Under the pieces are notes generated by a model. That model was not told the origin of the DNA. It did no database searches and saw only the letters and a program-made list of their open reading frames with translations. From Zychaea mexicana (taxonomy: Eukaryota > Mucoromycota > Mucoromycetes > Mucorales > Lichtheimiaceae), in NCBI RefSeq assembly GCF_025766255.1, contig NW_026516769.1, positions 98,555 through 162,554 on the forward strand: a stretch of DNA of 64,000 nt. The letters are read 5' to 3'. Shown one piece after another: positions 1 to 64,000 of the stretch. Every line of letters begins with the position of its first letter. Position 1 is the stretch's first letter. Position numbers and translations under genes: made by a program.

Positions 1-774
1 CGTTGTAGATGTTGTACATACTCTTCGGACTTGTGGTAAATCGAAATAAACAAAGACAATAAGTCGTTTGAGAATGGATTATATTCAAAAGATTAAACAA
101 AGTACAATATCAGCTATAGAAACTATCTTCTTTTATATCTAACTTTCAAACATTGTTTGAGAACCCGGTCTTAACGGAGAAACAGATCTGAAGGTGGAAA
201 GCTTATCAACTTCTTTGTCAGCAAGGACCTTAGTGGTGCTTTGCTGTAAGAACGAATAAAAAAGTTTTATGATGGTTTGAGATGTGTTCTTGGACGGTTG
301 TTTCATACTTGGTTTCTTTACTGAGTTATATGAAGGATTCACATTTCAATCCAGCTAGGTGCATATGCGCAACCGTGTCCCTTATTGGATCCCGGTGTGG
401 TAAAGAGAAACCTTCTATCAAGACATCTGTCTGTACCGGATCTTAGTTTACCACAGGCCTGATGAAATATAGAAATTTCCGAGGCGAGGCAAGGGGAACT
501 ATGTAAAAATAAAGCGGAGCCATCCATATTAGTTTTACTTGAATAATAGTAGAAGGGGTCACTAGTAGTATAATCAGCTATGCTATAATACTTTCAAGAT
601 CGAGCACTACCAAAATGAAAGGCTATTTGATTAGTAATGCTCTGTTTGTTTGTAGAACAGTGACAGCCGGCTTCTGGTCCGGTCGGCGTCATTTTAAACG
701 CCATTTTCGTATCTTCTCGCCTCAATGGCTAGATTGCCACACTCAGATCAACAATTGCTGCCCTGGGTCCTGCT

Positions 775-826
775 GATTATTAATCAATCCACTGTAATCC
801 GATTATTAATCAATCCATTGCAATTT
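775..826. repeat. Imperfect 26-bp tandem duplication
   Basis: Two adjacent copies start with GATTATTAATCAATCCA (775-800 and 801-826) and differ mainly in their last bases. The position about 450 bp upstream of the transporter start would suit a duplicated regulatory site, but no known binding motif is recognised. Confidence 0.6.
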
Positions 827-1121
827 TAAAACGAACACAAAACTTGATCACCACGCTTTAAGGTGACAGTTCCCTGATGTTTAGATAATTTATAGAAGCT
901 GAAAAGAATATAGATGATTGTAGCTTTCATAGATGCTATTATCAAAGCAAAGTATTTCCTTAATCAAAAGCGGATCTGTGGGGAGCGAGGTAGATCAGAG
1001 AAAGGCGAAAAATTTTGACAACAGCCTCCAAAGCGTGCATTTGTCAGCAAACGGGGTTTGATTCATAATACTAAGTATGGAACACAAATTATGGCGTGCC
1101 CGGCTGAGCTATAGACACACA

Positions 1122-1129
1122 TATATAAA
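1122..1129 (+). promoter_or_regulatory. TATA-like box of the ABC transporter gene
   Basis: TATATAAA lies 122 bp upstream of the chosen ATG at 1251, a normal distance for a fungal core promoter with a short 5' UTR. No other TATA-like element of this quality is near. Confidence 0.45.
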
Positions 1130-1250
1130 GTGGCGAAAAAAAGAAACCCTCTCCTTCGACATATCTGTATATATCCTACTCCTAGATTCAATAGACTTCT
1201 TTCACAGCATCAAATCAGAGCTAAAATAATACCATCATCATCTCAGCATT

Positions 1251-4200
1251 ATGGACAATACAAATCATCAACCGAACAGTATCTTACCAGCACGACCAGG
1301 ATCAGATGCAACGCTCAATCAAGAAGGATTCGTTCATAATGAAACGTACGGCGAGCCAAATGCAAATACAGTCGACGTTGAAGGTAGCCTTAGTTTGTTA
1401 TGATCATCATCTGTTACTAAAGTGATCAAAAAAGCTCTCAAGCTTTATCTGAAAATATGCACATAACTGACACTAAATCAAATTGTTTCTTGTTGATGAA
1501 GCGGCCATTGAAGAATTTCATGAAATGAAACGCGAGCTTTCGCGGATCAGCCGGCATTCGAACCTGACAACTCTCGACAAAGCTGGAGAAGAAGGTCGCG
1601 TGTCAGAAGAAGAATTTGATCTAAACCGATTTTTACAAGGCATGTCTTACGAAGACACGAAAGCCGGCAAAAAGCCAAAACATCTTGGCCTGGTATTCAA
1701 AAACTTGGCAGTAGAGGTAATATCTAGCATGTCACATCAGAAATACGTACTCATGTGTTGTATAGTGCTGATTCATTCCTTTGATACTAACAAATTCTTT
1801 ATTGCTATAGGGAGTTGGCGCCGACGCACACACAATTCTGAACGTAATCACTGGTCTTTTAAGCCTGGTACAACCGTGGAAGCTCTTCAATTTTGGACTT
1901 GGCGGAAGTACCAAAACAATCTTGCATCCACTATCTGGATTTGTAAAAGACGGCGAAATGCTGTTAGTCCTTGGTCGTCCCGGTGCAGGCACCACCACAT
2001 TACTCAAGGTTCTGGCCAACATGCGTTCCGGATATAAGAATATCAAGGGTGATGTCAGCTATGGTGGTATTGATTCTGCAACATTCGCGAAGCATTATCG
2101 CGGCCAAGTTATTTATAACGAAGAAGAAGATCAACATTATCCAACGTAAGTTCCACACTTCTTTCTGCTGTAATTCCCTTGAGCAGTATTTTACAAAGTT
2201 GATCAAAACTAACAGGCTTTTTTCCATGAAAAATCGATATTCTGTAGGTTGACTACCAAGGAAACGCTTCAATTCGCTCTGCGCACCAAAACGCCTGGCA
2301 ACCGATTACCCGACGAAACAAAAGAAGTGTTTGTAAACAAATTGATCTACATGCTGGGCAACATGCTCGGCCTTTCCAAGAAAATGGATACCCTTGTTGG
2401 TGACAGTGTTGTGCGAGGCCTTTCGGGAGGCGAGCGAAAACGACTTTCAATCGCTGAAGCCATGACAACGCAAAGCTCTATCAACTTATGGGACGGCGCA
2501 ACACGAGGCCTTGATGCCGTATCAGCCCTTGATTACGTCCGTTCACTTCGCGTTATGACAGACGTATCTCGCAACACAACGGTATCCACACTTTACCAGG
2601 CTTCCAGTAGCATGTTTGCACTTTATGACAAGGTCCTCGTGCTGGACAGTGGCTATTGTGTTTATTTTGGTCCCGTCGAGCTGGCAAAGGATTACTTTGA
2701 ATCCCTTGGTTTTTACAGGTCTCCACGCAAGTCGATTCCTGATTTTCTCACTGGCATTTCCAACCCATTGGAACGCGAGATCAAGCCAGGGTTTACAGCA
2801 CCTGAATCTGCCGCCGAGCTGCACCAGCGATACGTCGAATCGGACATTTACAAGGAAATGATGAAAGAGCTTGCAGCATATGAAGATCAAGTCCTTGAAG
2901 AAAAACCTTCCGATTTATTCAAGAAAGCCGTTTATGAAGAACATCAAAAGCTCGCACCCAAGAAGGATCCTTACACGGTCTCTTTTTATCAACAGGTCAA
3001 AGCATTGACTATTCGCAATTTTCAGCTTTTGTCGAGAAGTCACGAGTCGCTTATTTCTCGCTATGGTACTGTTCTCATCATTGCATTCTTACTTGGCTCT
3101 TGCTTCTACAAAATGCCGCTAAATGCCGAGGGTGCTGTTTCTCGGGCTGGTGCCATTTGCTTCACCATAATTAATATCGGGTTTATCTCGCACAGCGAGT
3201 TGGTCAATATCATGCTTGGTCGTCCTATTTTGGAGAAACACAAGCACTATGCCATGTATCGCCCTGCTGCCTACTACCTCTCACAAGTTGTCGTCGATCT
3301 CCCATTAATCATCGCTCAAGGTTTGCCTTTTTATATTTGATTGATGTTTACAGCGTTGCTCATTATAGCTTTACTAACAATGGAGGTATGCTTTTCTTTT
3401 TTAGTAATTCTATATCAATTAATTACCTATTTCTTGATGGGTCTCCAGCTAAATGCCGGAAGATTCTTTACCTTTTTCCTCGTCCTGGTGGTTATGTCTC
3501 TTGCAATGAACGGCTTTTTCCGTTTCTTTGGGTTGCTCACCAATACCTTTATGCTCGCCAATCTTGTTGCCTGCGTCATGTTTATTTACGCGTTTCTCTA
3601 CATGGGTTACTACATTTATTATAATGCTATGCATCCATGGTTCTTCTGGTACGTACAACTCTTATGTCGCTGTTATAATACTCAGTTACTTCTATCTTGG
3701 TGGAAGACAGCACAACTAATGGCAAAGAACGAAAATCTACCATAACATTTAATAAATTAGGATTCACTGGATTTATCCATTGGCATACGCATATAAAGCT
3801 CTAATTATCAATGAAATGGGTGGCCAAGTCTATGCATGCGATGGTCCCGGAAGTACTGTACCCTATGGCGCTGGTTATGACGACTGGTCGCACATGATCT
3901 GCTCCATGAGCGGTGGTAAACCTGGTGAAAGCTTTGTACTTGGTGACGACTATCTGCGAAGTGTACTTGGCATTGAGCCGACATGGCTGTGGTCGGTCAA
4001 TATTGTTATGTTGATTGTCTGGTTCTTGTTCTTCACCGGTATCAATATCCTTTTGATCGAAAAATTCCAACTCGGCAGCAGCGGATCATCAACCAAGCTC
4101 TATCTTCCCGGCAAGGCACCTAAACCACGAACACCAGAAGAAGAAAAAGAAAGACTCGAGCGCCAGCTTCAAGTCACTGAAAAGATGGATCAAGTCTCCA

Positions 4201-6266
4201 CCGGCACTACTTTCTCATGGCAGCATATTAACTACACTGTCCCTGTCAAGGGAGGCTCATTCCAAATCCTGAACGATGTCTCCGGTATTGTCAAGCCAGG
4301 TCATTTGACCGCACTGATGGGCTCTTCTGGTGCGGGTAAAACTACGCTTCTTGACGTGCTAGCGAAACGCAAGACCATTGGCAAGGTTGAAGGCCGTACA
4401 TATTTGAACAGTGAGGTGCTCATGAGCGATTTCGAGCGGATCACCGGTTATGTCGAACAAATGGACGTACACCAGCCGGCTGACACAGTCCGTGAAGCCA
4501 TGCGATTTTCAGCATACTTGCGTCAAGATCCTAGCGTACCCAAGAGCGAAAAGGATATTTACGTCGAGCAAATCATCCAACTGCTGGAAATGGAAGACAT
4601 TGCTGACGCCCAGGTCGGAGATCCATCCACCGGCAACGGTATCTCGATAGAAGAGCGAAAGCGTCTGACGATTGCCATGGAACTGGTCGCCAAACCCAAG
4701 TTGATCTTTTTGGATGAGCCTACGTCTGGTTTGGATTCTCAGAGCTCGTACAACATTATCCGCTTTTTGCGCAAGCTCGCTGATGCCGGCTGGCCTGTCG
4801 TGTGCACGATCCATCAGCCTTCTGCTATTTTGTTCGAATACTTTGACCATCTACACTTGCTGGTCCGAGGCGGTCGTACAGCTTACTGTGGTGAAATTGG
4901 TCAAGACGCAAAAATAATGATCGACTACTTTGAGTCAAACGGCGGGCCCAAGTACGCATCGGATGCAAATCCTGCTGAATACATTCTTGACGTGGTTGCT
5001 TCCGGAAATGTCTCATCAAAGAACTGGGCCGACGTGTGGGCGAATTCCGCGAATGCAAAGGCGCTTGAAGAAGAGCTGGAAGCAATTCACAACAACGTCG
5101 ATAGAAATCCTTCACGCAAGGCTCTGACTTATGCGACTCCTTTCTGGACTCAACTATACTTGGTGTTCAAGCGTATGAGCCTAGTCTATTGGCGATCTTC
5201 TGGATACAACCTTGGTCGGTTCCTCACCATTGCTTCGCTTTCTCTATTTATTGGTTTTACTTTCTGGAAGTTGTCGTACTCGTTTACCGATATCCAGTAT
5301 CGTGTACTTCTTATGTTTGGATCAATGCCATTAGCGTACATGATGGTAAGTTTTACATTATTATTTTTTGCAAAGGACAGCAAAAAAAATGATTTCTAAC
5401 TAGCATACAATTGCTGTACATGATTAGATCACAATGGGTCAACCTAAGTTTATGGGAGAACGTGTTTTCTTCAGACGTGAGTACGCAAGCCGGTTCTACG
5501 GTTGGGTGCCATATGCTATATCAGCCATCCTTGTCGAGATCCCGTATATCTGTTTCCTTTGCTTGTTGTTTATGGTCGGTATCTATTGGACTGTTGGCCT
5601 TACTGAAACCGCCGAGGCATCCGGTTACTACTATTTAATGGTGGTTCTCTTTGTCCTATGGGCCGTTACATTCGGCTTTATTCTCGGCGGTCTTACAGAA
5701 AACCCATATATTGCAGCTGTTCTGACGCCACTGGCATTCACCACGGTCTTTATGTTTGCCGGTGTACTCCAAACACAATTCGCGCTTCCTCGATTTTGGA
5801 GTGCATGGATGTATTGGCTTGGTACGTACACATAGTAAAACAACAACAACAACAGTACATTGATTCTCTTTGCAATATGTATACTAACAGCAACACAAAC
5901 TTTTTCTTTTGTTTAGTTCCATTCCATTATGTAGTTGAAGGGCTTATAGTCAATGAGCTAGAAACTCTTCCAATCGAACCCAGCAGTAACGATCTTCTCA
6001 AGTTCACCCCACCAGGTAACCAAACTTGTGGTGAATATATGGCGAGCTTTTTCTCATCCGGTGGCTCTGGCTACCTGGTTGATCCAAGCAGCACTACTCT
6101 ATGCGAGTACAGCACCTATTCCACAGCAAAAGAATTCTACACTACTACTTATGGCTGGGATGCATCCCATAAATGGCAAAACATTGGCATTGTCTGCATC
6201 TTTTGTGTATTCAATGTGCTTGTGTGCGCTGCTCTTATCTACTGGAGACGAAAAGCTAGACGTTAA
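1251..6266 (+). CDS. PDR-type (ABCG) ABC transporter, 8 exons, about 1442 aa
   Basis: Full-size pleiotropic-drug-resistance pump of the plasma membrane; the family exports hydrophobic compounds and xenobiotics using ATP. Exons read 1251-1383, 1502-1716, 1811-2145, 2248-3320, 3405-3648, 3761-5345, 5428-5821 and 5917-6266, giving 1443 codons with all junctions in phase. Order is NBD-TMD-NBD-TMD. NBD1 shows the degenerate fungal pattern: GRPGAGTTT Walker A (about 171-180), VRGLSGGERKRLS signature, WDGATRGLDA Walker B, and YQA where an H-loop is expected. NBD2 has canonical GSSGAGKTT (about 854), a degenerate signature SIEERKR (about 962), LIFLDEPTSGLD and a CTIHQPS H-loop. This asymmetry is typical of the family. 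The FWIHWIYPLAYA motif after TMD1 and the C-terminal WRRKARR tail also fit. The substrate cannot be inferred. The length is close to yeast Pdr5/Cdr1 (about 1500 aa). Confidence 0.96.
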
Positions 6267-6503
6267 CTTATGCCCTGCATCATCATCATTGTCCCACAAT
6301 ATTTGTACATAGCATACACTTTATATTTGTATATTTTTTCCATTAATTAATAGTAAACATAAACAGGAAAGCAAACATATGTGATAGTTAAATCCAAATG
6401 CAATGATGATGTGATGCTGATTCTATTAACTCTTCTTTAAAAAATTACATTACACTGAAAGTAAGAGTTCATATATGTACATTAAGTAGACCTTTATCCT
6501 TTC

Positions 6504-7877
6504 TTAAACTTTTTCCTCGCTGTCGACCATTTCTTCATCCTTGGTTTCAACAACGACCGTTTCCATCAAATCATCTGCACCGGAAGGCTCAACATTGTTT
6601 TCAATGGCAGGTAAGAACGTGGCAAACGTCAAATAGCTGGTATGACCACGCGTATCAACTGGCGTCTTCGATACCAACATGGTCGAAATTGTCTCTGATA
6701 ATTCGATTTCTGACACCTTTTCAGAAGCTCCTTCTTCTCCATCTTCCAGCGGTCGCTTTCTACTATTTAGTCGTTTCCGTCGTGCTGCTTGAATTGCTTC
6801 TGCAAAGTCAACTTTCTTGATTGGGCTTACGTCGTGACTTCGAACCAAACATTCGTACATTGTGATCTCTTTAAAAAACCAACAACATGGAATTCGTACA
6901 TCATTAGTTTGAAAGAAAACTTCGTTTCAACCTCTTCTCAATATCAGTATATCGTCACTTACCAACAAATCCGTTTTCGTTCAGTGCCTCTACAGATTTG
7001 GCTACTTGTTCGATACATGGACTGAATGTACAGATTTTTCCTGTTCGATGCTGCAGGAATGAAGCCTTGGCTGAGGCAATAGCTTCCCATGGTGCGGGTA
7101 GATCCAAAAACACGGCGTTCACTGCGTTGGTCATACCGAATCCGTCTTTGCAAACATCGCGTTGTTGGATCTGGACAATCTCGCCAAGTCCATGGTCAGT
7201 GAACTCTTTAGCTGCTACAGCTGTACGTTCGGCGTGGTATTCAAAGGTGTATAATTTGCCAGTAGGTGCAATTGTGCGTGCAATTGAGTGTGAGAAAGAT
7301 CCACTGCCCGTGCCTGTGAATGATATATGCAAGTTTAGTACATGTACTTTAATGCCTATTTAATCTTTAATGTTGGATATGATTTTTTACCTGATTCAAT
7401 GACATGCGAGCCGGGCTTCATGTCCAGGTATGTAGAAATAAACGAAATATCGGCAATGTACAAGATCTGTGTTCGATGGGGGAGACACAGCGTCCAGAGT
7501 TCAGGAGTTGGATGTAACAAGTAGATGAATCCTCTTTGGGTCGTCGATATCATCTTCATATAGCATCGTTAATATCAAATATTGTCCCAATCTTCCGTTC
7601 ACTGAGTGGTTTACCTTGGAACCAAATTCTTTTCCAATCATATCATCATGTTTAAATACACCATATCGGTTTCTAACTTCCTCGCCTTTCTTGACGAAAA
7701 TGGAGAGCATATTGTCTCGTGTCTACTCGGTACATGAACGCAATGATATTGAATTAGTTTTGTTTGTGCCGCAATCATGTCAATATTGATCAGTGTAGGT
7801 ATGTTGGGCTACTTTACCACGTAGACAAAGACGAGATCGCCTTCTTCAATGTGTGTTTTCCAGCCGGTAAAACCCAT
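6504..7877 (-). CDS. TRM61: tRNA (adenine-N1)-methyltransferase catalytic subunit Trm61 (Gcd14), 5 exons, 348 aa
   Basis: Catalytic subunit of the nuclear Trm6-Trm61 complex that makes m1A58 in the T-loop of tRNAs, needed for initiator tRNA stability. Exons on the minus strand: 7877-7818, 7722-7615, 7553-7391, 7313-6963 and 6868-6504, total 1047 nt. Visible family hallmarks: N-terminal IEEGDLVFVYV, the GKEFGSK turn, LLHPTPELWTL followed by LPHRTQILY, SAM motif I ESGTGSGSFSHS formed across an intron, acidic FEYHAERT, the catalytic-site block VFLDLPAPWEAI, and TFSPCIEQV. The C-terminal tail is Glu-rich and low in conservation. Size lies between human TRMT61A (289) and yeast Gcd14 (383). It is divergent from the next gene, whose ATG is 202 bp away, and converges with the transporter gene. 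Confidence 0.95.
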
Positions 7878-8079
7878 TCTTTCTTTTGATCGATCCGAGT
7901 TTTAAGAGAAGGCGGGAACAAAAAAATAAGGAAAATGATATGCAGCAAAATGCAAGAATGCTGGTGGCTTGCTGTATTACGGGCGCACACACACAATCAT
8001 CCCAGAAAGCGGAAGTTAGTGCCCTTCTGTCCACTCCCTCCGCTCCACCTCTTTTTTACGTTTGTTCGGGTTTGCACCT
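7878..8079. promoter_or_regulatory. Shared 202-bp bidirectional promoter region
   Basis: The start codons of Trm61 (minus) and the Nsl1-like gene (plus) face away from each other with only 202 bp between them, so both promoters must overlap here. No clear TATA box is seen on either strand. Confidence 0.6.
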
Positions 8080-8979
8080 ATGCAGAATTCGAAGATCAAA
8101 CTAAAGAAGCAAGAAGATTTCTATAATGCGTTAACGGGTGTGAAAGAAACGAGCGACCAGCTCGTAGAGGACAGTTGCAAATACGAGGACAGTGAAGTTG
8201 GAGATCTCGTCCGAGAGCAAATGGACAACGTAAATGGATTCTTCCTTTTTTATCGTACAATTTAGCTCTTCTTCTCGCGTAAAAGAAAACTTATATGAGA
8301 GACGGCATATATAGTTCTTTAAGGAACTAGCGACAATCGCAAGTGGCAATGTTTATCTAACTGATGACGAGCCGATTGACTTGAGACCGTTTGAAACAGG
8401 TAACACAACTTGCATACAGGATACGAACACCTATATGCTCACGCGCTCATATTTGTTGCTACAACACAACGATGCACAGAACCGCTCGATCAGCGACTCG
8501 AAGACGAAGCACTTGAAATGGAAAAACAGATGCGACAAGCGCTTGACAATGTCGTTGGTCAACGACGAAACATTCTCGGACAACTGCAACCACTGGCCAA
8601 AGAAGTCGTTTCGCATAAAGCGTCGATCGATCGAGTAGTATTTGCAAGTGATCAAAACGAAGAGGAGGGTAGCAGAACAATACAAGGTTTGATTGAAAGC
8701 ATATTCTCAATGATTAGAGGAGGAGAGAATGATTGACAGCTTGTAATATTGGCGTCATTGTTGGATAGACAACGAAGAGCAGACGGTGGCGGACCGTGAT
8801 ACCATGCTAAAAGAATACCAAGATGCATTGAAAATGCTTCCCTATCTCGAAAAGGTAAAAGCACTGCTTCACTTCGCCATTCGATAGCTATACTGACAAT
8901 GATGGCACAGGCACTTGTGGAAACCAAGATGGAGACTGAACAGCTGAACGATGTTCTCAAGGCAGGAAAGCATCTTTGA
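8080..8979 (+). CDS. Probable Mis14/Nsl1-like kinetochore (MIND/Mis12 complex) subunit, 5 exons, about 189 aa
   Basis: Exons 8080-8229, 8324-8399, 8480-8668, 8769-8854 and 8911-8979 give 190 codons in phase; an alternative acceptor at 8314 would add FFK. The product is a small acidic, mostly helical protein. The centre reads FETEPLDQRLEDEA followed by an amphipathic helix ending in VGQRR. That pattern resembles the Mis14/Nsl1 family (E-P-F/L-D..L, heptads, then RR). The C-terminal third (EYQDALKMLPYLEKAL...) is coiled-coil-like. The length (189) fits fungal Mis14/Nsl1 (about 200). If correct, it would bridge centromeric chromatin and Ndc80 in the outer kinetochore. The assignment rests on weak motif similarity; it could be another small coiled-coil protein. 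The gene is certain, the name is not. Confidence 0.55.
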
Positions 8980-9176
8980 TGAAATACGATATTCATACAT
9001 AGCAGCAAAACAATGCATCTTCCCTACATAAAAAGAATGAATTGCGTGTAACACATCAAATTGCTTGTCATACCGATGGGGTCCTATTAGTGTCACTTTT
9101 TACGGTTTTCTTTTTTCTCACTCTTTTTTCTCTCACTCTCTGCTTTGTCGTAATCACCTTCACTCGGGACGCAATC

Positions 9177-12100
9177 ATGACAATGTCAAATGCAAACACT
9201 GAATCACAACAGCAAGACACGCCGCCTGTCATGAATGAGCGCAAGACGGGTTGGCGGGCTATCCAAATCAAGCGGGGTGACAATAATGCTGTTCCTGGAA
9301 ATAACAGCAAGAAAAAGTCAGAACCAGAGCCTCAACCTACATCGTCGTCGTCACAGGAAGATAATAAGAAAGAATTGACTACGACTGCTAACGATTATGA
9401 ACAGCAGCAACAGCAGAAAAAAGAGGAGAAAGGGGAGGAAGAGGGAGAGGAAGAACCACCGAGTAACAATAACGAACTTTCGATGGTACTAAGCGCGCTT
9501 CGAGGAACCGTTGCGTCGCAAAAAGCTACAGCAGCAACACGTGAAAATCCGTCGCCGCTCACTTTAGCACCTGTTGGACAACAACAACAACAACAACACC
9601 CCATAGCAGCAACAGAAGAACCGACAACACCGCAACCGACAACGACGACGTCAACGACGAGAAACGCGCGTGTGGATAAAATTATTGCTGCTGCCGAAGC
9701 AGCTAGAGACGAAGCTGAAAACAAAGAGTATCGCATGCTCGATCAGATCGACACGGCTGCTTCTAATGCTTTCGTCGACGACAGTGACAGCGACGACGAT
9801 AACGATGGTAACAAAAAGAAAGAAGGGATCCATGCAGACAGTGAGCCCACAACGCCTGTGCCCGCATGTTTCAGTCCTCAACAAGAACTGACAAAGATGG
9901 AGAAACGTCGCATTGAATTGCCAGCAGACAATAACATGGCGGACTATGTGACACCACCCACACCTGGTACACCGCCACCATCCGATCCAGCGTACAGTGA
10001 GCAGCTTCGACGGGATTCATCGACATCACCACCAGCACCGGCAACACCGACTGAATCGGAGGGCCCCGTCATCAAGGCAAATACGCTAAGTCCACGTGAG
10101 CAAGAGAAAGAAGGTAATAACAATAGAGTACATTTATTTCTGAGTATGTGTGGGGTAAACTGACTTTCTTTCTTGGCGGAGATGCTCAGATCAAGCTATG
10201 CTGGAAGGCATGGAAGCGTTTTTCAATAATCGATTCGCAGAGGCTGAAACTGCCTTTCGCTTTAAGGCTGACGAGTGAGTTCCTAATTCTTCTTTGATTA
10301 AAAGACAAAAAATGTTATCTGATATAATATGTGTATTAGGGATCCACTGTATTCACTAGGCTTGGGTTCTATGGCATTTATTAAGGCGCTTTCGGTAAGA
10401 TTAGCAATTGAACAAAAGTGTGTGTGTGAGAGAGAGAGAGAGAGACTCAACTCCGTTTATTGCTACGACAGACATCCGATCCAGAGAATGCTCAAAAGGC
10501 TATTGCACAACTGACGGCAACGTATGAATTCGCAAATGGTCAGATCATGGCAGCTTCTGCCAAGAAGCCGCTAAAGGACACCGTGTCACACTATTTCACC
10601 AATTTGATGGGCAGCAACAACACGGGTCTTCCTACCAACACCCCGCCATTGCCCTCAGAAACACTCAAGGGTCGTCCGCTGTTTATTCCCAACGGTGCAC
10701 TTCGTGCCCATGTCGTCAAGGCAGAATGCTGTCTGCTTATGGCTATGCTGTACCTGACTCAGGAGACCGTTGTTGGATACCTGAAAAGCGGATTGAATTT
10801 AAGGCGAGGTAATTATAAACTATCGGAAATGATAATGACTCCTTTTTCCTTTTGTCGCTGACAATTGCTGAGTGATGTATCTACAGCATACAACAGTTAT
10901 AGCTTGGTATGGCAAGAGTATAAGCGCATGGGCCAAGAATTCAACCGATACATGGACAAGGATACAATCTCGGCTATCCAGTTTGGGTAAAAGTGATGAT
11001 GAAAACGTGCATGGAATCGAGGGGTCGTCGTTGTCGTTGGTATGCTAATGATGACTGGTTGTAGCATCGGGTCCGTGCACATTCTGCTATCCTCCTTACC
11101 CGCCAAAATCTTAAAAATTGTGTCAGCGTTCGGATGGAAAGCTGACAAGCATCTGGGATTTGCGTTGCTTAAGCTTTGCATGGATGGACAGCGGATTCGG
11201 TCACCCCTTGCTTCCATGATGTGAGTTTCTTCCCTACTTGTCGCGTACTCCCCTTTTCTTCCCGCGAAAAGCGAGATCTCGATAAGATCACTAACACCCT
11301 GCTACATGCAGGCTGCTCTCTTACTATGTCACGCTCATGTCGTATTGTCCACAAGTGCTGACACGTGACTTGCTTGAGTCATCCATCGAGATTCTGTTGA
11401 ATGCACAACAAATGTTCCCCAACTCGGCTTTATTCCTTTACTACGCTGGACGCATTTCTCGGTTATCGCGCAACATCCCCTTATCAACCCAGTCGTTCAT
11501 GTACACGTATCAAGTCAGCCAGGGTGCTGCATGGGCAGAGCATGGCATGGGCTATCTGGCGACGCACGAAACGGCGTTCAATTGTGTGATCGAGCTGGAC
11601 TGGGCCATTGCAGCGTTACGTACCATGGAACTCCAAGGCAAGCACGGCTCACCAGCTTTCAACAAGTACTTTTACGGCGCATGTATGGAAATGCTGGGTA
11701 ACCGTAGCGAGGCCATCTTGGCCTTTGCTGAGGCTACCACGTTATGCACAACCCACAAAAAGAAGCGAACCCAGATTGAGCAGTTTGTGGAGCATCGTAT
11801 CAAGTTTTTCGAAAAGAGCGGTTACCAGGACATGGACTATGTATTACCCGGATTGGAGATATGTTACTTGTGGAACATATTTTCGTGCATGCAACCACCG
11901 CGTTTGGAGGCATGCCTGGAGCAGGTCGAGACGACGCTGGGCGTAATCTACAAGCGTGAAAAGAAAGAGTATGAGGTGCGCACACTAGAGTTGATGCCGG
12001 ATCTGCCACCACCGAACTACTATGATCAGCGTGCAATCCTGTTGCTGATCAAGGCACATATCCTCAACTGTCTGGGTCAGAGCGCTGACGCGATTGCTCA

Positions 12101-12656
12101 CTTGAACTGGATCGTGGATCACAAGGGTCGTATCACGTACTCGAAATGGGTATTGCCCTATGCGTACTGGTAAGGAGAATGTTTTTGTATTGGGGAACGT
12201 TGTGTGCATGTGCTACAGTATATGATAGCGTGCACAGAAACTGACAACATATTACAATCTAAAGGGAATCAGGCGTTGTTTCGTGGTACATGGGAGAGTT
12301 GAAACGGGCACGGGCCTTGTGGACAAGTGCATTGACCTATTCCGGATATGACTTTGAGTACAGATTGGCCATTGTAAGTGTTTACTTGTAGCTGCTGCTG
12401 CGGTCCCGCTGTCAAACCTGTTTTAAAGTCTATTTCCATAACCACGCGTCATCGATCGATGCTCACACCATACACTCCCCCGCTTTTTTACTATTAGCAA
12501 GCGAATTTGGCGATCAATCATGCCACCGAGATCGGCGTTCCTGAAACACCTTCGCCTAAAATGACCAGCAACCAGACTACGAATAACGGTCGAAAACGTT
12601 TGCCACTGGCTAATCCTAACCCGATTCACGCGGCTGCTGCGGCTGCCCAGGGTTAA
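9177..12656 (+). CDS. Iml2/TTC39-family tetratricopeptide protein, 9 exons, about 931 aa
   Basis: Exons 9177-10113, 10190-10274, 10340-10394, 10472-10808, 10887-10986, 11065-11220, 11312-12169, 12265-12373 and 12498-12656 sum to 932 codons, all in phase. The first 310 residues are low-complexity (Gln, Thr, Pro, Glu/Asp stretches). The remainder matches the Iml2/TTC39 domain: MLEGMEAFFNNRFAEAE, then LPAKILKIVSAFGWKADK, PNSALFLYYAGRI, YGACMEMLGNRSEAI and a C-terminal WYMGELKRARALW helix. Yeast Iml2 is a cytosolic/mitochondria-associated protein linked to inclusion-body clearance with lipid droplets; animal TTC39 is linked to lipid metabolism. The long unique N-terminus is unusual relative to animal TTC39. 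The frame stays open upstream to about 9042, but the first ATG is 9177. Confidence 0.88.
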
Positions 12657-12936
12657 TATATCCCATCAGCACAACATACAGTGTGCAAGACAAGGCGTTG
12701 TTATCATAAATAGCATAGCATACATACCCCTCTCTAAGTCGATCGACCGTCTTCTCCATTCATATCATCTCCTATTATGATACATGACTAAACTGACATC
12801 AAGTGGCTGTAATATGTATATAGAAAAGTTGTTTGTAATATGTGCAGTAAAAGTAAAGGGAAAGAAGAAAAAAAGACATTTACAAATTCAAAGAGGAGTG
12901 GGGTGGAAAGGTGATGATGGTATATAGAGAAGAAAA

Positions 12937-14004
12937 CTAAAAGGGCCAACAATTCCGTTCTGCAATAGCGACTACGTGCTCATATTCTTGCAGATGTCTC
13001 CAGCTCCTATCGCAATGGGCCATCTGTGCACAAACATCACGGAGCAACTGGACTACCCAAGCAACCTGGTGACGATGGTGGTCCTGCACGACTGCGTGTG
13101 GCGCTTCCAAGATGCTCAGTAGCAACGACCACTGGTCCGGTAAATGGGTCGTGTTTTTAAAGTTCTTGAGGACACTGCTCATTTCGAGCACCACCATGCG
13201 CCCCAAATGTGCCTTGCCAAAAAGATACTTGCGGATCTCGGGGATGGCAGACAGGCCTTCGCGTGCAATGGCCAGAAGTCCCATCAGTGCCGCCAAAGAG
13301 TGACCGCGCGTGGATGCGTGTAGTGTGTTTGTACACCATCGCACCACTCGTTGGAGCTCTTCAGCCAATGCTGCTTCGTTTGCAAACTGTTCCGAGGGGC
13401 GACAGCCATCTAAACTGTGCACAATGCTGCGCGCACGTTCTTGTATGCGTAAGATTTCCTGATAAAAGTCGCCCGCAGGCGGGAAGCGTTGCTGCTGTTC
13501 GGCCAAAGTGCTCGCAGTCATAGTCATAGTCGTTGCCGATGGTGTTGGTGACATGGGGTGCTGCTTGTTGATGTTGTTCTTCAATAGGTTGGCGCTTGGC
13601 TGATGGTCTTCAATCATTTGCATGACGCGCGGGCTTTTCATGGCAACGGTCGTCAGGATGTGGCATAAAGCCATTTTGGGCAGGCCGGTCAGCCAGGTCT
13701 GCAGTGACCAGGCATCGTAAGGGACCATGTTGATCCCGGCGTCCTGGACAAGCTTTTCGTCGAAAACGCCTGCGGTGTCGGCATTTACAAACAATGTTGA
13801 TTCGGACATGAAGCTTACATTGCTCTTGGTGCTGCTACTGCTACTGCTACTGCTACTGCTACTGCTACTGCTACTATTACTACTACTCGATTCGGTTGAT
13901 ATTGTTGATGAGGCTGAGGATGATGTGGTAGCATGCGCGATTCGATCAAGACCAATGATGGATAGGATGTAAGCAAAGAGTCTTTTGGATGATGTAGTAG
14001 ACAT
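12937..14004 (-). CDS. Cut8/Sts1-like protein (candidate nuclear proteasome tether), single exon, 355 aa
   Basis: One uninterrupted frame from ATG at 14004. Residues 1-30 are Ser/Thr-rich with a short hydrophobic stretch, then a Ser run (about 39-58) encoded mostly by alternating AGT/AGC. The C-terminal two thirds are helical: LTGLPKMALCHILTTVAMKSPRVMQMI resembles the first Cut8 helix pair (L-x-K-x-x-L...L...HP). Later, a helix with IVHSLDGCRP and ELQRVVRWCTNTLH recalls the Cut8 six-helix bundle. Sts1/Cut8 holds 26S proteasomes at the nuclear envelope. The match is by general pattern, not by diagnostic residues. It converges with the TPR gene upstream (280 bp gap). Confidence 0.5.
   Translation of the reverse strand: MSTTSSKRLFAYILSIIGLDRIAHATTSSSASSTISTESSSSNSSSSSSSSSSSSSSSTKSNVSFMSESTLFVNADTAGVFDEKLVQDAGINMVPYDAWSLQTWLTGLPKMALCHILTTVAMKSPRVMQMIEDHQPSANLLKNNINKQHPMSPTPSATTMTMTASTLAEQQQRFPPAGDFYQEILRIQERARSIVHSLDGCRPSEQFANEAALAEELQRVVRWCTNTLHASTRGHSLAALMGLLAIAREGLSAIPEIRKYLFGKAHLGRMVVLEMSSVLKNFKNTTHLPDQWSLLLSILEAPHAVVQDHHRHQVAWVVQLLRDVCAQMAHCDRSWRHLQEYEHVVAIAERNCWPF
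13831..13888. repeat. Trinucleotide repeat encoding poly-Ser
   Basis: About 19 repeats of CTG/CTA-type triplets on the plus strand, read as AGC/AGT serine codons in the minus-strand gene. The alternation of two codons in hexamer steps (GCTACT) suggests slippage of a 6-bp unit. Confidence 0.85.
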
Positions 14005-15066
14005 GGCTACAAGAGGTGGGAAAGGGGGGGTGGGGTGAATTTGAGGGGTTGGGGAATAGAGAAAGAGAGAGAAAGAGAGAGGAAAAGTGGGTTGTCAAGA
14101 GAGAAGGCTGCGGATGGGGAAATAAAAGGGGGAGATCTGGGGCAGAGATAGACACTGTGTGTGTGTGTGTGTGAGAACAGAGTGCGATTAATATTTATAG
14201 TGAAGAAAAAAAGAATTCCTTTTTTTTTTGGTTGGTTTTCTTTTTCTTTTTTCGATTTTTTTTGGTCGTTTTTTTGTGATATTACGAGGCAAAAGGCGGG
14301 GAGGGGAGGGGTTGAGTGAGTGAGTTAGCTTGTTGTTAATATGAATATGGTTTCGTCTGCTTCTATGTCGGCATGAGGGTGTCTTTGATAAACAGTGTCC
14401 GGAGAAGCAAAAGGAACCATAGTACGGCTGTCGAAGAGAAAAAGAGAAAAGAAGCGTCTTCTGGTTGTTGTTGCTTTGCTTTGGAGGGCCTTTGTGCCTG
14501 AAAGAAAGAGAGTCTTGGTATAGAAAGCGTATATGTTGTTGCCTTGAGTCTCCAAGAGAAAGCGAGGTTCGTCTTTTTCTTTCTTGCTAAAGAGAGAATG
14601 TAGTGTTCTTGCTCTTTCAGGTTGGAGGAAAAGAAGGAAAACGAATCGGTGCTTCTTCTGTGTCAAAGAAGTCTGGTAGAAGGGCTTTACAAAAGATAAA
14701 GGCAGGGGGGGCTGTGTTCTCTCTCCGTTGATTCCAGGTGGAAGAGCGAAAGAAAAAGAAGAGGGGAAAGAAAGAGAGAGAGAGAGAGAGAGAGAGTGGG
14801 TCAAGTCGAAAATGCTTCTGTCCCGCTGACTTTGGGTCAGATGACTGTTGCAACGGAGGTCCCAAGACCCCCTCCCCTTCCCCCTCTCTCTTTCTTCTTT
14901 TGGCTGTCTGTGTGCTGTCGACACAGCAATAGGTGACAATGTTGAAGACCAGGACTAATCATCATGACGTAATAAACAAATATATATAATAGAAATGTCT
15001 CTCGTCCTATATATTTCCGAGCACTACCCTCTCTCTCTCTCTCTTTCTTTCTTCAAGAAACCCAAA
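14005..15066. other. 1.06-kb divergent intergenic region rich in simple sequence
   Basis: This lies between two divergent genes and holds their promoters. It contains polypurine stretches, a (GT)n tract at about 14156-14173, T-rich runs near 14220-14275, a (GA)n tract at about 14770-14796, and a CT tract (about 15031-15055) just upstream of the acetate kinase ATG, a common fungal promoter feature. Open frames over this stretch are composed of repeats and are not believed to be genes. Confidence 0.65.
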
Positions 15067-16533
15067 ATGGCACACCACATCATTGTGTTTAACGCCGGCT
15101 CGTCGAGTTTGAAATTCAAGCTCTTTGAAACTACAACCGGCAACGCAACAACCAGCATAAAGCAAGTTGCCACTGGCTCGTGCAAAGAAATTGGCTCTGA
15201 TAAATCCACATGGTCCCTCAACGACGATACACAACAGCGCTCTATCGCATCCCACGAGGACGCTTTGACCCTTATTATCGACGAATTGAAAGCGAACCAG
15301 CTGATATCAGCTAATAATAACCCAAAACCCTCCTCCTCCTCGTCGACGACCTTGCGTGTGGGTCATCGGGTAGTGCATGGCGGCGATCGTCGTGATCCTG
15401 TCAAGGTGACGTCTGAAACACTGGAACAATTGGAAGAGTTGACCAAGTTGGCGCCATTGCATAACCATCGCGCAGTGGTTGTCATGCGTGCCAGCTTGGA
15501 CCGGATCGAGGGCGCTGATAATTACGCCTATTTCGATACCATGTTTCATGCCACTCTGCCAGAATTCATCTACACCTACCCCCTGCCGCGTGAGAAGGCT
15601 TTCAAATGCTCCATCCGCAAATGGGGGTTCCATGGGTAGCCTATTTTTTTAAAAAAAAGTTACTTGTCTGTTACTGCATTCTAACTACTTGTTGTCTGTC
15701 AATAATGACATAGGCTTTCGCATGAATTTGTCGCTAATGCAGCAGCGCGACACTTGCAAAAGCCCCTCAAAGACTTGAAATTGGTGACATTGCATCTCGG
15801 CAACGGAAGTAGCGCGTGCGCTATCAAGTTTGGCAAGAGCTTTGATACGTCCATGGGGCTGACTCCTGTGTCAGGTAACAAATAACACAAAAGGGCCATT
15901 TCTAGGGATTCACGAGACTTATTCACCATGGTCATCGAGTGAATCTGGACACCTCACCATACTGTCTGTGTAGGTTTACCCGCCAGCACACGATCTGGTG
16001 ACATTGACCCTTCCGCCGTATTCCATCTGGTATCAGATCCATCCGAGCCCAAAGATGCGTCAGGAGGCGCTGGTGTTGAGCTTTCCAAAGCCGAGCATGT
16101 CTTGAACAAAGAGAGCGGCTTCAAGGGTCTCTGTGGCATTTCCCATGTAGGCGAGCTCGTCAAGCAAGCTCAAGAAAAGAGCAGCCGCGAAGCGCAGCTA
16201 TCCCTCGACATCCTTTATAATCGAATTCAGAACTTTGTGGGCGCTTATTTTGTAGCCCTTGAAGGCGGTGTTGATGCCATTGTCTTTACGGGTGGAATTG
16301 GTGAAGCATCGCCTCAAGTGCGTCAAGGCGTTACGGACAAACTGCAATGTCTCGGATGTAAGATTGACAAGGACAAGAATAATAAGACCGATGCGTCTTA
16401 CAGCAGCAGCAACGGCAGCAACGGAGTAGTGGATATTTCGGAACCGAATACGGCCATCAAGACGTTGGTTATCGAAACGAACGAAGAGCTCCGTATTGCG
16501 GAAATGATGATGGAGCAAGAAGAAGAAGGATAA
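15067..16533 (+). CDS. Acetate kinase, 3 exons, 429 aa
   Basis: Makes acetyl phosphate and ADP from acetate and ATP (or the reverse); in fungi it usually works with phosphoketolase (Xfp). Exons 15067-15635, 15714-15874 and 15974-16533 give 430 codons. Visible: family signature [13 protein letters not shown] at residues 7-19, GHRVVHGG substrate arginine loop, [10 protein letters not shown] with the catalytic Asp, the second signature KWGFHGLSHEF across the first intron, [12 protein letters not shown] phosphate loop, TRSGDIDP with the catalytic Arg, and [13 protein letters not shown] near the C-terminus. Length is normal (about 400-430). A Ser/Asn-rich insert lies near residues 380-395. The upstream in-frame extension to 14995 is only a CT tract; ATG 15067 begins the conserved sequence. 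No partner gene is in this window. Confidence 0.95.
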
Positions 16534-16808
16534 AGTCAAAGCGCCGATCTAAAACGCGAAGGTTGGAAGGTGAATTTTGAAGGACACAAAACACGCGACG
16601 GACGCGTTCCTCTTTTTTTTTTACCTTTCTTTCATAGCTCGTTTGTCCCTCCCTCCCTCTCTCTTCCTCTCTCTTGTAATAACAAAAAATTATTTCAGTG
16701 CTCGTCGTATATCTAAAGTTGTATAACCCGCCTTCCTTCCCTTGTGCGTGCATTCTTCTTCCCAACCTTTTGTTAAACAAGAAAAAAAACCTTTCCTCCA
16801 TTGCCGCC

Positions 16809-19157
16809 ATGGGAATTAAACGAGCTGTGCTCATTGATGAGCCTTTCCCTGATCTCTTTTGTGGCCTATGCCAAGGTATATAGTGTGATGTTATAAAGCG
16901 TTGCCGCTCTCGCTCGTAATTGACTCTGTCTTTGCTCTTTTGCTCTTTTGCTTTGTATTAGGTATTCTGGACGATCCCGTTCAAGTTCGTTGTCCTGAAG
17001 GTAAATAAGAGTCGCTATATAGCCAACCCTCGTTCAACACATAAACGTCCTCACCACCATCCACAAGTTAAAAAAAATTTTTGTCCTTGTCTTGCTTGCT
17101 AATATGATGGATAATAGATCACATGTTCTGTAACAGCTGTATTAAAAGCTACTTGCAACAAAGCCGAACATGTCCACACTGTCTGACCGACCTCGACCCA
17201 TCCCTGTTCCAGCCATCCAAGTTCGTTCAACGCCAAATTGGTCGATTACGTGTACGTTGTCCAAATCATGATGCAGGATGCTCTTGGCAAGGTATATTAT
17301 CGGATTCGCATCCAAATGAGGTAAGTCACGCTGTTATCCCAATTTTTGCTTGAACTGGTCCATTGTATATTCCACATACATACGATCAGTGGTGATAATC
17401 GTTTTGGTTTACCAATATTTGTGGGGTTGGTCGGTTTATAGTGTAGCTACGAGACATGTGAATGTCATAATGCCAAACACGGATGTAAGGAACGGTTACG
17501 GCGGTTGGATATACAACATCATGAATGTCCCTACGAACTTTTACCGTGTCCCAACATGATGCCCTTGTGTAAGCCGTTCTTCCGCAAGGACAAGGCAACT
17601 CACGAAAAGACGTGTCGATCATACCCGTGCCCATTCGCAATGGAAGGCTGTGCTTATATCGGTGTTCTGCCGGATGTGAACGCTCACTGCGACATGTACT
17701 GTGGAAAATTACACAAACGTATCAAGGACTTAGAAGCTGAATGTGAGCGGTTAAAGGAATGTATGGCGGGATGCACCAATGGCAGTTGCAATCAAATCGC
17801 TCAGCAAACAGCTACACCGTCTTCAAACGCTATGCAGTCAGCAGCAACAGCAAGTGCAGCAACAACAACAACAACAGCAACAACAACGGCAGGGTCTGGA
17901 GGAGATGATGATGATATGGGCGGCATTGACTTATTGGAGCAAATGTTGAGCGGTGCCGACAGTGACTATTTGTCTTTGGGACTATTGGGCAATGTCAATG
18001 AAAACAAGCCTTCGACCGACGCAAACGAATCGCAACAACCATCCTCATCACAACAACAGCCTAACCATGGATCCCATACACCGCAGCACGATCAACAACA
18101 GCAGCAGGAACAACAGCCTCTGATCAACAGCTTATTGGAAAATCCGAATGGTGATTTGATGGATTTAAGCGACTGTTTGTCGCCACTACCATTCATTTCT
18201 AATATCGACAGCAAGCAACCGCAGCAACCAATACCAACATCCATTGCTGCACCCAAACGATCTTCAAACGGCAAAATCATTCGATATAGCAAGAACGTCC
18301 GATTAGCGCACAGCGCACTCCGCATGGCACGACAGCAACAAAGCCGATATCTCTCGGATATGAATCCATTCGATGCTCTTATGGAGGATTTAGACGTGGC
18401 TGGCATCAAACCTGATTATCAACTATTATCAGAGCAACAGCAGCAACAACAACATCATCATCATCAGCAGGAGCAACACCCACAAGACCAGCAGCCAGCA
18501 GTACAAAATGCACCTACACCTGCTTCCATCATCTCAACATCGAGCCAACAAGACGATATCTCCAACTTGATGGCACAACACTCACTTTCATCTCCACAGC
18601 CTAATCCATTTTCATTCAATAATTTGGAGGACGTACAAAAGTACTTGTCGGATATGGCACCTGTACCAACAGCAAGTGCAACAACAGCGGAGGACAGCAA
18701 ATCCATTCCATCAGCAACTTCACCGGCATATACCCCGTCAACTCAACCATTGCCTCCTGCTCCTTCAACACCAGCTCAAAGCAGTCCATTACGAAATAGC
18801 AGTAGTAGTAAGACGAATAAGCCAAGGAAACCCAAGGAGAAAAAGAACAAGAAGGCCACGGCTGCTGCTGCCGCTGCTGCTCCTCCAACTACTGTACTAG
18901 ACGCTCGTTCACCGCAATCAGTACGATCACCACAGCCATCGTCACCTAATAGCACAGCATCACCTGCAGATGCTCCCAAAAAACGACCCATGTTTGTCCT
19001 CGCATCCAGTTATTTGGCCAACTACGGAACCAACAATAGCAACAGCACCACCACGAGCATTTCTAATAATCATAACAATACTACTCCCAACCCCACTACT
19101 ACTACTACCACTACTACTACTACTATCAGCAACACCACCAAACAGCAATCATCATAA
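16809..19157 (+). CDS. RING finger / TRAF-type zinc-finger protein with long Gln/Thr/Ser-rich tail, 4 exons, about 674 aa
   Basis: The start sits in a GCCGCCATGG context. Exons 16809-16875, 16962-17000, 17118-17320 and 17442-19157 sum to 675 codons. Residues about 18-60 form a C3HC4 RING spread over three exons: FCGLC, RC, DHMFCNSC, then TCPHC, as in E3 ubiquitin ligases. Next come TRAF-type zinc-finger repeats: RCPNHDAGCSW, CSYETCECHNAKHGCKERL, CPYELLPCPN and a final C-x-H-x-C set up to about residue 190, then a short coiled coil (LHKRIKDLEAECERLKECM). The remaining 450 residues are low-complexity (poly-Q, poly-T, poly-A, KPRKPKEKKNKK basic patch). No MATH domain is visible, so it is RING-TRAF-ZnF only. 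It is likely a ubiquitin ligase adaptor; substrates are unknown. Confidence 0.85.
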
Positions 19158-19364
19158 AAAAAATATCACTACTACTCTACTGTATATATGCATTTTCCCT
19201 TTTCATTTCCAAAAAAAGATACTCATCGCATCATCCACACACCATCAAGAAAACAAGCACACCCCAACAACAATACTAAATATACACTTTTATAAATTTT
19301 GGTTTCTAGCTTTTATTATTGTTACTATAATTATTACAATGATGGGATGATGATTACTTTTTCT
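19158..19364. other. Convergent gene junction
   Basis: A 207-bp AT-rich spacer between the stop codons of the RING/TRAF gene and UTP25. It holds both 3' ends; nothing else is seen. Confidence 0.5.
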
Positions 19365-22300
19365 TTATGCAAACATGAAAACATTCTTTTGTGCCGTGCA
19401 CATTTTCTGTGCTCTTTCTGTGCCTACTATCCGTTCCAGCTTTAGATGATCGTATCGTGAAAACAAGGCTGTACATGAGAATGTGGCTTCTTCGGCCGCA
19501 CTTGCTTCATTAAACTTGAGACCCAAGAAGTTGACCACCTCGTTGTAGAACTGAGGATGGTCGGGTAAGCCATAAAACACCACATGGAAGGTGCCTCGAA
19601 TGTTGAGTCGTCGGAAAAAGTGAACACGTTCGGTGTAGAGTAAAAAGCTGGTGCGACCGTGGAAGAATTGACCTCTTGCTCGAGTAATACCCTTGGGTGT
19701 TGTGTACCTGGTGGAAAGGGGAAAAGTTTAAATGTCAGTGAGGGGGAGGGATATGATAGTTACTTATTGGAAAAAAGGTCACCAGCCAGAGGTTCACTTA
19801 CTCGCAAAGTGGTTCGTAGGAATACATGTTGTCTTCAAAATAGTTGCGGATGCGAACAAAGTCAAAATAGGATGGGATGAAAATGAGGGTATGAGATTGC
19901 ATGATAGCTGACTTGCGTAATCCGGGCAAGGTCTATTATTGAAAGACAGTACAGTTTCCCAAATGTTAGAGCAAGATATATGCATGTACCTCGCTGACTT
20001 TTTTTTGCTCTTACCTTTTCAACAAAGTATTTAAACCGTGTGTCGTCCATGGCAGCCAGCGACGTAGTGTCCACACGTGTAAAGGTCTACGAGCAAAGAT
20101 GTCAAGTAAATGAATTTGACCCTCTCACAACCATAATTCGTTAACTATGTTTTCAAAAGTACCTGTTGTACTTGAGGAATCACATCAAGGATAGATCCAT
20201 CCTCGACCTTTTGTTTGATCTTGAGCTTGCCTGCAACATTCTTAAAATACTTGTTGAAGATGGCATTGAACTCGGGAGTCAGAAATTCGCTAAAGACCAA
20301 GGTTTGTCGCAAATACGTGGCTCTAAAATTGGATATTGATTAATCTCATCGTCCATTACAAAGGAGTGTTTGATACATGTACACAACGACTTACTTTTTA
20401 TCCAGGTACCAATTTTTGATTCGTGAAATATCACATCCGTGTGTATCGAGAGGAATCCGGTTCAAAAATTGGAAAATGTGCTATGCAAAACCCATTCCTG
20501 TAAGCGTCCCTATTCCAACTCGTCCTGCAAAATGTGTCAAACGTGATTACCATACCTCAACATGTTCCCAGTTTTGCATCAAAAAAGTGCTTGCTTGATC
20601 AAAGATGACAAGCTCGATCGAAGATAAGAAATCAAAATCTTGTTTCTTGTCACTATAAAAAGCCATATCTAACATCAGCTTTCGTGTTCCCTGTGCTCTG
20701 TCATCCGATTCAAATAGGAAAACAGAAAACACATACCCTTCGGCGCCAATCATCATACGCAGACCTAGTGGCGAGGCGATGATCATATCTGCAGCATAAT
20801 AATCACTATAAAACTTCATACTCTTTCTGGTAAACTTGATTGCCAGACGGAAATGATCATCAATGTTGCCCTTGAACGTGGCAAGGAAGTCTGCCGGCTT
20901 TGTATCGTCCTGCTCTTCCTTCTCTCGCAACTTGTATTCATCATAGAAACGTTTTTTGTTTTCCTGAAAAAAAGAAAGCCAATCAGTGGACTCCGCCCCA
21001 ACTAATCATCTCCCCTGAGAAAATGGATATATACCTGTTGCTCGCTACCCGATAACTTGATCATCATATCCACAATATCAACGACTGAGTTTCTGAACGG
21101 AACAACAATCAGTACTTTTGGTCGAGTAAAACCTTGATCCCGGATGTCGCTAAAATATTAACAAATAGCGTGAGTAAACCGTTAAACCATACTTGAACCA
21201 TATCCCAGTAAAATACCCAATATCGATGTTGTCAGTTTGTGCTTTGGTGATTTTGTTCGTGTTTCTCATGATACGATCGCGTGTTCTATTAAACAAAAAA
21301 TAAAAGGAAGAAAGTCAGTTTATTACTACAAGATGCCTGTTGAAAATCCCTAAAGAGAACTTACTTGTGGATATGATTCAATGCATGTAAAACATATGCG
21401 TTTCTAATTTCATCAGCGTTATCCAAACTGCGGTTACAGTACATTACATCACGATATTCGTTAAATTGCTGGAATAAACGATCTTGCAGTGGTGTGAAAA
21501 CTCGAGATTCTATTAAATATCAGATTTTAGTAAAACTCATATATACGCACTATGTATATACGTTCCGCCCAGTAGTAGAACTATCAGCTCACCATCCTCT
21601 GAGTCCAAAACATTCTTATTTGCTTTTTTCCAAAGCTTTGCCAGGCGTCCTCGTACTTTGGCTTCCACCAAATCGGTCACCGGTTTCGACTCCTTAATGC
21701 TCTTGTCAGGTACTGCGGTATAGCCCACAACGTCTTTTAGAGCATCATCTTCAAACGTTTGAGCGTTCCACTTTTTGTCTTCAATAAGAGAAATTTTTTG
21801 ATCGAATTCTTTAGGTTGATCGTCGGTGAAATGGCGCGAGAACGGATCCTCTATAGACAGTAAGTGGAAGTATATCAGTACTTGTTCAGCCCATTTCTTT
21901 AGCGGCTTGGTTTAGATCAATCTACTATCATACCCTCACGTCCTTCTTCTTCATCACTCGATTCATCCCCAACCATGATTTGATCCTGCTTTTCTTCTTC
22001 GTCGATAATTCCTTCTCCATCATCTAGAGGAAAAGATCACACAACCAATTTAGCGTTTGATACGAATTAATCGGTCATGGTAAAGCTAATGACTTTTTCT
22101 GTTATACCTTCTTCTTCTACTTCCTCATCTTTCTCCTCCTCTTCGTTTTCTTCTTCAGCATCATTTACCGCCATGTCATTTTCATCATGAACCTCTTGTT
22201 CTTCTTCATCTTCATCGTCGCCGTCGGAGTCCTCATCTTCAAAACCCTCCTGCTCACGTTTGATTCTGGCATAAAAAGTCTGGTTTTTGGATGTCTTTTG

Positions 22301-22845
22301 CAACGAGCCCACTAACTGCGAGTATGCCGAAGGCTTTTGCCATGTTTCTTCTTCTTCATCATCTCCTTCTTCCTCGTCTTCTTCGCTTTCGAATTGAACT
22401 TGTCCTTCTTCCATTTCTCGATCCAGGTCTTCTTCGTAAACAACGCGACGGCGGCGTCTAATTGACAATAGTAATAATAAGGTTTGTGTGATAAGTACAC
22501 ATAATATCTTGCTTATGTAAGAAACCCAATTAAAGGGGTGGAAAGAGAAGGTGCAAGACAATAAAAATATGAGGTAAAGACTTACTTGGTAGGTCCACCT
22601 TCCTCACCACTTTCAGCATTATCATTCTCCTCGTCTTCTTCGTCGTCTTGAAAATCGTCTGGGATCAAAGTACCGTATTCTTTGAGATCGTTCTTTTGCT
22701 TGCGAGACAAACTGCCAAACTTGACGGTTTCGTTTTTGCGTTTCGAGGCTGATTTCGAAGAAGAAAGACCAGAGACATGTTGAGCAGGTGCACGAGTATT
22801 TTTATGTGCCATGCTTTTGCTAATGGCCGAACGTCCTTTTGCCAT
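19365..22845 (-). CDS. UTP25: U3 snoRNP-associated protein Utp25 (DEF family), 14 exons, about 800 aa
   Basis: Nucleolar SSU-processome factor needed for 18S rRNA maturation, a degenerate DEAD-like helicase fold. Exons (minus): 22845-22586, 22457-22108, 22023-21934, 21850-21593, 21509-21365, 21285-21217, 21149-21035, 20963-20737, 20652-20556, 20480-20395, 20322-20163, 20086-20015, 19932-19802 and 19707-19365, total 801 codons, all junctions in phase. The N-terminal 250 residues are Glu/Asp-rich. Diagnostic blocks follow: [18 protein letters not shown] (motif Ia-like), [39 protein letters not shown] (DEAD replaced by DQAS), [56 protein letters not shown] and [11 protein letters not shown] near the C-terminus. 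Loss of the helicase catalytic residues is normal for Utp25. Confidence 0.94.
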
Positions 22846-23702
22846 GATTCCAAACGAGTTTCGAGATTTTTCGTTGCGCGATCGATCTAAGAAAAGAAGA
22901 GGGAAAAAAATTCAGTCCGTTTTTTTAACTTCTCTGTACGACAATCAGCCAATCAATTTCGGCATTTATTGATTTCCTCAGCATGGCTGCAATCTTTTTC
23001 GTTCTTCCCTGCTACTCCTACTACTGCTGCTACTGTCATCCCAAATCGTTGCCGAGGCTTTGAATCTCAATAGATTCGTTTTAAAATGATAGAATCACCT
23101 ACTCGTTGATCATCAGTCATTATATTATAGAAAACATATGTCTATACTGCCGCCAAAATCAGTCTATTGCTCTATGCATTGTAATAAATATGATCATAAC
23201 ATTTGATAGTCACTCTGCCTTGATAGTATACGGTTGATTGATCGCTTTGATCGCTTTGTTGCTAGCGTACCGATTATCGTCCATATCCAGCTTATATGAC
23301 AGCAGGTGCTCCTAGTAAGTCCTGTATCATTGAGCCACGCATACATATAAATGCTGAAGAACAAAGGAAGGGAACTAACGGTCAGTTACGCAATGGCTTT
23401 GAAAGTGGCGGAGAGACGACAAGTTTTTAAAAACGAATTGGCCAAGTCTTGTGCATACATATGTGAGTGCATGCCTTATGGTAGTTGTTACTACATAACT
23501 GCTCTGAAAGTATTAAGTTATCACTCGTATAAAATATCTTCTCTGAAAAGTACAGAGTCACGTGGCGATTAGAGTTTTCATCATCATGGTTACAGGCGGC
23601 TACAAATAATAAAGGAGAGCTACGTGAAGAAAATACTTAATTTCTAATTATTATATTAGTGAATGCTTCAAATATATTCTTTATGTACAAATGGGAGATT
23701 AC
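22846..23702. other. Intergenic region upstream of UTP25 and downstream of GPI8
   Basis: An 857-bp stretch without a supported gene. A 73-codon open frame at 23351-23572 lacks homology-like features and is probably chance. The region near 22850-22950 is the likely UTP25 promoter; no clear ribosome-biogenesis motif could be identified. Confidence 0.5.
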
Positions 23703-25396
23703 TTAGGAGCTGATACTGGAGAGAACTACAAATCCAATGCCTCCAGTCGCAACTGCACCAACGATGGATGCAGGTGAAGACCAAAGCGACTGCAACCAAC
23801 TGTTGAACGACTTTTCTACGCGCTTAACATTGAATGCACGAAGCCGGTGTTGAGTCTCCTTTTGCTCCAACTCTTCAAGAGATAATGTAGAAGCGTTCTT
23901 TTCTTCATTCAAGAGTTCCTGTTTTTGATATGTTAAACAAATGGCTCAAGCTGGTTTCTTTTTCCAAAAAGTAGACCTACCGAACTTACATTGGTATCTT
24001 CGGGATTATCATCTGCTCCGATAAGTGGATAACGTTGTCGAGTCAGTTCCACATTTTGGACATTGCCGAAAAAGTCGGTAACCTTTACTTGATCTAATGG
24101 ACGTTTAAATAAATCAGAGCGAATTCCAGGGTGCGATGCAATCTTAACAGGATCATATGAATCAAACTAGAGCATAAAGCGGTTATACGTCAGTCAATAG
24201 AATTATGTTGCACAATAAGAAATTAAAAAAAATAATGTTTACCAGATTCTTCAAAGTTTTGTCGCTTGTCATATCAATTTTCTCAAGGAACTCGAGATTG
24301 TAATAAGTGTATCCGTCGATTACTGCTACACCCAAATCATGATCCGTATGATGCTTTTAGGAGGAAAAAAACGCATTAGAAAATAATCGCCATACTACCA
24401 TATCAACGGGAGTAAACTATTATACAGTAAGCATCCGACAGCTTACCGAGTACGAGCTTTCGCCTAATCGACTACTTCCAGTTGCCAAAATGTTGGGAGA
24501 GTAAATCTTGCTATACATTGTGTTGGCTTGGCAGGTGTCAATCATGAAGAGCATTTCGTTGTATCTACACATTGAAAGCATTGTCAATACACGCAATGAC
24601 AAGGATAATGGATTCATAGAGTGAAAAGACTTTACCTCTTCTTCTCCCACATTTGTTCAAAAGAGTCAGCGAGATCATATGCACTAATTTCTTCGGCATC
24701 CTGGAATTTTAAAAACTCATCGCCACCATGGCCTGTCATGTAAATAAGAACGTTGGACCGATCATCGGATAAAAGACGTTTTGATCGTGGGGTATCGGGG
24801 GACACACGTCCTGCATAACATAAGCAAACATATGGGAGAAATGTGTGGTTAGTAATCCGATGTTAATACAATAAAGCAAGGAGCGCACGCACCACACCAT
24901 TGTTTCTTACCAGTAAGCATGCGAATGAAATTCTCGACAGTAACTTCATATCCACGATAGTCAACCTCAACGTTATCACCATAAAGATCCAAAATACGTG
25001 CTGCATTGTTGTATACGGTTGCTGGATATTTGTTGCGAGGATTACATGAAACGTCGTCCGCTAACATAAGAATAATATTCGAGTCGGGAATACCCAATCG
25101 TTTGACGGTGCGGTACATGGAAAGCGTGTTGGCGACATGACGATAATTGAACCAGAACCGTGAGGTGCATACCTAATTTTGAAAAGTCCAAGCATTGAGT
25201 TAAAAATGAGACGAATAGTTTGCCTTGAGAGCATACATTGCATTACCAGCACTGCCCAATTATTGGTATGGCCACTCTGACTAAAGAACCCTTCCACTTG
25301 TTCATCTCGAGAAGGTGATGAAGCAAGGCCCGTAGTAGCACAAAGTGCAAACAAGGCGCTCCATGCAAGTAAGCAGTAAAGGATGGACCTTAGCAT
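23703..25396 (-). CDS. GPI8: GPI-anchor transamidase catalytic subunit Gpi8/PIG-K, 7 exons, 402 aa
   Basis: Caspase-like cysteine protease (C13 family) of the ER that cleaves the C-terminal signal and attaches GPI anchors. Exons (minus): 25396-25247, 25172-24911, 24810-24636, 24564-24447, 24353-24243, 24166-23990 and 23918-23703, total 403 codons. Residues 1-25 are a signal peptide ([17 protein letters not shown]). Then [21 protein letters not shown] starts the protease domain; [21 protein letters not shown], catalytic His in [12 protein letters not shown], catalytic Cys in [12 protein letters not shown], and [20 protein letters not shown] follow. A C-terminal hydrophobic segment ([18 protein letters not shown]) is the ER membrane anchor. 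Length agrees with yeast (411) and human (395). It is the last ordinary host gene before the transposon island. Confidence 0.95.
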
Positions 25397-26877
25397 GTGT
25401 GGTTAATGGGAAAGGAGCGAATGTAAATCTATGTTTTTTAATGGAGGTATCAAGAGAGGCAGAGTATTGCGGAGAAAGCGATCAGTTTTATTAATGGTTG
25501 CAATGCCGAAAGGATATCAGTGACAGCGACAGCACCTGCTATGATAGAAAACGCTCTGCCATGTGAGCAAAAAATAGGCGATACAACAAACAAACCACTA
25601 AGCAACTGCCAACCTTAATAATTGCCTGAAGATAATACATAAATCAATGTACAGAAAGAAAAAGTACTTCTTTCAGTATAGGTTGATCGTTGTATGGGTA
25701 ATACACATTATGGTGTGACAGGAATTACGGACTATCAAGAGAGGTGTGTTGCTATGTTTGTCTGTATCTGTATGTGCTTCGATACACTACAGTGATGCTA
25801 ACGTCGGATAAAGCGTGGGTGTTTCTGCGTCGTTTTCTGGCCTACCACTGCAAGATGGGGAAAGCAATCAATGAAGACAGATACGTTGTACGTGTGGTTG
25901 AAAGGCAGCATGTGGCGAAATGCACAATGACCCACCACACTCTGTGCTGTAGTAGTCAATATATCAGTTAAAAGATTAGTTGACATCCATCAAATGTCTT
26001 CAGAATAAAACGACAAAAATGTACCCAGGTATGTACGTGCGCGAATCTTGCACGTTTGTCCATGAAAATGACGCAGTGTTTCAAAACTTACACTGTTGTG
26101 ACAGTTCTATCTAGATAATACATAAACAGCGCATTTGTCTGTTAAAATGTGTCATATGCGAGTTTATGTTGGATTTTAGAAGAGTGAAATAAATAGGGGC
26201 AGGGACGTAAATGTCAAAATGACTGACGTGATGATGGTCTGTCAACAGTTTCCATATATTCTGGCAACGTTTAAAAGAAGATAACGCAAGGACAGAGGCC
26301 TTGCAAACTCGGCGATGATGCGCTGGGTCATGAGACAGACTTGTATGTTTACAGTACGTCGAAATGAATGTTAATTCGCTGGAAAGATCACTGTGACCGA
26401 GCCATCTTGCTGGGAAGTGGATATACTGTAATAATTATCAGATCTTACCAAGAGGAAATATTTACTAACGGTCGTATGAATGATAGTATAACCATATGAG
26501 TTATTGTTTTCTGCCCCTTATATCGTACAATACATCAGAGAGTGGTGATGATTTTGTACACTACAATGATATGATATGCAGTTTTAGAAGAGAAGAAATC
26601 AACTACACACCCAGAAAGATATATGTTGATCTTCCTTTTCAACGCTTCACGATGGTCGAAGAAACCTCGCAGCCTCGATCGATTGCTATTCTTTTACCTA
26701 TGTTTTTTAAATTGTGTCTACCTCTATACGTCAAAATTGATCAATATAGAAGTACGGCAAGAAAGTAACAAAAACTTACTGCCTCACCTTTTATAACTCC
26801 CATAATGGCGCAGCCCGCCATTTATCATTTAGCATGCTGTTTAAGTAAGAGCAGTTTTTTGCGACACTTTAGTTGCT
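25397..26877. other. 1.5-kb intergenic region at the edge of the transposon island
   Basis: The left part is presumably the GPI8 promoter. No gene is supported: the open frames at 25744-25971 and 26496-26768 have no recognisable motif or splice extension. No tRNA or other RNA gene was recognised. Confidence 0.5.
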
Positions 26878-26890
26878 TCGTGCACGATAC
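26878..26890. repeat. Left 13-bp target-site duplication of LINE fragment
   Basis: TCGTGCACGATAC, repeated exactly at 27603-27615. The two copies bracket the LINE tail. Confidence 0.6.
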
Positions 26891-27602
26891 GATTAAAATT
26901 CGATTTTATTAATGACTCAATGAACGCTGCGCTCGTGAAAGCATGTCCGCTCTAGTCCGGTCTCAAAAGTGGAGAATAAAGAAACCCTGATCAGAGGAAA
27001 CAGGGAAAAGGTCGAAGGAGGGAGGGGAGAGTAAATCTAAGGTGGGGAGAGAGTGCAAGGGTATAGACATGGAAAAGTGAGTAGAAGAGGGATATCTAGC
27101 TAGAGGATAGGGGGCAAGATGGCATTTTCTTGTGTTTTTGCTTTTTGCTTTCTTCGTTTTATTTATATAAACTGATATATACTATACAGGGGCAGGAGGT
27201 GGAGGAACAATCCATTTGAGAAGGTCGGCGCCGGGTTCGACATCAAAATACTGCTGTAGATCAGTGCTAGGGTGTTGGTGCGCATCAAGTTCAGCAAGTA
27301 TTTTGCAGATGATAGGGCCAGGTGGTGCGTAAGTGCTGGATGCGTCGAGGTGATTGCGGCTGGGAGTGGTGCAGTTGGTTTAAGACATAGGACAGTGGGT
27401 CTGTAGTGCAGTTATGGCTGATGCGGAGACGAGTGTGTATGCGCAGACACTGAATCGCGTGTTGTTTGTTGAAGTCGGCGTGGCGGCATGTTGTACAGCA
27501 TTTGCGTTCGCCACCAACCAACCAGCCGAGACGCCAGCGAATGCAGCGACTACGGTCCTTGTTCGACATTGGCAACCATAAAAATGGGATCAACCCCAAG
27601 GC
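26891..27602 (-). mobile_element. 5'-truncated non-LTR retrotransposon (LINE) tail
   Basis: A 712-bp insert flanked by an exact 13-bp direct repeat. On the minus strand, 27599-27291 encodes a Cys/His-rich C-terminus: RWRLGWLVGG, then CTTCRHADFNKQHAIQCL, which fits the zinc-binding end of Mucorales-type LINE polyproteins (from memory of the family). About 400 bp of 3' region follows, ending in an A-rich tail read on the minus strand. The reverse transcriptase itself is absent, as expected of a 5'-truncated insertion. Confidence 0.55.
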
Positions 27603-27615
27603 TCGTGCACGATAC
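27603..27615. repeat. Right 13-bp target-site duplication of LINE fragment
   Basis: TCGTGCACGATAC, second copy. Its last bases overlap the TA-C start of the IS630-like terminal repeat, so the LINE entered right at the end of that older transposon. Confidence 0.6.
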
Positions 27616-28070
27616 AGTGCTTATGGTCTCAATTGGCAGATTTAAGAATTCCAAATGGCGGCCTACAAAATGTCAATTCGCGTTTCTTTCAGATTCTTTA
27701 CTTTCAGCATGAGCAATAAACTTCACTATTTTGTAGAAGATAATCGAGGCTCGATTAACACAAAAAACGATATCGAAGCTATGGACTACATCACTGAAGA
27801 AGGACATGAGTTTCATTTGGAAAAATCAACTGACTTGACAATTTATAAACTTATTCAACATACTCCTATTGAGCTTGACCCTGAAAGCGAATGGCGACTA
27901 GATATTACCAAAAAAAGTCAAAAAGATGAAGGCTGAAGGCAATACCTCCACAGATGAACAAAAAACACCGTTTTTGTACAATTCGAAGATAAAGTTTTTC
28001 ACAGCTACAAAGTTTCAAAGATTGATTGGTGTTTCTGAACGAACTGCTCAGGGCCAAAATAATAGAAATT
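27615..28070 (+). pseudogene. IS630/Tc1-like transposon fragment, copy a (5' end)
   Basis: Begins with the terminal sequence CAGTGCTTATGGTCTCAATT preceded by TA. The open frame at 27709-27936 starts MSNKLHYFVEDNRGSINTK, the N-terminus of a DDE transposase seen more fully in copy b (30991, minus). Relative to copy c, about 100 bp are missing between the terminal repeat and the ATG. The frame breaks after PESEWRLDI, and the copy stops abruptly at about 28070, the same point as copy c at 56330. Confidence 0.65.
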
Positions 28071-28632
28071 GAGCCTTTTTATCTAAAAATTTTCATCATT
28101 ATTCTTATTCATTTTATTATTGAAATTATTATCATTTATATATATAACTTCCTTTTTTTATTTTCTGTATTGTGATTTTTTATTCTGTTTCTTTGTTTTA
28201 CTTTATATTTATACTCAAATACATTATTATAATCTTTTTTTATCTGTATACTAAATTGTTTAATTTCATCATCAAAATTTATAATTACTTGTTTAATATT
28301 TAGCTCCTCTATTTTTTTTGTCAAAAACATTCTTTTTAAATTTTTGAAAAATGATTCATCATTTAATATATTTTTAAAATTATCTATCTCATCTACTTTT
28401 ATTTCATAATATAATATAATATAAAAATCAATTTTGTTTTACTTAATATATATCTTATAATTTCTGTAAACTACTTAAGGATAACTCCATTTCTTTTTGT
28501 TAGGTTATTGCCATAACTAACCCTGCCACATCATTTCTTAATCAATTTGCAGACACAAACAAGGGCAAGAAGAAGGCCAGATACTTCAACGTATGTGTAT
28601 ATGTGTATCTATATTTTTATTGCAATGCCTAT
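28071..28632. repeat. AT-rich repeat block S2, copy 1
   Basis: The block is repeated, in the same orientation, at 56331-56397 plus 58843-59337; in that copy it is split by the pogo-like insertion. It includes an AT-rich coding remnant on the minus strand and continues into the left part of the hAT-like element. Confidence 0.75.
28136..28405 (-). pseudogene. Remnant of an AT-rich protein-coding element
   Basis: On the minus strand a continuous frame reads from about 28405 (YYEIKVDEIDNFKNIL) past an internal Met at 28330 to a stop at 28136. It is Lys/Asn/Ile-rich with a basic end (KNHNTENKKRKLYI). The composition resembles the AT-rich genes of the elements at 34,000 and 46,600, but no motif is shared. 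No start codon is preserved upstream. The copy at about 58860-59120 has a 1-base deletion in the T-run, so it is decaying. Confidence 0.4.
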
Positions 28633-29860
28633 TAGGGGTCGCAATCTGACCCGTGGGTCAAAACCAACCCGCGGGTTGAGGACGGGTCAATAGGTCGCGT
28701 TGATGCTTTTCTGACCCACGGGTCGACCCGTCCAACCCTTGACCTGACCCATTGACCCATTGTGACCCGTGTATACATATAATATATATGAGGTACTTAA
28801 TTTAAGTAGTCAATCTTCTTGTTGGGAAACATCATTAGTTGTCAATATGTCTGCTATAGAACTATAGCATAAAACGTACTTAATTCTTTTTATTGTGGGA
28901 TTATACTTTATATTCAGCAGTATGGGATAAGTAAGCTATAAGCAATATTTATGATAGGAGTAAAGAAGTAGCAATAGTGCAATGAGAATATACAATGGGT
29001 ATTAATCCCTATCGATAGTTTAAAAAAGGTTTCAATAAATATATATAAATAATTGTTTAAAAATATATGGGAAAAAATAAAAAATTAGATTATAATTTTT
29101 TTATTTTTAAAACGTTTAAGATATTTTTTTAATTTTTTTTAATTCGTATAATATGTTTATGTTTCATATAAACATAATTAAACCATTAAAAATATAATAT
29201 TCTTTTATAATTAATTCGGCCCAGGCTAGGAGGTACGACAACGCCCAGTTTAATTAAAAAGCAACAAAGTTAGATTTTTATTAGAATGCTTGACAGTGAA
29301 ATCCTTAACTAAAATTAATTTACTGTTTACAGTAATATTAATTGTTATGGATTAAAACTCAATAGAGGGTGGCAGTAAGAGACGCGATTTAACAAAAGAC
29401 AGAAAAGTTGAGAAAAGAAAATCGAAGGAAGAAGAAAGAAGTGAAAAGAAAAGGGAAAAGAGAAAAGGATAAGGGGTATATAGGGAAGTCGATTTTCAAC
29501 CACACTTTAAATATTATGCTTTCTACAAAGCATGTGAGCCCAAGCAATTTTTTTGTGATGGCACAGAACCCTTTACCTTTAAGAATAATCGCTCAAAACG
29601 TAGATGTTGCTAGCACTGCTAGGAATTTGCGTGCCATCATCTTAAAGAGCTATATATATGTATGGAGTTTTGCACTTCCAGTGCTCAAGTTCAGGCTGAT
29701 CAACACTTCCTTCATCACTGCATTGGAACCAGTCTTGACCCGTCAACTCGAGTTTTGACCCATTGGGTTGAATGGGTTGGGTCGGGTCAGTGTTTTCTTG
29801 ACCCACGGGTCAACAGGTCAGACCCTTGACCCGACGCGACCCATCCAATTGCGACCCCTA
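28633..29860. mobile_element. hAT-like non-autonomous element (1.23 kb MITE)
   Basis: Terminal inverted repeats TAGGGGTCGCAAT at 28633 and its complement ending at 29860. Both ends carry several GACCC/GGGTC motifs (28650-28770 and 29740-29850), the subterminal pattern of hAT elements. The interior is AT-rich and encodes nothing recognisable. No 8-bp target duplication is visible: the left flank is block S2 and the right flank is a LINE remnant. A truncated, mutated copy of its left part lies at 59338-59506. Confidence 0.65.
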
Positions 29861-30265
29861 GTAAGGAGGGAGATAAATGCGTTTATATTTTCTACTGGGA
29901 GAAATCCAGGGACAATAGAGCCATTTTGATATCTGAAACCGAAGTAGTGGGCCGTCGTAAGAATTCAAAGATAATGCCTTGCCAAATTCGCTCTTTTGTT
30001 GGACAGGTATGATAAATAGCAAATGGTGGGCAGAGTCAATAGTAACTAAACAGACAGGGCACAGAGAAGACTCGAACACATTAGGTATGATACGATTTAA
30101 CAGGACACGATGTGGAATACATCCTGTAATCAGCCAGTATACTACAATTTGTTGAACAGCGGTAAATGACAAAGACCAGAAAAATTTCCAATAGGCAGCA
30201 GATATTCTTAGAGATAACGGAGCAATCGTCGAAGCTTGGACTGTTCTTCGGAATGGATTCATCAA
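29861..30265 (-). pseudogene. LINE remnant with zf-RVT-like C-terminal domain
   Basis: Minus-strand frame 30265-29858: AAYWKFFWSLSFTAVQQIVVYW is followed by GCIPHRVLLNRIIPNVF, then LCPVCLVTIDSAHHLLFIIP. This is the W...IPHR..L.R..P...CP.C....E/D..HLLF pattern of zf-RVT domains downstream of LINE reverse transcriptases. The final Cys of the finger appears to be replaced. It is bounded by the hAT-like element on one side and an interrupted IS630-like transposase on the other. Confidence 0.55.
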
Positions 30266-31152
30266 TAAAAATGCAATTTCGCATATAATCCATATCTATG
30301 GCTGTCCATTCCAAGATCCATTCGAATCTTGTGTTGATACGATTAATATCGTTTCGAGCTAAGGGTGGAGCAAGATAGCTTCTTCACTGAGAGACAACAC
30401 CCATGCAAGATAAAATTACTGACTGTGATTTTCTTTAAGCTAAAGCTCTCAAAACCTCTGGCTAGACTTTCGACAGCTTCTTTCGTTGCAAAAGGGGTTT
30501 CTTCATACAGCTTAAAGATGAGGCATTTTTGTTCATCTTGAAGTTGGCTACGAGGGCGACTAACAGTGTTGGTCCTCTTCTCGTAAATGTTCCATCCAGG
30601 CCCAATTTCTATTATTTTGGCCCTGAGTAGTTCGTTCAGAAACACCAACCAATCTTTGAGACTTTGCAGCTGAGATAAACGTTATCTTCGAATTGTACAA
30701 AAACGGTGGTTTTTGTTCATCTGTGTGGTTTTGGTAGGTATTGCCTTCAGCCTTCGTCTTTTTGACTTTTTTTTGGCAACATCTAGTCGCCATTCGCTTC
30801 TCTGAAGTCTCATCTTCAGGGTCAAGCTCAATAGGAGTATGTTGAATAAGTTTATAAATTGTCAAGTCAGTTGATTTTTCCAAATGAAACTTATGTCCTT
30901 CTTCAGTGATGTAGTCCATAGCTTCGATATCGTTTTTTGTGTTAATCGAGCCTCGATTATCTTCTACAAAATAGTGAAGTTTATTGCTCATACTGAAAGT
31001 AAAGAATCTGAAAGAAACGCGAATTGACTAAAAAAAATCGCTATTTAGTTTTTGCAAAATGGCCAATTGAAAATTTCTAGTACACTGATTGGCATTTGGT
31101 AGGCTGCCATTTGAACTTTTTAAATCCGCCAATTGAGACTGTAAGCACTGTA
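30266..31152 (-). pseudogene. IS630/Tc1-like DDE transposase, copy b, 3'-truncated
   Basis: The terminal repeat (CAGTGCTTACAGTCTCAATT on the minus strand) ends at 31150 with TA outside. The ATG is at 30991. The reading frame passes a helix-turn-helix region (GVSERTTQG), a linker YEKRTNTVSRPRSQLQDEQK, a second HTH-like stretch (EAVESLARGFESFSL) and reaches RNCIFIDES, the first catalytic Asp of the DDE_3 domain, over at least two frame changes. The rest is replaced by the LINE remnant at about 30266. It is the longest of three fragments (others at 27615 and 55784). Confidence 0.65.
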
Positions 31153-32199
31153 AGCTATTGTCGACTACGAAAGGTGCGCAGCATATCAAGGTTAAGCAGC
31201 TATTGCCCGTTACAGGTACTACGGTAAAAAGCGTAGCGGATGATAACATCATGACTGGGTCAAACCCTCGACCTTCTCTTTCTTCGTAGCTCTCCCCTCC
31301 CATGCCTTCCGAATACTACAAGCTCAGCACTAATCACTATAATGTTTCTTACATCCTTGACTTGATTATGTAGCTGGATCTTGGTGAGTCGGGCACGTCA
31401 ATGTTTTTCTAGAAAAGTCTTTCCCAAGTGTCGTTATCATAGATATCATCTCTATCATCACCGCCCTCCCGTTATGCGATAACATCATATTATGCTCTGT
31501 AGTTTCTTTCGCTATTTACACTTTCAAATCAGACGAAGCTACAGTCTGTGTGAGTGTAAATTATAGCCATTAAATTTTTGTGCAGCTATGTTTGCATCAA
31601 TTCATCGATCATGAACCATGCTCTGTGGCTCCTAATGGTGTAGCTAAATATCCTCCTTGTGGAACCACATGTGTTTACAGTGTTTTGCGTTTAAGAATAT
31701 AAAATTTGGGGGGACTAAATCCACTTTTTGAATCCGTCAACGAAATTTTCCTGTCATCAGTGAAATTTTTGGAAGAGTAATATAATTTTTGTTGGATCAG
31801 TGTAATTTTCCATTATCTAGTATACAGTGTTTCCGAAATTACTTAACGCACATTTCGAAATCGGTGTCGCACCTGAAAAAAACAGATGTCGGATTTCCAA
31901 AAAGCAGATGTCGGGATTTTTTTGATCAACTTGTCGCGCTTTTGGTTTTGACTTGTCGCCAAATCAATTGTCAGGGTATCGTACCACCTACTACGTATAT
32001 ACTTTAAAAGTGGTAATCGTCCAGGTGCACGTAACAACCAACCTACATACAAAATCAAATAAAAAGAAAAATAGATGCACAAGATGACATAAAATGGATA
32101 CAATGGGTATACGTATTTTATTTATTCATAAAGTAAGATGGAGAGATATAAATACAATAAATGAGGAGACAGAAGGGGGTACTAGTTTAAAGGGGAGTG
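31153..32199 (-). repeat. 1-kb repeat block S1 (inverted copy of 54733-55783)
   Basis: Near-identical in reverse orientation to 54733-55783. It contains, at 31827-31990, a stretch starting CAGTGTTTCCGAAATTACTT that is also found near 50822, the end of another Tc1/IS630-type family. The block cuts off the 3' end of the neighbouring R1 gene copy at 32200. Open frames such as 31028-31303 and 31843-32103 are conserved only because the DNA is duplicated. Confidence 0.8.
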
Positions 32200-33803
32200 A
32201 GCCAAAGGAGAATTAATAGCTGATGGGATTACAGATCTTTTTTTGCCTTTGTGGCCAACAGGGGTGATTTCATCGTCTTTCAAAGCTGCGACCGTCTCCA
32301 ATAAGTAACCACACATGCAGTAAACCAACTCCATGATGGGTACCAATTGCTTTACACATACATCAGGATCAGTGGGAAATTCTACTCTTTCCGAGTATGT
32401 CAATCGACATGCAGATCCTTTTGGACTATCCAGGATAATAACACTAATATGAAATCCTATAAATAGATCTTTGTCAATAAAATATAGATGTATACATCAT
32501 CACCCCCCCCCAGCAATATCTTACCAGATATAATAAACGCAGCTATTTTGGCTTTGTGAATACACGAAGGAAATGCGTTTGTTAAAGAAACAAAAAAGTC
32601 CTTTAACATCTTTGGAGCTTTAAGTCCACTTTCGCAGAGTTCTTTTGTTCCGGTTTCCCCATCATCTGCTAAACGAACTTCTGAGAATGCGATTTCATGA
32701 TTGAGATATACACATTTCAAATCTAGTTGGCAGCCTGATATTTGTTTAGTGACAGCGTCTGTTGTAGCTAAAGCTCGGTTCTAGTTATGTCTCACTGTTG
32801 ATGCCAAAGATTATTTCTTTCCACTAAGCATAGGAACCACAGTTAGATATTATGTTACATATGTTTACAAATGATGTAATAATAACTTACGAGCTTGCTC
32901 GGATTTTTGTAGATGAAAAGCATTTGGCAATAAAAAACCAAATGCGATATTCGACATCGTCTTCAGTAAAGTCGTCAGCAAGGATGTTGTAGTTGTATAA
33001 ATTTACTGTTTCTTGGATCGTATTCCATGCCCAAAACAAGTCTGGCTGTTTTGCTGGATAAAAATGTTTTTCCATGAGAGCATCATCCAATGCATCGACT
33101 GTTTTCTATTTTTTTTTCAGAAAAGATAGGTTTAACCTTCAGTTATCTGTATGTATACGACATTGTAAATATTGTACTGATCTTACCTTTCCTTTGAATG
33201 AGTATAAGTACTCATTGAGCTCTTTTGGTAATGGCTCATCGAATTCAATTGCTTTAAAATCATGGATATCATTTAAATCCTCTTCAGTGAATTTGTTATC
33301 GTAAATGGGATCATTCGGGTTGATAATCATCGAATGAACCGGGCTACATAGCAACAACAAATTAGCATAATTAAACATGAACACAACTTGGTATATTATA
33401 AACTTATTGTTCAAAAGGTGTTTTCATGGCAGTATCTTGCATAACTTCTTCAAGAATTGCTCCACTTGGTAACCGCTAAACATTACCAGCCTTAATGGCA
33501 TCATCATACTTCTTTTTCACCTCTGCAAATGCTTCTTCTGTCATAATCCTTCCTGAGTGATTGCTCTTGCTATTGGAAGTAGTAGTGGTAGCCTGTTTTT
33601 TCGCTTCTTCAATTTTACTTTTGATTCTGGGCCAGTCAATTTCCTGCATGCATAATAGAAATCATCAGTATATTACAGTAAAGATATAGCAATAGAAAAA
33701 AATTACTTACTTCTTCTTTATTTACTTCAATTTTTTCTTGCCTTACTACTTTGAAAAAGCTTTTTGACCATATACGACATAAGTTTTGGCGCAAATCAGT
33801 CAT
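32200..33803 (-). pseudogene. Family R1 gene, copy 1 (left arm of E1), truncated and broken
   Basis: Same gene as copies 2 (43843 +) and 3 (60669-62353 -). Exons read from ATG 33803: MTDLRQNLCRIWSKSFFKVV, then IDWPRIKSKIEEAKK and IMTEEAFAEVKKKYDDAI, then a block with MIINPNDPIYDNKFTEEDL, then DALMEKHFYPAKQPDLFWAW, then the core DLKCVYLNHEIAFSEVR with GLKAPKMLKDFF and DSPKGSACRLTYSERVEF. Damage: TAA just after the GKK-type turn near 32806-32808 (copy 3 has AAA there), and the Ser/Thr-rich C-terminus is lost where block S1 joins at 32200. Function unknown; see copy 3. Confidence 0.7.
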
Positions 33804-33893
33804 ACTGGCGATTTGCTTGAGATTTCTGTCAAAAAATTCCTCTGAGATTTAATCAATAATTTAGTGATTACAAAATATTCCTAATTTTTTATC

Positions 33894-33896
33894 AAT
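33894..33896. repeat. Left target-site duplication (AAT) of the chromodomain transposon
   Basis: Sites at 43793-43800 (reverse) and 62441-62450 show the uninterrupted junction ATCAATCACTAG. Here ATCAAT is followed by the insert, and AATCACTAG resumes at 36229. A 4-bp reading (CAAT) is also possible. Confidence 0.7.
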
Positions 33897-34041
33897 GGCG
33901 CATATGCATTACCAACTGTTTCTATATAAAAACAATTAGTAGTAAGTTTTTTATTGGTAATAAAAATTTAAATTAATTATAAAATTGAATTTTTATTTTC
34001 TAAAAAAATAAATTTCTCAATAGATTTAATCAATTTTTATA

Positions 34042-34572
34042 ATGGTTGCACTTAATAGTTTTCTTCCAATTAACCATATACAATTACGTATTAATCTATG
34101 TAATGAAATAGGTACTTTCATGGAAACTGAATTTGACCATTTCTTAGAAAAAGAAAAAAAAATAGTTGAAAGAATACAAAAAAAGGTAAATAGAAAAATA
34201 AAGGATTTATTTTCTTCTAATCATTTCTTATATCTATCTATAAATAATAATTTTTGTACACATATATTTAGAAAGGGTAAACATGAAGGAGAATTTTGTG
34301 CCCATAAAATTAGAACAAATTTAAATGGTAAAAAACCAGATTATCTTTGTTGCAGACATAGTAAAAATCATATTCCAAAAAAAAGAAAAAAAAATGTGAA
34401 AAATGAGAAAATAGTTGAAAAAGAAATTGAGAAAATAGTTGAAAAAGAAATTGAGAAAATAGTTGAAAAAGAAATTGAGAAAAAAAAAGAAAAAAAAAAG
34501 AAAAAAAGAAAACCCATAAAAATTACAATAGGAAATCCTTTTTTCTTATGCTTTAACAATATTCTTCCTTAA
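34042..34572 (+). CDS. Small Cys/His-rich, Lys-rich accessory protein of the transposon, 176 aa
   Basis: Intact single frame. The centre holds a probable zinc-binding motif: CTHIFRKGKHEGEFC (Cys72, His74, Cys86) followed about 17 residues later by DYLCCRHSKNH (Cys103, Cys104, His106, His110), then the basic IPKKRKK. The C-terminal part has three tandem copies of EKIVEKEI and a Lys-rich tail (DNA-binding or nuclear localisation). The same motif, with nearly identical wording around it (TNLNGK.PDYLCC.HSK.HIPKK), occurs in the 183-aa proteins at 46649 and 48038. No function is known to me; DNA binding at the element ends is a reasonable guess, by analogy with the second protein of Harbinger elements. 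Confidence 0.7.
   Translation: MVALNSFLPINHIQLRINLCNEIGTFMETEFDHFLEKEKKIVERIQKKVNRKIKDLFSSNHFLYLSINNNFCTHIFRKGKHEGEFCAHKIRTNLNGKKPDYLCCRHSKNHIPKKRKKNVKNEKIVEKEIEKIVEKEIEKIVEKEIEKKKEKKKKKRKPIKITIGNPFFLCFNNILP
34405..34480 (+). repeat. Three tandem 24-bp repeats inside the accessory gene
   Basis: Unit GAAAAAGAAATTGAGAAAAT plus AGTT, repeated three times in frame; it encodes a charged EKIVEKEI helix repeat. Confidence 0.8.
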
Positions 34573-34610
34573 ATTTTTTATATAAATTCTATTATATATA
34601 TTATGTTCTT

Positions 34611-36131
34611 TTATAATATGCCTAGACTATGCTTTTCAATATATGCTTTCAATAAATCTTTTTGATTAAACAGATCAATAGATAACCAACTATTATCATT
34701 ATTACTATATCCAACCCATTTTACCTCAAATAAATATATATTATTTTCTTTTTTATGTCTAATAATACTTTCTATTTCATATGATGTAGTTGACCGCTGT
34801 TTTCCTTTTATATTTCTTCTTCTTTTTCTAGTACGTTCATTAAAATTAGGTATATCATTATTACTTTCATTATTTTCTGAATTATCAGATTCAGTATTAT
34901 CTATAGCCATTATATTATCTGATATAGTCATATTTAATAAATTATTTTGTATCTGCACCATTCTATCTAGTTTATTTTTATTTTGTTCATTATTGCTAAC
35001 AACTATATCCACTAGTTTTTTCTCAGTAGGAAAATCAAAGTTATTACTATGCCATAATTTATGATGTGGCAAGATAGGAACATTAAATAATTCAACAAAT
35101 TTATTTATATTTTTTAATAAACATGCTACACGAAATTGAAGATTGTAAAACTTAACATTATCCATCTTTACAATTGATTTATTATTGTTGAAACGATAAA
35201 ATTTATTACCAATTTCAGAAAATTGATTTTCAATTTTAGTTCTAAAGCTTCCAAATGTATTATTAAACTGTTCTTCAGTAATTGTTAAATTTTCATTTAT
35301 GTTTTTACGAATTGGATAAACAAAATTATCATTACTAAATTCATACCCTTTTTCATTAGAAAGTTCAGTAAATTGTGTTATAAATAGAGTATATCCACCA
35401 TCAACTGCTAAAGTATCATTTTGATTCATCTTATTATAAAGTTTCATATTTAAAAACATGCTACCATCAGAACTATCTGCACAGAATTCACTTTTAGATA
35501 TAAAAAGTATCATATCATTAATATCAGCAGCAAATTGAGTACGTAAACCATTTTTCTTAAATTTGTATGAATATAAACGTGACCTATCTAAATCTGTATC
35601 TGTATAATTAATTCGTGAGTCATGACCATCTAAAATAAGTGTTACATGTTTAAATAAATCAGGATTGTATTTTCTAGCAGATAAGATACGCAACTTTATA
35701 TTTGAAAACATATTTATTAATGAATCATTTACTATTTTATTAATTCGTTTATAATTTTCTTCATCCATCCAAAATTTTTTATAAAAAGTATGAAATGTAC
35801 TTTGAGGTAAATACTTTTCAATACCATTCCCAGAAATTCCTGAAACTAAATGATATAATAAAAATAATCCTTTTTCAATTTCAAAGTATGGTGCTGGATA
35901 TTCTTTATTTGTATACAATACAACTAAAAAGAAAAAAATAGCAGTATAACCTAATTTCTTTAATAATATATCTTTAATTTTTTCAATAAATTTAATATGC
36001 TTAATTTCTGTTCTATGTTTAAATCTATTATATATAATAGGCCAATTCAAATCAAGAAAAGTCCAATAATTTGCAATAATAAATTTTACTTCATCTGTAA
36101 TTAATGGTGTATAATCTATTTGATCCATCAT
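34611..36131 (-). CDS. DDE_4/HARBI-like transposase with C-terminal chromodomain, 506 aa
   Basis: Intact frame, ATG 36131. The catalytic core shows ILDGHDS (Asp168), AVDGGY (Asp244) and, after a helix, SFRTKIENQFSEIGNKFYRF with Glu301; this D-D-E spacing and the R..IEN.F block are typical of DDE_4/HARBI transposases. Residues 420-445 are a basic linker (RTRKRRRNIKGKQR). Residues 451-503 form a chromodomain: YEIESIIRHK, then FEVKWVGYSNNDNSWLSIDL, with the aromatic cage Tyr/Trp/Trp positions present. A chromodomain could guide insertion to methylated-histone chromatin, as in chromoviruses. It overlaps no other gene and converges on the accessory gene. The first 150 residues are helical, probably DNA-binding, without a clear HTH. 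Confidence 0.85.
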   Translation of the reverse strand: MMDQIDYTPLITDEVKFIIANYWTFLDLNWPIIYNRFKHRTEIKHIKFIEKIKDILLKKLGYTAIFFFLVVLYTNKEYPAPYFEIEKGLFLLYHLVSGISGNGIEKYLPQSTFHTFYKKFWMDEENYKRINKIVNDSLINMFSNIKLRILSARKYNPDLFKHVTLILDGHDSRINYTDTDLDRSRLYSYKFKKNGLRTQFAADINDMILFISKSEFCADSSDGSMFLNMKLYNKMNQNDTLAVDGGYTLFITQFTELSNEKGYEFSNDNFVYPIRKNINENLTITEEQFNNTFGSFRTKIENQFSEIGNKFYRFNNNKSIVKMDNVKFYNLQFRVACLLKNINKFVELFNVPILPHHKLWHSNNFDFPTEKKLVDIVVSNNEQNKNKLDRMVQIQNNLLNMTISDNIMAIDNTESDNSENNESNNDIPNFNERTRKRRRNIKGKQRSTTSYEIESIIRHKKENNIYLFEVKWVGYSNNDNSWLSIDLFNQKDLLKAYIEKHSLGIL

Positions 36132-36228
36132 TTTATTTATAATATAAAATTCAATTTATATAAAAAATTAATTACTTTTTATAAAAACAATTATATCTTT
36201 ATAGCTATATAAGTATTGCAGTACCTAC

Positions 36229-37390
36229 AATCACTAGATTATTAAAATTGTATATATCTTTTTATATTTATTTAAATATTAATTATATCATAAATAACAA
36301 CAACCATGAGCTTCAAATCATCTTCCAAAAAAAAGAACAACAGCAACAACAACAACATTGACATGTTCTTGTTTTTTTCTAATGGCAGAATAAATGAACA
36401 CTGTTTATGAGGCATTTGTAGGCAAATGTTTAGAATGATTACCATCATTCTAGGGTTATGACTACCATCATAATGACCAGCTAACCACGTCATCGAAAAT
36501 CAAAGTTTTTCTCTAACCACCCCTAATTATATTGATCATTATTTATCATTTAAAAATAAAACTTAACAACTAAATATATAAAATAAATAAAAAATAAAAA
36601 AATTAATAAAGTATTGAACAGCCTACAATACAAATATTTATCTCTTTTCTTAAAAAATAGTTTATTGATAGAAATTACCCTAGCATAAAAACATAATTTG
36701 TGTTACAAATAATTGTTTTTTAATATATATAAATAAGAACATAAAAAGCCTGTTAAGGGTTTATTGTTATTATTGTTATTGTTATTTATTTTGAGGAGGA
36801 GGAGGAACAGAAAAAGAAAACAATTTGTTTTATTTCTCTTATAAATCATATAATAAAAAGAGAAGTGCTACGCGTAAGAGTTTTTTTTCTTACGCATACG
36901 AGTTTTTCTGAGTGGGTTTTTAAAGTGGTTGTGTTGTGAAACCTTGTATAGCCAATCCAATTGCCGGTCTTACACGTACGAGTTTTTTGCTAAAGGAACT
37001 GAACAGTATATGCGTACGAGTTTTTGTCTATCCATCAATCTTCCGTTTTTTGAATGGCCTTGTCAAAATAAATAGCTATTGTCATACTTCTTGATGTACA
37101 AACTGCTCATTAAATGGGCGCAATGGATTTATTTACGCTGTTCTTTTCGAGATCTTACACATCTGTTCTGCCACCATACAGTAATAGCATATATAAGTTT
37201 TGCACTCGCTTCTTTTCTTTAAGTTCTTGGCCTTTTCCCCAATATTTGATGCCACACTAAGCGATATCAGGACTCTAATCAATCAAACAACTCACTTGTT
37301 CATGTGAAGGAGTTTTCTACCGAGTCCACATAGGTAGCAATCACTTATAAAAGAGCTCTAGGCAGCGCTCTTTTACGCTTACGAGTTTTT
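36229..37390 (+). repeat. Left arm (inner part) of the giant MULE element E1
   Basis: Begins AATCACTAGATTATT and is repeated inverted at 42865-43793 (that copy lacks about 270 bp in the middle) and directly at 62444-63600. It is AT-rich for the first 550 bp, then carries several copies of a TTACGCGTACGAGTTTT-type motif. An apparent open frame (36272-36493, minus) is also conserved between arms, but looks like repeat DNA rather than a gene. Confidence 0.75.
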
Positions 37391-37612
37391 TAACCTGTTT
37401 CCATGTAAATCATAAGTAGCAGGGACACGTTTTGACAGTTATCTGCTTACACGTACGAGTTTCTTCTATCCTGGTTCCACGTGGATCATCAGAAGCTAGG
37501 ATATGTTTTGACAGCTATCTGCTTACGCATACGAGTTTCTTCTATCCTGGTTCCACGTAGATCATAAGAAGCTGGGATATGTTTTCACAGCTGTCTGCTT
37601 ACGCGTACACGT
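36860..37612 (+). repeat. Array of subterminal motif CTTACGCGTACGAGTTT in E1
   Basis: About eight copies near 36868, 36889, 36970, 37008, 37378, 37446, 37522 and 37598, with variation in the central CGCG (CGCA, CACG). The last four are part of 68-76-bp tandem units that also contain TCCTGGTTCCACGT and ATATGTTTTGACAGCT. Such arrays near the ends of MULE and hAT transposons are usually transposase binding sites. Confidence 0.7.
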
Positions 37613-38177
37613 TTTCTCTACTCTGGTTACAGTGGGTTATTTGTTATTTGAAAACCGTTCAACAGCTCCACAGGAAGTGGAAGTCTCATAGAATAGTTGC
37701 TTACTATACTTTCGAGTACTATATGCTCTTCAAATGTAAAAAGATTTTGATCTAACATATTTAGTGGAAGTAATAGTAAATTTAAGTACTCCTTTACTAC
37801 TTCATTACAGTAACAATATTATAGAGCGATAGCACACTACATAACTTACTTTATGTTGTGTACTCTGTTTGCTGAGTCATATATTTAACGCACCGTGACA
37901 CTTTACCATATGACTAATAAATGTCACATGGTTTGCTACTTGATATTATATTCAGAAGCATGTGTTTTAAGAAAATGTTAAAAGGTTCTCTCCGCCGGGC
38001 CGTGGGGAATAGACGTTATATATACTGTCGAGCCGTTCAAATATTTACATTACCCTCTTCTTTCTTTTCTTTTATTCTATCACTTCTTTATACTTCCAAA
38101 ATACTATCATATCCGAATGAGTGAGCTTATCGGCAGAAGATATTTCAGCTACGAGAAAATCCAGGTGGACGTTTAAA
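37613..38177. other. Non-coding part of E1 between the motif array and the MULE transposase
   Basis: AT-rich, with no supported gene. A T-rich run at 38050-38090 could be promoter sequence for the downstream transposase. Confidence 0.4.
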
Positions 38178-40441
38178 TGTACACCAAGACACATGGTTTT
38201 GCTGTCAATTTCAGCATCAACGGTCTTAGAGATACGGTTTACTGTCAGTGCACGTGCAAAGGGGAGTATATCGATGAATGAGGCGATCAACGTCAGCGCA
38301 ATAAGAGTACCAAGAAGACAGGCTGTTGTTGGCGTGTAACTGTCTCGCTGCCAAAGAAGTCCCAAGTCCCGGGCCAAGAACCACAATGGGAAGTTCGATA
38401 TGTACGTATCTACTCTGGAGAGAAATACAGTATCAAGAAAGGCATAACCACTGTCCCAACTGAAGACTCCAGTGACGTGGTGCACCACAACCATCCACTT
38501 GTCCAAGACGTCAAGGCTCTGTCTAAGGTGTATCATCAGCATCGTAAACCCACCGAACCCGTAGTCCGAACCCTATCATCTATGAGCCGTAACGTCCCAG
38601 CACCTGAAGTTGTGCATATCATTGATAAAAAGCATGATGGATTTGTAATGACGACCAAGGATGTGCAAAACTTTTATTACAAGACCACCGGTACTTTAGG
38701 AGCATCTAGCGAATTTACACCGTTGCTGGACTTTCTGAAAGCCGAAAATTATATCATTCATTATGATGTGACGGCGTCAACAGGCACTCTCAAGGCACTT
38801 TTTGTAGTGCAACCGGACTCGATTGTAATGGCAAGGCGATTTTCAGAAGTGGTGCTTATTGACTCCACATACAAGACCAGTCTTCACAACATGCCGTTTG
38901 TCCACATTGTTGGTGTCAGTAACCTGGGAACTACTCGACTCCGCACATTTGTTGTTGCTTCGGTGTTGATGGCAAACGAGAAGGAACCGTCGTACCTTTG
39001 GATGGCCCAAAAGCTGCGTGAAGTTGTATGGCCCACATTAATTGCTAGCGAGCCGAAGCTTTTTGTAACCGACCAAGATAACCAACTCATCAACAGCATT
39101 TGAATGGTATTTCTGGAGAGCGACACGATCCTTTGCGCATGGCACGTTCAGAAGAACTTTATCGACAGAACGGGCAAATTCTCAAGCAAAAAGAAAGGAA
39201 AAAAGCTGTCGGATCAAGCCTACATGGATGTGATTATAAAGAACTTACTCTGGAGCAGAAGCGAAAAAGAAGTTGATGCAGCAGTTACTGAGTATCGCAC
39301 CCACGTAAGAAAGTCATTAGCATGTGAAATGCTTGGGCAATATTTAGACGAGTAAGTTGTTTTGCCTTTTCTCAACACTCCTTGTATCATGACCACTGCC
39401 TTTAAGACATAAACTCATATGCAAATGATTTACATAATATAGGACTTTGGTTAACAAAGAACGTTGGGCTGGCCCCTGGTGCGAAAAGTACGCGCATTTT
39501 GGGAATCGTACTACTCAGAGAGTGGAAAGTGCCCATAGAAGTCTAAAAAGTAGACTAGGCAAGCCAGGATCTCTGCTTTATTTGTTTGAGAAATTACATG
39601 AAAATCGCAGCGCATCTGTAAGTACGATATTGACTTCTGTTATCTTTCTGCATATATCACATATATGCTGCCTATGATAAGAACTAATATAAGATACTGT
39701 ATATGATTGTATAAATTATACATTATAGATGGATGCTGAAGCCGGTACTTTTTACAAAGAAATGATCAACAGACCAGTAATCATTGCTGGTGATGCTGCC
39801 ACTAACGGCTACTTCGAAAAAGTGGCAAGAAGAATATTTCATTGTGGTTTAATCCTTCTTCGCAACGAATATGCGAACATCAACTCCCTCGATATGGACG
39901 CTGATTGCTGCTGTATGGTCAAGCAGAACTACAAGCTCCCATGCCGCCATACCATGCAAGCTAAAACTAAATTAACAATTGGAAGCATTCATCCCTTTTG
40001 GGACCTTGATGAAGAAGGTATAGTAATCTCAAAGAAAAATTTTATTATCAATATGTTTAAATACGTTACAGCACTGATAGTAGCACTATATTACATTTTT
40101 GCAGTATTCGACTCTGTGGAGCTTATTGGCGCTGAATTATCAAACAGAGCGACCAATCTGATACATAGTTTGCAAGAAAAGCTCACTTCCATCCAAGATC
40201 ATCAGCGGTTGAATGCTTTATGGGAACCATCGAAAAGGCGATATCAACCGCAAAAGTGGACCTGGTATCGACAAGGTCTACCTCCCCAAAAATGTCAAAG
40301 CAAGAGGTCGACCAAAGATCGAGCGAAGAAGACACGCATGTCTATAATCAAGAAAGTAAACAAGTCGAACGAAAAGAACGAAGAGAAACTGTCTACCAGG
40401 AAACGACCTTGGATGCTGGTACCTCTGCTACAAACCATCGT
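38178..40441 (+). pseudogene. Mutator-like (MULE) transposase with FAR1 domain, SWIM finger and AT-hook, broken
   Basis: Order of domains: FAR1-type DNA-binding region (38178-38520; C-x-C, TGCCWRV, W.V.Y, ending HHNHPL); MULE catalytic domain with VVLIDSTYKT (first Asp), HIVGVSNLG, FVTDQDNQL (second Asp) and ILCAWHVQKNF; RVESAHRSLK after an intron at about 39352-39442; a further intron before 39729; SWIM zinc finger CCCMVKQNYKLPCRH; and an AT-hook ARGRPK at 40300-40317. Lesions: TGA at 38279-38281 inside the FAR1 region, TGA at 39101-39103 before the WH motif, and a frame change near 40230. Both stops would be explained by CGA to TGA changes (inference). The domain set is that of a typical eukaryotic MULE. 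Confidence 0.8.
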
Positions 40442-40715
40442 AAAAAGTAAGTATATCTCGCATGCTTGGTTTGTTTACGTGTCATCTGTTAAGTCGATGC
40501 TCCTATAGCTAATACATAATACTTGCTTCTTTTCTACAGACCACTGAGCTCAAATTCAACCGTTGATGCTATCATTCCTTCAATTACTGTTCCACCCAAT
40601 CAACACAAAAATGCGCCTCGAAACAGGTCTTCTCTAAAAGAAGGTAAATGGCCAACTCATTAAAAAGAAATTTTGTACATACATATGCAACTTTATTAAA
40701 CAAATATGTGCATGT

Positions 40716-41509
40716 ATACATGTACAACGCAGTGCCTTACGTAACATATTCAGAGCCAAATTCACACAACTCATGCTTCATTGATGCACCAATGGAAATG
40801 CTATGGAACTCTGTGCTGCCGTATATTGACCTTACTCCTATCTCGCCTATACGCTGTGGTGTGTATAACCCGACCGATATCCTATGTTTAGTACACATCA
40901 CCATCATCAAGAAAATCACGAGATTGGAAGGTCCAACGCAGCACTTACTGCACGCATCTTTGCTTGGTGCAGCCGGGAATACTCCTCCCAGAGCATGGAC
41001 AGCCCGCATAAATTTTTAAGCATTTTATCCTGGGGAATCTTTCCAATCGTCTTCGAGAGAACTTTTTCCCAATGTATACAAAGGTCAAGCGGTGCCCTGC
41101 TGGCCACGAATCCGTATCCAAGAACCTCTTGTTAGACATCGATTGTATTCATGAATGCATAACAACAAGAGACCCTGTTCAATTCTCGGACCAGTTTTAC
41201 GCTCACCATATCCTGGCACCAACGACATCAAAATGCACACATGAATCGTGTAACGAAGATGCTGAACAACACAACGCCATAACAAGATATTCGCCATTTC
41301 TTGTATTGGGTGCAACACAGACCCAGGATCCGGCAGGCAAAGGAGGACTGTCCTACACCCACTTTCCATACAACCTCCGGTTCGATGATGCCCATTACGT
41401 TCTACAAGCAAAAATATTCAGTACTGCAGATTCGGGCGCTCGCTTTTACACTGTTGCCACCGTTGAACACAACGATTCCTATTTTCTTGCACAGATCGAC
41501 AACCTGTAG
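40716..41509 (+). pseudogene. Peptidase-like (USP/UCH-like) domain in the MULE element, frameshifted
   Basis: Continues downstream of the MULE transposase. A Cys-box-like EPNSHNSCFIDAPMEMLW (Cys codon 40774-40776) is followed, in shifting frames, by a helical stretch (RIFAWCSREYSSQSMDSPHK), a C..H/C..C pair (KCTHESCNED) and a beta-rich end RYSPFLVLGA, then HYVLQAKIF, then RFYTVATVEHNDSYFLAQID. The layout resembles a ubiquitin-specific-protease fold, but the expected catalytic His position reads RFY, so activity is doubtful. Whether it is the C-terminus of the transposase or a separate gene is not clear. Confidence 0.4.
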
Positions 41510-42631
41510 AAACAAGTACAAATAGTTCAAGACAAAGTTACAAGCGAGTTCCCGCCTGAGGACCTTTGTCATTCAGACAAAACAGTCGTAGCATGCTACA
41601 AGTTAGCTAGCGTCAATGACAGGTACAAGGCTCGGTTAGCCATTGACGAGCTGAATGAACTACAAGCAGCACTCGAGCCTACTATATACGGACGTGTTGG
41701 AAGCAGTATGTGTCCTTTTCTATACGTTTTTATCTTTATATGGTATTGAATATAAATATCGATACTAACGGAGCATGTCAATATAGTGATAGAATGCTTT
41801 TTTTGCAAGGAAATGTTGGCAACTCCATACCCACGCGCAGTCGCGAAGCTTGATAAAAAATTAAAAATATCTGCGAATTTTGAGGAAACATGCAGATGGC
41901 GGGTCAAGACCACTGGGTTCCTATCAGCAGCAGAACGTAGACAATTACAGTTCTTTTCTACATTGGGTCTTAAAAAGCAAGAACAACAGCTATTCTGCTA
42001 TACGCATCGTATAGAATATGTTTATAGAGCCATTGCTACTGAGGAATTCTATCTGTTATCCATCGACTTTGTCGCACTCCCAAAGCGCATACATAATTTC
42101 AAAAGCCAGCTCGAAGACATCCTCTACGGTAGACGACCAAGCTTTTACAAAGACCTCACCATAAAATCAATTAAGAAGAATGGTGCTCAAAATGCGCAAA
42201 ATATTGGCGTCATGTTGGGTCGCGTCTCAGAACTACGGGTACGTTTACTTTCCCAATCATTTTGCTGTATATATCACTTGTGGATAAAATCTAACATACA
42301 AGCAACATAATTATAGCCTGGATACTACGGATCTCGTGGAAGTGTTGTCATTACAGAAACACTTGCTGATATGTTTATGGAAAAACTTGACCAAGACCAC
42401 AACATTGAAAGATTGCGCCTTATATACATGTCTTACATCCAAATGATCCTTGCACCAGAAACAGCCATTTTACTTATAGCTGAAGATCTGGAAGAAGGTA
42501 GAAGGAGCAAAAATCTAAATGAATGGGATCTAATGCAGATAGAAGGTGTTGAAGATCTCACATCTTATGCACGACTTCGCATGTGGGAAAAGTGCACAGT
42601 TTGGTTCCATTGTCTTTCCAGAAACATATAA
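41510..42631 (+). pseudogene. RTC4-like domain protein in the MULE element
   Basis: A continuation or separate gene in at least three exons. Readable segments: LASVNDRYKARLAIDEL (41605-41660); after an intron at about 41707-41786 a long exon with TTGFLSAAERRQLQFFSTLG, YTHRIEYVYRAIATEEFYL, SIDFVALPKRI, then ILYGRRPSFYKDL (41786-42240); after another intron PGYYGSRGSVVITETL (42318-42365) and a helical end to 42631. The aromatic/His pattern and the PGYYG-x-RG ending match my recollection of the RTC4 (restriction of telomere capping 4) domain. The exons stay mostly open, better preserved than the transposase. Confidence 0.5.
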
Positions 42632-42864
42632 ATAGTATCGGACAGCTTTCATTACATTTTTTTCGATTTTTTCTTGTTGTAACAACCCATTTGTTTATCT
42701 CTCCTCCTTTTCATTTCTATTTTTCTCTGTCAGACACAATTACTGTTATCCACCTCATATTTACTCTCAATGAATTAGCGTTTTAATTCTCTTATCTTTT
42801 CTCTTGGATTTTACCTTTTTATACATAAACACCGACGCTGTTTTACGCGTGGAACCACTATAGA
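42632..42864. other. Spacer between RTC4-like gene and right arm of E1
   Basis: T-rich, with no gene supported. It is the probable 3' UTR of the preceding gene. Confidence 0.4.
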
Positions 42865-43793
42865 AAGAAACTCGTAAGCGTAAAAGAGCGCTGCCCAGAG
42901 CTCTTTTATAAGTGATTGTTACCTATGTGGACTCGGTAGAAAACTCGTTCACATAAACAAGTGAGTTATTTGATTGATTAGAGTCCTGATATCGCTTATT
43001 GTGGCATCAAATATTGGGGAAAAGGCCAAGAACTTAAAGAAAAGAAGCGAATGCAAAACTTATATATGCCATTACTGTATGGTGGCAGAACAGATGTGTA
43101 AGATCTCGAAAAGAACAGCGTAAATAAATCCATTGCGCCCATTTAATGAGCAGTTTGTACATCAAGAAGTATGACAATAGCTATTTATTTTGACAAGGCC
43201 ATTCAAAAAACGGAAGATTGATGGATAGACAAAAACTCGTACGCATATACTGTTCAGTTCCTTTAGCAAAAACTCGTACGTGTAAGACCGGCAATTGGAT
43301 TGGCTATACAAGGTTTCACAACACAACCACTTCAAAAACCCGCTCAGAAAAACTCATATGCATAAGAAAAAAAACTTGTATGCATAGCACTTCTCTTTTT
43401 ATTATATGATTATAAGAGATATTATATGATTATAAGAGAAATAAAACAAATTGTTTTCTTTTTCTGTTCCTCCTCTCCTCAAAATAAATAACAATTACAA
43501 TAATAACAACAAACCCTTAACAGGCTTTTTATGTTCTTATTTATATATATTAAAAAAAATTATTTGTAATACAAGTTATGTTTTTATGCTAGGGTAATTT
43601 CTATCAATAAACTATTTTTTAAGAAAAAAGATAATTCTACCATTAGGAAAAAACAAGAACATGTCAATGTTGTTGTTGCTGTTGTTCTTTTTTTTGGAAG
43701 ATGATTTGAAGCTGATGATTGTTGTTATTTATGACATAATTAATATTTAAATAAATATAAAAAGATATATACAATTTTAATAATCTAGTGATT
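42865..43793 (-). repeat. Right arm (inner part) of E1, inverted copy of 36229-37390
   Basis: Complement of the left arm, ending CTAGTGATT at 43793. It keeps the motif as AAAACTCGTACGTGTAAG-type sequence near 42868, 43228, 43267, 43347 and 43370, but lacks the 76-bp tandem units and about 270 bp of the AT-rich part. A local duplication TTATATGATTATAAGAGA lies at about 43401-43440. Confidence 0.75.
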
Positions 43794-43842
43794 GATAAAA
43801 AATTAGGAATTTTTTGACAAAAATCTCAAGCAAATCGCCAGT

Positions 43843-45527
43843 ATGACTGATTTGTGCCAAGACTTATGTCGTATATGGTCAAAAAGCTTTTTCAAAGTAG
43901 TAAGGCAAGAAAAAATTGAAGTAAATAAAGAAGAAGTAAGTAATTTTTTTCTGTTGCTATATCTTTACTGTAATATACTGATGATTTCTATTATGCACGC
44001 AGGAAATTGACTGGCCCAGAATCAAAAGTAAAACTCAAGAAGTGAAAAAACAGGCTACCACTACTACTTCCAATAGCAAGAGCAATCACTCAGGAAGGAT
44101 TATGACAGAAGAAGCATTTGCAGAGGTGAAAAAGAAGTATGATGATGCCATCAAGGCTGGTAATGTTTGGCGGTTACCAAGTGGAGCAATTCTTGAAGAA
44201 GTTATACAAGATACTGCCATGAAAACACCTTTTGAACAATAAGTTTATAATATACCAAGTTGTGTTCATGTTTAATTATGCTAATTTGTTGTTGCTATGT
44301 AGCCCGGTTCATTCGATGATTATCAACCCAAATGATCCCATTTACGATAACAAATTCACTGAAGAGGATTTAAAGGATATCCATGATTTTAAAGCAATTG
44401 AATTCGATGAGCCATTACCAAAATAGCTCAATGAGTACTTATACTCATTCAAAGGAAAGGTAAGATCAGTACAATATTTACAATGTCGTATACATACAGA
44501 TAACTGAAGGTTAAACCTATCTTTTTTAAAAAAAAATTAGAAAACGGTCGATGCATTGGATGATGCTCTCATGGAAAAACATTTTTATCCAGCAAAACAG
44601 CCAGACTTATTTTGGGCATGGAATACGATCCAAGAAACAGTAAATTTATACAACTACAACATCCTTGCTGACAACTTTACTTAAGACGATATCGAATATC
44701 GCATTTGGTTTTTTATTGCCAAATGCTTTTTATCTACAAAAATCCGAGCAAGCTCGTAAGTTATTATTACATCATTTGTAAACATATGTAACATAATATC
44801 TAACTGTGGTTCCTATGCTTAGTGGAAAGAAATAATCTTTGGCATCAACAGTGAGACATAACTAGAACCGAGCTTTAGCTACAACAGACGCCGTCACTAA
44901 ACAAATATCAGGCTGCCAACTAGATTTGAAATGTATATATCTCAATCATGAAATCGCATTCTCAGAAGTTCGTTTAGCAGACGATGGGGAAACCGGAACA
45001 AAAGAACTCTGCGAAAGTGGACTTAAAGCTCCAAAGATGTTAAAGGACTTTTTTGTTTCTTTAACAAACGCATTTCCTTCGTGTATTCACAAAGCCAAAA
45101 TAGCTGCGTTTATTATATCTGGTAAGATATTGCTGGGGGGGGGTGATGATGTATACATCTATATTTTATTGACAAAGATCTATTTATAGGATTTCATATT
45201 AGTGTTATTATCCTGGATAGTCCAAAAGGATCTGCATGTCGATTGACATACTCGGAAAGAGTAGAATTTCCCACTGATCCTGATGTATGTGTAAAGCAAT
45301 TGGTACCCATCATGGAGTTGGTTTACTGCATGTGTGGTTACTTATTGGAGACGGTCGCAGCTTTGAAAGACGATGAAATCACCCCTGTTGGCCACAAAGG
45401 CAAAAAAAGATCTGTAATCCCATCAGCTATTAATTCTCCTTTGGCTCCTAGTTCCAAACCATCTTCATCAAGTACTAACACCACAACTAGCAACACATCT
45501 AGTAAAAAATTAAAACTAAGTAACTAG
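43843..45527 (+). pseudogene. Family R1 gene, copy 2 (right arm of E1)
   Basis: Full-length layout, ATG at 43843 (MTDLCQDLCRIWSKSFFKV) to the stop after KKLKLSN at 45527. Lesions relative to copy 3: PLPK followed by TAG at 44424-44426, TAA inside the exon with NYNILADNFT (44682-44684), and the TAA in GKK-TAA near 44832 shared with copy 1. Sharing of that stop between the two E1 arms, but not with E2, suggests the arms are homogenised within one element. Confidence 0.75.
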
Positions 45528-45830
45528 ATATTACCCACCAACGTACCGAACAATTTTCCTTTACCAAATTTTTACCCTTACTGATTCCCTGTATTCTCAA
45601 CCATATCAAAGGTCTCTAGATATTATCATATAGAAATAACCCTCAAAACAGCACAAAACTTATATATCTTTAAATTCATTTTTATTATAAATACCAATAT
45701 AAAGAAAAGCAGTAAATCATAAAAAATACAGTTTGTAACAAAACAAATCTGGCAACTTTGTTAACGTTTTCTATAAGAGCATCGTTCAGTTTATCAGCTG
45801 CATTATATATTGAAAAGGTAAGTCCCATCT

Positions 45831-46241
45831 TTATTTCTTTGTATGCGAATGGTATTGTAAATGTTGCACTGATATTGCCTTTCCTTTAAATGGGTACAAA
45901 TACTCATGAAGCTCTTTTGGTAATGGCTCATCGAATTCAATTGCTTTTAAATCATGGATATCATTTAAATCTTCTGTCAATTTGTTATTATAAATGGAAT
46001 CTTTCGGGTTGATGATCATTGAATGAACCGGGCTACATAGCAACAACAAATTAGCATCATCATCATCATGCACAATAAAATAATGAAAAAAGCAACGTAA
46101 TATATTCTTTAACTTACTTTCCAAGGCACTAATCATGACATTCCTTTTAAATCGAACCAAACAACTTGATATATATATCCAACATGAGACCTGTGTAGGG
46201 GCCCACCAAGAAAAGTAAATAAATAGACATCCATAAAACAA
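45831..46241 (-). pseudogene. Partial second R1-like gene in the outer arm (E1)
   Basis: The frame has the exon-3 motif of R1 (PVHSMIINPKDSIYNNK, then KAIEFDEPLPKELHEYLY), in the opposite orientation to the complete R1 copy next to it. It starts with an unrelated MFYGCLFIYFSW leader and ends HSHTKK. The piece beyond, around 45750-45800, recalls the following exon (LNDALIENV). This is a diverged, partial paralogue, also present in E2 at 59955-60365. Confidence 0.55.
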
Positions 46242-46505
46242 AAGATCGTTGATTGTTTCGCCTTGTCAGCACCTCATCAAATAGAAAGAAAGCCTTGATA
46301 ATGTCAATAATCATAGTAATATAAATGGTTCTCTTGATACGAATTTATTCACTAGCTTGACACTAATTGAAAAGCAAAAGAAAGAAAAGTCAGAATCCAA
46401 AGTGTGTATGGCTATACGATACATATTCGTTATATGGGCTGGCTACGCACCTTGTTGCTTACTATTAAAAAAAGCGCCCATAATTAATGAACTACGTGCC
46501 CCTAC

Positions 46506-46508
46506 ACA
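46506..46508. repeat. Target duplication ACA, left of tandem insertion
   Basis: E2 shows the empty site (complement of 59690-59702: CCCCTACACATTCGTG). In E1 the insertion sits between CCCCTACACA and ACATTCGTG, so ACA is duplicated. Confidence 0.75.
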
Positions 46509-46648
46509 GGAGACTGGTTGTTATGTTAAAAATTATATAAAAAGTAGCAACTTAAAATAATTTTGTCAACTTAAAAATAAAATAAAAATTGAATTTTTAT
46601 TTTTATAAAAAAAGACGAATTCCCAAATATTAAACAATCTTTTTTATA

Positions 46649-47200
46649 ATGACTATTCTTAACAAAGATATACTTATATGCAAAAATTCTATGCAAATTT
46701 CTATTAAAAATATTATGAATCAAATTATGGATTATTATTTTGATAATGAATTTTTAGTAAATACTATAAATAATAAAAAAAAGGTATTTAAATATGCTAT
46801 TAAAGAAAAAATGAATGAAGTTAATTCACTAAACTTTTGGTGTAATAATACTAGTGAAACTATATGCACACATATATATAAACGGGGTAGAAAAGAAGGA
46901 CATATGTGCCATAAAAAAATACAAACAAATCTTAATGGAAAAAGTCCAGATTACTTATGTTGTACTCATTCCAAAAAACATATTCCAAAAAAACGATATA
47001 TTAGGAATAAAATTATAGAAAAAGATAATTTAGGAAATCAAAAACAAAAAAAAATTGACCCCTTTAATAATAAAAAAATAAATATAAAAAAAGAATATAA
47101 AAATAAACAAAATATAAAAAAGAGAAAAATTAAAAAAATCTATATATGTAATAGAGGAAATATTAATTTAGGGAAAATAATTACTAGCCTCATAAATTAA
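46649..47200 (+). CDS. Cys/His-rich AT-rich-element protein, 183 aa, copy 1
   Basis: Intact frame. The N-terminal 60 residues are helical. The zinc-like motif is CTHIYKRGRKEGHMC (Cys73, His75, Cys87), then DYLCCTHSKKH (Cys104, Cys105, His107, His111) and IPKKRYIRN. The C-terminal 70 residues are very Lys/Asn/Ile-rich. It is related over the motif to the 176-aa protein at 34042, otherwise diverged. The codon choice is strongly A/T. A T-rich leader with TTTTTTATA lies just before the ATG. Function unknown; a DNA- or RNA-binding role is suggested by the motif and the basic tail. It is the only gene of the unit, so presumably it matters for the element. Confidence 0.7.
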   Translation: MTILNKDILICKNSMQISIKNIMNQIMDYYFDNEFLVNTINNKKKVFKYAIKEKMNEVNSLNFWCNNTSETICTHIYKRGRKEGHMCHKKIQTNLNGKSPDYLCCTHSKKHIPKKRYIRNKIIEKDNLGNQKQKKIDPFNNKKINIKKEYKNKQNIKKRKIKKIYICNRGNINLGKIITSLIN

Positions 47201-47217
47201 ATAAATCTATTATCTAT

Positions 47218-47846
47218 GATAATAAACGGGGGCTATTATCTTTATAATTAATATTTCATTTATAAAATGCCCAGAGTATGCCATTATTTATTCTTGTCAG
47301 GAAGGCGATACAAATCCTTTGTATTATGCCTTCCTTATATTATAATAATTAATATATTTAGAAAAAAATATTCTTTTTTTCTTTTCCGTCTGGAAATATT
47401 TTCAAAATTTTAATTTTGAAATATATTTAGATAAATAAAATGTATCATTTTATTTAGGCAAGGGGGGTTCCATTACCCCTTGCTATATAAGGGTGTTATA
47501 CACCCGTCTGGTTAATATTAAAAATATTCTATTTTTAATAGGCGAAGCAAAGCTTCTTAATAATTAATATTCAATATTAATTAGGTGAAACTTTGTTTCA
47601 CTAAATTAAAATAAATTTTAATTTATTTTATCATAATCAAAGATTATGACCAGACGGGTCTTTGACCCTAGAAGAAATGGTAATGGAACCCCATTTCTTC
47701 AATAAATAGTAAAATGATACATTTTACTTTTTATTTATATATATTTGAAAAATTAAAATTTTTCTAAATATATATGACCAGACGGAAAACAAGAAGAAAG
47801 AATTGTTTTAATTCTTTTAGGGTGATAAAATTATTATAATTTTATC
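47218..47846. repeat. Hairpin array of tandem copy 1
   Basis: At least twelve consecutive inverted repeats, examples: 47299-47335 (AGGAAGGC stem with inner ATACAAA), 47458-47483 (GCAAGGGG), 47491-47505 (GGGTGT-TAT-ACACCC), 47544-47556 (GAAGC-AAA-GCTTC), 47585-47601 (GTGAAAC-TTT-GTTTCAC), 47632-47648 (CATAATC-AAA-GATTATG), 47656-47668 (GGGTC-TTT-GACCC), 47671-47700 (GAAGAAATGG), 47708-47728 (AGTAAAATG-ATA), 47798-47817 and 47824-47846. Several share 3-nt AAA or TTT loops. Larger nested pairs join CCGTCTGG 47386 with CCAGACGG 47778, and CCCGTCTGG 47503 with CCAGACGGG 47650. Confidence 0.85.
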
Positions 47847-47882
47847 ATCTGTACTGAGTATTATATTTATCAACCAGACGCC

Positions 47883-47897
47883 TGATTAGATAGATCA
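47883..47897. repeat. 15-bp spacer between the tandem copies
   Basis: TGATTAGATAGATCA, itself bounded by TGAT/ATCA. It is absent from the empty site in E2, so it arose with the tandem arrangement or belongs to the element. Confidence 0.6.
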
Positions 47898-48037
47898 GGA
47901 GACTGGTTGTTATGTTAAAAATTATATAAAAAGTAGCAACTTAAAATAATTTTGTCAACTTAAAAATAAAATAAAAATTGAATTTTTATTTTTATAAAAA
48001 AAGACGAATTCCCAAATATTAAACAATCTTTTTTATA

Positions 48038-48589
48038 ATGACTATTCTTAACAAAGATATACTTATATGCAAAAATTCTATGCAAATTTCTATTAAAAAT
48101 ATTATGAATCAAATTATGGATTATTATTTTGATAATGAATTTTTAGTAAATACTATAAATAATAAAAAAAAGGTATTTAAATATGCTATTAAAGAAAAAA
48201 TGAATGAAGTTAATTCACTAAACTTTTGGTGTAATAATACTAGTGAAACTATATGCACACATATATATAAACGGGGTAGAAAAGAAGGACATATGTGCCA
48301 TAAAAAAATACAAACAAATCTTAATGGAAAAAGTCCAGATTACTTATGTTGTACTCATTCCAAAAAACATATTCCAAAAAAACGATATATTAGGAATAAA
48401 ATTATAGAAAAAGATAATTTAGGAAATCAAAAACAAAAAAAAATTGACCCCTTTAATAATAAAAAAATAAATATAAAAAAAGAATATAAAAATAAACAAA
48501 ATATAAAAAAGAGAAAAATTAAAAAAATCTATATATGTAATAGAGGAAATATTAATTTAGGGAAAATAATTACTAGCCTCATAAATTAA
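48038..48589 (+). CDS. Cys/His-rich AT-rich-element protein, 183 aa, copy 2
   Basis: Protein identical to that at 46649-47200. See that entry for the motif and comparison with the 176-aa protein of the chromodomain transposon. Confidence 0.7.
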   Translation: MTILNKDILICKNSMQISIKNIMNQIMDYYFDNEFLVNTINNKKKVFKYAIKEKMNEVNSLNFWCNNTSETICTHIYKRGRKEGHMCHKKIQTNLNGKSPDYLCCTHSKKHIPKKRYIRNKIIEKDNLGNQKQKKIDPFNNKKINIKKEYKNKQNIKKRKIKKIYICNRGNINLGKIITSLIN

Positions 48590-48606
48590 ATAAATCTATT
48601 ATCTAT

Positions 48607-49235
48607 GATAATAAACGGGGGCTATTATCTTTATAATTAATATTTCATTTATAAAATGCCCAGAGTATGCCATTATTTATTCTTGTCAGGAAGGCGATAC
48701 AAATCCTTTGTATTATGCCTTCCTTATATTATAATAATTAATATATTTAGAAAAAAATATTCTTTTTTTCTTTTCCGTCTGGAAATATTTTCAAAATTTT
48801 AATTTTGAAATATATTTAGATAAATAAAATGTATCATTTTATTTAGGCAAGGGGGGTTCCATTACCCCTTGCTATATAAGGGTGTTATACACCCGTCTGG
48901 TTAATATTAAAAATATTCTATTTTTAATAGGCGAAGCAAAGCTTCTTAATAATTAATATTCAATATTAATTAGGTGAAACTTTGTTTCACTAAATTAAAA
49001 TAAATTTTAATTTATTTTATCATAATCAAAGATTATGACCAGACGGGTCTTTGACCCTAGAAGAAATGGTAATGGAACCCCATTTCTTCAATAAATAGTA
49101 AAATGATACATTTTACTTTTTATTTATATATATTTGAAAAATTAAAATTTTTCTAAATATATATGACCAGACGGAAAACAAGAAGAAAGAATTGTTTTAA
49201 TTCTTTTAGGGTGATAAAATTATTATAATTTTATC
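48607..49235. repeat. Hairpin array of tandem copy 2
   Basis: Same series of stem-loops as at 47218-47846, shifted by 1389 bp. Confidence 0.85.
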
Positions 49236-49271
49236 ATCTGTACTGAGTATTATATTTATCAACCAGACGCC

Positions 49272-49455
49272 ACATTCGTGTCCAAACCCATAACCACTGA
49301 AGTCTCGCTTGCGCTTTTCAAATGACCTTAACCTATAGACTAAGTAGGTGTAATCTCGTCAAAGAAAAAAAAAGCTTTTAGTTCACTTGTTTCACTAAAT
49401 CAAGTATTGATGATGAGCAACTGGGCAATATAAAAAAAGATGGGAAGAAGCATGT
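49272..49455. repeat. Right terminus of E1
   Basis: Inverted copy of 59507-59690. The shared sequence ends at GGAAGAAGCATGT (49455); on the other strand ACATGCTTCTTCC. This is taken as the outer end of the giant element. The flanks differ beyond this point. Confidence 0.65.
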
Positions 49456-50819
49456 GCAACTAATGAATGAGCAACTAGAGGGGCCGCTACGCTCCTTGGA
49501 ACTCATCCATTAGTTACTCGGGAGTCTTCTGGGGGTCACTACGCCAGTAAAGTTGTTCCCTGGGCAATAAAAAGGAAAAAAAAGAATAAAAAGAAGAAGT
49601 TAGGAAGGGGCGTGATTGGAAAGAAGACTTACCTGTGCCTGATAACAAAGACATTATATATGGTATGTAATGTAAAAACAAATAAGAATGTGACGGAAAC
49701 ACATAGGTCAAGATGATATATTTTTGCATGTCAGTAATGAAAAAGGATCATGATGGTGCTGGTGTTTTCAAGCTTCATATTGTGGGGCCTTGTTAGAGTG
49801 AGAACGATGCAAAAAGAAAAACTTTGTTTAGTCCTAATTGTGCTGCGCTTGATACACCAAAAAATGCTTTTGACAATATATAATGTACATCTTGACGCAG
49901 CTCTGTATACTAGCGATTTGTTCAGATAATTCCTCCAAAGTGGGTACCTTGTTTGAATCCTTGCATTCCGTCATGTACTTGCCAATGAGAATATCTATAG
50001 TACAAATTTTTTCATATTAAAATTAATATATAACTCCTATTATGTCGATGTATACTACATACGTCTCGAGTTGATGGAATCTGTTGCCATGATTACTTGG
50101 TTGTTATGGGAACAAGAAGCAACTGCGCCTTTTCTTTGTATTCGCGTTTGAGCTGTATTGCTGAGTCCGTTTACCACCATTTCGGAGGCCCGCAATGACT
50201 ACTTATTTGCTCTACTGAAGAAAATCTGTTGCCAGGGCAACCATAAACCATATTAAAAAAAAAGGATTGATGGGTTGTCTACACATCGATCCTCCCAAAT
50301 TTTGGTATTTATATGTTATAATATAGTTGAATCACACCAAAATTCGTCATAGTTACAGATTTAAAATTACCCAGCTTACTACCTGTGCTTCACCTCATGT
50401 CATATCTTGCAACCCACTTTATTTCTAGAGCAACTATCTTTTGCCGACTGGAAGTCTACAAATAGCTGTCACCAGTACAACGTAGCACTAGAAGCATCAA
50501 TTGTCTAATTTAATTTAATGAATTGCATTTGTCTATTAATATATTAGATAAACAACTCACAAATACTCCCGGAAGAAGTAACACCACCTCCATTCATCAG
50601 TGAGCGGAATAACTAAAGGGAAACTAGACAGACAGTTTAATTTAGTAATTAATAAAGACGAACTTTGAATAAAAAAAAATCATACTTCTTGCTGTCGCTA
50701 GTATTATTTGCCCATCCTTTTTGGGTGACAAGACCGTTTGTATATATGTTAAAAATAATACCGCAAAAAGAAGTTAGGAAAAGGCTGAAACAACTCTAAT
50801 GAATATGGGTTCCTGACTA
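49456..50819. other. Region with no recognised gene
   Basis: Contains a small imperfect palindrome (ACTAATGAATGAG 49459-49471 against CTCATCCATTAGT 49502-49514). Open frames are short and lack motifs. Nothing else is recognised. Confidence 0.5.
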
Positions 50820-51010
50820 TTACAGTGTTTCCGGAATTACTTGTCGCACATTTTGAAATCGGTGTCGCACTGGAAAAAAACAGATGTCAGATTTCCAAAA
50901 AGCAGATGTCGGGATTTTTTTGATTAACTTGTCGCACTTTTGGTTTTGACTTGTCGCCAAATCAGTTGTCGGGGTATCGTACCACCCACTACATACTGCA
51001 TACTGCATAC
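50820..51010 (+). repeat. Tc1/IS630-type terminal remnant
   Basis: Starts TACAGTGTTTCCGGAATTAC and matches part of block S1 (31827-32000 complement and 54930-55112) with several substitutions, e.g. repeated GTCGCAC/GATGTCGG motifs. Only one terminal end is visible, so it is a fragment of a MITE or transposon end. Confidence 0.55.
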
Positions 51011-51985
51011 CACCTAATGAAAAAAGAGACAATGTAAAAGACAAAAATACAAAAAACGTTTATTAGGTATAAACATAAAATTATCAGCCGTCAAGTAAAG
51101 CCCCCGCACATTCAGACACAAAAACAGATCCCCTAAAACCAATTCAGCAAAAACAGTGTTTTCAATAGTAATAATACGTGATATTTTATTAGAATTGAAT
51201 AAAAAAGGTAAAAAAAAAAATCAAGTTGCCTTGATGTCATTTTCGTATTCCGCATGCAATAGCTTTTCATTGTGTACGTTGTTCCTACCATTCGCCAGCC
51301 AGTAATTGCCATGGTTCAAGTTGTAATCTATGACATTTGACCACTAGAATATTTGGATACCGTTAGGCATCCGATCAAGTCGTCGATTATGAGTTCCAAC
51401 CTATCCTTCAAAGAATTTCGTATAGAGGTCAATAACTGTTCCTATCAACGCGCCTTTTGATTTCAAGTCGAACTTACCACGAGTTTTGCAACGTTCACCT
51501 ATTGATATCATGACCTATATATCGGTACTACCAGCAACAAGGTGCAAAACAGATGCAGATGAGATATACACTACTAATGATACTTCTAAAAGAACGAACA
51601 TGAGTTCGAAGCAAACAGGCATATCACGTTCACTTAGGGCGTGGTAGAGGCAAGTCGTACCACTACTACCAAAACCCCTGTCAGGTGATCCAGTAGATTC
51701 CTTTACCACCAAAAACATCAATCCAATGGTTCCTAATGTTGCAGAAGAAGAAACAGAGAGAAAAGATTGTTAGGATGCCAAATAAATGAATGCCAATGAT
51801 AAGTTTTACCTTGTAGAGAGGATGAGGATGAAAAAAAAAGACAAAGTACACTGATTTATTTTTCCCGAATTTGAAAAAAATCGTTTTGGTGATCAAAACG
51901 CATCACATGTTTTTTAATCCCCAGAAATTTAAAAATTTCTAATGGTTCTTTTTCTACTTTTCATTTGCCCGCACGCTTTATTATT
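51011..51985. other. Unassigned region
   Basis: A minus-strand frame at 51721-51515 reads SSGTTCLYHALSERDMPVCF and, past a stop, ISIGERCKTRGKFDLKSKG. This could be a decayed gene but I do not recognise it. No other feature is supported. Confidence 0.3.
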
Positions 51986-52620
51986 ATGACTTTTGAAGGT
52001 TATGAAGGTAAAAAACAAATCAAAAAACAAATCAAAAAAGGAATTAGCATTATAATAGCCAGCTGAAACACATAATTTTTTTTGTTCTTTATCTACTTTG
52101 TGTAGAAATCGCTCGATATATTCAGCAAGAAAGGAAACCATCCTTCAAGAAATTTGTGGAAGGAAACGTGGTGAGCTTGGCAAACTGGTCTCTCAAGCTG
52201 CCAACAGCTTCTTCTTCTACAATTCATGGTTTCTGGTTTGAAAAGTACTGCAAAGTATCGATGGATGTTTTTAAAGACCTGGTAAGTGCAGGTAAAATGC
52301 GTTTGATTTTGTTGATATTGACCTCTTCTTATTCATTGGCCCACGAAAGCCCAACACCTACAACGTGATGATTTGGTCCGACATTCTTTCCAGGCAGGGT
52401 GAATAGACGAGTAAGTCCAACACCGTTGTCTCGTACATATTATTTGTCTTACATGTGTTTATGTTTTGTGTAGAAAAATATGCTGGATAAATGTGGTGAA
52501 GCGGCATTGAATATCATTGGCGATGTGTCTGGCTCTGTAGCATCACAAGTGTCCAAGTCAATTGTGTCCGCGGATGGATCCTCTCCCCTTTGTTCTCCTG
52601 ATGATTCAACAAACGATCAC

Positions 52621-52825
52621 AATGCACCTGGCGATACAAGTGACGCTTCAATCCACCATCATAATACAAATTACAACCCCGATGCACCTGACAACACAAG
52701 TGGCTCTTCAATCCACCATCATGATACAAACCACAGCCCTGATGCACCTGACAACACAAGTTATGCTTCAACCCATGATTATGACACAAATCACAATTCC
52801 GATGCACCTGGCAACACAAGTGACA
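52621..52825 (+). repeat. 60-bp tandem repeats coding a 20-residue unit
   Basis: About 3.4 units with consensus DAPDNTS-x-SIHHHDTNH-x-P inside the pseudogene. Units differ by several bases each. Confidence 0.85.
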
Positions 52826-54233
52826 ATTCCATTGAATACCTCGACTTGCATTGTTACGGTGTGAAGAAGGTAAGGCTTTTGCAAAAAAAAAAAGAACAAC
52901 CATTGTATAATTATCAAGTGGCTAATATTTTTTATTTTAGCTTAGGGGAACCTTCGATGAACAGGATAAGTGCAATGTGGAAAGCAAGTTGACGAACGGC
53001 AGCAGCAGCAATGAAAAAATTACAAACCATATAATCAAACTTTTGTGTCAATCCAACCTGACGCCCACTGACCAAGAAACAATCAAGTAAGTAGTGAAAA
53101 AAAGGAATTGATCAAGGCTGTAACTCTACACATGCTCATCTACACGTGCTCATATAGGCTTTTACTGTCGAATATTATCAACACCTTAGATGAAAACATA
53201 TATGCAACAATGGAAAACATCTTAACCTCGAAGCAACTTGATATCTTATGCAACGACGATACGAAATCTGAGCAATTGTTTAGACTAGATTTTGTAAACT
53301 TGGCCCTCCTGGACAAAATTATTGACAACAGGTAATATCAATGAAAAAAAGAAAAAGAAAAATGGTCAGTATTAATAGGGGTTTTTTTTTTGGTTTTTGA
53401 CTTGATAGCAACAACGTAGCAAGCTTCTTGCATTAGGTAGCTTTGGAAAAGCTCACATTTATTGACAGCAATGTTTTTGATTCGGATGGATATGGAATGC
53501 TTTGTATTCTGGGTACTGTGTAAGTGATAGATGTAGTGACCATATATGTAGTTTTGCTGATCCCCCCTTTTTTTAGTGGCGAAGGTTTTGTAATGCCAAT
53601 TGATGACAAGGCCTCTAAAACAACGTTTTATCGTCGCAGGACTACGTCTTTAGTGGGACTGATATCAATATGCACGAGTAAGTATTGTATGCGGTATGGC
53701 GTCGATATCCTTTCTCACCTTCTCATTTTTATCAGTTATTTAGTGGTGAAGTGGTGGCTGAAGCAACCAGGATGGCAATGGGTCAAAACGACTATGACAC
53801 GACAAGTTGGTTTGGGCGAAAGATCGACTTATTACTCAAGCTGAAGGACACATCAATCGAATTAGCTTCCAACGAGTGGAAATCCAGCAAAACCGACAAT
53901 CTCAAACTGAAACAGCAAAGCAAGAATCGTAGATCCAACTCTGCGATTTTGAAGAAACTTCATATTGAAAGTGGGACTCGAATCAATACTGTGATGGCTG
54001 CTGATGTTATTGGTAAGACCCCCCCCAAAAAAAAAAAGAAAAAGAAAAAGAAAGGAAAAGAAAAGGAAAAAGAAAAATAAGGACAAAGTGCATTCCCTCC
54101 TTTTGATTCGCTCAATTAACTAACCGAACATATCTTTTTCGTAGGGACGACTGGGTATCTTTACAAACTCCAATGGAAGCATGGTATATACGTGGCCACC
54201 ATGGTGGAAGCAATTTTTTTGCCAGCAACAGTA

Positions 54234-54436
54234 CAGTCAACCCCCGTTAACGTCAACCCCGATAACGTCAACCCCGATAACGTCAACCCCCCATAGCGTC
54301 AACCGATTCGCTGGTACCCTTTCAAATTTAGTAGTTAAAGATTTTGCCTATTCTCTACCCCCGGTGGTGGTCAACCCTCTATATAGTCAACACTTTTGCT
54401 GGTACCCTGAGAGTTGACGTTAACGGGGGTCGACTG
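54234..54436. mobile_element. 203-bp pogo-type MITE inserted in the pseudogene
   Basis: Terminal repeats CAGTCAACCCCCGTTAACGT and, on the other strand, CAGTCGACCCCCGTTAACGT. TA flanks both ends (54232-54233, 54437-54438). Internal tandem GTCAACCCCGATAAC units near the left end. Excision on paper leaves ACA GTA TAC GAA, which joins the two host frames. Confidence 0.85.
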
Positions 54437-54732
54437 TATACGAATTGAAATCATTCAAAAACACAATCAAGGCTCTTTTTTTTTGGAAAGACTTTTTGGT
54501 AGATCAAGGGAAAGTCATGAACCAGATTGCTTTGCAGGCCAAATTGGATACAATCGCGCGCCGCCCATTATCTAGTGCCACGTCCACAATTTCTTCGACA
54601 TCTTCGTTACCTTTGGTTTTCTTCACACCCAGCAACTCACACCACCAAAAACGAAAAATCAATTTGATGAACTAATTGTATTCGTTGCTCACCACCTCGC
54701 CATCATCATTATTAACATCATCACCATCTCTC

Positions 54733-55783
54733 CACTCCCCTTTAAACTAGTACCCCCTTCTGTCTCCTCATTTATTGTATTTATATCTCTCCATCTTACT
54801 TTATGAATAAATAAAATACGTATACCCATTGTATCCATTTTATGTCATCTTGTGCATCTATTTTTCTTTTTATTTGATTTTGTATGTAGGTTGGTTGTTA
54901 CGTGCACCTGGACGATTACCACTTTTAAAGTATATACGTAGTAGGTGGTACGATACCCTGACAATTGATTTGGCGACAAGTCAAAACCAAAAGCGCGACA
55001 AGTTGATCAAAAAAATCCCGACATCTGCTTTTTGGAAATCCGACATCTGTTTTTTTCAGGTGCGACACCGATTTCGAAATGTGCGATAAGTAATTTCGGA
55101 AACACTGTATACTAGATAATGGAAAATTACACTGATCCAACAAAAATTATATTACTCTTCCAAAAATTTCACTGATGACAGGAAAATTTCGTTGACGGAT
55201 TCAAAAAGTGGATTTAGTCCCCCCAAATTTTATATTCTTAAACGCAAAACACTGTAAACACATGTGGTTCCACAAGGAGGATATTTAGCTACACCATTAG
55301 GAGCCACAGAGCATGGTTCATGATCGATGAATTGATGCAAACATAGCTGCACAAAAATTTAATGGCTATAATTTACACTCACACAGACTGTAGCTTCGTC
55401 TGATTTGAAAGTGTAAATAGCGAAAGAAACTACAGAGCATAATATGATGTTATCGCATAACGGGAGGGCGGTGATGATAGAGATGATATCTATGATAACG
55501 ACACTTGGGAAAGACTTTTCTGGAAAAACATTGACGTGCCCGACTCACCAAGATCCAGCTATATAATCAAGTCAAGGATGTAAGAAACATTATAGTGATT
55601 AGTGCTGAGCTTGTAGTATTCGGAAGGCATGGGAGGGGAGAGCTACGAAGAAAGAGAAGGTCGAGGGTTTGACCCAGTCATGATGTTATCATCCGCTACG
55701 CTTTTTACCGTAGTACCTGTAACGGGCAATAGCTGCTTAACCTTGATATGCTGCGCACCTTTCGTAGTCGACAATAGCTTACA
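54733..55783 (+). repeat. 1-kb repeat block S1 (inverted copy of 31153-32199)
   Basis: Same content as the left copy in reverse orientation, differing at few positions (for example CAGTCTCAATT against CGGTCTCAATT at the adjoining transposon end). Together the two copies form a 1-kb inverted repeat about 23 kb apart. Confidence 0.8.
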
Positions 55784-56330
55784 GTGCTTACGGTCTCAAT
55801 TGGCGGATTTAAAAAGTTCAAATGGCAGCCTACCAAATGCCAATCAGTGTACTAGAAATTTTCAATTGGCCATTTTGCAAAAACTAAATAGCGATTTTTT
55901 TTAGTCAATTCGCGTTTCTTTTAGATTCTTTACTTTCAGCATGAGCAATAAACTTCACTATTTTGTAGAAGATAATCAAGGCTCGATTAACACAAAAAAC
56001 GATATCGAAGCTATGGACTACATCACTGAAGAAGGACATGAGTTTCATTTGGAAAAATCAACTGACTTGACAATTTATGAACTTATTCAACCCACTCCTA
56101 TTGAGCTTGATCCTGAAGATGAGACTTCAGAAAAGCGAATGGCGACTAGATATTGCCAAAAAAAAAGTCAAAAAGATGAAGGCTGAAGGCAATACCTACT
56201 AAAACCACACAGATGAACAAAAACCACCGTTTTTGTACAATTCGAAGATAAAGTTTTTCTCGGCTGCAAAGTTTCAAAGATTGATTGGTGTTTCTGAGCG
56301 AACTGATCAGGGCCAAAATAATAGAAATTG
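55784..56330 (+). pseudogene. IS630/Tc1-like transposon fragment, copy c
   Basis: Begins CAGTGCTTACGGTCTCAATT preceded by TA, transposase ATG at 55941 (MSNKLHYFVEDNQGSINT). The frame is broken after ATRYCQKK by a small deletion (compare copy b ATRCCQKKVKKTK). It ends at about 56330, the same place as copy a, where block S2 starts. Confidence 0.65.
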
Positions 56331-56397
56331 AGCCTTTTTATTTATGAATTTTCATCATTATCCTTATTCATTTTATTATTGAAATTATTATCATTTA
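56331..56397 (+). repeat. Block S2, copy 2, left part
   Basis: Same as 28071-28137; interrupted after ATCATTTA by the pogo-like transposon. Confidence 0.8.
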
Positions 56398-58842
56398 CAG
56401 TGAACCCCCGCTTTTTGCAACAGCAGGAATACCGTCAAAAAAGTTGCAAAATCTGAGGATCTGCAAAATGTGAATATGTTACACAAGTGGGATCGATAAG
56501 CTAGCAAAGTGTAATTAGTATACACCAATTAAAAGAGTGCGGTCTATCATTATAGCTCAGTGATAATATCTACGTATAGCCTAGCTTCTTTTTGCAATCA
56601 TTACTTCTTCTCTTCTATTCAACTTCTTTTTCATCATGGGCAAAGCCAAATATGAGAAGCTCACTGACGAGCAAAATGACATCATCTACAACTATTACAT
56701 CCAAAAGGAGAAAGCTAACGTCAAGATCAGTTTCAAGGATCTAGTTGCTTGGGCTAAAATTGAGTTGAACCTCGAAAATATGCCTCATGTGACGACGATT
56801 ACAAGAATGATCCAGGGTCGAAAGCAAGACGAACAAAATGGCATCGATCGTCACAGAAAAAAGAAAGACCGAGCAAAGTTTCCAGTATGTGTTCCTATTT
56901 GCTTCCAGGTGTATTTTACGACAGAAATAGTAATAAAACAAACTATAATAGCAACTTGAACATGCATTGTACATGTGGATCGAGCAGCGCTACCATAAGC
57001 GCTCTCCAATTAACTGGAGATTGATCATTCGTGCCGGAAAAGAATTTGCACAGGACATGGGCATTTCTGAGGAACAATTTTGCTTTTCCAATGGATGGGA
57101 GAACAGATTCCAGCGTCGTTACCAGCTGAAGGTGCATAAGGTACACGGTGAGGCTTCATCTGCAGATGTTAGCCTAGCTGCTGCCAAACTTCCGGAAGTC
57201 TAAGCAAAATGTGCACAGTATGCTCTCAAGGACATTTACAACATGGATGAAACAGCAGTATTCTACTCAAGTGCCCAACTACTACCATTGCTCCTGCATC
57301 CTTCAAGGGCGTTAAGTTGGATAAAACGCGGTTGACACTTGTGTTAACGACCAATGCAGACGGCTCTGACAAATGGTATAACTATCAAGGGGCATATTGG
57401 ATAATAGAATTTGAGAATCATCCTTTGATATAGTAGAGTGTTAACCACGATAGTTAAATGATATAATATGCAAGCAGCTAATAATATTACTTACTACAGG
57501 TTTCCATGGTTTATCGGCAAATCCCAAAATCGAGCATGCTTTAAGAAGGTACTTCATCATTATACCCAATAGGTGCATATTTGCTTACATAGTGTTTGTT
57601 TGTCTGGTAGAGAGGAAAGGATGGTTATCCAAACATTAGCGTGATGAATTATCGAGCAAATGCCAACGCATGGATGACGCGTGAGATTTTCTATGATTAT
57701 CTCAAAAAACTAGATAACTCAATGAGGCATCAAAAACGCAAGATCCTTTTGCTGCTGGATAACTTTTCTGGGCACTTTTGTGATTACGAGCCAACCAACG
57801 TTGAGCTTTTATATTTGCCACCCAACACGACGTCGATAATGCAGCCATTGGATGCTGGTATAATCAGTAGCTTCAAGGTGCATTTCAAGTATGTACAAGA
57901 ATAAGATCTCATGCATATCATGTAAGGAGAGGTGATTATTTGTATACTAAAGCAGTTAACTTCAGGAATAAGCAATATGAAAAGGCTTACGAGAAAATTA
58001 AGTACCGTTTGGAGCAAGGTCTACCAGCAAATGATGGCAATGTTTTCCGTGTGGAAATCATTTTTGGTATGGCTTGGTGTCTTGAGGCTTGGTATAAAGA
58101 CGTTAAGCCTTCTACAATCGCAAATTGCTTTAAGAAGACAAAGGTGGTAGAGGGTGCAACTAACAGCATTAGCAATGGATCTGGTTGTGAAGATGAAGTA
58201 GCCCTAGGTCAGATCAATGATCATTTGAGCCATATATATGGGAGCCATGATCTTCAAAACTTCACTTTTGATGCCGATCCACCTGAGGAAGTAGCAGCTG
58301 TTCATCCAGTGCTAACCAATGATTAAATTCTTAAAGCTGTGCTTGATGAAGCAGTTGTAGATGCAAATTCGATTGCTGAAGCTGCTAATGATTCTGGAGA
58401 GCCTTCTAATGATGCTCCATGTCAATCTCCAAAGTACACAAATCAGGAGAAGGCTCGGATGGTGGAAAAAGTCATCGAGATTTTGATTGATCCAGAACAT
58501 CAAGAGATCAAAGATCAGCTTCGAAAAATTCGTGACAATTTTCGTAGAAAAAGTCAGTCAAAGCAATCAGCAATCACAACTTTCTTTATTTAGTTTAAAA
58601 CCTCTCATATAATAGAATATATTAGTGTATCTCTTTTGTCACTGGTTCGGGTCTCACCATCTCCGAAGTTTGAGGCTAATAAGGCTGAAGCGGGAAATTG
58701 CAGGTCCCGATTTCCGAGTTGCAATCTGCAAAAACTGAGGAATCTGCAATTTTACTAAGTGTTGAGCAGGAATCTGCTCAAAAAAAGTTGCAAAAAGCGG
58801 GGATCTGCAATAATCGGGGGTGCAAAAAGCGGGGGTTCACTG
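56398..58842 (+). mobile_element. Complete pogo/Tigger-like transposon (2445 bp)
   Basis: Terminal inverted repeats CAGTGAACCCCCGCTTTTTG at both ends, flanked by TA (56396-56397 and 58843-58844). The block S2 copy at 28131-28150 shows the uninterrupted site with one TA fewer, which proves the insertion. Subterminal regions contain repeated TCTGCAA and GTTGCAAAA motifs. It carries one decayed transposase gene. Confidence 0.9.
56636..58593 (+). pseudogene. pogo-like DDE_1 transposase with CENP-B-type DNA-binding domains, inactivated
   Basis: Exon 1 (56636-56884) has a psq/CENP-B N-terminal HTH (KLTDEQNDIIYNYYIQKEK). After an intron to about 56954, an HTH_CENPB domain (HALYMWIEQRYHKRS, then WENRFQRRYQLKVHK) follows. 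The DDE_1 core shows YNMDETAVFY (first Asp), an intron, FPWFIGKSQNRACFKK, another intron, NYRANANAWMTREIFYDYL, KILLLLDNFSGH (second Asp) and NTTSIMQPLDAGII (third Asp), then a C-terminal helical region. Lesions: TAA at 57201-57203, a frame slip near 57275, TAA at 58324-58326. Both TAA codons would fit CAA to TAA changes. Confidence 0.85.
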
Positions 58843-59506
58843 TATATATATAACTTCCTTTTTTTATTTTTTGTATTAAGATTTTTTATTCTGTTTCTTT
58901 GTTTTACTTTATATTTATACTCAAATACATTATTATAATCTTTTTTTATCTGTATACTAAATTGTTTAATTTCATCATCAAAATTTATAATTACTTATTT
59001 AATATTTAGCTCCTCTATTTTTTTGTCAAAAACATTCTTTTTAAATTTTTGAAAAATGATTCATCATTTAATATATTTTTGAAATTATCTATCTCATCCA
59101 TTTTTATTTCATAATATAATATAATATAAAAATCAATTTTGTTTTATTTAATATATATCTTATAATTTCTGTAAACTACTTAAGGATAACTCCATTTCTT
59201 TTTGTTAGGTTGTTGCTACAAGTAACCCTGCCACATCATTTATTAATCAATTTGCAAACACAAACAAGGGCAAGAAGAAGGCCAGATACTTCAACATATG
59301 TGTATATGTGTATCTACATTTTTATTGCAATGCCTATTAGGGGTTGCAATCTGACCTGTGGTCAAAACCAACCTGCGGGTTGAGGACAGTGTTAGGAAAC
59401 ATCATTAGTTGTCAATATGTCTGCTATAGAACTATAGCATAAAACGTACTTAATTCTTTTATTGTGGAATTATACTTTATATTCAACAGTATAGGATTAG
59501 TAAGCT
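58843..59506 (+). repeat. Block S2, copy 2, right part, with hAT-like element fragment
   Basis: Continues the match to 28138-28945. It includes the second, frameshifted AT-rich coding remnant (about 58860-59120, minus) and a mutated left end of the hAT-like element (from 59338) with an internal deletion of over 100 bp. It stops at 59506 where E2 begins. Confidence 0.75.
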
Positions 59507-59954
59507 ACATGCTTCTTCCTATCTTTTTTTATATTGCCCAGTTGCTCATCATCAATACTTGATTTAGTGAAACAAGTGAACTAAAAGCTTTTTTTTTCTT
59601 TGACGAGATTACACCTACTTAGTCTATAGGTTAAGGTCATTTGAAAAGCGCAAGCGAGACTTCAGTGGTTATGGGTTTGGACACGAATGTGTAGGGGCAC
59701 GTAGTTCATTAATTATGGGCGCTTTTTTTAATAGTAAGCAACAAGGTGCGTAGCCAGCCCATATAACGAATATGTATTGTATAGCCATACACACTTTGGA
59801 TTCTGACTTTTCTTTCTTTTGCTCTTCAATTAGTGTCAAGCTAGTGAATAAATTCGTATCAAGAGAACCATTTATATTACTATGATTATTGACATTATCA
59901 AGGCTTTCTTTCTATTTGATGAGGTGCTGACAAGGCGAAACAATCAACGATCTT

Positions 59955-60365
59955 TTGTTTTATGGATGTCTATTTATTTACTTTTCTTGGTGCGCCCCTA
60001 CACAGGTCTCATGTTGGATATATATATCAAGTTGTTTGGTTCGATTTAAAAGGAATGTCATGATTAGTGCCTTGGAAAATAAGTTAAAGAATATATTACG
60101 TTGCTTTTTTCATTATTTTATTGTGCATGATGATGATGATGCTAATTTGTTGTTGCTATGTAGCCCGGTTCATTCAATGATCATCAACCCGAAAGATTCC
60201 ATTTATAATAACAAATTGACAGAAGATTTAAATGATATCCGTGATTTAAAAGCAATTGAATTCGATGAGCCATTACCAAAAGAGCTTCATGAGTATTTGT
60301 ACCCATTTGAAGGAAAGGCAATATCAGTGCAACATTTACAATACCATTCGCATACAAAGAAATAA
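59955..60365 (+). pseudogene. Partial second R1-like gene in the outer arm (E2)
   Basis: Counterpart of 45831-46241, with a few substitutions (SWCAPTQ against SWWAPTQ, ENKL against ESKL). Same motif KAIEFDEPLPKELHEYLY. The following exon-like piece near 60397-60480 (DKLNDALIENVNKVARF) lacks a clear continuation. Confidence 0.5.
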
Positions 60366-60668
60366 AGATGGGACTTACCTTTTCAATATATAATGCAGCT
60401 GATAAACTGAACGATGCTCTTATAGAAAACGTTAACAAAGTTGCCAGATTTGTTTTGTTACAAACTGTATTTTTTATGATTTACTGCTTTTCTTTATATT
60501 GGTATTTATAATAAAAATGAATTTAAAGATATATAAGTTTTGTGCTGTTTTGAGGGTTATTTCTATATGATAATATCTAGAGACCTTTGATATGGTTGAG
60601 AATACAGGGAATCAGTATGGGTAAAAATTTGGTAAAGGAAAATTGTTCGGTACGTTGGTGGGTAATAT

Positions 60669-62353
60669 CTAGTTACTTAGTTTTAATTTTTTACTAGATG
60701 TGTTGCTAGTTGTGGTGTTAGTACTTGATGAAGATGGTTTGGAACTAGGAGCCAAAGGAGAATTAATAGCTGATGGGATTACAGATCTTTTTTTGCCTTT
60801 GTGGCCAACAGGGGTGATTTCATCGTCTTTCAAAGCTGCGACCGTCTCCAATAAGTAACCACACATGCAGTAAACCAACTCCATGATGGGTACCAATTGC
60901 TTTACACATACATCAGGATCAGTGGGAAATTCTACTCTTTCTGAGTATGTCAATCGACATGCAGATCCTTTTGGACTATCCAGGATAATAACACTAATAT
61001 GAAATCCTATAAATAGATCTTTGTCAATAAAATATAGATGTATACATCATCACCCCCCCCCAGCAATATCTTACCAGATATAATAAACGCAGCTGTTTTG
61101 GCTTTGCGAATACACGAAGGAAATGCGTTTGTTAAAGAAACAAAAAAGTCCTTTAACATCTTTGGAGCTTTAAGTCCACTTTCGCAGAGTTCTTTTGTTC
61201 CGGTTTCCCCATCGTCTGCTAAGCCAACTTCCGAGAATGCGATTTCATGATTGAGATATACACATTTCAAATCTAGTTGGCAGCCTGATATTTGTTTAGC
61301 GACAGCGTCTGTTGTAGCTAAAGCTCGGTTTTGGTTATGTCTCACTGTTGATGCCAAAGATTTTTTCTTTCCACTAAACATAGGAACCACAGTTAGATAT
61401 TATGTTACATATGTTTACAAATGATGTAATAATAACTTACGAGCTTGCTCGGATTTTTGTAGATGAAAAGCATTTGGCAATAAAAAACCAAATGCGATAT
61501 TCGACATCGTCTTCAGTAAAGTCGTCAGCAAGGATGTTGTAGTTGTATAAATTTACTGTTTCTTGGATCGTATTCCATGCCCAAAACAAGTCTGGCTGTT
61601 TTGCTGGATAAAAATGTTTTTCCATGAGAGCATCATCCAATGCATCGACTGTTTTCTATTTTTTTTTCAGAAAAGATAGGTTTAACCTTCAGTTATCTGT
61701 ATGTATACGACATTGTAAATATTGTACTGATCTTACCTTTCCTTTGAATGAGTATAAGTACTCATTGAGCTCTTTTGGTAATGGCTCATCGAATTCAATT
61801 GCTTTAAAATCATGGATATCATTTAAATCCTCTTCAGTGAATTTGTTATCGTAAATGGGATCATTCGGGTTGATAATCATTGAATGAACCGGGCTACATA
61901 GCAACAACAAATTAGCATAATTAAACATGAACACAACTTGGTATATTATAAACTTATTGTTCAAAAGGTGTTTTCATGGCAATATCTTGCATAAATTCTT
62001 CAAGAATTGCTCCACTTGGTAACCGCCAAACATTACCAGCCTTGATGGCATCATCATACTTCTTTTTCACCTCTGCAAATGCTTCTTCTGTCATAATCCT
62101 TCCTGAGTGATTGCTCTTGCTATTGGAAGTAGTAGTGGTAGCCTGTTTTTTCACTTCTTGAGTTTTACTTTTGATTCTGGGCCAGTCAATTTCCTGCGTG
62201 CATAATAGAAATCATCAGTATATTACAGTAAAGATATAGCAACAGAAAAAAATTACTTACTTCTTCTTTATTTACTTCAATTTTTTCTTGCCTTACTACT
62301 TTGAAAAAGCTTTTTGACCATATACGACATAAGTCTTGGCACAAATCAGTCAT
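60669..62353 (-). CDS. Family R1 gene, copy 3: best-preserved copy, function unknown
   Basis: Multi-exon gene carried in the arm of E2. From ATG 62353: exon 1 to KIEVNKEE (about 62262); exon 2 from EIDWPRIKSKTQEVKK to PFEQ; exon 3 with PVHSMIINPNDPIYDNK and EFDEPLPKELNEYLYSFKGK; exon 4 VDALDDALMEKHFYPAKQ to STKIRAS; exon 5 GKKKSLASTVRHNQNRAL, DLKCVYLNHEIAFSEVGLAD, GLKAPKMLKDFFVSL to AAFIISG; exon 6 FHISVIILDSPKGSACRL to a Ser/Thr-rich tail and KKLKLSN. All later exons are open here, unlike copies 1 and 2; the exon 2-3 junction after FEQ (TAA follows in every copy) is unresolved. The D...E-x pattern in exon 5 faintly resembles a PD-(D/E)XK nuclease. It resembles expanded Mucorales families I know only as hypothetical proteins. 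Confidence 0.55.
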
Positions 62354-62443
62354 ACTGGCGATTTGCTCGAGATTTTTGTTAAAAAATTCCTCTGAGGTTT
62401 AATCAATAATTTAGTGATTACAAAAAATTCCTAATTTTTTATC

Positions 62444-64000
62444 AATCACTAGATTATTAAAATTGTATATATCTTTTTATATTTATTTAAATATTAATTA
62501 TGTCATAAATAACAACAACTATTAGCTTCAAATCATCTTCCAAAAAAAAAAGAACAACAAACAACAACATTGACATGTTCTTGTTTTTTCCTAATGGTAG
62601 AATAAATGAACACTGTTTATGAGGCATTTGTAGGCAAATGTTTAGATTGATTACTATTATTCTAGGGTTATGACTACCGTCATAATGACCAGCTAACCAC
62701 ATCATCGAAAATTAAAGATTTTCTCTGACCACCCCTAATTATATTGATCATTATTTATCATTTAAAAATAAAACTTAACAACTAAATATATAAAATAAAT
62801 AAAAAATAAAAAAAATTAATAAAGTATTGAACAGCCTGCAATACAAATATTTATCTCTTTTCTTAAAAAATAGTTTATTGATAGAAATTACCCTAGCATA
62901 AAAACATAATTTGTGTTACAAATAATTGTTTTCTAATATATATAAATAAGAACATAAAAAGCCTGTTGAGGGTTTGTTGTTATTATTGTTATTGTTATTT
63001 ATTTTGAGGAGGAGGAGGAACAGAAAAAGAAAACAATTTGTTTTATTTCTCTTATAAATCATATAATAAAAAGAGAAGTGCTACGCATACGAGTTTTTTT
63101 TCTTACGCATACAAGTTTTTCTGAGCGGGTTTTTAAAGTAGTTGTGTTGTGAAACCTTGTATAGCCAATCCAATTGCCAGTCTTACATATACGAGTTTTT
63201 GCTAAAGGAACTGAACAGCATATGCGTACGAGTTTTTGTCTATCTATCAATCTTCTGTTTTTTTGAATGGCCTTGTCAAAATAAATAGCTATTGTCATAC
63301 TTCTTGATGTACAAACTGCTCATTAAATGGGCGCAATGGATTTATTTACGCTGTTCTTTTTGAGATCTTACACGTCTGTTCTGCCACCATACAGTAATGG
63401 CATATATAAGTTTTGCACTCGCTTCTTTTCTTTAATTTCTTAGCCTTTTCCACAATATTTGATGCTACACCAAGCGATATCAGGACTCTAATCAATCAAA
63501 CAACTCACTTGTTCATGTGAACGAGTTTTCTACCGAGTCCACATAGGTAGCAATCACTTATAAAAGAGCTCTGGGCAGCGCTCTTTTATGCTTACGAGTT
63601 TTTTTAACCTGTTTCCACGTAAATCATAAGTAGCAGGGACACGTTTTGACAGTTATCTGCTTACACGTACGAGTTTCTTCTATCCTGGTTCCACGTAGAT
63701 CATCAGAAGCTGGGATATGTTTTGACAGCTATCTGCTTACGCGTACGAGTTTCTTCTATCCTGGTTCCACGTAGATCATAAGAAGCTGGGATATGTTTTG
63801 ACAGCCATCTGCTTACGCATACGAGTTTTTCCTATTCTGGTTCCACGTGAATCATAAGTAGCTGGGATATGTTTTGACAGCTGTCTGCTTACGCGTACAA
63901 GTTTTCTCTACTCTGGTTACAGTGGGTTATTTGTTATTTGAAAACCGTTCAACAGCTCCACAGGAAGTGGAAGTCTCATAGGATAGTTGCTTACTATACT
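62444..64000 (+). repeat. Inner arm of E2 with subterminal motif array
   Basis: Direct copy of 36229-37750. The motif CTTACGCGTACGAGTTT and variants recur near 63080, 63103, 63183, 63222, 63591, 63660, 63736, 63812 and 63888. The 76-bp tandem unit is present about five times here and about four times in E1, showing unit-number variation. Confidence 0.75.

Follow-up and report, generated by a model that had tools for sequence, protein, structure and literature searches.

A head-to-tail dimer of a PIF/Harbinger-like element in Zychaea mexicana and a 15-bp spacer common to four dimers

The window analyzed here is a 64,000-nucleotide stretch of the Zychaea mexicana genome, and its locus C9 contains two units of 1374 bp arranged head to tail on the forward strand (unit 1, 46509–47882; unit 2, 47898–49271) with a 15-bp spacer, TGATTAGATAGATCA (47883–47897), between them. 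Comparison of 46509–47882 with 47898–49271 revealed 100% identity over all 1374 bp, confirming the two identical units and the 15-bp gap described in the initial annotation. The 12-bp length that it gave for the terminal repeats also held, but the repeats are not perfect: GGAGACTGGTTG and GGCGTCTGGTTG agree at 10 of 12 positions. In unit 1, the left repeat GGAGACTGGTTG (46509–46520, forward strand) and the right repeat CAACCAGACGCC (47871–47882, forward strand) resemble the left and right ends, respectively, of the autonomous element C162.

Each unit contains only one ATG-started open reading frame of at least 110 aa, the gene of a 183-aa accessory protein (forward strand, 46649–47200 in unit 1 and, from the list of open reading frames, 48038–48589 in unit 2). 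The protein carries a cysteine/histidine motif and matched no Pfam family above the cut-off, and a PDB fold search with its model (pLDDT 65) yielded no match at E ≤ 0.001. A single pairwise comparison, between the unit and the C8 copy, gave a dN/dS of about 0.26. The accessory protein of C18 was among the closest to that of the unit (55%), and that of the window's own chromodomain transposon was 34% identical in the alignment. A resemblance of the cysteine motif to giant-virus proteins was not supported, and no relatives of the accessory protein were found in IMG/VR.

Downstream of the gene, each unit contains a predicted hairpin tree of roughly 460 nt (forward strand, 47355–47815 in unit 1 and the identical 48744–49204 in unit 2), closed in unit 1 by a long-range stem in which CCGTCTGG (47386–47393) pairs with CCAGACGG (47778–47785). 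Its folding z-scores were −17.3 as RNA, −18.8 as DNA, and −12.7 with other shuffles, and 11 of 33 predicted pairs were changed on both sides in a rough count from a ten-way alignment with badly aligned cassettes. The tree is common to other copies of the unit and to four loci of a second group described below; as a structured module found in elements whose ends are unrelated, it is separable. In the units, as in L022, L012, and L018, no Rfam family exceeded its gathering score. Five matches below that score (E 0.45–0.87) were taken as chance.

The block is preceded directly by CCCCTACACA and followed directly by ACATTCG, with an ACA on either side (46506–46508 and 49272–49274). The flanking repeat has a sister copy in inverted orientation (59507–61695), which preserves the empty target site at 59688–59690: the left flank (44501–46508) matched 61695–59688 at 98.6%, and the right flank (49272–49455) matched 59690–59507 at 99.5%. 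At the empty site, these matches share 3 bp, so ACA was duplicated by the block. Taken singly, the units lack target duplications (ACA versus TGA for unit 1, TCA versus ACA for unit 2). The C9 dimer was inserted in one event, head to tail, with a 3-bp duplication, and the empty site bears out the block insertion proposed in the initial annotation.

Comparison with full chromodomain transposons, which the initial annotation had recommended, revealed matches to C162 at both sides: its left end agreed with that of the unit in 90 of 113 columns (z 11.6, 0 of 500 shuffles) and its right end in 57 of 77 columns (z 8.9, 0 of 500 shuffles). The ends of C303, C18, and the window's own transposon gave z < 2 in 10 of 12 comparisons with the unit ends, the two weak matches both involving the unit left end (z 3.3, 1 of 500; z 3.7, 0 of 500), and all three were rejected as parents. 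For the window's own transposon, the four values were 3.7, 1.9, 1.9, and 0.7. This transposon, 12 kb away, had initially been linked to the unit as its parent; with these end matches and an accessory protein 34% identical, that link is corrected to the subfamily of C162, C66, and C24.

Within this subfamily, the transposases of C162 and C66 were recognized by alignment to that of the window's own transposon (itself above the Pfam cut-off for DDE_Tnp_4), and their frames contain stops. At C24, a transposase belonging to this clade has an open frame with DDE_Tnp_4 and Chromo above the cut-offs, but no left end was found there; thus no complete intact parent was seen. Judged from sequence, the end comparisons show the unit to be a non-autonomous, PIF/Harbinger-like derivative of the C162/C66/C24 subfamily of DDE_Tnp_4 and chromodomain transposons. 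This supports the initial idea of a non-autonomous partner, inserted as a dimer, in which the accessory gene remains but the transposase does not; the other suggestion, a different selfish element altogether, gains no support. The Pfam family DDE_Tnp_4 is linked to PIF/Harbinger, and the 3-bp target duplication, a feature of that superfamily, is present at the C9 block and at all six monomers read. A Myb/SANT second protein is typical of PIF/Harbinger; no Myb/SANT-like second protein was found here, and we use the label "PIF/Harbinger-like" because the accessory protein has no such match.

The initial annotation took a lack of other copies in related genomes as counting against it; in the genome of the window itself, to which the search was confined, other copies of the unit were present. 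Searching with the unit gave at least 99 matching stretches, a lower bound with 40 of 90 candidate places scored. We also searched for dimer junctions blind to the spacer, using a pattern of right end, 2–17 bp, and left end that misses junctions with other gaps or altered ends; it matched five places, versus none for the reversed pattern used as control. Together, these two results indicate that the unit family is more than chance. Four of the five places were dimers (C9, C108, C248, and C63) with the same 15-bp semi-palindromic spacer, of one length and nearly one sequence (12–14 of 15 positions agree pairwise). With its flanks, the spacer forms an imperfect palindrome, CCTGA...TCAGG within CAACCAG...CTGGTTG. 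The fifth match (C251:413941-413961) has a 3-bp gap and was not counted among the dimers.

The two-ended monomers with the same ends (C8, C303, C68, C294, C16, and C13) showed 3-bp duplications in six of six cases read, and the 15-bp spacer was absent from their outer ends in all six. What is new here is this set of dimers, found blind to the spacer, that share one 15-bp spacer lacking from the six two-ended monomers read. Allowing at most one mismatch, the spacer sequence occurred at eight places in the genome versus one for the control; three are dimer junctions, and the others lie at C3, C190, C304, C168, and C295:430090. No pair of unit ends was found beside the spacer-like sites at C3, C190, and C304; at C3, the only near match was a 12-mer that resembles a left end apart from two mismatches and lies about 190 bp away. 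Two further arrangements were rejected: an inverted pair at C295 considered as an element, which is a large inverted duplication with truncated unit ends, and tandem transposase copies at C16 considered as a dimer, which, at 70% similarity, appear to be neighbours.

The dimers differ in composition. C9 is the only homodimer in the window family, and the nearest other copy found was 92% identical to its units. C248 and C108 are heterodimers, with bodies 77.8% alike (in patches) and 72.2% alike, respectively, and the C248 dimer has a single outer duplication, ATT. Fragments at C63 match the left and right bodies of C248 at 90.9% and 92.0%. At the level of sequence, the heterodimers and the fit between C63 and C248 show that dimers are inherited or that units recombine.

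The second group comprises nine loci laid out as body, spacer, and body, one of which (C68) has three bodies. Their bodies are 448–466 bp long (seven loci measured) and carry inverted repeats at their ends, and 3-bp duplications were present at every locus read (nine tandem, two solo). The spacers read span about 130 to 720 bp, and one encodes a 222-aa open reading frame with no Pfam match. A single-template test, applied to this group only, revealed that in the two closest sets all nine locus-specific differences occurred on every body of their locus, with no left-with-left grouping among them. Three differences occurred on a single body only: a gap in body 2 of C68 and two changes in body 1 of C273. 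The pattern looks as if each second-group insertion had been copied from one body.

Tandem blocks with one duplication, a spacer seen only between units, and shared locus-specific differences together suggest that copying precedes integration. Identical LTRs permit the same conclusion for retrotransposons, and here it bears on how cut-and-paste DNA transposons gain copies. We favour, as somewhat probable, a head-to-tail intermediate. A transposase supplied in trans, as end similarity suggests, would use any left end with whichever right end lies downstream of it; its substrate would be a head-to-tail form, either a circle of one body and one spacer or a concatemer derived from such a circle, and insertions could then be spacer-free monomers, dimers with a single spacer, or longer arrays. 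Such a substrate would account for units identical within a locus and for the observed restriction of the spacer to unit junctions. In addition, dimers could be passed on as composite units, with bodies exchanged by recombination. Against this reading, no circle or concatemer was observed, single-copy circles would need recombination to give the C248 and C108 heterodimers and the C63 fragments, gene conversion within a locus could also make bodies identical, and three second-group differences are private to single bodies. The circular or rolling intermediate hinted at in the initial annotation therefore gains indirect support from the between-unit spacer and the single-template pattern, but the heterodimers keep it from being a complete account.

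An alternative that needs no circle, possible but short of probable in our view, is descent as a composite: the dimer with its 15-bp spacer would have arisen once and would move by its outermost ends, with gene conversion and recombination keeping its bodies alike or exchanging them. The different pairings around the same spacer at C248 and C108 favour it, as do the single outer duplication at C248 and the C63 fragments that fit the C248 pair (both loci might be copies of one duplicated stretch), and a spacer kept by descent requires no function. However, identical bodies at C9 and in the second group, with every locus-specific difference on all bodies, would require very frequent conversion at each locus, and a three-body array exists.

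Extending the favoured head-to-tail intermediate, we consider rather unlikely, but worth stating, a hidden extrachromosomal phase in which a circle of body and spacer would be copied head to tail, the 15-bp junction, and perhaps the hairpin tree, would serve as a replication, cleavage, or resolution site, and the chromosomal copies would be integration products cut out by the transposase. A nuclease site at the spacer would fit, since the KolobokP authors point out that a 15-bp semi-palindrome is what the homing nuclease I-PpoI recognizes (PMC9587614). For the His-Me finger nuclease, a KolobokP feature, the family PF05551 had no match in the genome, but control genomes were equally silent, so this negative carries no information. 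If such a phase exists, amplification of a DNA transposon would proceed by copying away from the chromosome, beyond cut-and-paste alone. The loci found here offer concrete places for circle detection.

By analogy between the second group and the dimer, both might be miniature, TRIM-like LTR retrotransposons whose direct repeats are LTRs, which we regard as very unlikely. LTR retrotransposons and TRIMs are expected to have a primer-binding site beside the left repeat and a target duplication of 4–6 bp. The solo and paired bodies, the identical or nearly identical repeats within loci, and the tandem form would suit such elements, as would the published TRIM tandems (PMC9587614). However, the duplications of the second group are of 3 bp at all the tandem and solo loci read (nine and two, respectively), each body has inverted repeats at its ends, inspection of the sequence following the left body revealed no primer-binding site common to the loci, the 15-bp spacer of the window family is too short for one, and the ends of the window unit are those of a DNA transposon. 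Doubling of one unit by the assembler, suggested by the 100% identity, is still harder to accept, with junctions at C248 and C108 linking diverged bodies through the same spacer and three bodies in the C68 array. Least credible are two independent side-by-side insertions: the family is repeated in the genome, and adjacent or nested elements of the wider family exist (e.g., at C13 and C303), but target duplications of the individual units are missing, and the same 15-bp spacer at four loci and an empty site holding neither spacer nor units already contradict this.

Among known systems, coral CMITEs also form tandem arrays, in which short elements with inverted repeats are separated by similar sequences; they differ in their TTAA duplications and size of about 100 bp, and their authors favour replication slippage (PMC2872659). 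Bacterial IS26-type translocatable units form circles of one repeat and one spacer and pseudo-composite products, as discussed in PMC9587614; those are prokaryotic, whereas here the block as a whole is bounded by a 3-bp duplication and has a conserved spacer. PIF/Harbinger and Tourist-like elements share with the window family a DDE_Tnp_4 transposase, a separate accessory gene, and a 3-bp target duplication, and such elements without transposase are moved in trans according to two reports (PMC2836001, PMC2213677). The window family differs from them in the terminal chromodomain on the transposase of its relative, in its accessory protein, which has a cysteine/histidine motif but no recognized domain, and in the tandem block insertion and hairpin tree.

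The closest known design is that of the animal transposon KolobokP, described as composite-like Kolobok transposons from seven animal phyla (Kojima and Bao 2022, PMC9587614), with multimers of the form (LTDR-INT)n-LTDR, solo repeats, and outer target duplications; a circular intermediate with one repeat is among the possibilities that its authors discuss. Like KolobokP, the second group has direct repeats that each carry short inverted repeats, an INT, solo forms, and multimers, and the 448–466 bp of its seven loci compares with about 450 bp in the commoner KolobokP type (PMC9587614); the window family resembles KolobokP in its repeat–15 bp–repeat layout and its monomers. In contrast to KolobokP, the window unit is fungal, has the ends of a DDE_Tnp_4 chromodomain transposon, and consists of a 1374-bp gene-bearing repeat with a 15-bp non-coding spacer; in place of a Kolobok transposase in the INT, there is this short spacer and a relative that carries DDE_Tnp_4 and Chromo. 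The KolobokP layout in a fungus, with a transposase seemingly of another family, suggests that this layout arose more than once.

The two head-to-tail units in the window (46509-47882 and 47898-49271; 1374 bp each, with 15 bp between them) showed no difference across 1374 bp. The surrounding repeat has an inverted sister copy without the block, which provides an empty site: the left flank (44501-46508) matched 61695-59688 with 98.6% identity and the right flank (49272-49455) matched 59690-59507 with 99.5% identity, the two matches overlapping by 3 bp at the empty site to give a target duplication of ACA. Neither unit has a target duplication of its own, indicating that the dimer was inserted as a single block. 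Unit alignment and empty site bore out the initial annotation, which had described apparently identical 1374-bp units at 15-bp spacing, inserted as a block with an ACA duplication. The surrounding repeat is an inverted pair of 2 kb (44501-46508 and 59688-61695; 98.6%), one copy of which flanks the dimer; a partial copy lies at 32199-33145.

At the fetched loci, end patterns alone revealed right-end-to-left-end joints in the window (C9) and at C248, C63, and C108, where 15 bp separate the two ends in every case; other pairs up to 400 bp apart rest on end-like matches and were excluded as joints. A whole-genome search (50.3 Mb, 305 contigs) for a right end and a left end separated by 2 to 17 free bases, with zero mismatches and no spacer letters, matched five places against none for the reversed control, and the gap was 15 at the same four loci. 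The fifth place (G000 C251:413941-413961) pairs right-end-like and left-end-like sequences with a gap of 3 and may be a chance match or a different type of junction. In pairwise comparison, the four spacers shared 12 to 14 of their 15 bases, and a spacer-containing pattern recovered the same four joints. All six monomers with both ends read had 3-bp duplications (C8 ATG, C303 AAA, C68 ACT, C294 GAT, C16 GTT, and C13 ATT) and none had the spacer. The C248 dimer has one outer duplication, ATT; C63 is truncated at both sides, and C108 yielded a right outer end and no left one. Folded as RNA, the window junction is an imperfect hairpin of -19.1 kcal/mol. Truncated unit ends also occur in each arm of a large near-perfect inverted duplication at C295:159500-173500 (L017, L027; ~4.2-kb arms in the fetched stretch, 94.7% alike); a third copy lies near 171.8 kb.

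The unit lacks a transposase, and its ends matched those of a transposase-bearing element at C162:1718-4875, which has the target duplication ATA, in 90 of 113 columns on the left (z 11.6) and 57 of 77 on the right (z 8.9), with 0 of 500 shuffles in both cases. The left end was also present at C66 and the right end at C66 and C24; the left end was looked for at C24 and not found. The transposase frame has stops at C162 and C66 and is open at C24, where both DDE_Tnp_4 and Chromo scored above cut-off. Residues 112-201 of the C24 transposase (L074:912-2414) also matched ERCC4 above cut-off (E 1.1e-6), overlapping DDE_Tnp_4, perhaps by chance or at the level of the fold. The elements at C162, C66, and C24 (L072, L073, L074) share flanking sequence, as if flanks and elements had been duplicated jointly or the elements had entered a single repeat.

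Comparison of the unit ends with those of three other subfamilies (C303, C18, and the window transposon at 33897-36228) gave z below 2 in 10 of 12 cases; the two weak matches, both to the unit left end (C303, z 3.3, 1/500 shuffles; window transposon, z 3.7, 0/500), perhaps reflect distant kinship or AT-rich composition. The accessory protein of the window's own transposon shares 34% identity with that of the unit in the multi-protein alignment and 42% over 162 residues in the genome search. The chromodomain transposon 12 kb away had been proposed as the partner of the tandem pair; given the C162 end matches and the distant window accessory protein, that relation was right in kind and the partner wrong. 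We classed the unit as non-autonomous and PIF/Harbinger-like; the "like" reflects the Myb-type second protein, which was tested for and not found. At C303:51379-53893 (L058, L010), 16 bp separate a monomer of the family from the end of an autonomous chromodomain transposon, which belongs to a different subfamily and has an ATA duplication of its own; this arrangement possibly reflects an insertion preference next to relatives.

A second group of separate elements is laid out as body-spacer-body, the bodies being direct repeats. At C68, C112, C32, and C264, the bodies (448-449 bp, GAAGATT...AATCTTC ends) enclose 339-341-bp spacers that contain the same hairpin tree as the units (see below), and one three-body form (body-spacer-body-spacer-body) occurs among them. 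At C66, C273, C11, C241, and C19, the bodies are related or similar to these and the spacers are different ones (about 130 to 720 bp), in which no hairpin tree was seen. One outer 3-bp duplication was found at each of the nine loci (C241 and C19 by eye), and the solo bodies at C33 and C261 each have their own. Within-locus body identity was 98.4 to 100%. In the two closest sets, all nine locus-marking differences (six substitutions among C68, C112, C32, and C264, and three between C273 and C11) were on every body of their locus; none grouped left bodies with left bodies, and another three were private to a single body. Each insertion thus looks to have been copied from one body, a pattern as in identical LTRs; alternatively, gene conversion would have to be very frequent. 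The C241 spacer (L065:705-1373) contains an open ORF of 222 aa that matched nothing in Pfam (E <= 0.1) or elsewhere in the genome (E <= 0.001) and might be a captured gene or a third element gene. Second-group bodies of ~70% identity have a common GC-rich core, e.g. CGTCCAAGTATTCC and TGCTCACTACC (L022:372-520, L066:340-490, L067:500-660, L065:300-440, and L068:395-520), perhaps a structured element or a promoter element.

Body-to-body identity was 77.8% across 639 patchy columns at C248 and 72.2% across 284 columns at C108. The two C63 fragments, which have no mutual overlap, matched the C248 bodies in the same positions (left, 90.9% over 558 columns; right, 92.0% over 224 columns), and C248 and C63 might be parts of one duplicated stretch. 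C108 shows another pairing, its left body resembling the C248 right body (89.2%) and its right body resembling C294 (87.1%) and C68 (84.8%). These heterodimer pairings indicate that dimers persist or that units recombine.

Alongside the observed block insertion, shared spacer, shared ends, and single-template pattern of the second group, we infer trans-mobilisation and favour an intermediate in which units are joined head to tail (a circle or a concatemer); a transposase acting in trans would take from it any left end together with a downstream right end. Any function of the spacer or hairpin tree is likewise putative. Dimers, once formed, could also move or recombine as composites. The rival account, that dimers are maintained and moved as such, has its main support in the heterodimers, which also tell against a pure single-copy circle.

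The 183-aa accessory protein had at least 150 genome matches (including the unit's own copies; 150 of 259 candidates were scored) and 20 protein-database matches, one from Circinella umbellata. Relatives of the window's host TPR protein were found in Phascolomyces articulosus and Parasitella parasitica among 53 database matches; all three species belong to the Mucorales. Across 16 aligned accessory proteins (two from the window and 14 of the 20 database matches), 18 positions were invariant, including C73, C87, C104, and H107. A weak predicted model (mean pLDDT 65) gave no PDB-library match at E <= 0.001. Between C9 and the C8 monomer, the accessory gene had dN 0.0135 and dS 0.052 (Fisher p 0.03, synonymous vs non-synonymous), so that selection on the protein is indicated, not proven, by this one pair. 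Differences affected 11 of 552 coding and 71 of 790 non-coding sites; 61 of those 71 fell within the hairpin tree and 10 in the remaining 364 non-coding sites, which are about as conserved as the gene.

The hairpin tree (47355-47815) had a folding energy of -160.7 kcal/mol for RNA (z -17.3) and -106.5 kcal/mol for DNA (z -18.8), with 0 of 100 shuffles equal to either; a separate set of 60 shuffles gave z -12.7. For ten copies of the module, each from a different place, z ranged from -7.6 to -21.4, compared with -7.3 to +1.9 for five control stretches, the -7.3 belonging to a second-group body that is itself structured. The closing stem pairs CCGTCTGG with CCAGACGG, 384 nt apart, and at C248 CCTTCTGG with CCAGAAGG, a paired change. 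RNAalifold found both-sided changes in 11 of 33 pairs; because the alignment was rough and the covariation term near zero (-0.07), covariation lends the pairing modest support. Between copies, entire hairpins were lost or replaced; in the C9-C8 comparison the tree changes faster than any other part (86% identity), and the same module was found within elements with unrelated ends.

Among the titles and abstract openings listed from an open-access library, none described a fungal case of this layout, and the parts of PMC9587614 examined contain no within-locus difference test as used here. Those parts describe KolobokP, animal elements with a Kolobok transposase and a His-Me nuclease; we do not claim the window unit as a member. 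As presented there, KolobokP has the layout of our elements, with solo forms and multimers; its authors consider unequal crossover and a one-repeat circle.
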